Below are positions 1 through 64,000 of a DNA stretch of 64,000 nt, one piece after another. Position 1 is the stretch's first letter, and each line of letters begins with the position of its first letter. Made by a program: the position numbers and the translations under genes. The notes below the pieces were generated by a model, which made no database searches, had not been told where the DNA came from, and was given only the letters and a program-made list of their open reading frames with translations. Source of the DNA: Pohlia nutans (lineage: Eukaryota > Streptophyta > Bryopsida > Bryales > Mniaceae); the NCBI GenBank assembly GCA_022496805.1, contig CM040092.1, forward strand, positions 17,192,113 to 17,256,112, in the 5' to 3' direction.

Positions 1-1487
1 TGCGAGCTTCAAGCTTAGAGTTCCACACTTACTAACTCATTTCCCTTAATTTACACAACCTTTGTAACCACTTAATACACAATTTTTCTACTTAATTTAC
101 TTCTGTTTTTATCTTTTCTTGTGATCAGATTTATTGATTTCTTTCCAATTTTCTCACCTCTTTATTTTTAAGTATTTAGTTTAAAGGTTAAAAAATTCAT
201 TTACTAATTCTTAATTATTTTAATACTCACTCCAATTTTTTCCAATTAACATCTACTAATTAATCAATACAATAGGATTCTTGCAATTTTTCTTCCACAA
301 CTAACAAAATAATTTAAATACTACAATCGATAATTTAATTTCTGCTATTGTAGTTAGCTTTTACTTTCTCAATTTAGTCAATTGGAGGTTTTAGTGGTAT
401 GAATGGGGTTTTAGCCGATTGTATTGTATATAAACGGATATACCGACCGGTAGTAAACTTGACCATTTACATGATATTAAAAGTTTTTACAATTGGTAGT
501 TATAATTGATTGACGATTGAAGGTGGTTTTAAAACTCTAAGAAATCCAATGATCTCTCAGTCCAATTAGTTGAAGTAAAACAATTGTATTTGTATTTTGT
601 GTAACTGAAATAAGTTGAGTTTTGTGTTTATTGTGTGTATCCCAATCGAATAATTGTGTTTGAGTGTATTGTGTATATCCGATTGATATTTGGAATATTG
701 TTGAATGAAGTGTGAGTTTTGATAATATGACCCATTGGAATGTTCGGTACTTGTTGTTGAAGACAATTAGAAAGATAAAGTAAACAAGTGATTGAAGTGT
801 AAGTTGATCGAAAATGTTAAATATTCCATTAGATTTTTGAACTTTTTGTAAAAATCAACAAAACGACAATTTTTTTCCTATTGATTTGAACAGTGTAATG
901 ACCAAATCAACAGAATTCAATCAAATGCAAAAAAATTAGAATCTTGGAATCATCTTTAAAAAATTAGAATCTTTGTAAAATCTTCTAAAATCTTTAAGAA
1001 CTTTTAGGAATATTTTGACTCTATTTAGCACATTCATAATATATTGAAAAATTATACCCGGGAGCAAATGTTATGCCATCTTAAGCATAATTTTCACATT
1101 TTTAGGCACAAAAAGAAATCCTCAAAAATTTAAATTTTTTTCTTAAAAAAAAGTTTCTTATAGATCATATTATTGTCTACATGTGAAGCTCTGATTCATT
1201 CAATATGGACTAGTGATGAAAAAGTTATGGATAATCTTGTTTTTCGGGCAATCTAAGCATCTTCTAGAAAAAAACTTTCTATCTAACTTTGATTGCTAAT
1301 ATCTATCAATCCGTATGGTCAAATTTGATGAAATTTTACCACATGATCTTAGAAAAGTGAAATACAAGATCTTATAATTAGATTCCCCTAATTTTTTTTA
1401 AAAAATTCTTTGGATGAACACATTAGAAATGACGGTTTTGAGTGGTTTTTTGACAAAATAAATAGCCTTGGTCCTTCAGGGGTTACA
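1..1487. other. AT-rich non-coding DNA, nothing recognised
   Basis: Extremely A+T-rich sequence with no open reading frame of coding character. The only longer frame (566-766, minus) is low-complexity and unlike any protein I know. I see no repeat boundary, RNA gene or element end here. Confidence 0.6.
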
Positions 1488-2362
1488 CTTAGCAGATTTT
1501 GGCAACCATTTTGGCATAGTACAATATCTTTTCTCAAAAAACTTTCAAATACAAAAAGTTAGGAAATAAAGCTCACCTTTATTTTCAAATTTTTTTTGGA
1601 GATTTTAACTCCTAAACGTACCAGGGTGTCCTTGGAATTGACAAATTGAGAAAAATCATCATAAACTACTATTTAGAAGAATATATTGGAATTGACATAC
1701 AAATGAAAGTTCTAGATTTTGAATTTTAGATTCCATCCGTACAGTTCGGTTCACTAATACTATCACCTATATTTAATTATCAATTTTGAAGGTTAAAATT
1801 AAAAATTTCTTCTAAATTCGATTACAAACAAAATTTTAATATTGTTTGAGTAAAATTTGTTGGAATGAGTTTGAAATGAGATACTCTTAAACATGGTGAT
1901 TCTTTGAAATTTTTGTGTTCTTTAAATCTTTGACCTCATTTGTGATTCTTTATAATTTAAAAAAAATATGTACTCAAGTATGACTAAATCCAACTGTTAG
2001 ATAGGACAACAACTTGGAATTGTATCTCCAAAAAATTGAATGAATTTCATCCAAACATTGATGAGAAGGCATGGTGGATTTGAATTTGTTAGTCGTTCAG
2101 AAACTGGACGCTGTGACGTTTAGGGGTTAAATCTCCTATCAAAAGTTGTGGATAAAGTTCAAAGAGGGGTTGGAAGAGACATTTACTTTGACATTTTCAA
2201 ACATCCTCTCTGAATTTTGTCCATAACTTTTGATTGAAAACTCAAAATCTCAAACAGATTTACATAGGTGATAGTTAGCTTCATTTGTAAACTTTTTGTA
2301 GTTCAAAGTTTCTTGAAAGAATTTAATTTACTATGCTAAAATGGCAGCTAAAGTCTGTTGAG
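1488..2362. repeat. Foldback element, ~353 bp, interrupted by a TTAA MITE
   Basis: The ends (AGCAGATTTTGGCAACC near 1490 and the complementary GCAGCTAAAGTCTGTTG near 2345) are inverted copies, and the arms stay complementary inwards. The same element lies uninterrupted at 58747-59098 (352 bp). Removing the 518-bp TTAA element and one TTAA copy from this one leaves 353 bp, so the two lengths agree almost exactly. No coding capacity. I could not define a target-site duplication. Confidence 0.7.
1609..2126. mobile_element. piggyBac-like MITE flanked by TTAA
   Basis: TTAA lies on both sides (1605-1608 and 2127-2130). The terminal inverted repeats begin CTCCTAAACGT on the left and CCCCTAAACGT when the right end is read inwards. 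It interrupts a foldback element whose uninterrupted relative at 58747-59098 has a single TTAA at the corresponding site. Length is 518 bp with no coding capacity. A TTAA target and C/T-rich ends are the piggyBac signature; no related transposase is visible in the window. Confidence 0.7.
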
Positions 2363-2433
2363 TTTAAGAAACATCAAGTTGTAAATGGCTAATTAAGAAA
2401 AAAAAAATTGTTGCGTTATACATTGAAATTTAT

Positions 2434-2555
2434 TGGTGGTTAGGTGGTTAGAAACAAGTGTTATTGAGTACGAGGTCTAGGGTTTGAACATCGGTTGTTT
2501 GTGTAGCTGTTCGAAATTTCCAGATAGTGAAAAAAAAAAAAAAAAAAAAAAAAAA
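2434..2555 (+). mobile_element. SINE-like tRNA-derived sequence with A tail
   Basis: A region resembling a tRNA A box (TTAGGTGGTTAG, about 2440) is followed about 40 bases later by a B-box-like GGGTTTGAAC (about 2480). About 50 bases further on is an uninterrupted run of A from 2530 to 2555. A tRNA-like head with a poly(A) tail is the usual SINE plan. No flanking duplication was confirmed, so this could also be a tRNA-like fragment beside a chance A run. Confidence 0.4.
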
Positions 2556-2581
2556 GGTTTATTTTTTGAATCTGTTCAAAA

Positions 2582-2693
2582 CACTAAAAAAATCAACAAT
2601 TTTCAGTTGATTATTATCCAAGACAACGCAACCAAAACAACAGGTGCAAACAACAGTTTTTTGTTGTTTTGGTCGCAAATTTCCCTACTAGTG
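2582..2693. mobile_element. Mini CACTA-like element (degenerate)
   Basis: Begins CACTAAAAAAATCAAC and ends in CTACTAGTG, so both ends read CACTA inwards. Internal AAATCAACA and CAAAACAACAG motifs match those in the other small CACTA-like elements at 29911-30081 and 60347-60518. No convincing 3-bp target duplication; about 110 bp. Confidence 0.4.
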
Positions 2694-4590
2694 TGATTGA
2701 ATTTAAAACTGTAAATTAATTTTATTAAAATGGAAATTAATTTACTGCATCTAGAATTGAAACTCTACAATTATACGTAAAATTTTTCTTAACAACTACA
2801 CACTATAAAATTTGAAAAAATTGGTATTCTTGATTATAATTGTACTTTTCATCATAGAAGCAAAAGAAAAAAAGATGTATTGAAAAAACAACATTAATTT
2901 TTTGAAATAGTAAAATTTGTAACACTAGACAATGTAGAGGTGTTGTTTTTTTTAAAAGTTCCTGTAGGTGGAGTTTAACTTGGATTGGCATGATTCAAAT
3001 TGGATTCAAAAATATACTTGATTTCCTATTAGAAAATAATTATGATTTAAACAAATTTTTAATATTTTAGTCTCGGGCAACTCATAAATTGAGGCATCGA
3101 CCAAAAAATGATCTCTTAATGCATTACGGATTAAATTTAGTTTAAAATCAAACTTTCTTGGATTTCAATTTGAGCAACTTTTCAAAAGTGTACAATTGCA
3201 ATAGTTTTTAATTGCTAACTACAACATTCTAACCATTGAATTTTTTTCATTGAATCCCAAAGTTATGCACTTTTCAATTTAGTTTTTTACTTTCAATTTA
3301 TATACCTCTCTTTCATTACTTCATTTCAAGGTGAATAACCAAAGATGTACTTTACTTTTATTTTTATTAGATCCACAACTTGTTTTCTTAACATACAATC
3401 AAAAATTTCAATTGAAACAAAAAGGTATATATGATGAAATATCATAAAGTAGTAAAATAGATGCAAAATCATACAAAAACTTACAATGATAAAAATGATT
3501 TTTGGTTGAATCAAACGTAAATTGAAAAGAAAAACTTGGAAAAATGTTTCTCTAACATAAAATTAAAAAAAATGGAAAAGAAATGTTTTTAACATTGCTA
3601 AAAAGTTCTCAACAATCATGATGTCGTCAAAAAAAAATTCAATTTTTTTTGAAGTTGTCGATATAGAAAAGAGCTTGCATGATGTAGTGCAAAACTTATT
3701 TTGGATAAGAAGTTTTTTTTTTTTTTTTTTTTTTTACATCCAAAGTCTATTGAAAAAAATAACAGCTCGCAGCCTTCCTAATTTTGGCAAAGAAAAAAGA
3801 ATTTTTTTTGAATTGTTTTGATTTTTTTTAGGTATACAAAATGCCTACATGATGTAGTGCAAAATTGTTTTTGAAAAAAATGTTTTTTTAACATTGCTAA
3901 AAACATTCAAAGTCCGCTGTTGTACCAGTCCACATGTCACGGTAAACTTTTACAGTGAGGTTTGGCAGTCTTTTCTTCCATTTCTACTATTATTTGCGAT
4001 ATTTTAGCTCATTAGAATGATTAGCATATTTGGGTCATTTACTATGTAGTGTTATTTTGTTTTTTTCGGTATTCTAGATTTATGGGTGAATTTAGTTGAT
4101 TAGCGGTTTTTTGCCTTTTAAATTGTGGGTTTTGAATGATTGGTGTTATTTGTCTTTATTTTAGGAGGTGTATTATTATAACATCTTTGTAGAATGTTGA
4201 CATTTCTTTATTAGATGTGGCCAAGTTCTAATTTCTTAATGGTAATTTAGTCCCCGGTTAACTAGGAGTAAACTTGTAGTCTAGTTATGGGTTAGTGGAG
4301 TTTAGTATGAGTGATGAATGAATGAGATTTTAGCGGATGAGGGGTAGTTGGATGTAGGTTAGAGTTGGCATTGGGGAGAGGGGTCAACCCTTCTCTCTCT
4401 CATTGTGTGTGTGTTCTACGGGAGAAGGGATTAGAGGTAGGGAGTTGAGAGAAAAAAAACAATACAAGGAAACCGGCGATAACTTCCTAACGAGGGATGG
4501 GTTCAAATTTTAGCACAAGATAAATCAAGATGTTAGCTTTCTAGGGACACCTCATACGTTGACTTTGGAGTAACGTCCAAGGAGTTAGAG
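2694..4590. other. AT-rich non-coding DNA with homopolymer runs
   Basis: Contains a long T run near 3713-3735 and two degenerate copies of a stretch around ATGATGTAGTGCAAAA (about 3679 and 3850). The frames that occur here run through homopolymers and are not credible genes. Confidence 0.5.
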
Positions 4591-4594
4591 CCAC

Positions 4595-4890
4595 CGGAGC
4601 GCAAGGAGGTTTGCTGGCGTACAATTTCAAAGGAGCAGCTTAATAGAGCGAGATTGGGAAGACCGCGATAAATTTGAAGTTGAGAATTTGGGAGGTATGA
4701 GATCGTGTAATTAGCTTTCTAAAACCTTACGCACTCATCATCTGGAGCGAGGACAAGGTGCTGGCGGCCATTTTAGTGGCACGAGGCCTGCTGCCGCGTA
4801 ATTTCGAAGGAGAAACTTTATAGGACGAGATCGGGAAGACCGCGACAAATTTGAAGCTAAGAATTTGGGAGGTGATAGATCGTGAAGATC
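4595..4890. repeat. Tandem duplication of a ~105-bp segment
   Basis: Two diverged direct copies (about 4600-4705 and 4779-4887) share blocks such as GAGAATTTGGGAGG-like and GGGAAGACCGCGA. They lie in a locally more GC-rich patch. Frames on the minus strand here (4727-5022) have no recognisable domain and are interrupted outside the duplication, so I do not call a gene. Confidence 0.5.
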
Positions 4891-5436
4891 CTGCAGCCTC
4901 TGGAGAGCTACAAACGCAATCCCATATAACATCCATCTGCAGTTCACGAAATTAAAACAGTGAGATTTTAAAGAAAAAAAAACCCGAGTAGAGTACAAAG
5001 GGCACCGCACGAGCTCTAGCATAGATCAATCAAAGTAAGAGAAAAAAATTAAAAATCTGGTTCAAAGGAAATCAAACAAACTTTTTTTTCCTTCCCTTCG
5101 ATCCGATATGTTGGCCAAGCTATGAACCATTATTAGAAACAAAAAGCCTGAAGTACCTCGTGGTTAAGCGGCCCTGCACTCAATAATGACCCACGCTACT
5201 GCACTCCAAAATGCAGCGCTCTACTGCACCTCGGGTGCACTAGCGTACAAAAACCCCACTCGAAAAATGACACCCGCCCGCTCAAATTTCAATTAATCAT
5301 CACCAAAGGTATAAAAATTCCAAAATTACTAAAAGAAATCGATGTCCTGTACCTTGTAATGCACACAGTAAATCAAATTTTTTGTTGATTTACTCCACTC
5401 TGCTACTGCACGAATGCTTCGCAACTGCGCCCCGAC

Positions 5437-5790
5437 TGAAAATGCAGCCATGAGTCCCGGGACTCTATTTTTTTGCACAATTGGGTGCCTAACATCATAA
5501 AGTACACCCTCTAATTTTTATTTTTATTTTGAATTTTTTTTTCCATATGTTATTGGAATTTTGATTTCAATATGCTTTTTGATTAAGATTTGCAATTAGT
5601 GGAAAATGCAGCCATGAGTCCCGGGACTTCATTTTGGTGTTCCTAATGATGTTAGACACCCAACTGTGGGATTGTTTTCAAAATGGAGTCCCGGGACTCA
5701 TGGCTGCATTTTTCACATATTGCAAATCATAGTCAAAAAGCATAGTGTTAGCAAAATCCCAATAACATATGAAAAAATATTTTGCAATGA
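5437..5790. repeat. Foldback repeat with GAGTCCCGGGACTC palindrome
   Basis: A block containing GCCATGAGTCCCGGGACT occurs at about 5443 and 5614 in direct orientation and at about 5686 inverted. About 95 bases around the second and third copies form the arms of a hairpin (roughly 5533-5632 and 5689-5790). The core GAGTCCCGGGACTC is itself a perfect 14-bp palindrome. The structure suggests nested MITE copies. No coding capacity. Confidence 0.6.
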
Positions 5791-5799
5791 CTTCATCCA

Positions 5800-7440
5800 G
5801 GATGGATATTCAACTCGATCTCCATCAACATCAAAACGATGCAGACCTAGAAGACCACGATCTGCCCTTCGGCCGAGGTATTGGACTTACTCCTTGACTC
5901 TCATTTCCCTAGCATTGAACATGAGTATATGCACCAGACGGTCGCCCGGCAGAACACAAACGACCGACGTCGTCAGTCGGAGAACTCGGAAAACAACCCC
6001 CGCGGACCCAACTACATACTTCTCCAAGGCGGACTCGGAACCGACCGAGCATCGAAGGCCCCCATCACGCCTCCCCGGCCGGTCGACTAGGGCGAAACAT
6101 CGACTGCCCACCCCCAAGACACCATGATACTCCCGACACGACAGCACCCGCGGTTGACACTGGGAGTCAGCCGACCTCGACTCGACAGGAGACACGCCTA
6201 CAACGCGGGCGGGACCGAGATCGGACAGAGAAGCGTGCCAAGCGTGGTCGACTCGCCTCATTGAGCGCCATTCTACCTCGTAACATCGACCTGATTACAA
6301 CCGACAGCGAGGCTCAGACGACTCCACCGCCGAACCATTAAATAGGCTCAGTCGACTCCACCGCCGAAGCGGGTTAGCCGTTCAGTTCGACGGCCAAGCT
6401 GTCTGCTGCGCACTGTGCATGGACTCCTGCATGGAAATAAAGTCTCTACAGGAAACCATGAACATCGACTCGGTGTAGGAACATTTGTTTATTCAAAATT
6501 GTGTGGCGTATGTATATAATCACAAAATGTATCTCCCATGGGACGGCTTATCTATCTCGTCTACCCTGGAGTACATCGAGAAAACATATAACACTATATA
6601 TAGTATCAACGAAATAATTTAATAACAGCCAGATGGGCCGGATGAGCCGGATCCCATGCACAATTGCCGAACAAAAAAAAAAAGGTGGTGACGACGGCTA
6701 ATCTATCGACGCTGTACACCCTGCCTTTGCGCTTGCCAGATGAGGCGCCATTGCGCAAATGTGCACGCAGTGTGCAATTCAAAACGAGCCAACGTCTTCT
6801 GCTTCTTGGGTTTGCTCCAATTCGCGGACATTCGCCCGTCCGTGACAAGCTTCAAAAAATACGGGTTCAGCCAACGCAGCGTTGGCTCCTCCATCCCCGA
6901 ATGCTATAGTGCCCACAACACGTACTCCTGCAGCTGTTTCCGGTCCACAGGATACCCGGATGGTTCCCACCATCGCATTGCGATAGCGTGATGCCGATGT
7001 GCAGGACCCAATCGTGAAAGCAGCTGCAAGATGAAAACGCTTGTGAACCTGGCCGTCCACCGCTCCCCAGTCCCAACCTGCAATCTCTCACCAGTCCGCA
7101 AAGGCGCAAACACTCTTTGAGAATCTGAGATAGACGCACTCCCCAACTGCAGAATCTGCCGGACGCTGCAAGATAGCAACAATTGCGAGCATGCCGTCCA
7201 ACGCTCCCCAGTCCCAACATGCACACACAAAATAGAAACATACAGCAACGAGGAATATCATGGAGACAGAAGCCACCCGGAAAGCATTTTATATGAACAG
7301 GGGCCGTCTGACATCTTGTGAATTGCCAACATACAGCCGTTGATCCGGGCCGTCATCGCATAACTCATGGCCGTCGACTGGACGCTCTTCGCAGTTAATG
7401 CAGTCAGTTCACTAAGTAGTAAACTATTACCTCCCATGAA
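5800..7440. other. GC-rich, CpG-rich island of unknown origin
   Basis: Base composition changes abruptly to GC- and CpG-rich, unlike the surrounding ~30% GC DNA. Several overlapping frames on both strands (for example 5666-6127 plus, 5887-6261 minus, 6867-7241 minus) are opened by that composition; none shows a domain. AATAAA-like and TATA-like sequences occur around 6435 and 6510, which would suit an LTR or transcript end. Candidates are a diverged retroelement, a captured gene or recently transferred DNA; I cannot choose between them. Confidence 0.35.
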
Positions 7441-10232
7441 TGAAAAACCCTACCTAATCTCATTATAGATGAAATTGCGATTTTTTTTGGAGAAAAAGGT
7501 AACTACAAATTAGCATCATTTTTTCTCTTACATTTTGGTAATTCACCCTTAAATCTCACAATTAGCACTATTTTTTTCATAACAAGTGAAGAAAAAAAAA
7601 CAAGAAGATGACATCGAGGAAAGTGAAAGTTTAAATTCAACTTAAACTCCTTGTACAATAAACGAGCAAGAGAAAAAATGTGTGTGTTGAGAAGCTCAAG
7701 GTTATCTCTTATATACTAAATCGATAATTAAAGGTACTAATCCTCTGTAAAACTGTAATAAACATCTTTATTTTACTTTACGACTATTACTAAAAAAAAT
7801 TGTTCTATTGCAAAACTACTTTTAATATAATTTTTTTGTTTTGTTAGTTGTAAAGATAATTAATACCATTCATCATTTGAGGTCCTACTTCTCTTTAACA
7901 AATCCTTTTGTTTTATTTTATAACCTATATTAACTATTTTATTCAACAACTAATTTGATTAACTTTTTTTTACTATTCATTTATTTATGAATGTCTCTAG
8001 CTAATAAGGTCAAGCCCATTTAAATCCTTTCACCAACCCCTCAATAATGTGATCGGCTGATGTTCAAATACCGAAGAGAATCAACGGTAAATCCGATTTT
8101 CTTATTTATTTACAACTTCACCATATTATCTTACTAAATAATGCTATAATAAAAAAGTCAACTTCACCAACGGCTTTTGAAGGTCAAATTAATCTAAGAA
8201 GACCCTTTTTTGATTAAAATGATAAAACTTTTGTTTTTATTTTAATGAAGTTACGAGCCGAATTAATGTTGTCTGAAAAAAAATGTTTTTAATTTACTTG
8301 CCTTTACTATTGGAATTTTAGGGTTCCAATAGCTAAATTAGCATTTAGGAACACTCGATTTGAGATCTTAAATTGTCTTGAGCATGTCGATAAATTTGAA
8401 CGTACGGTAATAAGATGGTAGACTCTTCTTCTTTTAAAGTAACTCTTTAACTTTATTAATCTCCAAATTTTACCATAAAGTATAAGTTGCTTTAAGGAGT
8501 TATTTTTCCATTTTTTTGTGATAATTTTAGAGTTTTTCAATTATTTTTTATGATTTTCTAAATCTTAATCGAATTTAAAATATTTTTTGATAAATTACTG
8601 ACAACATCTATAATTTTTTTGGAAGTCTTTTTAAGACTCAAATTACTTTTGTGAAGTTTTTTGGAAATTTACAACAGTATAATTATTCATATGATTTACT
8701 GATGTACTTATTGCCTCACTAAATTAGTTCTTAACCTCTACTTCCTTCTATATTCTGATTTTTATTACATAAGTATTACAAGTATCTGTTTTTAAAATAA
8801 CATATCTTAAATTTACTGCAACTTCGGCCCTTTTTAAGATAGGTAACAGATTTTATATAAAATAATACTTATATTATGATATTTGTAGCATTTAGCTTAA
8901 AATAGATTTACAAATACTTATTTAGTTATTCTATCCTAAATTTCACTATTTTTACTAATTTTCTATTTTAGAATAATAAACACATAGAAAATCGAAAAAA
9001 AACTAACTATTAACTACTGTGAACATCAAGTGCGAAATTGGTGTCTCAGTTTTCGAGTCGTCAGAGTGCAATTGGAAGTTTCGTGTTATAATACATTGAC
9101 AAACTTCCAAAGATAGCCTCGAATTGTAATTGTCAGTGTGTCATATTTTAAAATTCGACGGCTTGTAGTATTGGTAAATTTGTAGATAGTTTTTTTTCGT
9201 ATTTTGAAGTTTATAAATAAAAAAGAACAATCACATTGTGTTCATTCGTTTATGCATTCAATTTAGTGTTTTGTGGGATTTAAGAAATGATATGTTCTTA
9301 AAATTAATGAACTCATCGGACTCAACGAATATACGTAGATACCGGTTACAAGGGAACCGACTCCATGCATAATTCTCTATAATCTTTACCTCAAACTCGA
9401 TTATTTACAAATTAAAGTGAACTAAAATGTGAGGCACTTGATTATCTCATGAAATGACTCTCCCTCCTCACCTTGCACTATTATTTGTCAAATTAACGGA
9501 AAATTCGCATTTGAATCTTAACGAAATCTTATGATTAAATGTTCCCTAAACTTTAACGAAAATTTAAGAGAACAAGGTCTTAACAAAAGATTTTTGTACT
9601 CATAGTTGATAGATAGGTTGCAAAGGACATTTGAGTTAACATTGAATTGTAGTACTAATAGGTCTATACTATCATGAAATTTGACAAATTAAATCTCATT
9701 TAATTTTTTATTGCTCTTAGAATTACCTTAAACCTTATGCTTTCTCAACAATTGTTTTTATTAGTCACTTTAAGATTATATATGTTTAATATATTAGTTT
9801 ACTAATAATTTTCATATATTATACAAATTATTATTATTTAAATATTGTGTATATTATTATTTTAAATATAATGCTTGGTTGAAATGGTTTTGAATTTTTT
9901 ATAAATATATATTAAATTTTAAAATAATTAGAAATTGAATTATGAATTATTTTAAAAAGAAAATGTTTTTTAATTATAGTGTATTCAATCTTCTACTTTC
10001 ACAAGATTCGATCTTATGATGTCACAAATATTAATCTTGTAATTCCACATTATGGTTTAATTAAATATATCATATCACAGTATGGTTATAGTCATATCCG
10101 CTAGCTACTATGCTAATGACACGTTTTTTTCATTACATAAAGTGAAATGCATGTATTACTAAATTTTATGAAATTTGAAAAATCGCTACATTATATATAT
10201 CGAAATAACTTTTAAAACTTATGAATAAAAAT
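7441..10232. other. AT-rich non-coding DNA, nothing recognised
   Basis: No credible coding region. The one longer frame (8307-8540, minus) is AT-driven. No repeat boundaries found. Confidence 0.5.
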
Positions 10233-10588
10233 TGTCACGCTGACTTTAAAAATTTAATAAAAAGTTTAACGGCCCCAAGTCCATGGGGCCCCTTCGATGG
10301 GCCGTGACGCCGCGAGGCGTCACGCCTCGGGGCACCATCAATCAACACCAAACCGGAGGGGGTGTCACGGGGTGTTTTGGTCCGAAACGATCTTAAACTA
10401 TTAGGGCTAGAGAGTTGGACTAACCCGGCGACGTGACGGCGAGTCCGTCACGACGCCACCCCGTTGTGGAGACGCCACTCTTGGGTTGCTAGAAACGGGC
10501 TAACACATATGCGAGTTTTGCAGGTAATTAAGGAGTTCTAAGAAAGTAGAACTGAAGGTAGCGGCTCGTACCAAGGTGGGTCGTTACA
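10233..10588 (+). repeat. 5' LTR of a Ty3/gypsy retrotransposon
   Basis: Starts TGTCACGCTGAC and ends CA two bases before a tRNA-Met primer-binding site, giving a 356-bp LTR with the canonical TG...CA ends. It is GC-rich in the middle and contains two strong hairpins: GTGACGCC/GGCGTCAC around a GCGA loop (10304-10323), and GTGACGG/CCGTCAC around 10435-10452. A 30-bp part of it (10265-10294) recurs inverted at 14093-14122. No second LTR in direct orientation was found, so the element is truncated or rearranged. Confidence 0.7.
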
Positions 10589-10590
10589 AG

Positions 10591-10602
10591 TGGTATCAGA
10601 GC
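10591..10602 (+). other. Primer-binding site (initiator tRNA-Met)
   Basis: TGGTATCAGAGC is the usual plant LTR-retrotransposon primer-binding site, complementary to the 3' end of initiator tRNA-Met. It sits two bases after the proposed LTR end and fixes that boundary and the element's strand. Confidence 0.85.
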
Positions 10603-10685
10603 AAAGTAGGTCGGGATTGCGGGAGTTGGTGCGCCCAAGGTGTGCTTCAACTCTAAGTGAAGTTAGAGGCGAGCTAGTAAGGACC

Positions 10686-12832
10686 ATGGCACCTCCAAGC
10701 AAGAACTTCGAGGCGGAACCGCAACGACAAAACGAAGAGGTCCTTGGGGACGAAGACAAAGATGCATTGGAGTTGGCAATGCAAAATACAAGTGCTTTTG
10801 TCGCAAAGAAAGGCAAGAAGGTCGCCCCTCCCAAAGAAGCGGAAGGGGAAGTTGTCCCAAAGAAAAAAGTTGGGACGGCCCAAAAAGTTGACGCTACCGC
10901 AAGATGAGACGGTGATGCCCACTCTTGAAGTAGGAGGCGTCACGATGGATCCAACGGCGACGAGTGCTAAGATGAGCACTTCCGCCGCCAAGACGGGCGG
11001 CGTTAGTGGCACCAAGGTTGTCAAGCTAAGCGGAGCAAAGGCCGCCGCGAAAGTCAAAGAAGTTACTAGTGCTAAGAGCACCCCGAAAGCTAACAAACCT
11101 CAAGTTCAAAAGGAACTTGAAGTCAGTGAAGAGGAAGAGTCAAACGAGGGCTCGGATGACGAGCGCACGGAGGATAGCGATCGCCAGAACCCGGCGCGCA
11201 ACGCGAAGAAATCTAAGGAGATTTCTCAACCCACTAAGGTGGTCCTTGCTCTTTCTGCACCAAGTACCTCGACTCAAGGAGGTAAGAAAGCGACGCCTAC
11301 ATCAAAGGCATTGGCGGTGTCTAAAGAGGCACCGGCGGCCAAAGCAGTGGCCGCGTCCAAAGGGATATCAGTGCAAAAGGTTGCGGCAGCGCCGGCACCG
11401 TAAAAGACGACTGGGGCAGAAGGGGCATCGTCGACGAAAGTAGCGACGACGGCAAAAGTGGCGCCAGTACGCCAGGCGCCCAAGCCAAAGGCCGTGGTTC
11501 CTCAATCGGAACCTAGTGAAGATAGCTCATCCTCTGACTCTTCTGAGGAGGAGTTCAGGAAAGAGGACTCCGATGGAGAAGAAGTGAACCAAGAGGAGGA
11601 TGAGGAAATGGAGGAACAAGAGGAAGAGGAGGAAAATGAAGAAGAGGATGAAGAGGAGGTAACTCCTCTCTCACCTCTTTCTCCGCCGCGAAAGAAAGCA
11701 AAAAAGGGCAAAGAGGTGGCTTAAGAAGTAGCTAAGGATGATGAGGTAGATAATGACCTAGCGAGCCAACTCATCATCACCTCTCAAGTAGACTTAAGGA
11801 AGATCATTGCAACGATGATGCAAGAGTTTGCTATTGGGCAAACGCGGCCGGCTCAAGAGCCGCGCCAGCAGTTTGTTAAGAACGTGCCAACACCCAAGAG
11901 TTGGGATGTTGGAGAACATAACTGCCCTACTCAGAAATTCCTTCAAGAGTTTGACATTTGGGCTAATGCGAGCGGTATCACGGATGACAACGATCGCATT
12001 CGAGCCCTCCCCTCGGTGTTATGCCCGGGACCACAAGCAAGGTAGCTCTTAGAAGCGACAAACTATGCCGATAGAAAGATAAAGGATCACATCACTTGGG
12101 CCAAGGCCAAGGAAGTTTGTGAGTCCTTGTACAAGACAAAGCATCAACATTTTCTTGATGACATTAACCTTGCACAACTTCGCCAAGGTACGGGGGCGAA
12201 TTCGTTGAGGAGCTATGGCCGCGCGTTTCGGGCGAAGCTCCTCACTTGCAAGCCGATGGACGAGTATTCGAAGTTGGTGCTTTTCTATGCGGGCTTGCAA
12301 GCGCCAACGAGGAACAAGTTTTAGGAACGGGAAACCATTCCGAAGACTTTGAAGATGCGATGGATCTTACCGAGCGCATCGAAGTTGAGCTGGAGAACGG
12401 CAAGGCGGCCGGGAAACCATCTCATGAGAATGGCAAAGGTCATTCTCATCAATCGGGTAATAATCGATTCAAGAAAAGGAAATATGAGGAGACGTCCAAG
12501 AACAAAGAAGATGGTGGTGGCTCTAAGGAAAATAGCAAGAATAGTAAAAAGAACCCGCGCCATCAGAAGTATGTTTGTTACAATTGCCGATAGCCGGGGC
12601 ATCATGCGAAGGACTGTAAGAATGACTACGTCCCGCGTGAAGAAAAAAAGTCCTTCAAGCCGAAGAAGGGTGAGAAGGTAAGTAGTGAGGTTAAGAGCCG
12701 CATCATACATGTGGCAACGACTCCCAACCTTGCGCCGCTTCCTCAAGAGGAAGTGACACATAAAGAAGTAAGCCCCACCAAACGTGGCCCCTCGATTCTC
12801 AAAAGTTTGAGTCTCAGAATTATGGTTTGAGA
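10686..12832 (+). pseudogene. gag: Decayed Ty3/gypsy gag polyprotein
   Basis: Gag would form the capsid and package the element's RNA. The frame starts MAPPSKNFEAEP at 10686 and shifts near 10895-10905. It is then open, apart from stops at 11401-11403, 11722-11724 and about 12043, until another shift near 12325-12345. The N-terminal third is Lys/Ala-rich, followed by a strongly acidic Glu/Asp tract (11510-11680). The capsid-like part follows (LQEFDIWA, YADRKIKDHITWAKAKEV, LRSYGRAFRAKL). A CCHC zinc knuckle (C-x2-C-x4-H-x4-C, 12577-12618) is broken inside by a TAG where Gln is expected. Several stops are one C-to-T change from CAG, CAA or CGA codons, as expected for a methylated, silenced copy. 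It lies between the PBS and the protease frame, in normal gypsy order. Confidence 0.8.
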
Positions 12833-12833
12833 A

Positions 12834-13334
12834 GTGGACTTCGAGGCAAAGGCAGGAGTAGGTAGACATACTAAGGGTCTTGTCTATCTTTTGGCTAAAG
12901 TAAAAGGGACTAACGTTTCTATGTTGTTTGACACAGGAGCCACGAACTTATTCGTAAGTCTGGCGTGCGCAAAGAGATTGCAACTGCTGCAAACGAAGGC
13001 CGCGGAGCCGGTCAACGCGTTGTTTGCACAAGGGAGCAATTTGGCGACGCATGTGGTAAAGGACTTAGAGTTCAAGGTGGAGATGGGCGATAAGACTAGG
13101 CCGCGCAAGGTGTTTGAAGAAGACTTCACGGAGTGCGACTTAGAAGGGTTAGACATAGTCTTAAGAAACACCTTCATGAACTATTATGGAATAGAAATTA
13201 GAAGGAGGCCAAGTCTGCATGTTGTAGTCGTGAATGAGAAGGGTAAACTAGAAACCCTTAAGTTTCCAAGGAAACCGGTCTTGGACGGCCTTGGTATTCA
13301 TGTAGTTCGAAGTGTGAAACAAATGTTAGAATAA
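12834..13334 (+). pseudogene. Ty3/gypsy aspartic protease region
   Basis: The protease would mature the element's polyprotein. The frame carries the catalytic signature LFDTGATN around residue 35 of the open segment, followed by a retropepsin-like stretch (LDIVLRNTFMNYYGIEI resembles the ILG-type second motif). It is separated from gag by a TGA at about 12829-12831 and from the RT segment by a TAA at about 13332-13334. All three segments share one frame from about 12350 onward, so they represent one original gag-pol reading frame. The start is not real: it is simply the first codon after the upstream stop. Confidence 0.75.
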
Positions 13335-13349
13335 CAGTTTGTAATCACG

Positions 13350-14129
13350 ATGAGGATTGTTGAATTCTTAAGAAATAAATGTGAGGGCACTCCTAAGCAT
13401 GAGGCCCTCTTGAATCAAAAGATGTCTAAGTTGTTGCAAGAGTTTGATGATGTCTTGATGGATGAGTTACCAGATGAGTTGCCGCCACGAAAGAAGGTAG
13501 ATCATAAAATAGAACTCATTCTCGGTGCGATGCCCCAAAACATGGCGTCGTACCGTTTGAACCAAGCAGAACTGCAAGAACTTAAAAGACAAATAGATGA
13601 ACTCTTAGAAAGAGGTTGCATTAGGCCTAGTAAATCACCATTCGGAGCGCCAGACTTATTTGTGAGTAAGAAAGATGGCAAGTTTCGGATGTGTATAGAC
13701 TATAGGGCGTTTAACAAAGTAACTATAAAGAACAACTACCCCTTACCTAGAATCGACGACTTGTTAGATAGGTTGTCGGAGTCTAAGTATTTTAGTCGGA
13801 TTGACTTGAAGTTTAGTTATCATCAAATTAGGATAAGTGAGGAGGATGTGTTCAAAACGGCGATGCGAACTAGGTATGGGTCGTACGAGTTCGTCGTGAT
13901 GCCCTTTGGGCTTTGTAATGCACCTGCCACTTTCACCACCTTGATGAACGGCATCTTTCATGAAGTAAGAGATGCATTTGTGGTGGTGTACATTGATGAC
14001 ATTTTGGTGTTTTCTAAAACTCAGGAAGAACACAGAAAGCATTTAAGGCATGTGTTTGAGAAATTAAGAGAAAACAAACTCTATGCTAACTTAAGGGGCC
14101 CCGTGGACTTGGGGTCGTTAAAAATTTAA
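13350..14129 (+). pseudogene. Ty3/gypsy reverse transcriptase, 3'-truncated
   Basis: Reverse transcriptase would copy the element's RNA into DNA. The order of motifs is that of Ty3/gypsy RTs: [79 protein letters not shown], and the catalytic box [11 protein letters not shown]. The frame then reads through [10 protein letters not shown] and stops being homologous where an inverted LTR fragment begins (14093). RNase H, integrase and the 3' LTR are missing. Upstream of the RT a conserved-looking linker ([19 protein letters not shown]) is typical of this group. The copy cannot be autonomous. Confidence 0.9.
14093..14122 (-). repeat. Inverted 30-bp fragment of the gypsy LTR
   Basis: Read on the minus strand this matches 10265-10294 of the LTR at 28 of 30 positions (core CCCCAAGTCCA...GGGGCCCC). 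The gag-pol remnant is therefore bracketed by inverted copies of the LTR's own U3 sequence. Similarity may continue outward into AT-rich DNA to about 14155 but is not reliable there. Confidence 0.75.
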
Positions 14130-14390
14130 AAGTTTAGGTAATTTTTAAAATTACCACGATAAACATTCTTTGATAACTTAAAAAATTACTTGGAACTACG
14201 TCTATAATTTCATATTTACTACAAGAATGTATTCTCATAATTAAAAAATTTATCGTCAACCAAGTTTATTATCTTGTTTTTGATGCTTTTGTTTCTTTCA
14301 TATTGTCAAGTTGTATCAGTGATTAAAAAATATCCAACATTATTTTAAACTAAACTTTAGAAGATTTCAAACTACTTTTAATTTTCTTAC

Positions 14391-16219
14391 TATGACCCCA
14401 AAATTGAGAAAAATTTTGGGCCGGAAAACACGGGGCCCGGAAAAGGCGGGCATGGCAAATTGGGGGGAGTCCACGTAGGCACAGGGGGGGGGGTCCATGT
14501 AGGCACGGAGGGTCCAAATATGAGGAGCCCGGAAAACGCGGGCGCGAAATTCCTGAGGGGTCCACGTAGCCTCACCACGGCTAGTGGGTCCTCACCTGTC
14601 TGAGCCTCCATCACCATCACTGCGTTCCAGTCTGTCTGTGTGTGCGTTTCACTTCTGTTTCTGACTGTCTGCGTTTTACTTCTGTATGTTCTGCGTTTCA
14701 ATTCTGTATGTTCGTTGGCGATGGCGCAGCTATAAACGAAGAGTGATGGCGCAGCTATGAGCGAAGAGTGATGGCGCAGAGCGATAGTGAAGAGCGATGG
14801 TTCGTTGGCGATGGCGCAGAGTGATGGTGCAGAGCGATGGTTCGTTGGCGATGGCGAAGAACGATGGTGCGTTTCAGTTCTGTGGTTTTGTGTTTCAGTT
14901 CTTTTTCTGTCTGTCTGTCTGCATTGACAAAGTGGTTGACGGCCATTGCAGTGTGCTGCTTAAGATGTGCTGCAGCGGTCAACTAGCGGCAAACCGTAAA
15001 TTGTCTGCCTAGACTTAGTGACAGTAAGGTTTTCTACTTTTCGTCTCTGATTTATTTAAATTGACAGTATTGAAGGGAATTGGGTCATTGAGTAGGGTGG
15101 GTCGTTTACAAATGCGTTTTGTGCGGGCTTTTGAATGAAATGCAGAAGATTTTTGCCGTGCTGATTTTTGGTGGTCAGTTCTTCTCCAGCACGGAAAAGA
15201 GACGCTAGATCCTACAACTGGAATTGAAGGTTCCGAGGAGGATGTTACACATCACAGAGACGAGTAAGCACAATTTTTTGATGCCATCCCTTGTATTGTT
15301 TCTTTCTATGGAGTCAAACGTTTTGTGGAGGATATCCTTAAAATGTCTGTGTCGTCAAAAGAAGTACTCTGCGCATGATTTGATATACCTCGCCTCGGTT
15401 TCGTGTAGTAAAGGTCCTGTAACATTTGAGTTAGGGGTTCAGATATTTTAGGGTTTTATATTTGTGGGTTAGGATTTCCATCTCCTTCCAATTTCTCCGC
15501 CATCCTTTTAGGGTTTAGTCTGCCATGGTATTTGCTATGTTGTTGTTGTTGCAAGAGTTCTTCTTATTTTTTGCAGAAAGTTTTTAGCCTTCGATTCAAG
15601 TCGAAGCTTGCTGCATTCATAGAATGTGTATCTGGTTCAAGTAGGTTCTGATGAGCTTGTTTCGGTTTGCACAGGGAGTTCCGCAGTTGCATCAAGAGCG
15701 TGAAGATCATCAACCCAGATGTTGATGTTGCAGAACAGAGTTTGGGGAAACAGCCCACATGGAGCTTGGAGGATGATGAGTGGTACAGTGATGTCACAGA
15801 TGGGCGCCTGAGGGGTACAGTTTAAGGGGTTGTTGCTGGAAGCGGGATATGGCACAACGGTGTAAGATTGTCCAATTTTGAGTTTTGGGTTGCAGCCTCT
15901 GAAGATTCACGTTGCGGCTGCTGGGGATGAGGGTGTGTTTTTTTTCCTCCTGTCATGCAGGGCAATTTTGGACATTTTTGTACAGGACATTTTAGTTTAG
16001 GCGGTGGTACTATGACCCCAAAATTGCTGCATAGGTTTTTTGAAAATTTCAGTTTCTTTGGTTCTTTTCCAATTTTGACTTAAATTTTATTTTTGACACG
16101 TGGCACCCCCACAAAAGGGTCCATATGGCACCAAATAAAATTAGAATTGAGAAAATTCATATGTGATTTTTTCTCATAATTTTCCCAGAATGGCACATCG
16201 TGACACTATGAGCCCAAAA
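14391..16219. mobile_element. Insertion between 30-bp direct repeats, carrying a gene fragment
   Basis: The same 30 bases (starting AAGATTTCAAACTAC) stand at 14361-14390 and 16220-16249, immediately outside this segment. The segment begins TATGACCCCAAAATTG; a further copy of that sequence lies near 16012, and the right end is TATGAGCCCAAAAAA. Its interior is much less AT-rich than its flanks and contains two spliced exons. A 30-bp duplication is long for a cut-and-paste element. An A-rich right end would fit target-primed insertion, but retained intron signals argue against a processed transcript. Class unresolved. Confidence 0.55.
15179..15825 (+). CDS. Two 3'-terminal exons of an unidentified gene (fragment)
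   Basis: Exon 15179-15263 follows an AG acceptor and reads LLQHGKETLDPTTGIE... to a GTAAGC donor. Exon 15675-15825 follows TTTGCACAG and reads EFRSCIKSVKIINPDVD... to DDEWYSDVTDGRLRGTV and a TAA. The donor and acceptor phases match (phase 2), which is unlikely by chance and supports a real C-terminus of about 79 residues here. I do not recognise the family. No upstream exons are evident, and the pair lies within the insertion bounded by 30-bp repeats. It is most likely a captured or displaced gene fragment, though a short expressed gene cannot be excluded. Confidence 0.5.
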
Positions 16220-16249
16220 AAGATTTCAAACTACTTTTAATTTTCTTAC

Positions 16250-19200
16250 TTTCTTTACAATTTGGTGTTTTTCAATAATGTTGCAATCTTGGACTAACTC
16301 TAATAGTCCTTCACATTCCCAAAAATTGAAAATAACTCTTCTGAAAGTCTGTACAAATTTCAGCATAGTTTTAAGAACTGCGACAAATATAAAGATTTTA
16401 CAAACTTTTTAATGAGTGTATTGAATATAGTGCGGTAAAAATGTATTTAATTAGAAAAATATTTTCAATTAGAGCTTAATTCTTGTCTAATTATGATGTT
16501 CATTAAGTTTATTTTTCAAAATTATTCATCTTTGATGCATTAAATTTGATTTGTAATAACAATGTAAAAAACCTGTTTGCCGCAAAAACTAACATGATAA
16601 TGGTTTTTACCCTTCTTACACTATTTTTGGTATATGAATTTTATGTTTCACTAAATTACCATATTTACATGTGTTATAAAAACAAACCATTCATATGAGT
16701 TTCATGATCTCGTACATTTTTCCATATTTAGGTTTTTGAAGCTTATTAAATATCATGAACTATGATGATTCTATTTTTAGAATAAAACTTTGTTATTATT
16801 CAACATTTTATCACATGAGACTATATTCTAATTATCTGCGATCTTTTTTATACTACATTTAGTTGAAACAGTACATCGTATTTTCTACTAATGTGGTCGT
16901 AGCGAGGCACTAGCCCAAAAATAAACCATGCCAAAAATGTCATTGTGTGAGTATCCCTCATACCCCTAAACCTTCAAAATCTTATACATTCATCATTTAC
17001 AAAAAATTAGCTAGAATTTTCCAAAGTTCATTTATTTCAAAAATCCATCACTTTGGACTACTTTTTTTCACTCACCTATACCATGAGAGCGCCCCTATAC
17101 CATAAACTTTAATCCAAAAGCCTAATACCACTTTGACACATACATAGTTATTTTGTCAATTTTATGAGAGATCACAAAGTTGTTTTGAGATTTAGGATCA
17201 ACAATTCTATATTTTATTTTGTTTTGAAGCTATGATTGTACTTTAATTAAAAAATAGCCTTTCTAGTAAGACATTTTTTAACATTTTTACATATACTTGC
17301 ATTTCAGAATGCAACAAGAAAAACAAAGACAATACAAATTTTCTTTTACAGTAAAAAGAGACCAAATGGATTAGGAGTATTTAGATACAAGTTTATATAA
17401 ATTTAATCCACTTGAATGGAAAATTGGTAGATGAAAGTAGGCAAAAAAATATTTTAAATGAATACAAAATTTTTAAAATATAAAAACTCAAAACTTAGAA
17501 ATCTACAAATTGAAATTTGAAAATTTTACAGGAATCCACAAAAAATTAAAAAATTAAAATTAATCCTTAAATGTCAAGAGAGTCGTGGACAGGCAATCCA
17601 AAGGAATTTAAAAAAATTAGAGAGTTGTCTTCAATAGTCGCCTCTTGGGTAACCTGAACAACTAATGAAAATTCCTTAAATCTTCTACGAACGGTGAATG
17701 GAGTGAATAGTGTCACTCCAAAAAAATATTAAAAAATTCAATGAGATTCAGATTGTACAGTGAGCTCTGCAATTCTGGATTTAAATTCAAAAAATAAAAA
17801 ATAAAAAATAAAAAATAAATTGTTGAACAACGCTGACATGCGCAGATAGCTCTGGTATGCATCAAGGTCTGAAGTTGCCCGACTCCCTCCTCACCAATTC
17901 TCTTCCTAATTTCCTTGGAATGCACAATTTACTAAAACATGCATATTTTCTAAATTTAGCCTCACTTTTTCATCACCTTTCTGAAGCACTAATTCATTTC
18001 AATTTTCGTTGAGAAAATCCACTTTTTTCTTCATTATTCTCTAAAAACTAGTTCGTAGGGCTAATTGACGTTTAAAGGTTAAGAATTTGAGATCTTTGGA
18101 AATGAAAAGAATTGAAAAATTGGTCTGCAGTCTTCACTCATATATAGTCTATAAAATTACAAATTTAGGAATGAAGAAGAAATATTATTAGAAAGATAAG
18201 AAATAGTAAGGAAATATTAAAATATTAGAATATATTAAATATTAAAATATTAAATATTAAATATTAAATATTAAATATTAACATATTAACAAAGACATTA
18301 TAAATCTTAATCACTACTATTGTGCAAAGAAGCTAAAGATAGAATTAGAATATTAGTTATTTTTATTAAAAAAAAATATTTTTAAAATTTTAATGCATAT
18401 TTTAATTCCAAAAATATTCTTGAGATTAGTAAGAGATCTTGTAGGTCTTTGTGCATATAGTGTTCATTAGTTGAATTTAGAGCACGTCATTTTGTCATTC
18501 AACTATGACACTTTTTAATCTTTTCAGATGAATCCGTACTTACTTTATTTAAAATAAAATAAAATTTGACACAACATTTCTATACTTTTGCCCTTTTACA
18601 GTTTTGTCAGATTCGTTTACAATTTGGATAGTGATAAAGACAAATAAAAAGGTCGCAATATTCTTTTTGTCTAAAACAACATCAACTAGATTGGTAGATA
18701 TCATATGAAAAGATAGCAAGCCAAATTAAAGAAAAAACTCATATTGATTCCTAAAGGACAAAGAGGACGCATTGTGTCCAAGAATAATTTCACTACTTTA
18801 GTAACTTATTTGGATTTCATAATTTTCGACTCAATGTTAACTAGCAAATTGTAAATGTCCGCTATGAGAACTCAAAAATCCTTCAAGATGTGCAATTACA
18901 TTGATTGATCTACCAAAAGAAAACTAAAATGTCAACGTAGGTGAATTTAGGACATGGTAGTTAGGATGTTGATGACTTGGAGGGCGTTTTCATACTAGGG
19001 CGTTAGATTTGTCAAAAAGAAAAGTGTACAATATATAAAACATTTGTCATTATTGCATTATAAACACACTATAATAATTACGGAAAATGTTTAAATATAT
19101 TTAAAATGTAATATTTTCAAAATATTTGGAATCTTTCTCTACATCTTTTTATATTATTTTGGAATATTTTGGAATATTCCAAAAATATTTTTGAAATCTT

Positions 19201-20315
19201 TGCACATTTATGCAATGTAACAATTAATTACGATCATAAACACCGACTCAACAACTCACCAACAAGTCACGTCACCCAAACATAAATCTTTTGGAATCAA
19301 TCATTGTTGTTGTATTTAGTTTTAGAACATCAGTTTTTGTAAGCACTTAGACATAGTACATTTTTGTATGCTCCTGAAATTTCAAACGCTAATCATAGTT
19401 TTAGAATTTATGAGAATGTTTGTTGTGGATGATTTGTTGATTTGCTCAAAAATTTCAGAAAAACTCATGAACAAACCTTATAATTATATAATATATACGG
19501 TACATTGTCCTAAAAATTCATATACACTCTCATGACTAAGTCCTCTTTTAGCTTCAATGGTGAACTTTTCTACATGGGCACCAATTGAGAGATACAGCTG
19601 CGTTTTTTAAAACATCATGAAAAGTGACAAAATTTTAGGGATGAATATAGTCCCTTACTCCCTTAGGGGTTAAATGGTAAGAATGGCAAATTAACAAGTG
19701 AATAAAAAATAGAGTATAAACCAAAACAAAAATTACAAATTAATGTTAAGATGTAAAAATCCAAAAAAATTAATATTCAAAAACTATAAATTTTTTAGGA
19801 AATGAAAAGTTTAATACTTGGAAAATTGAAAGAATAGAATTTTTTTGAGAAATCAAAAAATCTCAAAATGGCATAAAGACGAAATTCAAATATGGCTTAA
19901 AAAATAACATAAGAATCATAATCAGAACCATTAACACTATTCCAATCTTAACACATCAAGATACCTTTAAATATTAAATAACATATTAAATAGAAAATCT
20001 AATACTATAATTGTGATAAATTGGAATATTAAATAGTTAATAGATTTTGCATTTTTTAATTTTTTAAAATCATAGAATAATTTATTTATTTTTAATTTGA
20101 AAAACATATAAAATTTTAAAAAATAGTGTACATACAATACATTTACTAAGAAAATTAAAAGCATATAAAAGCCAACCAAAAAATTCAAAAAAATAATCTT
20201 GATGCATATGTAGTTAACACTATTAAGTACTTATTAATATGATAACTAAAAAATTGAACCTTATCTTTAATAAAAAATACATAAAATAAAGAAAATTTTA
20301 TCATATAATCTCTAA
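16250..20315. other. AT-rich non-coding DNA; AAATATT microsatellite
   Basis: No gene recognised. Around 18205-18290 the sequence is a run of degenerate ATTAAAT/AAATATT heptamers. A GGGGTTAA near 19667-19673 looks like the right end of a TTAA MITE, but I found no matching left end. Confidence 0.5.
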
Positions 20316-20865
20316 CCTCTCAAGGCCTATCCCCTTTTCAATGTAGTCAAACTTCGATTTGTCGCTCAATTTCTGGTTTTAGATTTGAAAACAAATATTT
20401 TGAAAATATTTTTTTTATAGATGAACCTATATGTTTACTATTAATCTTGAATTTTTATAATCTTTTCTTGGAAATTGAAATTATTTCAATTTTCATAAGC
20501 TTTATGTCTTCAAAACATGATATTAATTACAAAATTGATGAAATCTTTACCTTGCCTGTAATCACAATTAAAAACACTTTTATGTTTTTATAAATCACAT
20601 AAAGTTTTTGATTTGAAAAAATCAATAGGAAAACTATATTGAAGCACAAATTGGCTCTTACCCCATTCAAGTAGTAATTGCTATATAAGAGATTAAGTAA
20701 TTGGAATTTTGATGAATCATGAACTGGAATACAAATTAGATTTGATAATCTTTACTTTGTGAGTTCAACTCAAATGAAAAATTATATTTTTTTCAAAAGT
20801 GAGAACTAAGTTTGACCATAGAAGAGGTTGAAGAGCCACTTTTAGGCCATTTGGGCCTTGAGGGG
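20316..20865. mobile_element. piggyBac-like MITE (TTAA family)
   Basis: Left end CCTCTCAAGGCC after CTAA (20312-20315), right end GGCCTTGAGGGG before TTAA (20866-20869). Length 550 bp, like the other members, with no coding capacity. The left target copy is one base off TTAA. Confidence 0.55.
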
Positions 20866-21122
20866 TTAAATGCATTATTTAAAAGTATATATAAAATAAA
20901 GAAAATTTTATAATATAAAAGTATAAACTTTAAATGCATCATTTAGCTATAATTTATTTTTTTCAATTTAGCATTTTGAAGATTTCCATTTGCCAAATTT
21001 AAAGATGTATCCAATTTTATTTTATTTTATTTTATTTTATAATTTATAATTTATAATTCTAATTTTTCTAATTTTAAATATCTTGATTAAAATTTTTGAA
21101 TTTGTAATTTTTAAAATATATT

Positions 21123-21445
21123 TGGCCACTAGGTGTTGCTAAACTTTAAACAGCAACGGACCAATTTTTTATTTTTTACTTATTTTATTTTTAAATTTTT
21201 GGGCCGTGGGGTGCTACTAAATCCTACACAGCGGCCGCCACACTTTTTTTATTTTAAACAATTAATTTGGTTGTGTGGTGTTGTTGAACCCTATACAACA
21301 GTTGCCCAATTTATTTTTATGATTATTATTATTGTAATTATTTAAAAAAAATCGACCATGGAGTGCTACTGAACCCTACACGGCGGCCGCAAAAACAAAA
21401 ACCTTATTTGGCCATTCGATGATGCTAAACCCTACACAGCGGCCA
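21123..21445. repeat. Tandem module with GCCGTGGGGTGCTACT core
   Basis: Five diverged copies of a module of the type GGCCGTGGGGTGCTACTAAA followed by CCTACACAGCGGCCGCC, separated by AT-rich filler of variable length, start near 21123, 21200, 21270, 21350 and 21405. The same module occurs inside the foldback elements at 23620-23830 and, degenerate, at about 29792-29830. Short frames across it are not genes. A (TAT/ATT)n microsatellite follows at 21478-21512. Confidence 0.6.
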
Positions 21446-21477
21446 CCCAATTTTATTTTTATTTAAAAACAAAATAA

Positions 21478-21513
<36 letters not shown>

Positions 21514-21534
21514 TCTATTTCTATTTTCAGCCGT

Positions 21535-21735
21535 TGGGTGCACGACCGCGCACCCAAGGTCCCTCTCCCACTCCCTCCCCTCTCTCCTCTCCCTCTTCAT
21601 CTCCTTCCCCTCTCCTTATATATATATATATATATATAGGGGAAAGGAAAGAGGGCAGGGAGTGGGAGAGACTCTTTTTTCTCCCCCTATATATATGAGC
21701 AAAGGGGAGTGAGAGGGACTTTTGGTGCGCGGTTA
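21535..21735. repeat. Purine/pyrimidine palindromic module with GCGC ends
   Basis: Opens with GGGTGCACGACCGCGCACCC, continues as a pure C/T tract (about 21565-21617) to a (TA)n centre, then a G/A tract, and closes with a related GTGCGCGGTT. The same architecture recurs at about 23868-24150 and 30085-30470. Strand-asymmetric mirror tracts of this kind can form triplex (H-DNA) structures. Confidence 0.6.
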
Positions 21736-21739
21736 ATTT

Positions 21740-22740
21740 TTTTATGAGCTTTTTTTGGTACCAATGTTTTCTCAGGACGATGTTAAAGACAATGGTCTGA
21801 TAGGGGTACCCTAAAAAGCCCTTTGAATTCTAAAATCACCCTCTAAGGCAACTTTGAATAAGTTCCTATTTAAAAATAAAAATAAATGAATCGACCGGAT
21901 GTGGTTTTGATTTCCTATACTCGTATAGTATACAAAAAAAATGCACATAAAAATTAAAGAGGTTTAAAGATTTTAAAAGAGACTTTTTGTACAAAAATCA
22001 GAATATGTTCCAGTTGCTTAAAGAAATCCAAAAAAATTGTTTAAAATATCTAATGACGTCATTTTGGTACCAATTTCTGATACTAAGTTTTACTTTCCAA
22101 AATTAGAATATCAAATTTTGGTGAAATTATAAATATTTTTTAGAGTTAAGACTTAGAAATTCATTTTAAAATTGTCGTATATAGATTTTGAATCTAGAAT
22201 TACATAATGCATATAAAATCTAAATAAAAACATCTTTCAAGTTAGAAGAAAGTTCCAAAAAATCATACAATTTCATAATAATCCAGTGAAAAAAAGATTG
22301 TCACCTACTACATATGATTAATCAAAACTCTACAACTATTTCATATAAAGGAATTATAGATTTAAAAAATATATATTCAATCAAGACTTCAAAATGAATT
22401 TTTTTTTATTCAATCATACAAGTTTTTTCTTTCCAAAAATAAAATGTTGATTTTTGGTGAACTTTTTAAAGAGATATTTGGTGTTCAATCTTAAAATATC
22501 ATTTAAAATTTGTCATTGATAGATTTTGAACATTTGATTAGACATATGTATAAATAACTTAAAAATAAACATCTTTTTGGTAAGAACGGTTCAAAAAAAC
22601 TTGTAGAATTACATAAAAATAGAATAAGCTAAAGAGTGTTTTCTACTACATATGACTACTCAAAATTCTACAACTATTTGATTGTTAAGGCTTCTCACTT
22701 ACATTGAAATGATCTAATGAACACTAACTTTTATCAACCT
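21740..22740. other. AT-rich non-coding DNA, nothing recognised
   Basis: No open frame with coding character. Two internal stretches (about 22130-22330 and 22470-22680) are diverged repeats of each other (both run into a TACTACATATGA-type block). Confidence 0.45.
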
Positions 22741-22744
22741 ACTA

Positions 22745-22860
22745 GAGCATATGTCCACCTTTTGCCTTGATCACTACTTCCAATCTAAAAGGCATAGATT
22801 GGCACAACTTGAGAAGATTTTCATTGCAAAGTGAATTCTATTCATTTTGAAAAATTAACA
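22745..22860 (-). pseudogene. C-terminal remnant of a Tc1-like transposase
   Basis: On the minus strand this reads ENLLKLCQSMPFRLEVVIKA and then KGGHM. That corresponds to the C-terminus of the transposase at 26739-27754 (LLLLCHSMPTRLQVVIEANG, then GHTCW). A TAG interrupts it upstream where the family usually has Trp. Only about 35 residues remain, and no inverted repeats were found around it. It shows the Tc1-like family had more than one copy here. Confidence 0.6.
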
Positions 22861-23351
22861 AGTCGCCATGTTGAATTAACAATACTAACTTATTGAATCA
22901 TACTACAAATAATACATTCATTAAATTATTTGATTTACCAACAAACTAACTTGAATCATGATGACTCCAGGTGATAATGTTTGGTTCAATGTGTTGATTT
23001 TTGAACTTTGTTTACATAAACAACCATATTTAAATTTCAAAACATTCCAAATAAATCCAATCTTTTTATAGAAAATAAAAGTCACAATAAGAATTAATAT
23101 CGTAAAAAAAAAATCATGAAAATATAAGTTTTTTTGGAAAATATAGTGAGTTGAAGTGCTATAGAATATTGCATAGATCTTAGTCCACAAGGTGTAAATG
23201 CAATTGACTATACAATATTTAGAAATTTAGAAATCTAAAAAGTAAAATATACACTAGAGTTGATAAGGTTCACTTTTGAAAATTCTTATAAAGAGATCTT
23301 GAATGATCATGAAGATTTGTTGCTTGTTTTAGTAAGAAATTTATGAGTTTA

Positions 23352-23656
23352 AACAGACAATTCGCTATGTGGCACTTGGCCATATAATCATGCACTTGGC
23401 CCCCGGACGCATTAAAATTTTGTCTAAAAAATTCTCTTAAAACAACAATTTTTGTCTTTCTACAATCACTTTCATTGTAAACAAACAATTATTTTATTTA
23501 TTTATTATTCTTATCTTTATTTTATTTTTTATCTTTTCTTTTATCTTGTTTTCTTTTTTTTCTTTTTTTTTGTCTTCCTTCCTTCTTGTTTTTTTTTTTT
23601 TTCTTCTATTTTTTCTTCAACTGGCCTGCTGAATCCTAAACGGCGGGAGCAAAGCA

Positions 23657-23693
<37 letters not shown>

Positions 23694-24525
23694 AATAAAA
23701 ATTGGTACTTTATTTGGCCGTGGAGTGCTGCTGAATCCTAAACAATGGAAAAAATAAAAATAAAAATAAAAAATAAAAAATAAAAACTTTACTTGGCTGT
23801 TTGGTGCTACCGAATCCTACATGGCAATCGCCCAAAAATAAAACAAAACAAAATAAAAATAAAATCTATTTTTAGTCCCTCTCTTCTCCCTCCCCTCTCT
23901 CCTCTCCCTCTCTATCTTCCTCCCCTCTCCCCTCTCCCTTTCTATCTCCCTCCCCTCTCTCTGTCTCCTTCCCCTCTCCTCATATATATAGGAGAGATGA
24001 GAGAGTCTCATCCACTCCCTCTTCCACTCCCTCTCCCACTCTCTCCCCTTTCCTCTCCATTATATATATGAGGAGAGGGGAAGGAGATGAAGAGGGAACA
24101 GGAGAAGGATTTTGGATGCGCGGCCGGGCATCCAACGGCTAAAAATAGAAAACACTTTTGTTTTTTTGTTGTTTTGTTTTTTCGTGCTTTGCGCCCGCCA
24201 TTTTAGATTCAGCAGCCACAGCTCAAGAAAAAATAGAAGATAAAAAATAAAAATAAAAAAAAGACAAGAGAAAGACAAGATGAAGACAAGATGAAGACAA
24301 GAAAGAAGACAAGAAAGAAAACAAGAAAGAAAACAAGATAAAAAAAAAAAGATATAAAAAAAGATAAAGATAAGAATAAAATAATTGTTTGTTTACAATG
24401 TAAGTGATTGTAGAAAGACAAAAATCGATGTTTTTTAGAGAACTTTTTAGCCAATTTTTTTTAAGCCAAATATGCTTATGAAATGAGCGCACTTGGCTAA
24501 GTGCATAAATAGCAAATTGCGCGTT
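23352..24525. mobile_element. Palindromic foldback element, copy 1
   Basis: Ends are inverted copies of the family terminus AACACGCAATTCGC (here AACAGACAATTCGC on the left and AACGCGCAATTTGC read from the right). Each arm contains a CACTTGGCC block, a conserved TTTCTACAATCACTT...TTGTAAACAAACAAT block, and a long pyrimidine tract (purine on the opposite arm). The centre holds GCCGTGG modules and a GCGC-ended purine/pyrimidine module. The hydrophobic and basic frames read from the tracts (for example 23793-24071, 24209-24492) are artefacts. No clear target duplication. Confidence 0.65.
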
Positions 24526-24592
24526 ATAGATGTTTGGGTTGTCTTACTCGACGACTAAACTAACTGTCTCATTAGTAAAAAAAATTCCTTTA

Positions 24593-25672
24593 GAGCATCT
24601 CCAACGGGGCATTTTAACCCCAAAGCTCCCAAAATACCACTTTTTTGTCTTTGCCCATTTTCCTGGGCTGCCCAGGCCCCAAAAAATAAAAAATATATTG
24701 ACATTGGTAAACGAGTCTTCTTTCCAATGCAATTGGTATTATATCCATACAATCAAAACTCCATTTAGGGGAATTTTTCAAAATGAAACACCTTAAAGTT
24801 GAAATCAACTTCAACACTTTGGATAGGCTTGCCAAAAAATCTAAGCTAATGAGATTCATTGGACACCTCAAAGGAACTTTTTCTACTCACATGGGTTGCA
24901 TGCCATGAGTTGTGGGCTCTTCCAAATTGGACAAGAGTTAAAGGGATAATCCAATTTGGCCAAAATCTCTTCCTTTCCATTCTACCCCCACCCATTACAA
25001 GGTCTTTAGAAAAATGCTAATGAATTGAACATCTTGTCAAATTGAGCCATGCATCGTGTTAACTACCTCATCTTGAGGATGGTAAAAAATGGCACATCAT
25101 TTCAACTTCTTTTTGGGTTTGGGCACCCATCAAAGCAAAGTTGCTTGGATTTTTCAAGGGCCTGAAATTTCAAAATCTCAACTTCATTTGCTATTATTTT
25201 GACATCCGTACTATCAAATGCTTTGAAAATTTAAGGTATAGTTTATAAGGCCTAGAAGTACAAGATACTATAGTTGGAATGTGAAAAGGTTTTGAAGATC
25301 GTTCAAAGATCATCAACAAAAATGACCAAAGTGAGGTAGTTTTGGATGGGGGACACCCCTCCAACATTTAAAAGTTAAATGAACCGTCAATGTTTGTTGA
25401 ATCACCAAAAGGGCACCCTAGCTCTCCAAATTTCCACCTTATGGCGAGACTTTCCAAGCACCTGCTATCTCTTGTATTGTCATGATTTTTGAGTGACCTT
25501 CAACTCCTTCACTTGTCACTGAGAGCTATATCAATACGACCTTGGCTTTGTGTGTTGTGGATGGGAGAAAAGTCACGCCAACACAACCAGCTGCGAGTCA
25601 AAGAAACATACAAAGGGGCACAAGGAAAGGCACATGGCGCAGCCCTTTGAAGAGCTAGAATTGAAGATGCTC
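24593..25672. mobile_element. Tourist-like (PIF/Harbinger) element, 1.08 kb
   Basis: Ends GAGCATCTCCAACG and, inverted, GATGCTC, with TTA on both sides (24590-24592 and 25673-25675). A 3-bp TWA duplication with GAGCATC ends is typical of PIF/Harbinger MITEs. No transposase is visible; frames within are short. A relative with a large internal deletion lies at 29142-29464, and flanking DNA is shared between the two, so they are also part of a direct duplication. Confidence 0.65.
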
Positions 25673-26173
25673 TTAGAGATAACATTAAAACGTCATGTTG
25701 AATGTGTTATGGATAAACAAGATAATGGTAAAAATTGTGTTACTTAGACTTTTTGCAAACTATGGTCTATCAAGAAGGGGTTGCAACTTTTGCAACTAAA
25801 ACCTGTGCAACTCATGCTACTGGTGTAGTAATGTGCACCTCACGACCTCAAATCAGATAAAAAATTTCAATCCAAAATAGAGTTTCTATTAATACTTCCT
25901 CCCTGACAATTGTCATGCTTATTTCAAGACTATGGGCTTTACTCAACAACCTTTTCGTTTTTTCACACCATGGGGAATTAGAGCCTTTTATACATTACCT
26001 CCATAGCTAGGTTTTATGAAAAATGTATATCAGATCCTACTTCCAAAATTGGACCATTACTTCATTTCTAAAAAATCAATTCCAAAAAATTTGAAAAAAA
26101 AAAAATCATGAAAAAATGAATTAAAAAATATGTAAAGAAATTACCCATAATTTAAAAATATGGCAGCTTTGTA

Positions 26174-26723
26174 CAGTAGGGTCCAAGGCAGAATGGCGTT
26201 TTTGGTTTCCCAGTGGAAAAAAATTCAAGTCTGCCCACTTTGAAAGCCTCTAGAGAGATCAAAAATTGGTATTTTACCTTGAAATTTTTACCGTGAACCT
26301 GAAATCAAGTTGTTAGTATGCCCACCAAACTTCAAAGCCAAATAATTCACCAAAACAAAGTTACTCAAAATCTACCAATATAGGTAGCTGTGGAAAAGGT
26401 TTCACTCCTACCAACTTCGACAGCCTCCCAAGAATTGAAAAAAAAATTCCTTACTTTGATGTTCTTTTGGTAGAAATAAATTTGTGTTAGTAATATATGG
26501 TAAAAATCTCAAGTCTAAAAGATTAGTAAAAAAAAGATAATCCCAATCTACCAACATGTGTTATTTTGCGGTATGCTTGTGGAAATCATTTTCACTACAA
26601 CCAACTTTGACACCCTCTCAATGGCTAAAAAATGGCCCATTTTCCATGAAATTCTTGTCACAAGATAAGCTACATGTTAATGACAAGTGTGCCAAAATTC
26701 AAGCTCAAAAAGCTTACACAAAG
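26174..26723 (+). repeat. Left terminal inverted repeat of the Tc1-like element
   Basis: About 550 bp, near-identical to the reverse complement of 28163-28712; identity stops at CTTACACAAA. The peptide-like frames 26556-26783 and 28075-28329 are the same repeat read on opposite strands and are not genes. Confidence 0.85.
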
Positions 26724-26738
26724 AAAATAACTCACAAT

Positions 26739-27754
26739 CTACCAACATGTATGTCCTCCATTTGCCTCTATCACTACTTGTAACCTAGTAGGCATGGAAT
26801 GACATAGCAGAAGGAGCTTTTGACCACTAATAATCTTCCACTCTCTTGCAATAACTACTCTCAAGTCACTTGTATTTTTAGGGCATATTGAACCATGTTG
26901 AACTGCATCTTTCAAAATCTTCCAAAGATTCTCAATTGGATTGAGATCAGGAGAGTTTGCGGGCCAATTAAGCTTCTCTAGACGGTGTGCTTGCCTCCAT
27001 TCATCACATAGTTTGCTTCTATGGACAGGTGCACCATCTTCCATGAGTAATCCTTGATTCCTTGTGGTACTTTTTCCATAAAATGAAGCAACTCCCCATT
27101 GTAAACCACTTCAACAAAATTCTTTGCAGAGCGCCGATCTTTAGGCATAAAAACAAGTTGTGACTTCTGCCCTCTAGAAAATGCACCCCAAATCATCAAA
27201 GAAGTCCTCCCACTCTTGAAAGTTGGAACTATACAACTTGAAGCATAGCGCTCAGACACAGTTCTCCAAACATGAATTTGTCTAGAGTTTTTTCCAACTT
27301 CAAAAGTGGACTCATCTGTCCAAACAACTTGCTCCCAATCTTCTGCACTCCATCGACAATACTTTTGAGCAAAAGCCAATCGTTGAGACATGTGGCGAGG
27401 TGTCAAAAAAGGTTTATTGACGGCAATTCGACTGTGAATGCCACTATCATGTAAAGCCTTTCGAATAGTATTTCTACATACTTTAGTAGGACACATATTA
27501 GTAATGTCAGAGAGCGTGATGCGGCGATCAGCTTGTAAAACACGTTTTATACCACGAACATCTCTATCACTAAGTTTTTTTCCATATTTTTTGGCACACG
27601 TTTTGCTTTTGTAGGTTCCATTTTCTCGAAAATTCTTCACCAACCTCTGAACTGTTCTAACAGGGATTCCAACAATAGCTGCAATTTCAACTCCTTTCTT
27701 CCCTCCCTCACTCAAACCCACAATACGTGCACGAATTTCATCTGGAATAGCCAT
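26739..27754 (-). pseudogene. Tc1-like DD34E transposase, one frameshift
   Basis: The enzyme would bind the element's inverted repeats and cut and paste it at TA. ATG at 27754 (MAIPDEIRARIVGLSEGG) opens an N-terminal paired helix-turn-helix DNA-binding region (residues ~1-110; GVEIAAIVGIPVRTVQRLV). A DDE_3 catalytic domain follows: WTDEST gives the first Asp (~147), EDGAPVHRS the second, and SPDLNPIENLWK the Glu. Exactly 34 residues separate the last two, the Tc1 spacing. The C-terminus MPTRLQVVIEANG then GHTCW is complete. Total length (~338 residues) is normal for the family. A single-base shift near 27040-27055, between LHFMEKVPQGIK and LLMEDGAP, splits it into two frames. This is either a young inactivating mutation or a sequence error. 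Confidence 0.9.
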
Positions 27755-28162
27755 CAATCACAACTTTAAATCTGAGAATTTGATCTAAAATTTTAACTAC
27801 CTAACCACATGTCCATACATGCTCCCCTCCCAAATCAACCTTGATGTGCATAATGTGCTTCCAAATCAGCTTGTGCATACCTTCACTCCCAAACCGGTGT
27901 GTGTAGACCTTTCCTCTCAGATGAACCCTCATGTGCATATATACTCTTACTCCCACATCACCATGTGCATACCTTTGCTTTCAAATAACCCTTCTCAAAT
28001 CATCACACATTCTACAAGTCACTTGTGATATTCAACTTTCAAAACAAGCATTGATGTAGAGAACAAAAGCTCCTTCATGCGTATGTGGTGTTCAAATTCT
28101 TAGCAAGTGTATTCATTGGGATGTGACAAGTGCGCACAATTAAATTTGGATGTTCTTGATTT

Positions 28163-28712
28163 TTTGTGTAAGCTTTTTGAGCTTGAATTTTGGCACACTT
28201 GTCATTAACATGTAGCTTATCTTGTGACAAGAATTTCATGGAAAATGGGCCATTTTTTAGCCATTGGGAGGGTGTCAAAGTTGGTTGTAGTGAAAATGAT
28301 TTCCACAAGCATACCGCAAAATAACACATGTTGGTAGATTGGGATTATCTTTTTTTTTACTAATCTTTTAGACTTGAGATTTTTACCATATATTACTAAC
28401 ACAAATTTATTTCTACCAAAAAAACATCAAAGTAAGGAATATTTTTTTCAATTCTTGGGAGGCTGTCGAAGTTGGTAGGAGTGAAACTTTTTCCACAACT
28501 ACCTATATTGGTAGATTTTAAGTAACTTTGTTTTGGTGAATTATTTGGCTTTGAAGTTTGGTGGGCATACTAACAACTTGATTTCAGGTTCACGGTAAAA
28601 ATTTCAAGGTAAAATACCAATTTTTGATCTCTCTAGAGGCTTTCAAAGTGGGCAGACTTGAATTTTTTTCCACTTGGAAACCAAAAACGCCATTCTGCCT
28701 TGGACCCTATTG
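28163..28712 (-). repeat. Right terminal inverted repeat of the Tc1-like element
   Basis: Inverted partner of 26174-26723. A few small indels in homopolymers separate the two arms, so they have begun to diverge. Confidence 0.85.
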
Positions 28713-29141
28713 TACACACTTACGATATGTTGCTAAGAATTTGTAAAGTTAAAATTCAACCCCCTTCTAGCACTTCCCATATAATAGGTGCACTTTTGAG
28801 AAGCGACACGCACCTTTTCCAAGAATTATTGATACATTTAGAATCGCATAACCAAATATAGAAAAGAAATATTGTGGTAGGTACCTTGGCATTTTAATTC
28901 TTCAAACAATACATTTTGTTTTACATAAGAATTCAATCTCAATATTTCTTGGTGATTTTCCAAAAATTGAAAAAGTGCAGCAATTCCTGCACTGCGTCAA
29001 AAAAAGTGGTGTACCGTAACTTGCAATCACCCCTTATCTTGCTTATCCATAACGTGTCATTTCCATATTATCTATAAGTGCCAAGGTTGTCTAACTCAAC
29101 TCCTAAACAAAGTGTCTCATTAGTATAAAAAAACTACCTCA

Positions 29142-29464
29142 GAGCATCTTCTGCAACAAGGCATTTTAAATGAGCCTTCAACGTTTGTTGAATCACCAAA
29201 TGGGCGCCTTAACTCTCAAAATTTCCACCTTGTAGGGAGGCTTGCCAAAACACCTTGTTATCTCTTCTATTTTCATGATTTTTGAATGGCCTTTAGCTTT
29301 CTTCACATGTTCATTGAGAGCCACATCAACACGACCTAGGCTCTTGGCGCGTTGTGAATGGGGAAAAAGCGACGACAACCACCATCCACGTCAACGTGAC
29401 ATACAAAGGGCACGGGAAAATAACACGTGGCACATCCCTTTGAAGAGCCACAATTAGAGATGCC
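29142..29464. mobile_element. Internally deleted relative of the Tourist-like element
   Basis: Matches the two ends of 24593-25672 (GAGCATCTTCTGCAAC at left; the last ~300 bp at right) but lacks roughly 750 bp of its interior. The terminal duplication has decayed. Flanking sequence on both sides also matches the other copy. Confidence 0.55.
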
Positions 29465-29490
29465 ATTAGAGATAACATTAAAACGTCATG

Positions 29491-30842
29491 AACACGCAAT
29501 TCGCTATTTATGCACTTGGCCAAGTGCGCTCATTTCATAAGCATATTTGACTTTAAAAAAAATTGGTCAAAAAGTTCTCTAAAAAACATCAATGTTGTCT
29601 TTCTACAATCACTTACATTGTAAACAAATAATTCTTTTAATTATTTTTTATTCTTATCTTTATCTTCTTTTTTTAATCTTTTTTCAATTTTTTTTTATTC
29701 TTGAATTCTTTCTTGTCTTCTTTCTTGTCTTCCTCTTGTCTTTCTTCTTGACTTCGTTTTTGTCTTCCTCCTTGTCTTTTTTTTTTCTTCGGCTGAACCC
29801 TAAACAATAGGACTCTACACTACGGCTGCCCACCTCCCCCCTCCTCCCAATTTTTTTAATTTTAATTTTTTTTGAATTTTGAATTTTTTGAATTTTTTTT
29901 ATTTTTAGCGCACTACTAGAAAATTTAACTATTCTGTTGATTCGGTCGCATTGATATAGTCGCATTTTTGTCCAAATCAACAAATTTCTATTCAAATCAA
30001 CAGATTTCTGTCCAAATCAACAGAAAAGTGTCCTGCATCAACGCGACCGAATCAACAGAACACTTAGATTTTCTAATAGTGGCCGCTGGGTTGCGCGGCC
30101 GCGCACCCAAAGACCCTCCCATTTCTCTTTTCCCTCTTCATCTCCTTCCCCTTTCCTAATATATATAGGGGAGAGGAGAGAAGGGAGGGAGAGGGAGTGG
30201 GAGATTGGATGGGAGAGACCCTCTCCTCTCTCCTATATATATGAGGAGAGGCGAGGGAGATGGAGACGGAGAGGGAGAGGGAGATGGAGAGGGAGAAGGA
30301 GATGGAGAGGGAGATGGAGAGGGAGAGGGAGATGGAGATGGAGAGGGAGAGGGAGATGAAGATGAAGATGGAGATGGAGAGGGAGATGAAGATGAAGATG
30401 AAGATGGAGATGAGAGAGATGGGAGGGTCTTTGGGTGCGCAGCCGCGCACCCCAGCGGCTAAAAATAGAAAAAAATCAATTTTTTTCTTTGCTCCTAAAA
30501 ATAGAAAAAAATCAATTTTTTTTCTTTGCTCCCATTGTTTAGGGTTCAGCAGCCACAGCTGAAGAAAAAGTAGAAGAAAAAAAAACAAGAAGGAAGACAA
30601 AAAGGAAGACAAGAAGAAAGACAAGAGGAAGACAAGAAAGAAGCCAAGAAAGAAATCAAGATAAAAAAGAAAAGACAAAGATAAGAATAAAAATTAATTA
30701 AAATAATTGTTTGTTTACAATGTAAGGGATTGAAGAAAGACAATAACTGTCGGTTTTTTTTTAAATTAGACAACAAATTTATGCGCTTGGGGACCAAGTG
30801 CATGATTATATGGCCAAGTGTGTAAATAGCGAATTGGGTGTT
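29491..30842. mobile_element. Palindromic foldback element, copy 2, with CATG duplication
   Basis: Ends AACACGCAATTCGC and, from the right, AACACCCAATTCGC, flanked by CATG on both sides (29487-29490 and 30843-30846). The homologous sequence at about 25693-25700 carries a single CATG without the element, an empty site. Arms contain long pyrimidine (left) and purine (right) tracts; the centre contains a GCGC-ended purine/pyrimidine module (30085-30470) and a nested mini CACTA element. The long Gly/Glu/Asp-repeat and Leu/Phe/Ser-repeat frames (30073-30678, 30205-30462) are translations of these tracts. Confidence 0.75.
29911..30081. mobile_element. Mini CACTA-like element nested in foldback copy 2
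   Basis: Starts CACTACTAGAAAAT and ends ATTTTCTAATAGTG, 171 bp. It interrupts the sequence TTTTTAGCCGCTGGG, leaving GCG on the left and GCC on the right, i.e. a 3-bp duplication with one change. Its interior repeats CAAATCAACAGA several times in both orientations. Similar in size and content to 60347-60518. Confidence 0.7.
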
Positions 30843-30990
30843 CATGTTAAATTAATGTGTTATGGATAAACAAGATAATGGTGAAAATTGCGATATCTTG
30901 TTTATCTATAACATGTCATTTCTCTAGCACTTTTATTAGTGTCTTGTGATTGGTTCATTAGTGGTATGCATACACACCCTTTGGCATATA

Positions 30991-31147
30991 TCTCACCCTC
31001 CATGGAAAAAGTAAAATGGCTAAAAATAAACATTTGGACCTTATATTATCAAATGCAGTAAAACAATAAAACTCGATTTCTGAGCGATCTAGGAAAGCCA
31101 CCCCAATTCTATTTTTAGCCAGTTTAGTTTTTCCACGGAGGGTGAGA
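30991..31147. mobile_element. Stowaway-like MITE with TA duplication
   Basis: 157 bp with ~42-bp near-perfect inverted ends (TCTCACCCTCCATGGAAAAA on the left) flanked by TA (30989-30990 and 31148-31149). Size and TA target fit a Tc1/mariner-superfamily MITE. The peptide frame 30958-31155 is a by-product. Confidence 0.65.
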
Positions 31148-31181
31148 TATAGCAAGAACTCGTATAAAGTCTGCCTGGTGC

Positions 31182-31359
31182 ATGTTCCGAGAGCAGAAGC
31201 ATCTTGCAGAAGTGGCGAGGACTTCTGCAGGTTCTTTTCTTACTTGCTCAATCCGCTCTGTGTTGTGTTGTGTTGTGTTATTGATGATCTCTTGCAGGCA
31301 TTCCTGAATTCCACTTTGGTGCTGATGATGCCGCGCTTGAGTATCATGCCGGCCTTTAA
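31182..31359 (+). CDS. Two-exon unidentified gene fragment
   Basis: Exon 31182-31230 reads MFREQKHLAEVARTSA to a TCTGCAG/GTTCTT donor. Exon 31298-31359 follows CTCTTGCAG and reads GIPEFHFGADDAALEYHAGL before TAA. Phases agree (phase 1). The second exon ends a few bases before a CACTA-type MITE (31367), so the original coding sequence may have continued and been cut by that insertion. I do not recognise the family. It could be the end of a displaced gene. Confidence 0.35.
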
Positions 31360-31366
31360 CTGGCAA

Positions 31367-31548
31367 CACTACAAGAAGAGGCGTTGCTTCTCACTCTGGA
31401 GGATCCTGTTCATTGTCGCTTTTCTCTGTACACGCTTGTCCTACGTGACGAATCGCACTCACCAAATCCAACCAAAAAATTGGTGAGTGCGAAGTGACGC
31501 CGTTTGACTCACAGAAGGAGTGAAAAGCAACGCCTTCTCCTTGTAGCG
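31367..31548. mobile_element. CACTA MITE (CACTACAAGAAG type) with CAA duplication
   Basis: Left end CACTACAAGAAGAGGCGTTG; right end read inwards CGCTACAAGGAGAAGGCGTTG-like. CAA stands on both sides (31364-31366, 31549-31551), the 3-bp duplication typical of CACTA transposons. 182 bp, with an internal 11-bp palindrome arm pair (GCACTCACCAA/TTGGTGAGTGC). Confidence 0.7.
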
Positions 31549-31559
31549 CAAGCTAGCTA

Positions 31560-32999
31560 GGCGGAGAATTTGTAGTTCATTAGGTTGTTGAATGTGATGC
31601 GAGAATTTCATGCAGCTAGCAGACTGTACTAACCCCTAATTACTAGGTTTTGCTTTTTGCTGACGTTTGTTTCGTCTGTCTTTTACGTTCTCTTGTGCGT
31701 TTCATTGATCAGTATATATCTTACTTGACTTACATGGATAGCGCACAGGGTGGAGCTACTCGGTGGTGATAGTACTCAGTGGTGATGGTAGTTGTAGGTT
31801 GTTGCTCATTAGTCCATAATAGGTACAATGATAGCTAGTTTTTTTTTTTTTTTTCAATAGGCTTCTACACAAGATTAGCTTTCCAACGATACCAAATATG
31901 TTTACTATCTCTAAAAAAATCTTGAAAATAGAAGCAATTTTCTTCATGCTTCTATTTCTCTCTGCGAACTAGCACATGAAATAAAAAAATTAAAAAAATA
32001 GCACATGAAGTAAAGCGAACTAGCACATGAAATTAAAAAATAAAAAAAATAGCACATGAAGTAAAGCAAGCGTCTCTTTGCTGCATAACATCCTTGACAC
32101 GTGCACAAAATTACCCAATGTGGAATAAAGATAAATTACCTATTTGTGCAACTTGATATCAATTTGGATCCAAATTTTTATCTCACAACATAGTACTATC
32201 TCGACAATTTTATGGTAATTGTATTAGAGAGAGATGTGAAAAGCGTTTGTGTAAGAGACAAATAGGAAGACATAGAAGGAATTTTACATCACTTTTTTTT
32301 TCTCTTTTGTATCGTTTGAATTCATTGTTCTCTTCTCTGTCTCCTTTTAATCTTTTATTTTCGTCCTTTGTCCATGAACTTTGACAAATTTGATGTTAAT
32401 TTTCTTTTAACATGCATGCAACGTTTTTAAGTCATAACTCATAACCCATGTAGAACTAAGAACTCATTAGGCCATAAGGTATACATTTTTTCATTCAAGA
32501 TAGTTTTCAAAGTATTCAAAGTCACCATTTGTATATTTTAGTAGTTCAAAGTGTGCTTATTAGGTACACCTATTACAAGCATTTTCGAGAACCCTTTGTC
32601 TTTGAAGAATCACAGAAATTGGGGTTCAAAGTGCAAAGAACAAAAATAAAAATAAAAATAACACTTATTGCTTGACTTGGCCCTCCAGAAATCATGTACT
32701 ATCGGTATACAGTTGGATTCTTACAAGCAAGTGGCAGAAGACACCTGGATTAGAGTAGACGATTAGGTTGACGATTTCCAACACGAAAGCTTGAACGCTA
32801 AGAACATATTTCTGAAACCCATCACTTTATTAATTAGAGGAGGTAATCAATAACTTGGGTATAGCACCCAATGCAAATAATAAATAAGGAGTCACATCAA
32901 ACGTTGAACTTGTTTACGAACAAGCTTACAATCAGAATCTGTCTATCCACAACCAGTGGACATTAGATGTCCAAACACATCAAACAGTGCCTAAGGATG
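31560..32999. other. Intergenic DNA downstream of the kinase gene
   Basis: No gene seen. A tandem repeat of AGCACATGAA(G/A)TAAA-type units lies at about 31970-32065. On the minus strand an AATAAA (32826-32831) about 170 bases beyond the kinase stop codon is a plausible polyadenylation signal. Confidence 0.5.
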
Positions 33000-35900
33000 T
33001 TATCTTTTCAGTAACACGGACGGAGTTGGGAGCCTCTCGATAGTCAAAACCGTGGAATCATCGTCAGTAGGTGCACCCATGGGTTGCATCCACGGCTCTC
33101 CATCCATTTGCAAGTAGGCTTTTCTCCTAGCTTTACCATTCAGCTCAAGTTTAACAGCTTCAGCCTGGACCAAAACACCAGAAAAATGGATGATGTTAGT
33201 TTTTTACACAGATTATGCAGTAAGATAAGGAATGCGAATCAAGTCAATTATAGAAACAGGCACAAAAAAACAGTACTAACAAGATCGGCATACTGCTTCT
33301 GTCTAGAAGGTAAGTTTATTCTACAACAGCTCATCCTCCCTCGAAAGCAGTTCAAACTTTGGTAGCACGCTATTTCACATTGGCACCAAATCATTACTTT
33401 ACTCTTTTAAAACTTTTGTCTTGTGAGACTAGAAAGAAACCTGCAGTAGGTCAAAACACTCACTTGACAGAGACGAACAGCAGTGGAAACTTCAAGGAGG
33501 ACAAAAGCTGAGTGCCAACCATCCTTCAACCCCATAATTTCCAGCAAACCATCATCAGACTTTTGTTCTACGAGACCCTCCTGCGTTTGGCCAAGAACAT
33601 CCAGTTAGTATGGCATCGATTGAAACAGACTGCATCCTGCAAGAACGTTGTGAAGTTTGAAAGAACGGGTAGCTTATTACACCAGAATTCAGAGTGGTAG
33701 GAGGCACCACCTTTTGTCTTCTAGAAGACGAAGGTTTTCCCCACGGGTTTCGTCCACCCGCATAGCTTTTTAAATTACAAATCACAACTGCTCGAATACT
33801 GTCATCATCATTACCAAAGAGATTGTCAGATGCGTACAAATAGAAGGCGTTACAAGGTAGTTGAGTGCACTCAGAATATACGACTTACTTGCTAGGAAGA
33901 TGAATTTCCTCCCAATCTTTAGAAGCATTGCCCCTCTTCCTCACAGACAATTTCAATATATTTGACACACCTCTGCAAGCACAATCAATTTATGTCAGAT
34001 GAAAAGTGTGGATTACAACTATCCGATTGAGCCATGATTTTCCTACAAACAAAACTTAGAATTGCAGTTCTCAGTGGCCAAGTATCATCCCACTTGATTA
34101 GAATTGCTCAGTCCGAAAAAAAGAAAAAAGAAAACCAACCTCCAGGTGAGACACTAACATTACAAACAAACAGTGAAAAAAAGTGATGGCAACTGAGGAA
34201 AAGAAGCCCTCAGACTTTACCTGGCACGAGGAGCCATCGAGCATGCAGTGCAAAACCAACCTTGCGTTAAACCAAAGGTAGAGTAAATCATCTGCAGATT
34301 CAATGAAACGATATTTAGCCAACCATATTACGTTATACAGGATTGCCAACTGCACCGATCAATGCCGACTGTATTAAGACTCGTTCTCCACGGTGAAGAA
34401 AATCAAACCCAGCAAAGCCAGCAAACTCACTTGATTGGCTGTGCGGCCCCGAGCAAGCCAAGGTTTTTCATCTCGCAGATGGTGAAAACCGTATGCCACT
34501 TGAGCATCCATTCCTACAAACAACCAAGCACAGTTTCTTCAGTCTCCATTTATGGATCCTCAACTATGTTCTGAATTTCAGGATACAAACGTTATGGCAT
34601 CGCATTCCAATGGTACAAAGCAGCAAAAAAAACCTAGAAAATCATAAGTCTCGTATAAAGTAGAATTTTAAGATGAACTTACCAAGACTAAAATAATTGA
34701 AAAATAAGCCCTCAAATGCAGGAGCAGTTTCGTTTTTATCATGTCTTTCACCGGCCACCTGCAGATTCAGACGGATACAGTAAATCGCCAACATCATTAA
34801 AAGCACCTAATGCTCTGCACACGGAATGAACTAAAGAAATGGTATAAATGATTTTAAAAAATTACCGATGAAGGCAATGGAACATGGTGTTGGGGTTTCA
34901 TTGCATGCGGAAACTCAATATCTTCAGCAGCAACCGATTTTGCAGGCAAAACTACTGCCTTCCAACTGCATAACACTCCAGGTTGTAAGAAGAAACCCAA
35001 TCAATCCCAAAGTAAGGGACCAGACAGACATAAACAAGACTAAAGATGGAAGCAGAACTTTCCTGCTTCAGACCATGTTTGAACTTTACACTAAAATTGT
35101 TACGAGACCTTGCACTCAACAAGGCGGAGCATTACACACATATCAACATCTGCCTACTATTGAAATGCTCTCCTCACACTATGCTCAGGCTTCGAGGACT
35201 ATTGAGAAAAACTAAAAATCAAACTGTATCATTATGTCAAGTATTCATTAAATGCAGAGACACACAATTAGTGCACAAGTAGCAGGTCATTCCTAATTCG
35301 AAAGTGCTTAAAAATCGAACTTACTCTACACAGCAGTTCCTTCATCTCTGAAGAAAGAAAAACTTACGTATCAAGAGGTACGACCTTGGCGGCTATTGCC
35401 TTCACCAAGTATTTTCTAAGAGAGGATTTAGACGTTGAAGAGAAGTCTCCTCCCTGTGAACAGAGACAAATATGCAGGAAAATCAACCCTTCAGCAAGTC
35501 CCAGCAAACCATAAACCATATTCAAGCACAAAGTGAAAGGAAGCAATCTTCAACGTGTTCAATTCTGAATAAAAATTCCTTTTTCAAAGCCTGTACAAAC
35601 ATATCGAGAATGTCAGCTTCAGAGACTGCTAGGTCTTGTTGTACTCTTACCCAGCCAAAGCTTCGGGAAAGATCGTTTCCTGTGCCAAGTGGGACAACTC
35701 CAACAGGAGGGACACTAGTATTTGCCGAATGCTCTCGAAGCGCTCCCACACTTGATAGAACCCATCCAACAGTTCCGTCCCCACCTGCGACCTGAAATGG
35801 ATTTGCGCATTGAATCAGCTCTCTAACTTTGGTTAGTAATGTAAACATAAGTCAATATCTTTAAGACCCTACAACGTGGTCGGCCAGATTTGCAAACTGA

Positions 35901-38469
35901 GACTCAGGTTATGAAAAAACATTTGTCACTTCAATAGTACAACTCTATGACATCCTGGACCAATCGTTGTCCATCCATGACTCGCGCTTGCTAGAGAGAA
36001 GTCATGTCAAACGCAGAACTAAACTTCTTCGCAAAAACACACGAAATAGTAATGATGAGACGAACAAGAATGCGAAGATTTTGTCGTGTCTGTCGAGCGC
36101 ATTCATCTGAGTCGGCCATCCCGTCCAGACAACCAATTCCATATCGAAGAACAGCAGCGGGCGAGTGTTTTGATAAATCGTAGACCTGAAATATAGCGGT
36201 AATTGTTGAGTTATCAAAACACATCTTCATGCAAAATAAGATTATAAAACACGGAATAGCGAGGCAAGAGACAAATGCCAACAAGAGCATCCAAGAATTT
36301 CTAACCTGCTCGGGGCTGATGAGTTCTTCAAAGTGGTCCATGAGCTCAGGACCCAATCGACCTCCACTTTTGGAATTAATGAATACCAGAATTGGGCAGG
36401 TTGGTGCTTCTACCTTTTCACCCACAGGAGGCCCTTCAGGAATGGCAACTCCTTCTGATGCAACTGCATTGGCCATATCCCTGCTTAAGTATTTCGGTAT
36501 TACCACCATTGTTTTAAGCTCATCGTCATTTGGACCACGCCATTTTTTGGTGGACATTGATTTGAGGTTTCCAATGAACGGTCCTGGGAGCATGATATCC
36601 AAGTCGATCGTAAGAATAATTCCTTCCCAAGGAGCAATCCAATACTTGATACAAGCGGGAAAAGCAAGATTCCAACCGTGCAAGGCAAGTAAAGAAACCC
36701 TTGAGACATACATAAGCTTCGCTATTGCAGCAATAAATACACAAACCTCAATGGCAGAGCAAGATAAGCAAATAAGCAAATAGCAATCTTATCAAGTTTA
36801 CGTTTTCTAAGATGGAATTTCTAATGCTCTTTGACAGGATTTAACAGAAAGTTCTGTTAAATCCTGTTAAATCTTGTTAAATCCTGTTAAAAAGTGTTGA
36901 AAGAGCCATCCCAGAAAACGTAGTGAATAAAAACATTAGATATCTGTGAGCAATTCTGTACCTGTTTTAGAAGTTGCGGTGTTAGCAGAGGTTGACACCT
37001 CCGGCTCTGCCTGGACGTTACGAAATGCAAAAGTCTCTGGTACACTAGAAATCTGAGTCTGCGGCAATGCGTTGCCCTGTTCCTTCTCGCCCGCCGAGTC
37101 TGTTGCATGTTCAACAGGCTTTTCAACGACCTCTTCGCCAACTCCTTCACTGGCGGTCGCCACGTTGCTCGTGTCATCAGACTTCTGAATCTTTGGAGCA
37201 TCTGCAAGCGTTCAAGAACCAACTCAAACTTTCAGAATCTTCCATTCCGACTTTGATCCTCTGTCTATCTCTTTCTCGGTTAGAACAATCCCACCTAGAA
37301 TGCCGAGGTTGAGTGTCACCTCACTAGACACCACCTACACTTTTTCAATAACCATCAAATTCTAAAATATCCAATTCAGAAACCATACCTGCAGAATCTG
37401 TTGCACGACTTTCCAGCTTTACCTCCATCGGAACAGCTACAGCTAGTTCTTCTGGAATAGAAGCTTCGTGACTTGTGGGATGGACGATGTCAGCATCATG
37501 AGGTTTGGGTGGTTCCACAACTGATTTTCCTTCATCAAGGGTCTCCTGTACGTTGGGCACGTCGCTAGAGCTGCTTGATTCAATCACTGGCGAACTAACT
37601 CCATTCACCCCCTGCAAATTCTCTGGCTTGCTCGTTCCCATGAATTTGCCCAATAATTCATGTCCTTGAATCTTCATCGGGACGACGTGGGGCGCATTAG
37701 TTGTTTGATCCGGAGCATGGATTCCATGTATTTCACTAAATGAGAAGGAGGTCGCGTTGCCCAAAGCGGGAACCAACTCTGGCGGGGTACTAGGAGATGG
37801 ATGCACAACATCACCGGGTTGATTGGGCGCTCCAGCAAATGAGAAGGAGGCTGCATTTCCCAGAGCAGGTATAAGCTCTTGCGGGGTACTAGGAGAAGGG
37901 AGTGCAGGAGTGTCCACACTAGGCGTTTCAGGTACTCCACCAAAGGAAAAAGTGTCTTCATTGCCTAGGGCAGGTACTACCTCTGTCGGGGTTCTAGGAG
38001 ATGCAGAGTCAGCACGAGGCTTTTCAACAAGATTGGCAATAGGAGAAGTGTAATCGTCTTCCTGTTTCTCCCCTTCCTTTTGATCTTTCAACGACGCCTG
38101 GGGAGTTTCAACATCATCTTCGGGAATTTTATACCCAGCCACCGGCGTTGTAAAGCTCAATCCTTCCGGCCGTGTCACCTTGGGCGTTTCCTGTACCTCG
38201 TGGGATTCCGAAAGCCTCGGAGGCTCAAAACCCTCGAACGTGTCGGAATATTTCGGTCTATGGTGGCTTTCGAAGGCACTTGTGTCGCCTAGAGACGCAA
38301 ACGACGGGGAGTAACCAGGAGCCGCTAGGAACGCTTCAGACATACTGCCATTCCTTTCGTGGCTACCAACTCTACTACTCTCCTTACGGGCCACCTCAGG
38401 CTCAATCCCTAACTTTTTAGACACACCATCACTTGCAGGAGAATCGGCAGGTTTTCCCTCCGAATTCAT
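33000..38469 (-). CDS. DGK: Diacylglycerol kinase, 14 exons, extended N-terminus
   Basis: Phosphorylates diacylglycerol to phosphatidic acid with ATP, a lipid-signalling step at membranes. Exons: 38469-37389, 37201-36962, 36583-36306, 36185-36066, 35791-35651, 35453-35368, 34965-34866, 34758-34683, 34513-34431, 34291-34221, 33972-33889, 33798-33711, 33580-33464, 33164-33000. All junctions are GT-AG with compatible phases, giving exactly 909 codons plus stop. The catalytic domain starts [16 protein letters not shown] (~residue 490) and has the ATP loop [12 protein letters not shown] (574-585) and [14 protein letters not shown]. The accessory domain includes [32 protein letters not shown] and GGRNPWG. 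There are no C1 domains, as in the short plant DGKs (~480-500 residues), but ~440 residues precede the kinase. These are Ser/Pro/Glu-rich with three ~35-residue repeats (158-250; [12 protein letters not shown]). The exon 4 donor (GTTCGT) is weak. The start is the first ATG of exon 1. Confidence 0.92.
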
Positions 38470-39279
38470 TTCAGACGCGCCTCCGGATCAAGAACACGAC
38501 AAAAATATGCTCTTTCTCCAAGCGCGTTCAACGCTCCACAATCGTCACGGCGACCACCATGGAATCACAGTCCTCCTCTCGGATCCAGAACACCTACATC
38601 ACTACACAAGTCACCATAAGCCAACCTCTACTTCCACTCTCGCAACAAATCTAATCCTCAATAAAAACTACTCCGACAAATGCTATAGATTATTTTTTCC
38701 AAAAAATTAGAGATATTGAAAGGCTTCAGCTCTCTGAAAATTTACACGTAATCATAGTCGTCGTCTCTCAACAACCGCAACAATAAACAGAACGTTCCGA
38801 CTAAACACCGGAGAATTTCTTGCCAGTCCTAGAATCAAACCTATTCATCAGGCAACACTAAAAAAAGAGACGCAAACGAAAGAAAGAGTGATCCAAACCA
38901 CATTAGGTCAAGATCGAGTGTAGCAGCAACCGGTACTGTACTTGATCCCGAGTGTGTACAGCATTCAAAACTAACTGCCAGCTACTTGCAATGAATGCGC
39001 ATTGAAGGTTCTCTCTGCCGGGGAAAAAAAGCAAGTAAGTTCGTGAAATGTTTTTTTACTGAACAAGAAATTTGCTAAAAATAACGCAAGGGCGACGACT
39101 TAGTTGACAAAAACTACTGTTGACGAGAGAGTGCCCATGGCAGGACTCACGCAGAATGGATGGTGCAGAGGAGTGTCGGCAATGCGCCATCGGGAAAAGT
39201 GCGATCAGCATTTGATTTCCCTGATGACCATGGACAGCTTGAATGCGAGGAGGAGGCCCGCCATAGCCCAACCTCGTCA
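38470..39279 (-). promoter_or_regulatory. Upstream region of the kinase gene
   Basis: About 800 bases between the kinase start codon and the inverted segment A. Composition is more balanced than the intergenic background, as expected for a 5' UTR and promoter. I cannot fix a TATA box or transcription start. Frames on either strand here show no domain. Confidence 0.35.
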
Positions 39280-39537
39280 CGAGGCAGTGCTGAGTTTGAG
39301 CAAGGGCTGAGGGGCTTGAGGGCCGTCGATTGCAGGGACGGCCAAGATCTTACGACGAGATTAGAGGGGGACGAGTTGCCTTGAGGTGGCAGGTCTGACG
39401 GGTCAGCTTGTTAGGGAATGTCAGGGAATCATGGAGAGCATGATTAAGTCGATTGAAGTTAAAGGCCCATGATCAAGTAAATTAAGATGAAGTAATTTAT
39501 TAAGCCCCATGATCAAGTAAGCCCCATGATCAAGTAA

Positions 39538-39839
39538 GAGCATCTCCACCCATGCTCGCTAAAGGTGACTCGCTAAAATTATTCATCTATATTTGAAGAG
39601 CCCTTGAAATCACACTCCCCCACCCTTGAATGCCCCTCAAGCACCAAAAGTGCACGTCAAATAGTCAATGCACCAATCACAAGTAGAATGTCAGATTCAG
39701 TCAACTAAACTTAGATTTAGAGGGCCATTTCTTAACACGCCAAAGTTGAGGGCCAAGAGGCATTTTTGAAGGGCCCTTAGCATTTTTCATCCACTTATTG
39801 CGTGTGTCAGACTCTTGGCGAGTATGGGTGCGGATGCTC
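39538..39839. mobile_element. Tourist-like MITE, 302 bp, TAA duplication
   Basis: GAGCATCTCCACCCATGCTC at left, and its inverted partner ends in GGATGCTC; TAA on both sides (39535-39537, 39840-39842). The matching site in segment B (54376-54378) has a single TAA (TTA on the plus strand) and no element, so target and boundaries are confirmed by an empty site. A second copy is at 57489-57791. Confidence 0.85.
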
Positions 39840-39940
39840 TAATTCAAGTAAATAAATTATGCGACATGCTCCAGTTCTTGAGGGGCCAGAGCAAACCCAG
39901 GCTTGAGGGGTTGAGGGCCAGAGCAAACCCTTTACATTAA

Positions 39941-40480
39941 CCCTTTAAGGTCCCGATTCAACATTGTTTTCAAAGACTCGTTAAAAAATGGTTGATGAAA
40001 AACAAAAATGGAGTTGATGTACAAAGCAAAGTTGTAAATGTCAATGTGAATATCACATCTGTACGGTTGGGTTTGTCATATTTATTATTAACATTTTTTA
40101 ATTAATTTTCCAAGGCTTTCTCTTGAAATTCAATTAAAAATCCAAAATTAACACAAATAAATTTTTAAAGATTATAATGAAATTGGAATAACATGTACTA
40201 CAAGATGGTATGGTTTCCATTATTTGATTCTAGTTATTATGGAAAATCTTGTTTACAGTCTCACTTTTTGAACTAAGATTGAAACTTGACATAAACCACT
40301 TTTTTAATTTTTCAAAAATTCACATTATCTTATTTTGAATATCCATACCGTACAAATGGTAGTCAACTAGCACAAGAATCAAGAGAATTTTGGATTGATG
40401 AAAAACATCACCGCATGTGGTGAAGGGACGCATCGGAAATCATCCAACGTCCAAAATATGGACGCTGGCGCATCAAAGGG
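39941..40480. mobile_element. piggyBac-like MITE shared by segments A and B
   Basis: TTAA at 39937-39940 and 40481-40484; ends CCCTTTAAGGTCC and, from the right, CCCTTTGATGCGCC. 540 bp. The inverted copy at 53738-54277 sits in the same flanking sequence, so it was present before the segment duplicated. Confidence 0.65.
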
Positions 40481-40792
40481 TTAATTTGGTGTTGCATCCA
40501 TTTTGTAATAACATTGAACCACTGAACCCATTTATCCCATTGAACCCATCTTGTAATAACATTGTAACATTGTAAAATTTCTAAATCTTTCTCCAATGCT
40601 CTTGGATGCGCTTTGTTTTGGGATTTTAAGTTTGTCTTACTTGATTGATTCCTACTAAATTCCCTCATATAGTGGCAAGTGCCATCTTTCACTCTAGTTC
40701 CAAGAAAAGTCATTGTACTAGTAAAAATCAAACCAAGCAGTAGGGGGTGCAAACCCTATCTTTATAGAATGTAATGAACCTTCAAAGCTTAA

Positions 40793-41362
40793 CCCCTAAC
40801 TGCCTAAGCGTCCATTTTTTGGACGATGTACAGATTTCATCCATAATTTCTCATCCGTCATGCACTTTTAGCAGTGTGGAATTTTTACTGTAGATTACTA
40901 TGGGAAGTTAGCTTCATGCATATGTGATCCGATTAGAAAGGGGATGATTTGTGAAAATTTTATGCCTCATTTCATGTTGTAGTGATTCACCCAAATTTTT
41001 GAAGATTTCAGTGTAAAAGTGCTCTAAAAAAAGTCAACTCATAAAATTAAGCAACCAAAAAATCTCCAAAAATCACTACACTTAGAGTATTACATTTCAA
41101 CCAATCACAAAAAAATTCATCTGTAGATTGTCAATATCTTATTCGTAATTGAATTACAAAATAATTTTGAATTTCACGTTTCAAATTTCATACAAAATTA
41201 TTGGTAATAGCAATCATAGATCTAACCGTATGGATAGAATATAAAATTCATAATGTACAACTTTTATTCATATATCAAGTTCAAAATTTTCCTGTAGGTT
41301 GCATTTTATAATGCATCTTTGCAAAACTGCCGAATTTGGAGAGGGCTCTAGGCATTTAGGGG
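40793..41362. mobile_element. piggyBac-like MITE with empty site in segment B
   Basis: TTAA at 40789-40792 and 41363-41366; ends CCCCTAACTGCCTA and, inverted, CCCCTAAATGCCTA. 570 bp. Segment B reads straight through a single TTAA (44097-44100) at this point. Closely related to 42318-42886 and to the truncated end at 56097-56196. Confidence 0.85.
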
Positions 41363-41525
41363 TTAAAAAAATGAATTGTAATTGATGAAAAAAAGTGCCC
41401 ACACCCCTACGTGCCTACATCCTTCTAAAATTTGGAGAATTGCAAAGATGCATAATAAAATGCAACTATGAAGGATAGTTTGAATTTGATGAATAAATAA
41501 AATTTGTACATCAAGATTTGAGATT

Positions 41526-42313
41526 CTATCCATACAATTAGATATGCGGTTGCTATCAGCAATATTTTTACATAATTTTGAAACTCAAAAGTTAAAATGC
41601 TTTTGTAATTTGTGTATGAATAGGATATTGGCAATTTGTAGATCAAATTTGTTGCGACATGTTGTAATGTAATACCCTAAGTGGAGTGAATTTTTGGAGA
41701 ATTTTTGGTTGTTTGATTTTATGAGTTGGTTTTTTTAAGAGCCCTTTTGAACCAAGACTTTAGATTTTTGGGTGAATCATAGCAATATGAAACGAGGCTA
41801 AAAATTCTATTTAAAGTTGATAAAAATTATGTTTACAAATAGTTAAAAGATGAAAGTGAAGAAATAAAATGAGACGCATGGCTGGAGCATTCTTAGAAAG
41901 CCCTTGTATTTTGAACACTCAAATTTCAAATTTCTTGACATTGCGTAAAATCTTCAAATGAAATCTATTCTCCAATTTCAATGGTCAAAAGATGTATATA
42001 TTTAACTCAACTTAAACATCTAATGAAAACACTGAATCCATCAAAGCTAAAACACTTGATTTTTTGGACCTTTTACGAAAAACAATCTCTAGATGGATTG
42101 TCCTTTAGTTGATGAGCAATTTCACTTCAAATTTGATAAAAATTACATTTTTAGAATGTTAACAATGGAGGATTTAAGCTACATTGTTTTTACTAAAAGA
42201 AATGCTTTCAACATGGAGATATTCACATTTAAAAATAATATGTAACTCAATTATTTCCCATTTTTTCATCTTTTTCAACATTCTTTTGTACATTTAGTCT
42301 AGTCTTATTCACT
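41526..42313. other. AT-rich spacer between inverted segments, MITE-derived in part
   Basis: The first ~300 bases continue a reversed, diverged member of the 40793-41362 MITE family (blocks such as CTCCAAAAATTCAC and the Ala/Ile-type frames are shared). The rest is AT-rich, with no gene. Confidence 0.45.
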
Positions 42314-42317
42314 TTAA

Positions 42318-42886
42318 CCCCTAACCGCCCAACCATGCATATTTTGAATGATGTATGGATTTGAACTCCGATTTCCCATCCATCATGCACTTTTTGCAGT
42401 GTGGATTTTTTTACTGCAACATTTATGGAAAGTAAGCTTCGTGCATGTGTGATCCAATTAGAAAGGGGATGATTTGTGAAAATTTTATGCCTCATTTCAT
42501 ATTGTAGAGTTCCACCCAAAATTTCAAAGATTTATGTCTAAAAGTGCTCTTGAAAAAATCAACTACTAAAACTAAGCAACCAAAATATCTCCAAAAATCA
42601 CTACACTTTGAGTATTTGGGGTTCAACCCATCCCCAAAAAATTCATTATTAGATTGTCAATATCTTATTCGTAATCATGCAACAAAAGAGCTCTAAATTT
42701 TAAGTTTTAAAATTTATAAATTTTTTTGGTGATAGCAATCACAAATCTAACCGTATGGAACCATCTCTAAAATTCATAATGTACAAGTTTTATTCATTCA
42801 TCAAGTTGAAAATATCCCCCTTAGTTGCATTTTATAATGCATCTTGAAAAACTGCCAAATCTAAAAAGGTTGAGAACTTTTAGGGG
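42318..42886. mobile_element. piggyBac-like MITE, relative of 40793-41362
   Basis: TTAA at 42314-42317 and 42887-42890, ends CCCCTAACCGCCC and CCCCTAAAAGTTC read inwards; 569 bp. Interior blocks (for example AAAATCTCCAAAAATCACTA-type) align with 40793-41362 in the same orientation. Confidence 0.75.
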
Positions 42887-42890
42887 TTAA

Positions 42891-43938
42891 TTAACATTTT
42901 TCGCCAATCAAGGAAGATAAGTCCTAATCTTAGCATCTTTCGATCTATAATTTTATTTCAAATTAATCTATGATTGGAAGATATTTTAAACATTAGCAAA
43001 TTTTATCGTACATATAAATTGATAGAAAATAATAACATAAATATATAGTTAACATATACGGATCTATATAAAAATATAAAGAAAATGAATGATTGAATGA
43101 AGTAAAATCACGTGTGATCATTGTCACTAACCCCAACACTAGAGGTTAATGACGTTAGTCACACTTGATTTTACTTTCAATACCAAGTGTGATTAATGTT
43201 ACTAACTATTATTTTTGGAGTTAGCGACATTAGTCACACGTGATTCTTATTTTAACTCCTATAAGCCCGAGGGGAAGGAATGATCTTGCCTTAAGTGTAT
43301 TAATAAGATTAGGATTTTCCTAATTTTTAATTTACAAGTGACTATTGTGATGAACCTCTACTTTTGAGGTTTAGTCACATTGGTCACATGTGAGCTAAAA
43401 GTTTTTACAATCCATTGTTTTAGCACAAAATATTCAAACTATATTCACAAAAATGCATTGGAATCCTCATTTACACATACATAATATAATTTATCACATA
43501 TACATGATGCATATATATTTACTACATTGATCAATAAATACACAACACAAAATTATCAAATAATATGTGCAAATACAATAACTATAATAGATTAGCGGTT
43601 AAAACCGCTATCACATGAATCTTTATTACATAAACAATACCAAACCTAATATATATTTAACTCCTTAAAAAATAACTCCAAGTCTTGTTCACCTTCACAT
43701 TCTTGAGTGTTTGGCACAATACACCAACTACCTTTCACAATTGTTTGTTGGCAATTTGGCACTCAATGACAATAATTCCATTAAAAAATATATTCAACCC
43801 TTCACAATTAAAACACTCTTCTCTACAAAGCTTAAGCAATTTTACCCTTGTGCGTTTTTTTTGCACAAGTTCTCTTCGACGTAGTAACTTGATACCACCA
43901 TTTGGTCTTAGAGATTCTTGTACACATTCTTCTTGTGC
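42891..43938. other. AT-rich DNA with ACTAACC/GTGATTA inverted blocks
   Basis: Around 43105-43400 several copies of a block resembling TCACACGTGATT/AATCACGTGTGATC occur in both orientations, suggesting another small foldback repeat. The frame 43685-43951 has no recognisable domain. No gene called. Confidence 0.4.
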
Positions 43939-45338
43939 ACTCAAATCTTGATGTACAACTTTTATTCATTCATCAAGTTCAAACTATCCTTCATAGTTGC
44001 ATTTTATTATGCATCTTTGCAATTCTCCAAATTTTAGAAGGATGTAGGCACGTAGGGGTGTGGGCACTTTTTTTCATCAATTACAATTCATTTTTTTTAA
44101 GCTTTGAAGGTTCATTACCACTACTAGAAAATCACGACCAAAACAACAGAAAATCAACTCATTTCTGTTGGTCCATGCACTGTAAGTGCCTTTTTCACTG
44201 ATTTCTGTTGGTCTGTGTACTATAAGTGCCATTTTCACAAATTTTTAACTTTCTATAACATTAAAGGAAATCTGAAGCCTCATCAAAACTGCGAGTTCTC
44301 ATGCACATAATTTAATAAAAAATATATATATTAAAAAATTTGAATAATTTTAAAATATATATATAATATAAAATAAAAATTGAAATCTCACGTGGATATG
44401 TGGCAGCATTTCGGCCACATCAAGTTGGATAATAATTTTTTAATAATTTAAAAAATAAATTATCAATATATTCTTAATATAAAATAAATATAAATATAAA
44501 TAAAACATTTTTAAAATATTTTTTAAACATTATAAAAATACTTTTTAAACATTTCTGCAATAATTAATATTATTATTTTATTAAAAATTTATAAAAATTT
44601 AAAATTAATTGTAATTACAAAAAAAATAAAAATAAAAAATGTTTTTGTCAAAAAAAATTTTGGGAGTGGATCTGGCAGACTTTTCTATATAGTTACTAAA
44701 AGTTTCAAAAAATTCCAAAAATATATTTTTTTGAACGAAATTTTGATTGCTGGAAGCGGTTTTTTTTCCACAGCAGACTTTGCATATTTTTAGCGAAGTC
44801 AAAAACTTTTTTTTTTCAATTTTTTTTCTCATTAGATCAGGCAGGCTTTTTTCTATACCTACAAAAAGTTTCAAAAAATTCCAAAAATATTTTTTTTTCG
44901 ACGAAATTTTAATGGCTGTGAGCTGTTTTTTTTTTCCATAGCAGCCTTTGGATATTTTTAACGATGTCAAAAACATTTTTTTTGTTCAAAATTTTTTTTG
45001 TAGTGGATTAGGCAGGTTTTTATCTATATCTATAAAAAATTTCAAGAATTTCTAAAAACATATTTTTTTGGGTATCAAAGATAAAAATTATGTTTTAGTT
45101 GAACCCCCTTCTACTAAAATGTATGTAGAAGCTTCACAACTTACTGGATCAAAGTGAAATTTTTACCACTAATACTAGACTTTAGAACGCAACTTTTCCA
45201 ACAATTTTTATTAAAATCGGACTCTATATGGAGGAGAAACAAGCCTTCAAAGTTCACTAAAATTGTCAAAAGTCCAAATTTTTGATGTCGGCATTTATAA
45301 GTAACAATAAGTACACCGTAGTAGCACAAAGTAACTTA

Positions 45339-45405
45339 CCATTGGTGAGTTGGTAAGATCTCTTGGTTACCATGTAGGAGGTCTCGGGTTCAAATTCGGA
45401 TGGTG
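45339..45405 (+). other. tRNA-like stretch inside the CACTA-like element
   Basis: TTGGTGAGTTGGTAAGA resembles an A box and CGGGTTCAAATTC a B box at about tRNA spacing, around a central ACCATG. The fold is imperfect, so it is not a functional tRNA. A similar stretch occurs inverted at about 58600-58680. Confidence 0.4.
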
Positions 45406-45425
45406 GAGGTGTTGTGGGGTATTGT

Positions 45426-45640
45426 GGTCCGGGCAGCCCGAAACTATGGTCTGGGCAGTTGGAGACTGTGGTCCGGTCAGCTGAAAATTACAGTCCGGGC
45501 AGCAGAAATTTTTCCCCGGGCAGCAGGAATTTTTTTCCCGGGCAGCCAAAAATTATTGTCTAGGAGGCTGCAATTTTTAGGTCGGGCAGCACAAATTTTG
45601 TTTTCAGCAAAGCTAAAATTTTTAATTCGGGTAGTAGAAT
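45426..45640 (+). repeat. ~22-bp minisatellite (CCGGGCAGC core)
   Basis: About eight diverged units beginning CCGGGCAGC, followed by an A/T-rich half. The related frames (45367-45689) are translations of the array. A remnant of the same core occurs at 58534-58600. Confidence 0.6.
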
Positions 45641-46045
45641 TATTATTTTTGAGTAATTGAATTTTTTGGACCAGAACAACAAGAATCAAACAACATATCT
45701 CTGTTGAAAAATGTCCAGATCAACTTGTCCAAATCAACTCCAACTATCAACCATTCTCTGTTGATTTTTTGTTGTTCTGGACACATATTTTCTAGTAGTG
45801 TACATTCTATAAAGATAGGGTTTGCACCCCTTACTGCTCGGTTTGATTTTTACTGGTACAATGACTTTTCTTGGAACTAGAGTGAAAAATGGCACTTGCC
45901 ACTATATGAGGGAATTTAGTAGGAATCAATCAAGTAAGACAAACTTAAAATCCCAAAACAAAGCGCATCCAAGAGCATTGGAGAAAGATTTAGAAATTTT
46001 ACAATGTTACAATGTTATTACAAGATGGGTTCAATGGGACAAATG

Positions 46046-46055
46046 GGTTCAGTGG
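46046..46055. other. 10-bp target-site duplication, left copy
   Basis: GGTTCAGTGG, repeated at 53690-53699 on the other side of the 7.6-kb insertion. The same 10 bases occur once at the uninterrupted site in segment A (40519-40528, opposite strand). Confidence 0.85.
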
Positions 46056-46479
46056 GGGAAATGCTAGTATGTGAGCAGTGAGCAGTGAACGGTGAGCAGT
46101 GAGCAGAGATTTTGGAAAAAAATTCAGGGTTTTGAATTTTGAAGCACCTCCTATTACAGCGGATTTAGGGTGTAATAAATGAATATTTGTAGTTATTGGT
46201 TTCAATAAAAGGACCTATAGCCGTGGTTTGAAGAGTTTGGTTTAGGGTAGTTTAGGATTTAGGGTAGCTTCAAAACAATGAAAAACATTCAAAGAATTTG
46301 AATAATTAATCCCATTCAACAATAATGTATGGCATTCAGAACATTGATGACTAAATCATTGATGCCTTAAATTGAGGCTACACATTCAAATGTATTAGAA
46401 CATTTAAATCTCTTAAAACATTCAAATGGTTTAGGGTCTCCACGGACACCGATCAAGTTATTGAATATCACCAAAGCAT

Positions 46480-46756
46480 ACAATGACATTTAAAACATTC
46501 AAATCATAGAAAGTGCCAAAGCAATCAAAGTCATTATAAACATTCAAAGGATTTGTAAAGACAAAGCAATCAAGATCATTATAAACTTTCAAAAGAATCG
46601 TAAGGACAAAGCATTCAAGATCATTATAAAATTTCAAAAGAATTGTAGAGACAAAGCATTCAAGATCATTATAAACTTTCAAGGTGACGTAAAGACAATG
46701 TATTCAATATCATTATAAACTTTCAAATGCTTTGTAAATACAAAGCATTCAAGCCA
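46480..46756 (-). repeat. 45-bp minisatellite next to the methyltransferase stop
   Basis: About six diverged 45-bp units (CATTATAAACTTTCAAAAG-type followed by ACAAAGCATTCAAGAT) lie just downstream of the methyltransferase-like stop codon. Because 45 is divisible by 3, a repetitive frame (46458-46682, minus) stays open; I read it as 3' UTR or flanking DNA, not protein. Confidence 0.7.
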
Positions 46757-46761
46757 TACAA

Positions 46762-48287
46762 TCAAATTGATTCTCCATCAGATTCAATAGCACTCACATT
46801 GAAATATGAGAGCACTCGTGGATCATATAGTTGATGCAGTGTGGAAGAATTAGAGGAACTACCCGAGCTAGCATTGGCAAAGGCTGTTGCCAATGCTTCG
46901 GCGTATACTGGCAATCCTTGAGGAGAACTGTCAGGAGTGAGCAAAGTCTGGAACGCGCGTTTACGAATCAAATGGCGCCGTTTTATTGGAGACGGACTTG
47001 TCAAACTGCAAATAAGAGGACATCAAATATTACAAAACATCATGCACATGTAGATGTAATAACTTGTACTTGCAATTTGCATTACTTGACCAATGAAACT
47101 TACTCACATATTTTGTCAAAGGGCTCGTCAGGAAGCGTGTCTTCATCGTCATCATCGAGCTGGATTGGAGTGGTGGGAGGTGGAGTTGTACGAATTTGGG
47201 GAGCTACGAGTGGTTTTAAGACCTCGTTAAATAGCTTTGAATCACTTTCAAGAGCTACAATGTGACGATTGCAGGCCCTGGCTGCACGGATAGAAGCACC
47301 TTCACAACAGAGGATGGAATGTTTATTAGATTGAAGTTTGAGAATGAAATGAAATTGTACAATCCATAAAATTGCCATAAGAAATACCTGTGGAAGCAGT
47401 GAGGTCTGCCACGATACCATCCTTTGGAGTTAATCCGTGCACAAAAAGCTTCATGAGAACTTCAGACTTCTCTTTAGGACCACGCCATGGTCTGCCATTG
47501 TCCTTGCGCAACAGCTGTGACTCCAATGTAACAGAGTTGAAAAGGACGTCATCACAAGCCAAGTCTACCTGAGGAACTAATGGATCTTTTGCAATGCTGA
47601 GCGGAGGTGGCTGCATGGCCGCAATAGATGGAACATCACGGACCATAAGAACTGCCTTGAACTTCAATGTCTACAAAGAATATTTAATGTTAATATGCCG
47701 TAGCTCAAATACAAATAATAGTGCAATAGTAGAATGAAATAGAGGTAACCAAGAGAGTTGAAGAATCTTACATTTTTGGTGGGATAAAGAGGGTTTGCAA
47801 GATGAAGATAGTTGATTATAGTCCATTCATCCACAATCTTCATCTTGTAATTCTTGAAGTACGACATCAATTCCTTCCTCACAATGGGATTATCCGGATA
47901 GAAAAGTAGGAATGAACCATCATCATGAAGATAGGCATATGCAAATCCCATAGTTACCTTGAGAAAATTGTCAACGTACTCATTCCAATGTGAAATTTGA
48001 AAAGGAGGGTCAGAAACACCAGGGACCCTGAGCCCGTTTGGGTACTCTGCAATTAGCAAATCAATCCCTGGTTTCCGTAGAAGCTTACCATCAAAGTAGT
48101 ATTCCCTAGATGCACTAACCTGCATGAGAATGGAAATGATCTAGTATTAGACAAAGTGACAAACTAGAGGATAAAGAAGAACCTCAAGAAAACTAAAAAA
48201 AACCAGGAAAATGTAAGATGTAATCACCTTGGATAAAAACTGAATAATCTCACCCGCAAGTATGAGCTCAGAGTTCACCCCCAAACA
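46762..48287 (-). CDS. Permuted (class beta) DNA amino-methyltransferase-like protein
   Basis: Five exons on the minus strand: 48287-48228, 48119-47772, 47670-47388, 47299-47104, 47005-46762. All junctions are GT-AG with matching phases, giving 376 residues. Near residue 50, SDPPFQISHW followed by GSFLLFYPDNP resembles motif IV (DPPY/F) and the next strand of N6-adenine/N4-cytosine methyltransferases. Residues ~210-250 (RGPKEKSEVL, VADLTASTGASIRAA, HIVALESDS) resemble motif X, the AdoMet-binding motif I and the acidic motif II. Motif IV before motif I is the circularly permuted class beta order. The first Gly of motif I is replaced (ASTG), so activity is uncertain. The tail is Pro/Asp-rich (TTPPPTTPIQLDDDDED) and Ser-rich. 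Upstream coding is not certain; a 48-bp candidate first exon (49386-49339, MNEAGEMSERDLLPLK) is in phase but has a weak donor. Lies inside the MULE-like element. Confidence 0.65.
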
Positions 48288-48312
48288 CTAGCAAAAAAAG
48301 AGCACCAATCAA

Positions 48313-48595
48313 GTGCCGGTACCGGCAGTGCAGAATCAAGGGTTTAGAAATATCACGGAGGGGCGACCATTCCAGTGCCGGTACCGGCAATGCTTCAGCA
48401 AGGGAACTTGGAATATCACGGAGGGGCGACCATTCCAGTGCCGGTACCGGCAGTGCTTCAGCAAGGGGACTTGGAATATCACGGAGGGACGACCAGACCA
48501 GTGCCGATACCGGTAGTGCTTCAGCAAGGGAACTTGGAATATCACGGAGGGGCGACCAGACCAGTGCCGGTATCGGCAGTGAGGTAAGAGCATTT
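48313..48595. repeat. 63-bp minisatellite with GCCGGTACCGGC palindrome
   Basis: Five units starting 48313, 48375, 48438, 48501 and 48564 (period 62-63). Each carries GTGCCGGTACCGGCA or a one- or two-base variant, followed by TTCAGCAAGGGAACTTGG and ATATCACGGAGGGGCGACCA. It falls in the intron just upstream of the first confident methyltransferase exon. A degenerate extra unit lies at about 48886-48960. Frames through the array are not proteins. Confidence 0.85.
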
Positions 48596-48959
48596 TATGA
48601 TTAGATATTCACAAGCATGCTTACACTACCATGATTAGATATTCACAAGTTTCTGTTTGAAATAATAAGCAATTATTAGGAGCACAACCCCAAGCACAAC
48701 TTGTGCTTATTTGTGCATTCAAATTCAAAGACATGTGACTTAGAATACGTTCAAGAGAACTTACTGAATGAATCAAATTCAAAGACAATCTCAATACTGT
48801 TTTGAAGACTTCATTTTTATTGAGTTATAAATCTACTTTTTCAAATTATTTTCTAGCTACATCTACGAATATTGAAACAAAGGAACTTGGCAGGTGATAG
48901 AGGGGCGACCAGACCAGTGCCGGTACAGACAGTGCTTCATCAAGGGTTCAGGAATATCA

Positions 48960-49160
48960 TGCGGCAGTACTCATGCGGCAGTACGCATGCACGATTCAAG
49001 ATCGTGCGACAGTATTCAAGATTCGAGATTCATGATTCAAGATCGTGCGGCAGTATTCAAGATTCAAGCAAATTCAAGATTCGAGATTCATGATTCAAGA
49101 TCGTGCGGCAGTATTCAAGATTCAAGCAAATTCAAGATTCGAGATTCGAGCAAATTGAGC
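48960..49160. repeat. Irregular ATTCAAGATTCGAG repeat tract
   Basis: Units containing GTGCGGCAGTATTCAAG recur at 49002, 49043 and 49101 (spacing 41 and 58), with many short ATTCAAGA repeats between them. Probably a replication-slippage product; no gene. Confidence 0.6.
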
Positions 49161-50577
49161 TGACTTAGACAAGATTTGAGGAGCGAGAATCCCGGATCTA
49201 AGAAGGCAAACTCTCGGATTGAGTCGCAGTGAATTTGAGGTCTGAATTCGAGGCATACTCCGCTCCTAAAATCAACTGCAGACCTAAACTCCTAAAATAG
49301 AAAGGAAAGGAACGGAAAGCAATGAAATCCAACCGGACCTTCAGGGGAAGAAGGTCGCGCTCGCTCATCTCCCCTGCCTCATTCATTTTGCCACCAATGC
49401 TACAGCCTATATTCACATTCACAAACAAACAACAAAAGTGAGCCACAAGCATCAGTGAGCCGCATCAGAAATCGCTTCTGCACGATCTCCATCCAACCTC
49501 ATCACATTCCATGAAATCGCCTAAAACCGCAAATGCACAAACCGGATTCAAATTTGAAACCACCAGCCTGGGCAAGAATAAAAACGAAATGGAGGACCAC
49601 TTCAGAATCAAGTGCCGGTACCGGCAGTACCCTGGCAACGTATCAACTGACAAGCGAGAACTGCAAGAGACAACTAGAACTGAGTAAAGTCAACACTTCT
49701 GTGTACATTCCGTGTACATGTGCGAAAGAGTCAACACTGCCGTGTACATGTGCGAAATAGTCGGTTTTAATAATGCTTCCTTCACAACCAACGTCACGTG
49801 CCAATGCTTGGAAAATGTTTCGCAAACCACTGGGGATACTGAACCTATATTGGGGATGATCGTGATGTTGATGATCGGTATATTAGGACTCATAGTTTGA
49901 AATTTCAAAAATTTGGGTTAAATAAAAGTAAAGGAAAAGTCACCGTCAAGCCAACTTGACTTTCTCTACCCCAATCAGCCTAAAAACACAGAAGACAGCT
50001 ACGTTGATTTCTTCTGTTTCTCTGGACAAACGAAAGCAAACTTTCATTGCAAGGAACGACAAAGAGAAGAATAATTTTGAATTCCATCCCTTTTATGAGC
50101 TAGGGAGAGCGTGCCACAGTTGCCTTTAAGGTGGTTACCCCATTTCCAACTGAATAAGAAATACGGATATGAGACATTGATATTATTTAGTATTTTTTTT
50201 TAAGAGTTAGGCAAGAAGAAATAGATTTCAACACAAGTTGAAACATAATTTTTGGATGAAGAATGAATTAGTTATAAATTTCCAAAGTTGAAGCATGCAT
50301 GACACATCCCAGTCACGGCACATAGGTAGAGTTGTTTCTGTCTAAAGAAAATTTGTATTGCACACACTAAAGATGCTTAAACCAACAACAACAAATTCAT
50401 AACCACACTTACATATACTAGAACTAGCAAGAGAGAACCCATTATCAAAAGTCATGCCTGCCTGCATGCCTCGATTTTAATGAGATATTGGGCTCTGAAT
50501 TTGAAACATTCTATTTACAAAAGATGTCAAGTATACGCCAGGGTAATGCTAGCCAAGCTAATTCTAATGAGATTGAA

Positions 50578-50900
50578 CACAAGGGAACCCAAAATCGCAG
50601 TGCCGGTACCGGCAATGCAAAATCACAAGCAAAACTTAGAACACAAGGGAACCCAAAATCGCAGTGCCGGTACCGGCAGTGCAAAATCACATGTAAAACT
50701 TAGAACACAAGGGAACCCAAAATCGCAGTGCCGGTACCGGCAATGCAAAATCACAAGCAAAACTTAGAACACAAGGGAACCCAAAATCGCAGTGCCGGTA
50801 CCGACAGTGCAAAATCACATGCAAAACTTAGAACACAAGGGAACCCAAAATCGCAGTGCCGGTACCGGCAGTGCAAAATCACAAGCAAAACTTGAATACA
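50578..50900. repeat. 64-bp minisatellite with GCCGGTACCGGC palindrome
   Basis: Five units with GTGCCGGTACCGGCA (fourth unit ACCGACA) starting at 50600, 50664, 50728, 50792 and 50856, an exact 64-bp period. The unit also contains ACACAAGGGAACCCAAAATC. Apart from the palindrome and a CAAGGGAAC block it is unrelated to the 63-bp array 2 kb away. Confidence 0.9.
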
Positions 50901-50913
50901 AGGGGACCCAAAT

Positions 50914-51283
50914 ATGACGAGATTGAGAATTCTCAAGTTCGATTCTGCTGAAGTTTCTTTTCAGTGTAGCGACTGCAATTTTTGGAATCTCGGAGCGTGT
51001 AATATACCGTTGGAAAGGTCTTGAGAATACCTTTCCAATGGTATACTATGCGCCCTTGAAATTGTCGAAAAAGGACTGCCGGTACCGGCAGTCGTTTTTG
51101 GGGTCTTGAAGCGGCCATGACGAGATTGAGATTTTCTGAAGTTTGATTCTGCTGAAGTTTCTTTTCGGTGTAGCGACTGCAATTTTTGGAATCTCGGAGC
51201 GTGTAATATACCGTTGGAAAGGTCTTGAGAATACCTTTCCAATGGTATATTACGCGCCCTTGAAATTGTGAAAAAAGGACTGT
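50914..51283. repeat. Duplicated ~165-bp hairpin unit around a 20-bp palindrome
   Basis: Two direct copies (50914-51078 and 51117-51283) each contain a hairpin. In the second copy, 21-base arms (51203-51223 and 51233-51253) pair with one mismatch around a 9-base loop. Between the copies sits the perfect 20-bp palindrome GACTGCCGGTACCGGCAGTC (51074-51093). The second copy runs directly into the transposase-like coding sequence. Confidence 0.8.
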
Positions 51284-53141
51284 GGAGATGCATCAATCCC
51301 AATGCCGAATAAAGAAGGAACTTGTCTCTTCCATTGGGTGCAATCATTGGAGATGTACACGAAGGCTGACATCAGAGCTGACCTCCAAGACCCCACATCG
51401 CATGCTCTGCAAGCAATACAAGAACGCCTCAACGCAATCGGATGCAGATTCCAGGTACTTGGCTATCCGAGCTTGGTGGCTGTCCTCAGGAGCTACAACA
51501 GAAGATGGATTGAGACGTTTCGACCTATGGCTTGCCTTCTAGCATTTTCGATACCGCCAATGGGGAGGCTTCATGCAGCTGGTGAGCTCCTAAACCCTAA
51601 ATCTGAAACCCTAAGTCTCTGCCATTGCTTATTTTCCTCTCTTCACCTACAAATTCTAAAGGTGCACTGCTTTCTATATACCAGGACCTCACTAAGGACG
51701 AGTTGGCTGAAATGTCCTCTTACAACTTAGCGGAAAGTATCCACAACAAATGGAAACAACAGTCCGGTGATCGAGGGTCAGACTTTTTGTCGCTACTGTG
51801 GATGATTTCGTCCGATCCTTCATGCAGAGCGTCGCCTACTACCAATACCTCAAGGGGGATAGAGCTGGATCCGGCCCTACCAAAGAAGAACTGAAACTTC
51901 GGATTGCACATAAGTCCAAAGAGCGCACGGGGAATTCAAAATCCCTACACGAAGCATTAGCGAAAATGCAGGGTGTTGAGGAGTTCTGCACTCGAACGCC
52001 TCAACTCGAAGGAGAGGAAGTCTTCTTGTCGTTGAAGCGGAAAGCAGACGTTCCCATCGGCTTGGAGTTTGACTCTCACCGACCTGATACGATCAGCATC
52101 TCGCGTCCTCGAGTCCAGACCAGGTCTGCAGGGAACAACGTCCTAAACCTCAATGCTTCTCCTGTAGAGCTGGCAGACTCTCCCCAAGCATTAGAGAAAT
52201 TAGATGTGCCAGTGCAGGTACCAGAGCCCAACCCAGCGGCAGCCCTAAACCACGTTATTTCCGTGCAAGAAACGGCTTGTGACGAGAGTCAGTGGCACAT
52301 AGCTAGGCTGCCAAAAACATCTGCGAAGGCTTGTTTCGCGGAGCAAGCTGTCACTAAGAAGAAGTGCATCGCTCGAATCGTACAAGACGAAAAATCTACC
52401 GCTGCTCCTACGTACACAGGCTTGATGGACAACTACAAGAAAAATCGCAAGGACCGCATGCAATTTTTCTTCTGCAACAACGACATTGAGAGGTGTGTTA
52501 AAGGAACCCGCAGAAAGTGGGTTATGTCCCGCCCGGAGGTCCCCGAGATCTGGCCCGTCAAGAACGGCACTAACCTAATACGCAAGGAGATACTTGCCTT
52601 AGAGAATGCTCGCTTTCGACTTCCACAGTGGGAGGTCATATCGCCGCGAACGCTCTTCCAAGACCACCCTCTCCCCGTTGACTTGTCATCCTATGCAACT
52701 CCAACATTCCCTGATGAAGTTCCCAAGCGACGGCACGGCAAAAATGTCCGCCGCAACAAGAAGAGCCCATCTATCAAGCAAGCCAACAACTGTGCCAGTG
52801 CTGGAGCATACAAAGGTCGCATAAGGAAGGTGGACATGGTTCCAGTCTCTGCCCTAGGTTGCATCGTCACGATGGATTCGGGCACACCTTCGACAATTCA
52901 GCAGTACCATCTCATAATTTCCCAGTTTCCAAACTGCTCCTGCCTTTATTTCAAGGAGATGCTGACTAAGGCAAAGGGAGCCCGCAGTCAATGGGCTCAC
53001 TGCAAACATTTGTATTTTGTCTTCACGGTCATTTGTGGGTTTGATGCTGATGTAGATACCTTCATACATGCACCCACTCTTAGCTTCAACGAAGTTAAGC
53101 TAGTTCTTCAGAGTGGATTGTTGACTCATCCAACATCTTAG
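51272..53141 (+). pseudogene. MULE-type transposase remnant with SWIM zinc finger
   Basis: Would be the C-terminal half of a Mutator-like transposase. The first frame reads IPMPNKEGTCLFHWVQSLEM (a C-x2-H motif as in MULE catalytic domains). A shift at the CCCC run 51391-51394 leads into HRMLCKQYKNAS, RYLAIRAWWLSSGATTEDGL and FDLWLAF. An intron (51582-51684, CTG/GTGAGC...ACCAG) joins LTKDELAEMSSYNLAESIHN. A second shift at the T5 run 51784-51788 leads to the long final frame ending at 53141. That frame has the SWIM signature C-x-C (52935-52943) and C-x-H (53001-53009), and a basic stretch PKRRHGKNVRRNKKS. The in-frame stop at 51269 and the repeats upstream show that the D-D part of the DDE triad is missing here. 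Both shifts lie in homopolymers, so sequencing error is possible. Confidence 0.7.
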
Positions 53142-53689
53142 GGTACTTCAATGTTTCTAGTTCTATTTTTGACATGTTCACTCTTCAAATTAATGAAATT
53201 GTAGTGAGACTAAAAGGGCCACTACTGCAGTTTTCAAAATCATATTCTATTCTTTACCCTAAACTTTGGAATTTCTTCTATTTTGTACCCTTAACCGTAG
53301 CTGGTCTATATCATCAATTTGCTACTCAGTTCAAATAATATTGATGTAGAAAATCTATGCCTAAACCTTCTGATTGGTCCATAACAAGGGTGTAATAAAT
53401 TAAATTTTCATTTTACCCTAAAACCGCGGAATTGGGTCCAATTACCACGGTTTTAGGCACAAAGTGTGCCTTTCATGTGCCTTGTACATTTTCCACCAAC
53501 CCAATTCCACGGTTATAGGTACCAAATATTCCACGGCCATAGGTCCAAAATTTTACTAAAAATAACCGAATATTCGAATATTTGCTAAATATAGTATCGT
53601 TGACCACGGTTGACCTGAAATTCTTGCTCGTAATCTCACATTTCTCCGCTCATTGCTCCCCGCTCCCCGCGCGCATACTATCCTCGTTC

Positions 53690-53699
53690 GGTTCAGTGG
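53690..53699. other. 10-bp target-site duplication, right copy
   Basis: GGTTCAGTGG, identical to 46046-46055; resumes segment B sequence directly. Confidence 0.85.
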
Positions 53700-53737
53700 T
53701 TCAATGTTATTACAAAATGGATGCAACACCAAATTAA

Positions 53738-54277
53738 CCCTTTGATGCGCCAGCGTCCATATTTTGGACGCTGGATGATTTCCGATGCGTCCCTTCACCA
53801 CATGCGGTGATGTTTTTCATCAATCCAAAATTCTCTTGATTCTTGTGCTAGTTGACTACCATTTGTACGGTATGGATATTCAAAATAAGATAATGGGAAT
53901 TTTTGAAAAATTAAAAAAGTGGTTTATGTCAAGTTTCAATCTTAGTTCAAAAAGTGAGACTGTAAACATGATTTTCCATAATAACTAGAATCAAATAATG
54001 GAAACCATACCATCTTGTAGTGTATGTTATTCCAATTTCATTATAATCTTTAAAAATTTATTTGTGTTAATTTTGGATTTTTAATTGAATTTCAAGAGAA
54101 AACCTTGGAAAATTAATTAAAAAATGTTAATAATAAATATGACAAACCCAACCGTACAGATGTGATATTCACATTGACATTTACAACTTTGCTTTGTACA
54201 TCAACTCCATTTTTGTTTTTCATCAACCATTTTATATCGAGTCTTTGAAAACAATGTTGAATCGGGACCTTAAAGGG
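53738..54277. mobile_element. piggyBac-like MITE in segment B
   Basis: TTAA at 53734-53737 and 54278-54281. Inverted counterpart of 39941-40480 with the same 540-bp length and the same flanks. Confidence 0.65.
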
Positions 54278-54635
54278 TTAATGTAAAGGGTTTGCTCTGG
54301 CCCTCAACCCCTCAAGCATGGGTTTGCTCTGGCCCCTCAAGAACTGGAGCATGTCGCATAATTTAATTACTTGAATTACTTGATCATGGGGCTTACTTGA
54401 TCACGGGGCTTAATAAATTACTTCATCTTAATTTACTTGATCATAGGCCTTTAACTTCAATCGACTTAATCATGCTCTCCATGGTTCCCTGACATTCCCT
54501 AACAAGCTGACCCGTCAGACCTGCCACTTCAAGGCAACTCGTCCCCCTCTAATCTCGTCGTAAGATCTTGGCCGTCCCTGCAATCGACGGCCCTCAAGCC
54601 CTCAGCCCTTGCTCAAACTCAACATTGCCTCGTTG

Positions 54636-56096
54636 CTTGGATAGCCCTTGGGGAGCTGCAACAACCAGCAAGCAACTCTGTGATGGCGACGAGATACTTT
54701 GTCAGTCCCTTGTGGTGTGAAGGGAGTAAGTGGTTTGGTTTTATCCTGACTCGGTTGGTGTGTGTGAACGGTAGACACTTTTTCGTCGATCTTCTGTCGA
54801 CGATCGCTTTGGTTGGGACGAACGAAGATTTGTGTCGTTTTGTACAGTACAGTCGGAACTCGTTATTATCACACGTTTCGGTTTCTCAAAAAAATATTTG
54901 CTACCGGTATTTGCTATTTGCTCCATAATATGACACTCCATAGTACGATGATATTATTGTTTCAAGCAATACATGCGACAATCATTTTTATGACTAATCT
55001 ATGTCTATCATTTTGAAGTTAGGATTTCCCAAACATCAATGTCATATTAGATAGGGATAATTGTATTTTGTCTTATTTTAGGTAGTATAGATTATATCCT
55101 TAATAGGGCTATGCACTTTTTGTCGTTCTCATGACATGGGACCTTAAACAAATGTACGCAAGTGAAAACTGGAAATTGGAATGTCCATTGTGTATACATG
55201 TGATTGTACACTTTCCACACGGCACCAAAGGGTGATATAAAAGAGTTCTGAGTGGAACCCCGCATCGGCTGTGATGCTCAGGGTGATGCTCAAGGCTGAT
55301 GCCCCTTGCAGTGTGAACGGAGTTAGTTTCTTCAAAACCGGTTGGCTCATGTGAATGGTCAAGCAGTCGTCAGTTTGTGAATGAATTTGATCAAAAGGGT
55401 CTGTTTAGTCTTGGAGGCAAGGCTGATGGCCGGTTCACACCGGCCACGTGTGGTAGGATGTGCATGCGTTAAGGGAAGTAGCTTGGCAAAATCAATTTTA
55501 TTTAAATCTCTACAGAAAGTGAAGCAACTAAAAAAAAATTGGAAAAATTAGAAATTTGTAATAGGGAAGTGCGTGCATTCAATGGTCAACAGTGCTCACA
55601 TTTATAGAAGACAAGCTTCAACAGTGCACAAATTATATTTTAGTGTATATGATTTTATCTACATGAGGAACGCAAGTACAGCTGGGGGCTGGTGTGAATG
55701 GTGTGAATGGCCCATGAGAGCTACATTCCATGGGTGAAGTTTTTAGGGGACTTTGGGGGACCAAGTTCAATATTTCAAGAGAGCTTTTGAGAAAAAAACA
55801 AAGTGAAGGAGAAGTTGTCATGAATTATGGAGGGTTCTCAAACTTAAAACTTCATGGCAACTTCTTCTTAACCAATCAAATTTGTTCATAAATGTTTCAC
55901 CCTAACCAATCAAAACGTCACTTATGCAAGTTCATGGAATTATGCACTACTTCATGACCGGGTATGAGACGAAATGTAATACCACTTTCTCTTGCCTACT
56001 TCCATAAACAACTTCTCAAACCTGTGGAAGTCGTTTCTAAGGTTCAACTTCCATGAGTGAAGTTTCTCACTAAAGACAAGTTATATTCTTAATGTT
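54636..56096. other. Non-coding DNA, no gene recognised
   Basis: Scattered short frames (54680-54928, 55144-55362) without domains. More balanced composition near 54650-54850 and 55240-55450, but no splice-consistent coding structure that I could support. Confidence 0.4.
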
Positions 56097-56196
56097 CAAC
56101 TTTTATTCATACATCAAGTTCCCTCTTAGTTGCATTTTATAATGCATCTTTGCAATACTGCCCAGTTTGGAGAGGACTAAAGGCATTTAAGGGTTA
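56097..56196. mobile_element. Truncated right end of a piggyBac-like MITE
   Basis: Matches the last ~110 bases of 40793-41362 (AACTTTTATTCATA... ATGCATCTTTGCAA ... GGCATTTAAGGGTTAA). The left part is missing. Confidence 0.6.
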
Positions 56197-56199
56197 AGC

Positions 56200-57485
56200 T
56201 ACTTTGATTGGATTTTTTTGACAATTGAATTGGGACTGTTTTTGGCTATTTGAAAAATAAGAATAATGAAAAAAAAAGCTTCTATTAAAAGAGAATTACA
56301 TATTCAACTTCGAAAGTGAAAGTTAGTCATTCCCCATTTGTACATTATAGGCGATTTTCTCTACATAAAAAGCTTTATGAATTGCATCCAAAATGACTCA
56401 ATTCCACTCACTTGTAGAAGTCTTATGATCGAATGACAAATGATCGGTTTTAGGTTCCTTGGAGATTACAAGTGGTTGGATTTAGATTCCTAGCCATGAG
56501 CGAGGCCATGAGTACGAGTGGTTGTATCTAGGTTCCTTGGGTGGCTGTAGTTGGAGGCACCATAGGGCCAAAATGGTGGGTAGGTGGTTTTAGGTATTTC
56601 CACCTTACATTTTGTAAAACAAAACAAAACTCATTAGTACAGGCATTATATGCTGTAAATCCCATTTATGATTCCATTCATATATCAAATTTTTCATTTT
56701 TAATTGCATCTACAATGTGGACCTAAGTTCAATGTGGACCACTATTTGTGTGAAAATATTGTAAAATTATTTTTGGAATTGCCCAATGTTCTTTATTCTA
56801 AAATAGAAACTTTGGCTCGTAGGGCCAACGTGAATGAAGAGTCTGTTGGGGGAAGTGTTACCAGTTTGGTCACCAGGACCAAGATAGCGAGTGCTACCTA
56901 ATACTATATACAACATGGATACTTGGTCTAAATGTATGGGTTTATTTGAACTTTCTTATCAAATCAAATTTCGACAATTTAGAAGAACATGTAAAAATTA
57001 CACTTAATATTTTAACTTGATTTGAGGCCCAAACCACATAATTGAAAAGAAAGACATCGATTTGTTTTTACAAGCATCGTCATACCATATGAGAAGATAA
57101 CAAACATTTGTTCAACAATGACGTTTTAGGTTTTTCTCAATTTCAAAAATTATATGTGACACCTTTAGGTTGACGTGTCAAAGGAAATTTGTGAAATGCC
57201 GGTACTTTGACACTAGAGCTAACCAAAAAGAGTGTCTCAAAGTGGAAACTCTTGTTGAACTCACCTTAAACTCGTTTTGAGTTTAAAAAGACAACAAAAC
57301 TAGTTTACGATGAGTTGAAGATTAATTTAAAGCAAGACCACGGGGTATGGAACCCATGACCTCCCCATGCTAGAAGAGAGTTCCCACAAGTTCCCCAAAC
57401 TTGCGGGACTATTCATGAAGGAACCAAGAGACTATTCATGAACAATGCTTGTCAGAATCTATTATTATTGAGACGGAGACTCACC
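56200..57485. other. AT-rich non-coding DNA
   Basis: No gene recognised. A short imperfect duplication of GGTTCCTTGG-containing sequence near 56450-56545. Confidence 0.4.
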
Positions 57486-57488
57486 TTA

Positions 57489-57791
57489 GAGCATTCCCAC
57501 CCATGCACGCTAAGACTAACTCGCTGAAATTATTCATCTACATTTGAAGAGCCCTTGCACCTACACTCCCCCACCCATACACGCCCCTCACATATAAAAA
57601 GTGCACATCAAATAATTAATGGACCAATCACAAGTAGAATGTGAGGATATAGTCAACCAAATAGTGATTTGAAGGCTCATTTTCTAACACGCTAGGATTG
57701 AGACTCAAGAGATATTTTTGAAGGGCCCTTGGCACTTTTCATCTACTTCTTGAGTGTGAGGGACTCTGGGAGGGCATGGGTGGCCACGCTC
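57489..57791. mobile_element. Tourist-like MITE, second copy, TTA duplication
   Basis: GAGCATTCCCACCCATGCAC at left, GGCCACGCTC at right, TTA on both sides (57486-57488, 57792-57794). 303 bp and alignable throughout with 39538-39839 (for example ATTATTCATCTA, GAAGAGCCCTTG, CCAATCACAAGTAGAATGT). Confidence 0.85.
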
Positions 57792-58366
57792 TTACATGTT
57801 GGAAATCACATGGTCTGTTTTCGGATAACTATACTATCTCTTAAAATTTTGAGGCTTCTCCAAAAAGGTGTCGGCATGGTGAAAGTTCAAACCCTAAATT
57901 GCCCAAAGTGGTGCAAAGTCCAATTCGTCTGTATGTAAGTCGGTGGATGAAATTGAAACTTCCGTCAACGATTGTTTGTGTGAAAACAAACGAGAATGTT
58001 TTTCCTTGAATGTTGTGATGTGATGTGAATTACGTTTGCATCAAAAAAAGTTGGGCCAAACTATTTTGGTGCCATTTTGACACCAAAGGCCGCATACATG
58101 TCATTTTAGTATCATTTTATCCATACTAGGTTGGTATGGAGGTTGGCACCAAATTATCTTAATTGCATTTCAATGCACCATCATGGCACCATTTCACATG
58201 CCTTGAAGTTCCTGATGTGTTAGGTTTGTATTGTAATTGTGATTATGAAGTGTCAGTTTTGGTGTACTTATACAGATAGAGAAGGATGTAAGGTACACCA
58301 ATCCAATACCACCATGTTTCTAATTCCACGCTTATGTATTGACCGTAGACATTTTTTGTTTGGAAT

Positions 58367-58690
58367 CACTACTAGAAAATTCAGCGTCCAAATCAACAGA
58401 GAAGAGTTGATAGTTTTTGTTGATTCGGTCGCGTTGTTCCGGTCATCCATCAACAGAAATCTGTTATTTTTTCTGTTGATTTGGTCAAATAAAAAATGAA
58501 AACTAAAAAAAAAAAAAAAAAAACATTTTTTTCGCTGCCCGGATTTTTCGGGCAAAAATTCTTTTTTTTTCGACTGCACGGAACTTCCGGGCAGCCAAGG
58601 TATGTACACATGGTTGCCACTCGGGTTTGAACTCGAGACCTCATTCTTATGACTCTACTCACCAACCAATTCACCACCACTAGAAATTGA
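58367..58690. mobile_element. CACTA-like element fragment with tRNA-like stretch
   Basis: Left end CACTACTAGAAAATTC, then CAAATCAACAG motifs, a long A run (58507-58523), a GGCAGC-type remnant, and an inverted tRNA-like stretch (GGGTTTGAACTCGAGACC near 58625). These parts match the ends and interior of 44119-45800. I found no right end. Confidence 0.5.
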
Positions 58691-58746
58691 TGAACAATGC
58701 ATGATTTTTCTTCTTACATATACACTTACTATTCTGTGTTTTCAAA

Positions 58747-59098
58747 CTCAGCAGACTTTGGCGGCCATTTTGACATAGTAGAATAACTTTTTTCAAAACT
58801 TTTTAGACTAAGAAAAGCTAGGAAATCAAGTTAAGTTTCATCTCCAAAAATTCGTTTGTGATTTTAAGCCTCCATTCAAAAGTTATAGACAAAATTCAGA
58901 GAGGATGTTTGAAAATATCAAAGAAAATATTCCTTGCTACCCCACTCTGAATTTTGTCTATAACTTTTGAATGGAGGCTCAAAATCACAAACGGATTTTT
59001 GGAGATGTAACTTAACTTGATTTACCAGCTTTTCTTAGTCCAAAGATTTAAGAAAAAGTTATTCTACTATGACAAAATGGCCGCCAAAGTCTGTTGAG
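58747..59098. repeat. Foldback element, 352 bp, intact copy
   Basis: Arms of ~165 bases (58747-58915 and 58935-59098) are near-perfect inverted copies, beginning CAGACTTTGGCGGCCATTTTG, with a short centre. Uninterrupted relative of 1488-2362. Confidence 0.8.
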
Positions 59099-59112
59099 TT
59101 TTTTTTTTTAAA

Positions 59113-59685
59113 CCCCTAAAGGATCGTAAGGCCCCCATGCGGCTTTTAGAACTAGAAAGTGAGAAAATTCCGGTTCTTGGGCTTTGAATTGTAGGATGAG
59201 CAACAAAGAGACCCTAGCTCTTTTTGAGAGCCAAATCTGTAGGTACTTCTTGATCGGAAATTCATCAAGTGAGCGATTTTTGGTGATTTTTTTGAGTTGC
59301 ACGGTGGATATTTAGGCGTCACTTCAAACCCTCATATCTTTCTCTTTACACCTCCAAATTCCTTGAAATTTTTTTCACATGTTTTAAATTATGATTTCTA
59401 CTCACAATAAAACTTTTTGAATTTTTGGAGCACTTTTGAACAATCCGATCTCAGCATGTGTACAAAATACCCCAAACAAGTTCCATCAATCTTCTCAACG
59501 GTGGCATTTCTCAAAAATTGTGCGATTTTGTTGATCTTTTTTTCATAAAAAAACTACGTAAGTCTTTTTTAGTTTCAACAGTGCCGATCGTCAGAATTAC
59601 CCCACACTAATAAGGCATTGAGCTTGCTACAAGAGCTAGTCAAGAAAACAAGAGCTAAGTTCAACACTCCCCGGTCCTTTAGGGG
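59113..59685. mobile_element. piggyBac-like MITE
   Basis: Left end CCCCTAAAGGATCG close to TTAA (59108-59111); right end inverted CCCCTAAAGGACCG before TTAA (59686-59689). 573 bp. The peptide frame 59108-59302 has no domain. Confidence 0.65.
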
Positions 59686-59689
59686 TTAA

Positions 59690-60346
59690 ATTGTGAATGA
59701 TTAAGTTAAAAAAACTTTCAAAATACATAGAACTTCAACCATGGAGTTTTAAATGTTGTCCAAATGAGGGTGTTTTAAATGTTTTAAATGTTTTGAGAGT
59801 CATAATTTTGTGCTTTGATGTTTTTCAACTTTGGGGATTATGTTCATAATCTTGTTTAGAGTTTGTATAAAGAATTTAAAACCAATTGGATCTATTTGTC
59901 ATGGGTGCCCGAAATTATCTAAAACTCAAAAAAAAATCACCTTTTGAAAAATAACTTTTTAATTGCAACTTGAATTGATCAAAAAAATTCTAGGCATTAA
60001 CTTAATAGTGAAACACAAGTTTTATTATTAAAAAATTCACATCTTGTACAATAATTGTATTCAACAAATATTGTTTCAAAAAGGGCTTATTCAAAAGTGG
60101 AAAATGGTTTGAAATCATGACTCATGGTTTCGAGAGTTATTTAATTATCTGGCATCAATATACCAACCTTGCCCTACTGCTATGGTATAATAACATTCCA
60201 AAATCTTATAAACATACGTAGTCGAGTCCATAAATTGCAAAAGATTCCAAATATTCTTGAAATATTCCAATGAATTCTAGAATATTCCAAAAGATCCCAA
60301 AATATTCCAAAAAGATTTCAAAATTATTCCAAATAAATTCCAGATT
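59690..60346. other. AT-rich non-coding DNA
   Basis: No gene. A run of ATTCCAAAA-type repeats at 60195-60340. Confidence 0.4.
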
Positions 60347-60518
60347 CACTAAAATTCTGTTGATTTGGTCATCGCACTATTCAAATCAACAGAAAGTAGG
60401 TAACAATCTGTTGATTTTTACAAAAAGTTTAAAAATTAGTGAAATCGGTCATTGGAGTGCCCCAAACAACATAAATCAGTTGATTTTCTGTTGATTCGGT
60501 CACGATTTTCTAGTAGTG
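60347..60518. mobile_element. Mini CACTA-like element
   Basis: Ends CACTAAAATTCTGTTG and GATTTTCTAGTAGTG; 172 bp with CAAATCAACAGA motifs as in 29911-30081. No matching 3-bp duplication was seen. Confidence 0.6.
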
Positions 60519-62085
60519 AATGTACACCACAAAACATGAGGACAAAATTGAAAACATGGTGGTAAGGTAGGAGGCTCACCTAAAACCAACACTCTACCTA
60601 ATTGCCACAGAACTTAGACCATGCAATCATTTAGAATGCAAATCTAGGCATATTATAGAGCCCTTGTTGTATGTTGACCAAAATGATAAGCTATCTGTGG
60701 TATACCTAGATATTCATTCTAAAATGACTATTGAGCTTAGATTATGTCACAATTAGGTACGGTGTAGGTTTTAGGTGCTCCTACCTTAACAAGTTGGTGT
60801 ATCTTAGTAGGAGAAGAGAATCCTAAACTAGAACATTTTGTTGTGTATGTATGTGTGTGTGTGTGCGTGTGTGTGTGTGTGTGTGTTTTGGTTGTCCGGG
60901 GGACAAAGATTACTCGAAGATTTCACCAGTCCACTTCCTATTGAGCACTTTTTTCACACGGCCTACCTACAAATGATTCAAAGTATATTTTTTCACACAA
61001 TGCTAACTAAGTTAACAAAAAATCAATTTTGCAAAGAATGTACTATCCTAATAGAGCATTGAGCATGTACTATCCATGCCCTGAGGCAAAGATAGATTAA
61101 ATACCCCCAACAAAGTCTTTGTTCACAATGGTATTTTAAACCAATGTTACTAATATTATTATATTATCTCATAGTCAACAACTATAGAGAAGATTGGAAC
61201 AGAGCCTTGCGCTTACACCGTCTTTGGTTTATTTATTTTGTGGTGAAACACAGTAAGCTTGAGATTTGAACCTACAGCAAAATGTAACACCCTTCAAAAA
61301 GGAATTCCAAGGGAAATTCTTGGTCAATGGAAGGAGTTGAACTACCAACGCCATGATTACAAAGCGAGTTTACAAGAACCGCCAACTTCACGATTGCAAA
61401 GTGAATTTGGCAGGTGATGCCAGGACTATCACTTCAGATAGTTTAAAAACATTACAGTTTACCGAAAAGTCAGCTCAAAGAGGAAAGTTTTAGCAAACTC
61501 CTCTTGAACTCCTCTTGAACTCATATGGAAATATAAATAGACCAAAAACTAGTTCACGATGAGTTGGGAGACAATCTAAAGCAAGCCACTGCCATTATTC
61601 TCCACACCTTGTAATGACTCCCACACCTCCTACCAAAGCTCCAAGCCCATGGCCCACAAGGGGACAAGTTATGACACGACACTATTCAACCCAACTATAG
61701 CTGAAAATAGAAGTTAGAAGGAGGTTGAAAAGGGAGGTTCCATGGCCTTCTTTTCAGTTAACTCTATTGTGTCATTGTAGTTTTAGGTTTTTCGTGTAGA
61801 AGCCAAGATGACTATCCAATCTGTAAGAAGGAGTTTTAATTTAGACGACTTTAAAATAGTTTTAAACAAGAATTAAAATAGCTTCTTATTCAAAAAAATT
61901 AATAACTATTTAAGAAAACATAAACAAAGGGTGGATTTCTACTAGTGATACAATTCTTCTAGAAAATGAAAATTGTAGAGAATTGACAACTTGTGTTTGT
62001 TTGTACAGAAAGCAAAATGGTGATGGTTCTTAAGTTAAAATGCGACAAACTTGTATGGCTTGATGTAAGTTATGTTTTTTCTTCC
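60519..62085. other. Non-coding DNA with (GT)n microsatellite
   Basis: A GT-rich microsatellite at 60842-60888; the frame 60838-61062 starts in it. No splice-consistent gene recognised. Confidence 0.4.
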
Positions 62086-62968
62086 AACACCCAATTCGCT
62101 AATTTTGCACTTGGCCATATAATCATGCACTTGGCCCCCAAGCGCATTAAAAAAAAATGTTTGAAAAATTCTATAAAAAATAGCCATTTTTGGCTTTTTA
62201 TAATCCCTTACATTGTAAAAAAACAAATTTTTAATTTATTTTGTATTCTCATCTTTATCTTTTATTTTATCTTTATCTTTATCTTATCTTTTCTTTCCTT
62301 TTATCTTGTTTTTTTCTTGTCTTCTTTCTTGTCTTCCTCTTGTCTTCCTTCTTCTTTTTCTCCTAGTCTTCCTCTTCTTCTTCTAGTCTTCTTCTTGTCT
62401 TCCTTTTTTTTATCTTCACCTTGCCATTTCTGGAGTTTAAACCTTCAAAAAAAAAAGTTAAAATAAAAATCAGGGAGCAGCCGATGGCTGAATCCAATAC
62501 AGGCCAATTTTTTTTTTAAAATTTTTTTTTAAATTTTTTTTAAATTTTTTTTTTTAATTTTTTTTTTGGCCTGTATTGGATTCAGCCATCGGCTGCTCCC
62601 TAATTTTTAAATTTTTTAAATTTTTTTAACGTTTAAACTCCAGAAATGGCAAGGTGAAGAAAAAAGAAAGGAAGACAAGAGGAAGACTAGAAGAAAGAGA
62701 GGAAGACTAGAAGAAAAAGAAGAAGGAAGACAAGAAAAAAAAACAAGATAAAAGAAAAGAAAATATAATATAAAGATAAAGATAAAGATAAAGGATAAAA
62801 ACAATAATACAAAATAAATAAATAAATAATTTTTTTACAACGTAAGGGATTGTAGAAAGACAAAAATCGTTGTTTTTTAAAGAATTTTTCAAACAAATTT
62901 TTTTAAAGCCAACTTTGCTCATGGAATGAGTGCACTTGGCCAAGTGCAAAATTAGGGAACTGGGATTT
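62086..62968. mobile_element. Palindromic foldback element, copy 3, with TTCC duplication
   Basis: Left end AACACCCAATTCGC, TTCC on both sides (62082-62085, 62969-62972), 883 bp. The whole element is a near-complete palindrome: outer CACTTGGCC blocks, pyrimidine/purine arms, and a perfect 35-bp inner pair (62474-62508 and 62566-62600, ending CAATACAGGCCAA) around a T/A-rich loop. The hydrophobic frames inside (62616-62949) are tract artefacts. Confidence 0.8.
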
Positions 62969-63251
62969 TTCCAAGGAATTGATTAAACTTTAGAAATAAG
63001 ATATTGTTGTCCATTCAATCAACGTATTTTAAATTGGAACAACAAATATAAAACTCAGGTTTGTTAACCAATATATATTGAATTGTAATTTTGAGGTCAA
63101 TTGTGAATCAAATATTTAAACTGATATCTTGTTGAAAAGCTTTCATTTTATAGGCATTTTCATTGTATCGGGTCCATTCAAGTTTTTGTCACAATACATT
63201 ATGTTTACATTTTTTGTAGAACCATATTTTGGTGACTGCAATGTCTTTTAA

Positions 63252-63787
63252 CCCCTAAATGTCCGAGAGGTAAGGGAAAATCTTAAATGTGTTATAAAAT
63301 GTTACTTTTGCAGCTTTGATGAACTTTGGCCTGAAAGAGAAAATGAGAAGCATGATGTTTAGTAATTATTCGTACCGTCAAACTTTCAAAAAATATTTTA
63401 GATACTCATTTAATGAATTTTGAAGCATTTATTGTTTAATATTCACCAAAATTACAAATTTTATTTTTAGAATTTTAAATTTGGTATGATTGGTTAAAAC
63501 TAGACATTTTATTCTAAAATTTTAAAAAGCAAAATTTTCAAAGGAGATAACATCATTACTCTCTTGAAATAGTAAGTTATAACACTAGGACAATTTTGAA
63601 GTCTGTCTTTGAAAAATTCTCTTCATTGGAGTTTAACTTGGATTGACATGATTCAAGTTGTGTTGGAATTAAAGTAGACTTGATTTCCTATTTGAAAATA
63701 TTTTTACTTTTTATAAAAACATTTTTCTCATCACAGTCCCGTAAAAGAGGGCAGCGATTATAAAATGGTCGTTTGGTCATTTAGGGG
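63252..63787. mobile_element. piggyBac-like MITE
   Basis: TTAA at 63248-63251 and 63788-63791; ends CCCCTAAATGTCC and, inverted, CCCCTAAATGACC. 536 bp, no coding capacity. Confidence 0.75.
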
Positions 63788-64000
63788 TTAAAACCTTGCA
63801 AATTTAGTTTTAGATTTAAATTAGCTTAAATCTATAAGTGTACCAAAAACACTTTCAAAAAATTATGATTAAAATCCTAATTTTTTTAAATAATAATAAA
63901 ATATAGTTCATTGTCACAATGGCAGAGGTGCACCTTATATCATCAAAACGTGTAATAGGGTACTACCGGTATTATATAAACATGTATTTGCATTTTAATG

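What the first reader, a model, noticed from the sequence alone, without database searches (positions are those of the whole stretch)
46056..53689. A Mutator-like transposon carrying a DNA methyltransferase-like gene
The 7.63-kb segment is proven as an insertion by its 10-bp duplication (GGTTCAGTGG) and the single uninterrupted copy of that target in segment A at 40519-40528. Its ends are degenerate inverted repeats (28 of 44 by eye). It contains a SWIM-type MULE transposase remnant and, divergently, a spliced gene resembling a permuted N6-adenine/N4-cytosine methyltransferase. MULEs that capture host genes are known, but I do not recognise this pairing. A self-encoded methylation-related protein could protect, silence or de-repress the element, or it could be passive cargo.
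Basis: partly seen in the sequence, partly recalled or inferred. Interest (0 to 1): 0.92.

Follow-up and report, generated by a model that had tools for sequence, protein, structure and literature searches.

The report
Moss jumping gene with methyltransferase-like gene
A stretch of moss DNA is a decayed copy of a many-copy jumping gene whose relatives carry, beside the jumping enzyme, a long-preserved protein that looks like a DNA methyltransferase with an altered active site, probably a helper that recognises or controls the jumping gene's own DNA.

Summary
46056-53689 is an insertion: 10-bp duplication, an uninterrupted paralogous target, imperfect ~170-186-bp terminal inverted repeats. Two exact scaffold lengths identify the genome as the Antarctic moss Pohlia nutans. 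Of 20 other copies fetched, 19 carry DNA of the methyltransferase-like gene. The subfamily looks non-autonomous: in 18 of 21 sequences the transposase's first-exon tail starts at the same residue, without the N-terminal half.

The gene is no one-off capture. Of 7 loci with the transposase N-terminal half, 6 carry it, divergently, with a third, unidentified gene between; the third gene lies upstream-divergent of 26 of 64 such transposases, shifted control mean 0.22. Between two subfamilies exon 3 has dN/dS 0.078.

The fold is a permuted amino-methyltransferase (CcrM, MTA1, METTL3), but the motif IV slot is D/E-x-P-E/D in nearly all rows, never aromatic (0 of 45). Catalysis is doubtful. Non-coding arrays carry a palindrome, as VANDAL elements carry VANC motifs. 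Best mechanism: DNA-binding anti-silencing or transposition cofactor; untested.

The parts
46056..53689 (.). non-autonomous MULE-like element, window copy (7634 bp)
   Evidence: 10-bp duplication and empty paralogous site; further copies with the same ends
46046..46055 (+). target site duplication, left copy GGTTCAGTGG
53690..53699 (+). target site duplication, right copy
39279..40773 (-). paralogous segment with the unoccupied site at 40519-40528
   Evidence: self-BLAST
46058..46241 (+). left terminal inverted repeat (imperfect)
   Evidence: score 88 against a largest shuffled score of 60
53521..53689 (-). right terminal inverted repeat (imperfect)
48228..48287 (-). methyltransferase-like gene, exon 2 (numbering of this report; exon 1 not resolved)
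   Evidence: AG/GT borders, open frame
47772..48119 (-). exon 3; holds the motif IV slot EYPN and the private SDPPF
   Evidence: 95% to P0130
47388..47670 (-). exon 4; PWRGPKEKSE (motif X region) and motif I DLTASTG
47104..47299 (-). exon 5; ASIRAARACNRHIVALESD (motif II region)
46762..47005 (-). exon 6 and stop codon
48304..48581 (.). tandem array, 63-bp unit, with the palindrome TGCCGGTACCGGCA or near variants
48917..48934 (.). single palindrome-like site (2 mismatches)
49610..49629 (.). single palindrome site in another context
50575..50912 (.). tandem array, 64-bp unit, different from the first array outside the palindrome
51074..51093 (.). palindrome between the repeat copies 50914-51078 and 51117-51282 (about 204 bp apart)
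51284..51578 (+). tail of the transposase first long exon; the N-terminal half is absent
   Evidence: matches from residue 597 to 694 of the L001 N-terminal part; truncated in the copy consensus too
51670..53141 (+). transposase last exon with SWIM-type CxC...CxH; 1-nt frameshift near 51780 in this copy
   Evidence: 120 of the 120 listed homologues match; consensus frame open

Best explanation
The window element is a decayed, non-autonomous member of a large MULE-like transposon lineage in the moss Pohlia nutans. Relatives that hold the transposase N-terminal half carry three linked genes: a transposase on one strand and, divergently, an unidentified third gene and a methyltransferase-like gene. 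The window subfamily lacks the third gene and the transposase N-terminal half but kept the methyltransferase-like gene, the SWIM part and the ends, so it was presumably moved in trans. Shown: the insertion, the multi-copy structure, the shared truncation point, the recurrent linkage, purifying selection on the methyltransferase-like exon 3 between two subfamilies, neutral-looking decay of copies after insertion, the fold (on a relative), the altered motif IV, the palindrome arrays. Inferred: the protein no longer methylates bases but keeps AdoMet-type and DNA-binding surfaces, binds the element's palindromes or ends, perhaps as a dimer or with the third protein, and serves the element as a family-specific anti-silencing or transposition cofactor, in function like VANC of VANDAL elements. 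I give about 0.9 to 'core gene of a multi-gene MULE-like lineage', about 0.75 to 'not an ordinary active methyltransferase', and about 0.4 to 'palindrome-binding anti-silencing factor' as against another element-specific role.
Against: No expression, binding or methylation data. The copies show strong C-to-T excess in CG, CHG and CHH contexts, so any anti-silencing was not lasting. Palindrome arrays are clear in the window family and at C22, suggestive in L033 and L035, and not seen as arrays in L034, L036, L037 or L038. L038 has neither accessory gene within 9 kb. The C22 locus is itself decayed (SWIM exon and methyltransferase frames broken, ends and duplication not resolved). At the other six loci only the transposase N-terminal half was checked, some with stops. 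The selection test rests on one exon and one pair with high dS. One exon-3 place lies same-strand upstream of a transposase. The model was made on P0125, not the window protein, mean pLDDT 62.6. Which protein, if any, binds the palindrome is unknown.
Confidence: 0.5

Rival explanations
1. The protein is an active 6mA or 4mC methyltransferase that marks the element's own DNA, protecting it or changing its chromatin.
For: Amino-methyltransferase fold and circular permutation; a D-x-x-A-x-x-G type motif I in most of the 34 rows that hold it; palindromic sites resemble bacterial methylase targets (by eye, recalled).
Against: No aromatic residue in the motif IV slot in 45 of 45 complete rows; the copies nevertheless bear a 5mC-type mutation footprint.
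Confidence: 0.15
2. The protein is a transposition cofactor: it binds ends or palindromes and helps the transposase assemble, without any epigenetic role.
For: Conserved linkage with the transposase; palindromes beyond the 3' ends of both genes at C22; gene retained in the non-autonomous derivative.
Against: In the window element the palindromes lie in the interior, not in the terminal repeats; no functional test.
Confidence: 0.3
3. Passive cargo: a captured host gene fragment amplified with the element.
For: MULEs capture host sequence (passages of PMC6446971 and PMC13317346); singleton changes among copies look neutral.
Against: dN/dS 0.078 between subfamilies; same gene order in 6 of 7 diverged loci.
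Confidence: 0.05

Closest known systems
VANDAL MULEs of Arabidopsis with VANA/VANB/VANC
   Same: Multi-gene MULE; family-specific short motif arrayed in non-coding tandem repeats whose copy number varies (PMC5735166 passages).
   Different: Here the accessory protein has an amino-methyltransferase fold, the motif is a palindrome, and the elements have terminal inverted repeats, whereas PMC13317346 calls VANDALs non-TIR (passage). No comparison with a VANC sequence was run.
DNMT-carrying LINE and DIRS retrotransposons; DIRS elements with Dam-like adenine methyltransferase
   Same: A methyltransferase-type gene as part of a many-copy transposon (PMC5890265 passages).
   Different: Those are retrotransposons, with C5 DNMT or Dam-like enzymes. 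Here it is a DNA transposon and a permuted amino-methyltransferase fold with altered motif IV. The same passages mention DNA transposons with a DNMT in marine viruses.
Beta-class amino-methyltransferases (CcrM, M1.HpyAVI, RsrI) and MTA1/METTL3
   Same: Fold and permuted motif order.
   Different: Motif IV slot D/E-x-P-E/D in nearly all rows instead of D/N/S-PP-Y/F/W (the canonical form is recalled).
Pseudo-methyltransferase partners such as METTL14 and MTA9
   Same: Methyltransferase fold with altered motif IV (recalled).
   Different: No catalytic partner was identified here; no direct relation tested.
Plant MULEs carrying Ulp1/PMD or other accessory genes
   Same: Accessory open frames, often antisense to the transposase (PMC6446971 passages).
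   Different: The word 'methyltransferase' has 0 occurrences in the main texts of PMC6446971 and PMC13317346.

Membership tests
Mutator-like element (MULE) | target site duplication of about 8-11 bp | tested here: met
   10-12-bp matching duplications (at most 1 mismatch, ends allowed to shift by 3) in 10 of 16 sequences with both ends, window included; none in 6, two of which share the same flanks
Mutator-like element (MULE) | terminal inverted repeats | tested here: met
   about 170-186 bp, imperfect, in the window copy
Mutator-like element (MULE) | MULE/Transposase_mut catalytic domain | tested here: inconclusive
   the N-terminal half is absent from the window copy; in the relative L001, PF00872 Transposase_mut E 0.043, under cut-off, and none in L030; catalytic residues not mapped
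Mutator-like element (MULE) | SWIM-type zinc finger | tested here: met
   CxC...CxH: C409, C431, H433 invariant and C411 at least 90% in 29 sequences; Pfam SWIM only E 0.16 in P0042, under cut-off
Beta-class amino-methyltransferase | fold and permuted order (motif IV before X and I) | tested here: met
Beta-class amino-methyltransferase | catalytic motif IV D/N/S-P-P-Y/F/W | tested here: not met
   0 of 45 complete rows of the 57-row alignment
Beta-class amino-methyltransferase | AdoMet-binding motif I | tested here: inconclusive
   D-x-x-A-x-x-G type in most of 34 rows; the classical FxGxG form (recalled) is not seen
VANDAL/VANC anti-silencing system | VANC sequence homology | not tested
   no VANC sequence was compared
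VANDAL/VANC anti-silencing system | motif arrays in non-coding tandem repeats, family-specific | tested here: met
   window family and C22, with different motifs; no such arrays seen in L034, L036, L037, L038
VANDAL/VANC anti-silencing system | protein causes loss of DNA methylation at its elements | not testable with these tools
   needs expression and methylome data

The most novel reading that the evidence does not exclude
A large lineage of moss MULE-like elements (1556 unscored candidate places for the gene, 150 scored) has turned a methyltransferase fold, with a conserved non-canonical D-x-P-E/D motif, into a reader of subfamily-specific palindromes, working with an unidentified third protein as an anti-silencing system that arose independently of VANC.
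Probability: 0.35. Interest if true: 0.92.

Novelty: new variant of a known kind. Interest (0 to 1): 0.8.

Why it matters
Transposon-encoded control of silencing is worked out in few systems. Here a moss element lineage keeps a methyltransferase-fold protein with an altered active site under selection, together with a third unknown gene and, in at least two subfamilies, different palindrome arrays. That would make co-evolution between a transposon protein and its DNA motif testable in bryophytes, and would add a methyltransferase-derived, possibly non-catalytic, factor to the arms race over DNA methylation.

Tried and rejected
DPPF as catalytic motif: rejected (copy consensus SDPPS; other members SDPPT, SNPPS, SVPSS). 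The family does hold occasional SDPPF or SNPPY at that downstream place (P0153, P0163). A regex tally of motif IV forced an acidic or amide fourth position and is not used; one search replaces it.

Passive cargo: rejected on dN/dS and linkage. Window copy as autonomous: rejected, no transposase N-terminal half in the window, in the copy consensus or in the 17 other copies that hold the tail.

Third gene as ParB-like: suggested by eye only (IPLCR...VFYV...DGNHR); no convincing Pfam, PHROG or PDB-sequence match. Not claimed, nor is a bacterial or phage origin that I considered on that basis.

Exon 1 of the methyltransferase-like gene: sought in the consensus of 18 sequences, not resolved. The N-terminal domain of P0125/P0126 gave no hit in the window outside 47190-48242.

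No relative in viral contigs; one locus in genome contigs. PDB sequence searches found no methyltransferase. The transposase model m9b40dada0b14 (pTM 0.38) was not searched further. The end pieces of the C17 element could not be fetched. A genome-wide palindrome search and a search with P0180 did not complete, so whether the palindrome is confined to these elements outside the window is untested.

Dropped rows: L014 (same flanks as L013), L022; both L013 and L014 were counted. In one search some L020 sites lie beyond the element. The 'other' class (185 sites) includes chance matches and is not used.

Papers: searches. None of the titles or abstract starts listed by 33, 60 and 94 describes a methyltransferase-like gene in a MULE; many subscription journals are not held. 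Passages only were seen of PMC13317346, PMC6446971, PMC5890265, PMC9247546 and PMC5735166. Recalled, from no call: Marchantia DN4MT1, METTL14/MTA9 and canonical motif details, the meaning of AVDCRST as a desert-soil study.
Full report
What is there. The 10-bp sequence GGTTCAGTGG flanks 46056-53689 and occurs once more in the window, on the minus strand at 40519-40528. Self-comparison shows that the DNA on both sides of the insertion aligns to one inverted paralogous segment, 39279-40773, at 97-98.5% identity, with the two inner alignments overlapping by exactly the 10 bp. This is a clean insertion with an empty site. The ends align as imperfect inverted repeats over about 170-186 bp with a local score of 88, above the largest of 200 shuffles, 60.

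Where it is. The window lies in contig C8 of a 697.8-Mb genome. Contig C1 is 52,153,166 bases and C17 is 30,709,574; these equal the maximum scaffold length and the scaffold N50 in Table 1 of the Pohlia nutans genome paper, PMC9247546 (passages seen). The host is therefore taken to be that Antarctic moss. The paper gives a genome GC of 41.53%; the window has 36.4%.

The element is multi-copy. A search with the left 445 bp gave 480 unscored candidates and 40 scored matches at 93-100%, the window included. I fetched 20 further copies of 10 kb. Nineteen of the 20 carry DNA of the methyltransferase-like gene, in some interrupted; L022 holds only the first 499 bp of the element. Both ends were found in 16 of 21 sequences (window included); 10 of those 16 have a matching duplication of 10-12 bp with at most one mismatch, and 6 do not, two of these (L013, L014) sharing the same flanks. 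Of the 40 listed left ends, 27 have an exon-3 hit within 10 kb inside the element among the 34 exon-3 places compared. L024 and L027 add two, making at least 29 of 40; the others, apart from L022, were not read.

The transposase. The window holds only the tail of the first long exon (51284-51578) and the last exon (51670-53138). The last exon belongs to a family of 304 database proteins with E up to 0.001, 120 of them listed, with CxC...CxH residues invariant or nearly so in 29 aligned members. L001, a contig in a cyanobacterial genome bin, shows the fuller arrangement: an N-terminal part of about 690 residues, an intron, then the SWIM exon. Pfam finds only weak Transposase_mut there (E 0.043), so the superfamily name rests on the duplications, the ends, the SWIM pattern and this weak match. 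The copy consensus of 15 sequences has an open last exon but also lacks the N-terminal half. In 18 of 21 sequences the match to the L001 N-terminal part begins at the same residue, 597 of 694; L011, L019 and L022 show none within 10 kb. The truncation is thus ancestral to the subfamily, which is non-autonomous by structure and was presumably mobilised in trans. The window copy has two further frame-changing indels of its own.

The methyltransferase-like gene. On the minus strand five exons with AG and GT borders give an open frame of 376 residues. Among the 17 of 21 sequences in which all five exons align, seven, the window included, have no stop, no frame-breaking indel and all splice dinucleotides. 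Changes among 14 full-length copies look neutral where private: 104 nonsynonymous, 27 synonymous, 7 stops, with a neutral expectation of 2.6 nonsynonymous per synonymous; shared changes are 19, 16 and 2 (L013 and L014, which share flanks, both counted). So individual copies decay after insertion. Transitions at C in CG, CHG and CHH contexts are 3.4-4.6%, 4.4-6.3% and 1.5-1.9%, against 0.2-0.5% at A and T (16 and 14 sequences, L014 dropped). That is the footprint expected of 5-methylcytosine in all three contexts, hence of silencing.

A three-gene lineage. Searching the genome with the L001 N-terminal part gave 2817 unscored candidates; 64 were scored, many with long frames without stops. I read 9 kb upstream (11.6 kb at C22) of seven of the 64, chosen across identity classes before any methyltransferase places were known. 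Six of seven have, divergently, both a methyltransferase-like gene and a third gene, in the order methyltransferase, third gene, transposase; L038 has neither within 9 kb. Only at C22 was the transposase read through to its SWIM exon, which is broken there, as is the methyltransferase frame. The third gene is 31-60% identical between three of these loci, is not found in the window or in the fetched copies, and has no convincing match in Pfam, PHROGs or PDB sequences. As an independent test, 150 scored third-gene places were compared with the 64 transposase places: 26 of 64 have one upstream and divergent within 25 kb, none on the same strand; one lies on the downstream side; shifted controls gave a mean of 0.22 and a maximum of 3 in 500. 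The 150 scored exon-3 places, which are those closest to the window's clade, gave 3 of 64 upstream and divergent and 1 same-strand, control mean 0.12 and maximum 2; the three are the three transposases of the 50% class with 708-residue frames.

Selection. The C17 locus (L035) has an N-terminal transposase frame without stops and a methyltransferase-like exon 3 that is 99.2% identical to database protein P0143 and of the window's clade. Against the window-family consensus, 116 codons give dN 0.106, dS 1.36 and dN/dS 0.078. One exon and one pair were tested; dS is high and rough.

Palindromes. The non-coding interior of the window element carries the palindrome TGCCGGTACCGGCA in arrays of 63-bp and 64-bp units, beside a 204-bp-spaced repeat and at single sites. 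All 24 matches in the window lie inside the element. With up to two mismatches there are 5 to 24 sites per sequence in 20 of 21 sequences; L022 has none. In three unit classes the palindrome is 97-98% conserved against 85-94% for its flanks; sites were picked by resemblance to the palindrome, which favours it somewhat. The C22 locus has a different, 28-bp near-palindrome at eight internal sites about 160 bp apart and once beyond the 3' end of each gene. Other loci show this less or not at all. A genome-wide count was asked for and not answered.

Interpretation. VANDAL elements of Arabidopsis are MULEs that encode VANC, which binds family-specific motifs in non-coding tandem repeats and removes methylation there (PMC5735166, passages). 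The moss lineage has a similar anatomy with a methyltransferase fold as the candidate factor. I therefore favour a DNA-binding element-specific factor, anti-silencing or cofactor, over an active methylase or passive cargo. Binding, and which protein binds, is inferred. The silencing footprint of the copies speaks against lasting protection, though it does not exclude protection while the protein is made.

Known or new. Methyltransferases in transposons are known from retrotransposons (PMC5890265, passages), and MULEs with accessory genes are known (PMC6446971, passages). The combination found here was not seen among the papers listed by searches. I rate it a new variant of a known kind.

Noticed in passing
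28160-28716 and 26170-26725: Inverted pair of 557 bp at 98% identity.
   Followed up: no
62090-62964, 40956-41806, 58744-59101: Segments that match their own reverse complement at 75-85% (foldback-like).
   Followed up: no
L030 3468-4352, L033 6175-7338, L034 5612-6295: Third gene of the element relatives, no database family found; a short IPLCR...DGNHR pattern recalls ParB-like domains by eye only.
   Followed up: partly
L001 (CADCWO010000080.1): A MULE-like transposase with an intron sits in a cyanobacterial genome bin, probably contamination by a eukaryote.
   Followed up: partly
L013 and L014 (C23:11.13 Mb and C23:11.07 Mb): Two element copies with the same flanking bases, about 70 kb apart in opposite orientation: a segmental duplication or an assembly artefact.
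   Followed up: no
L034 3785-4956: Tandem array of 322-bp units between the genes of a relative, without clear palindromes.
   Followed up: partly
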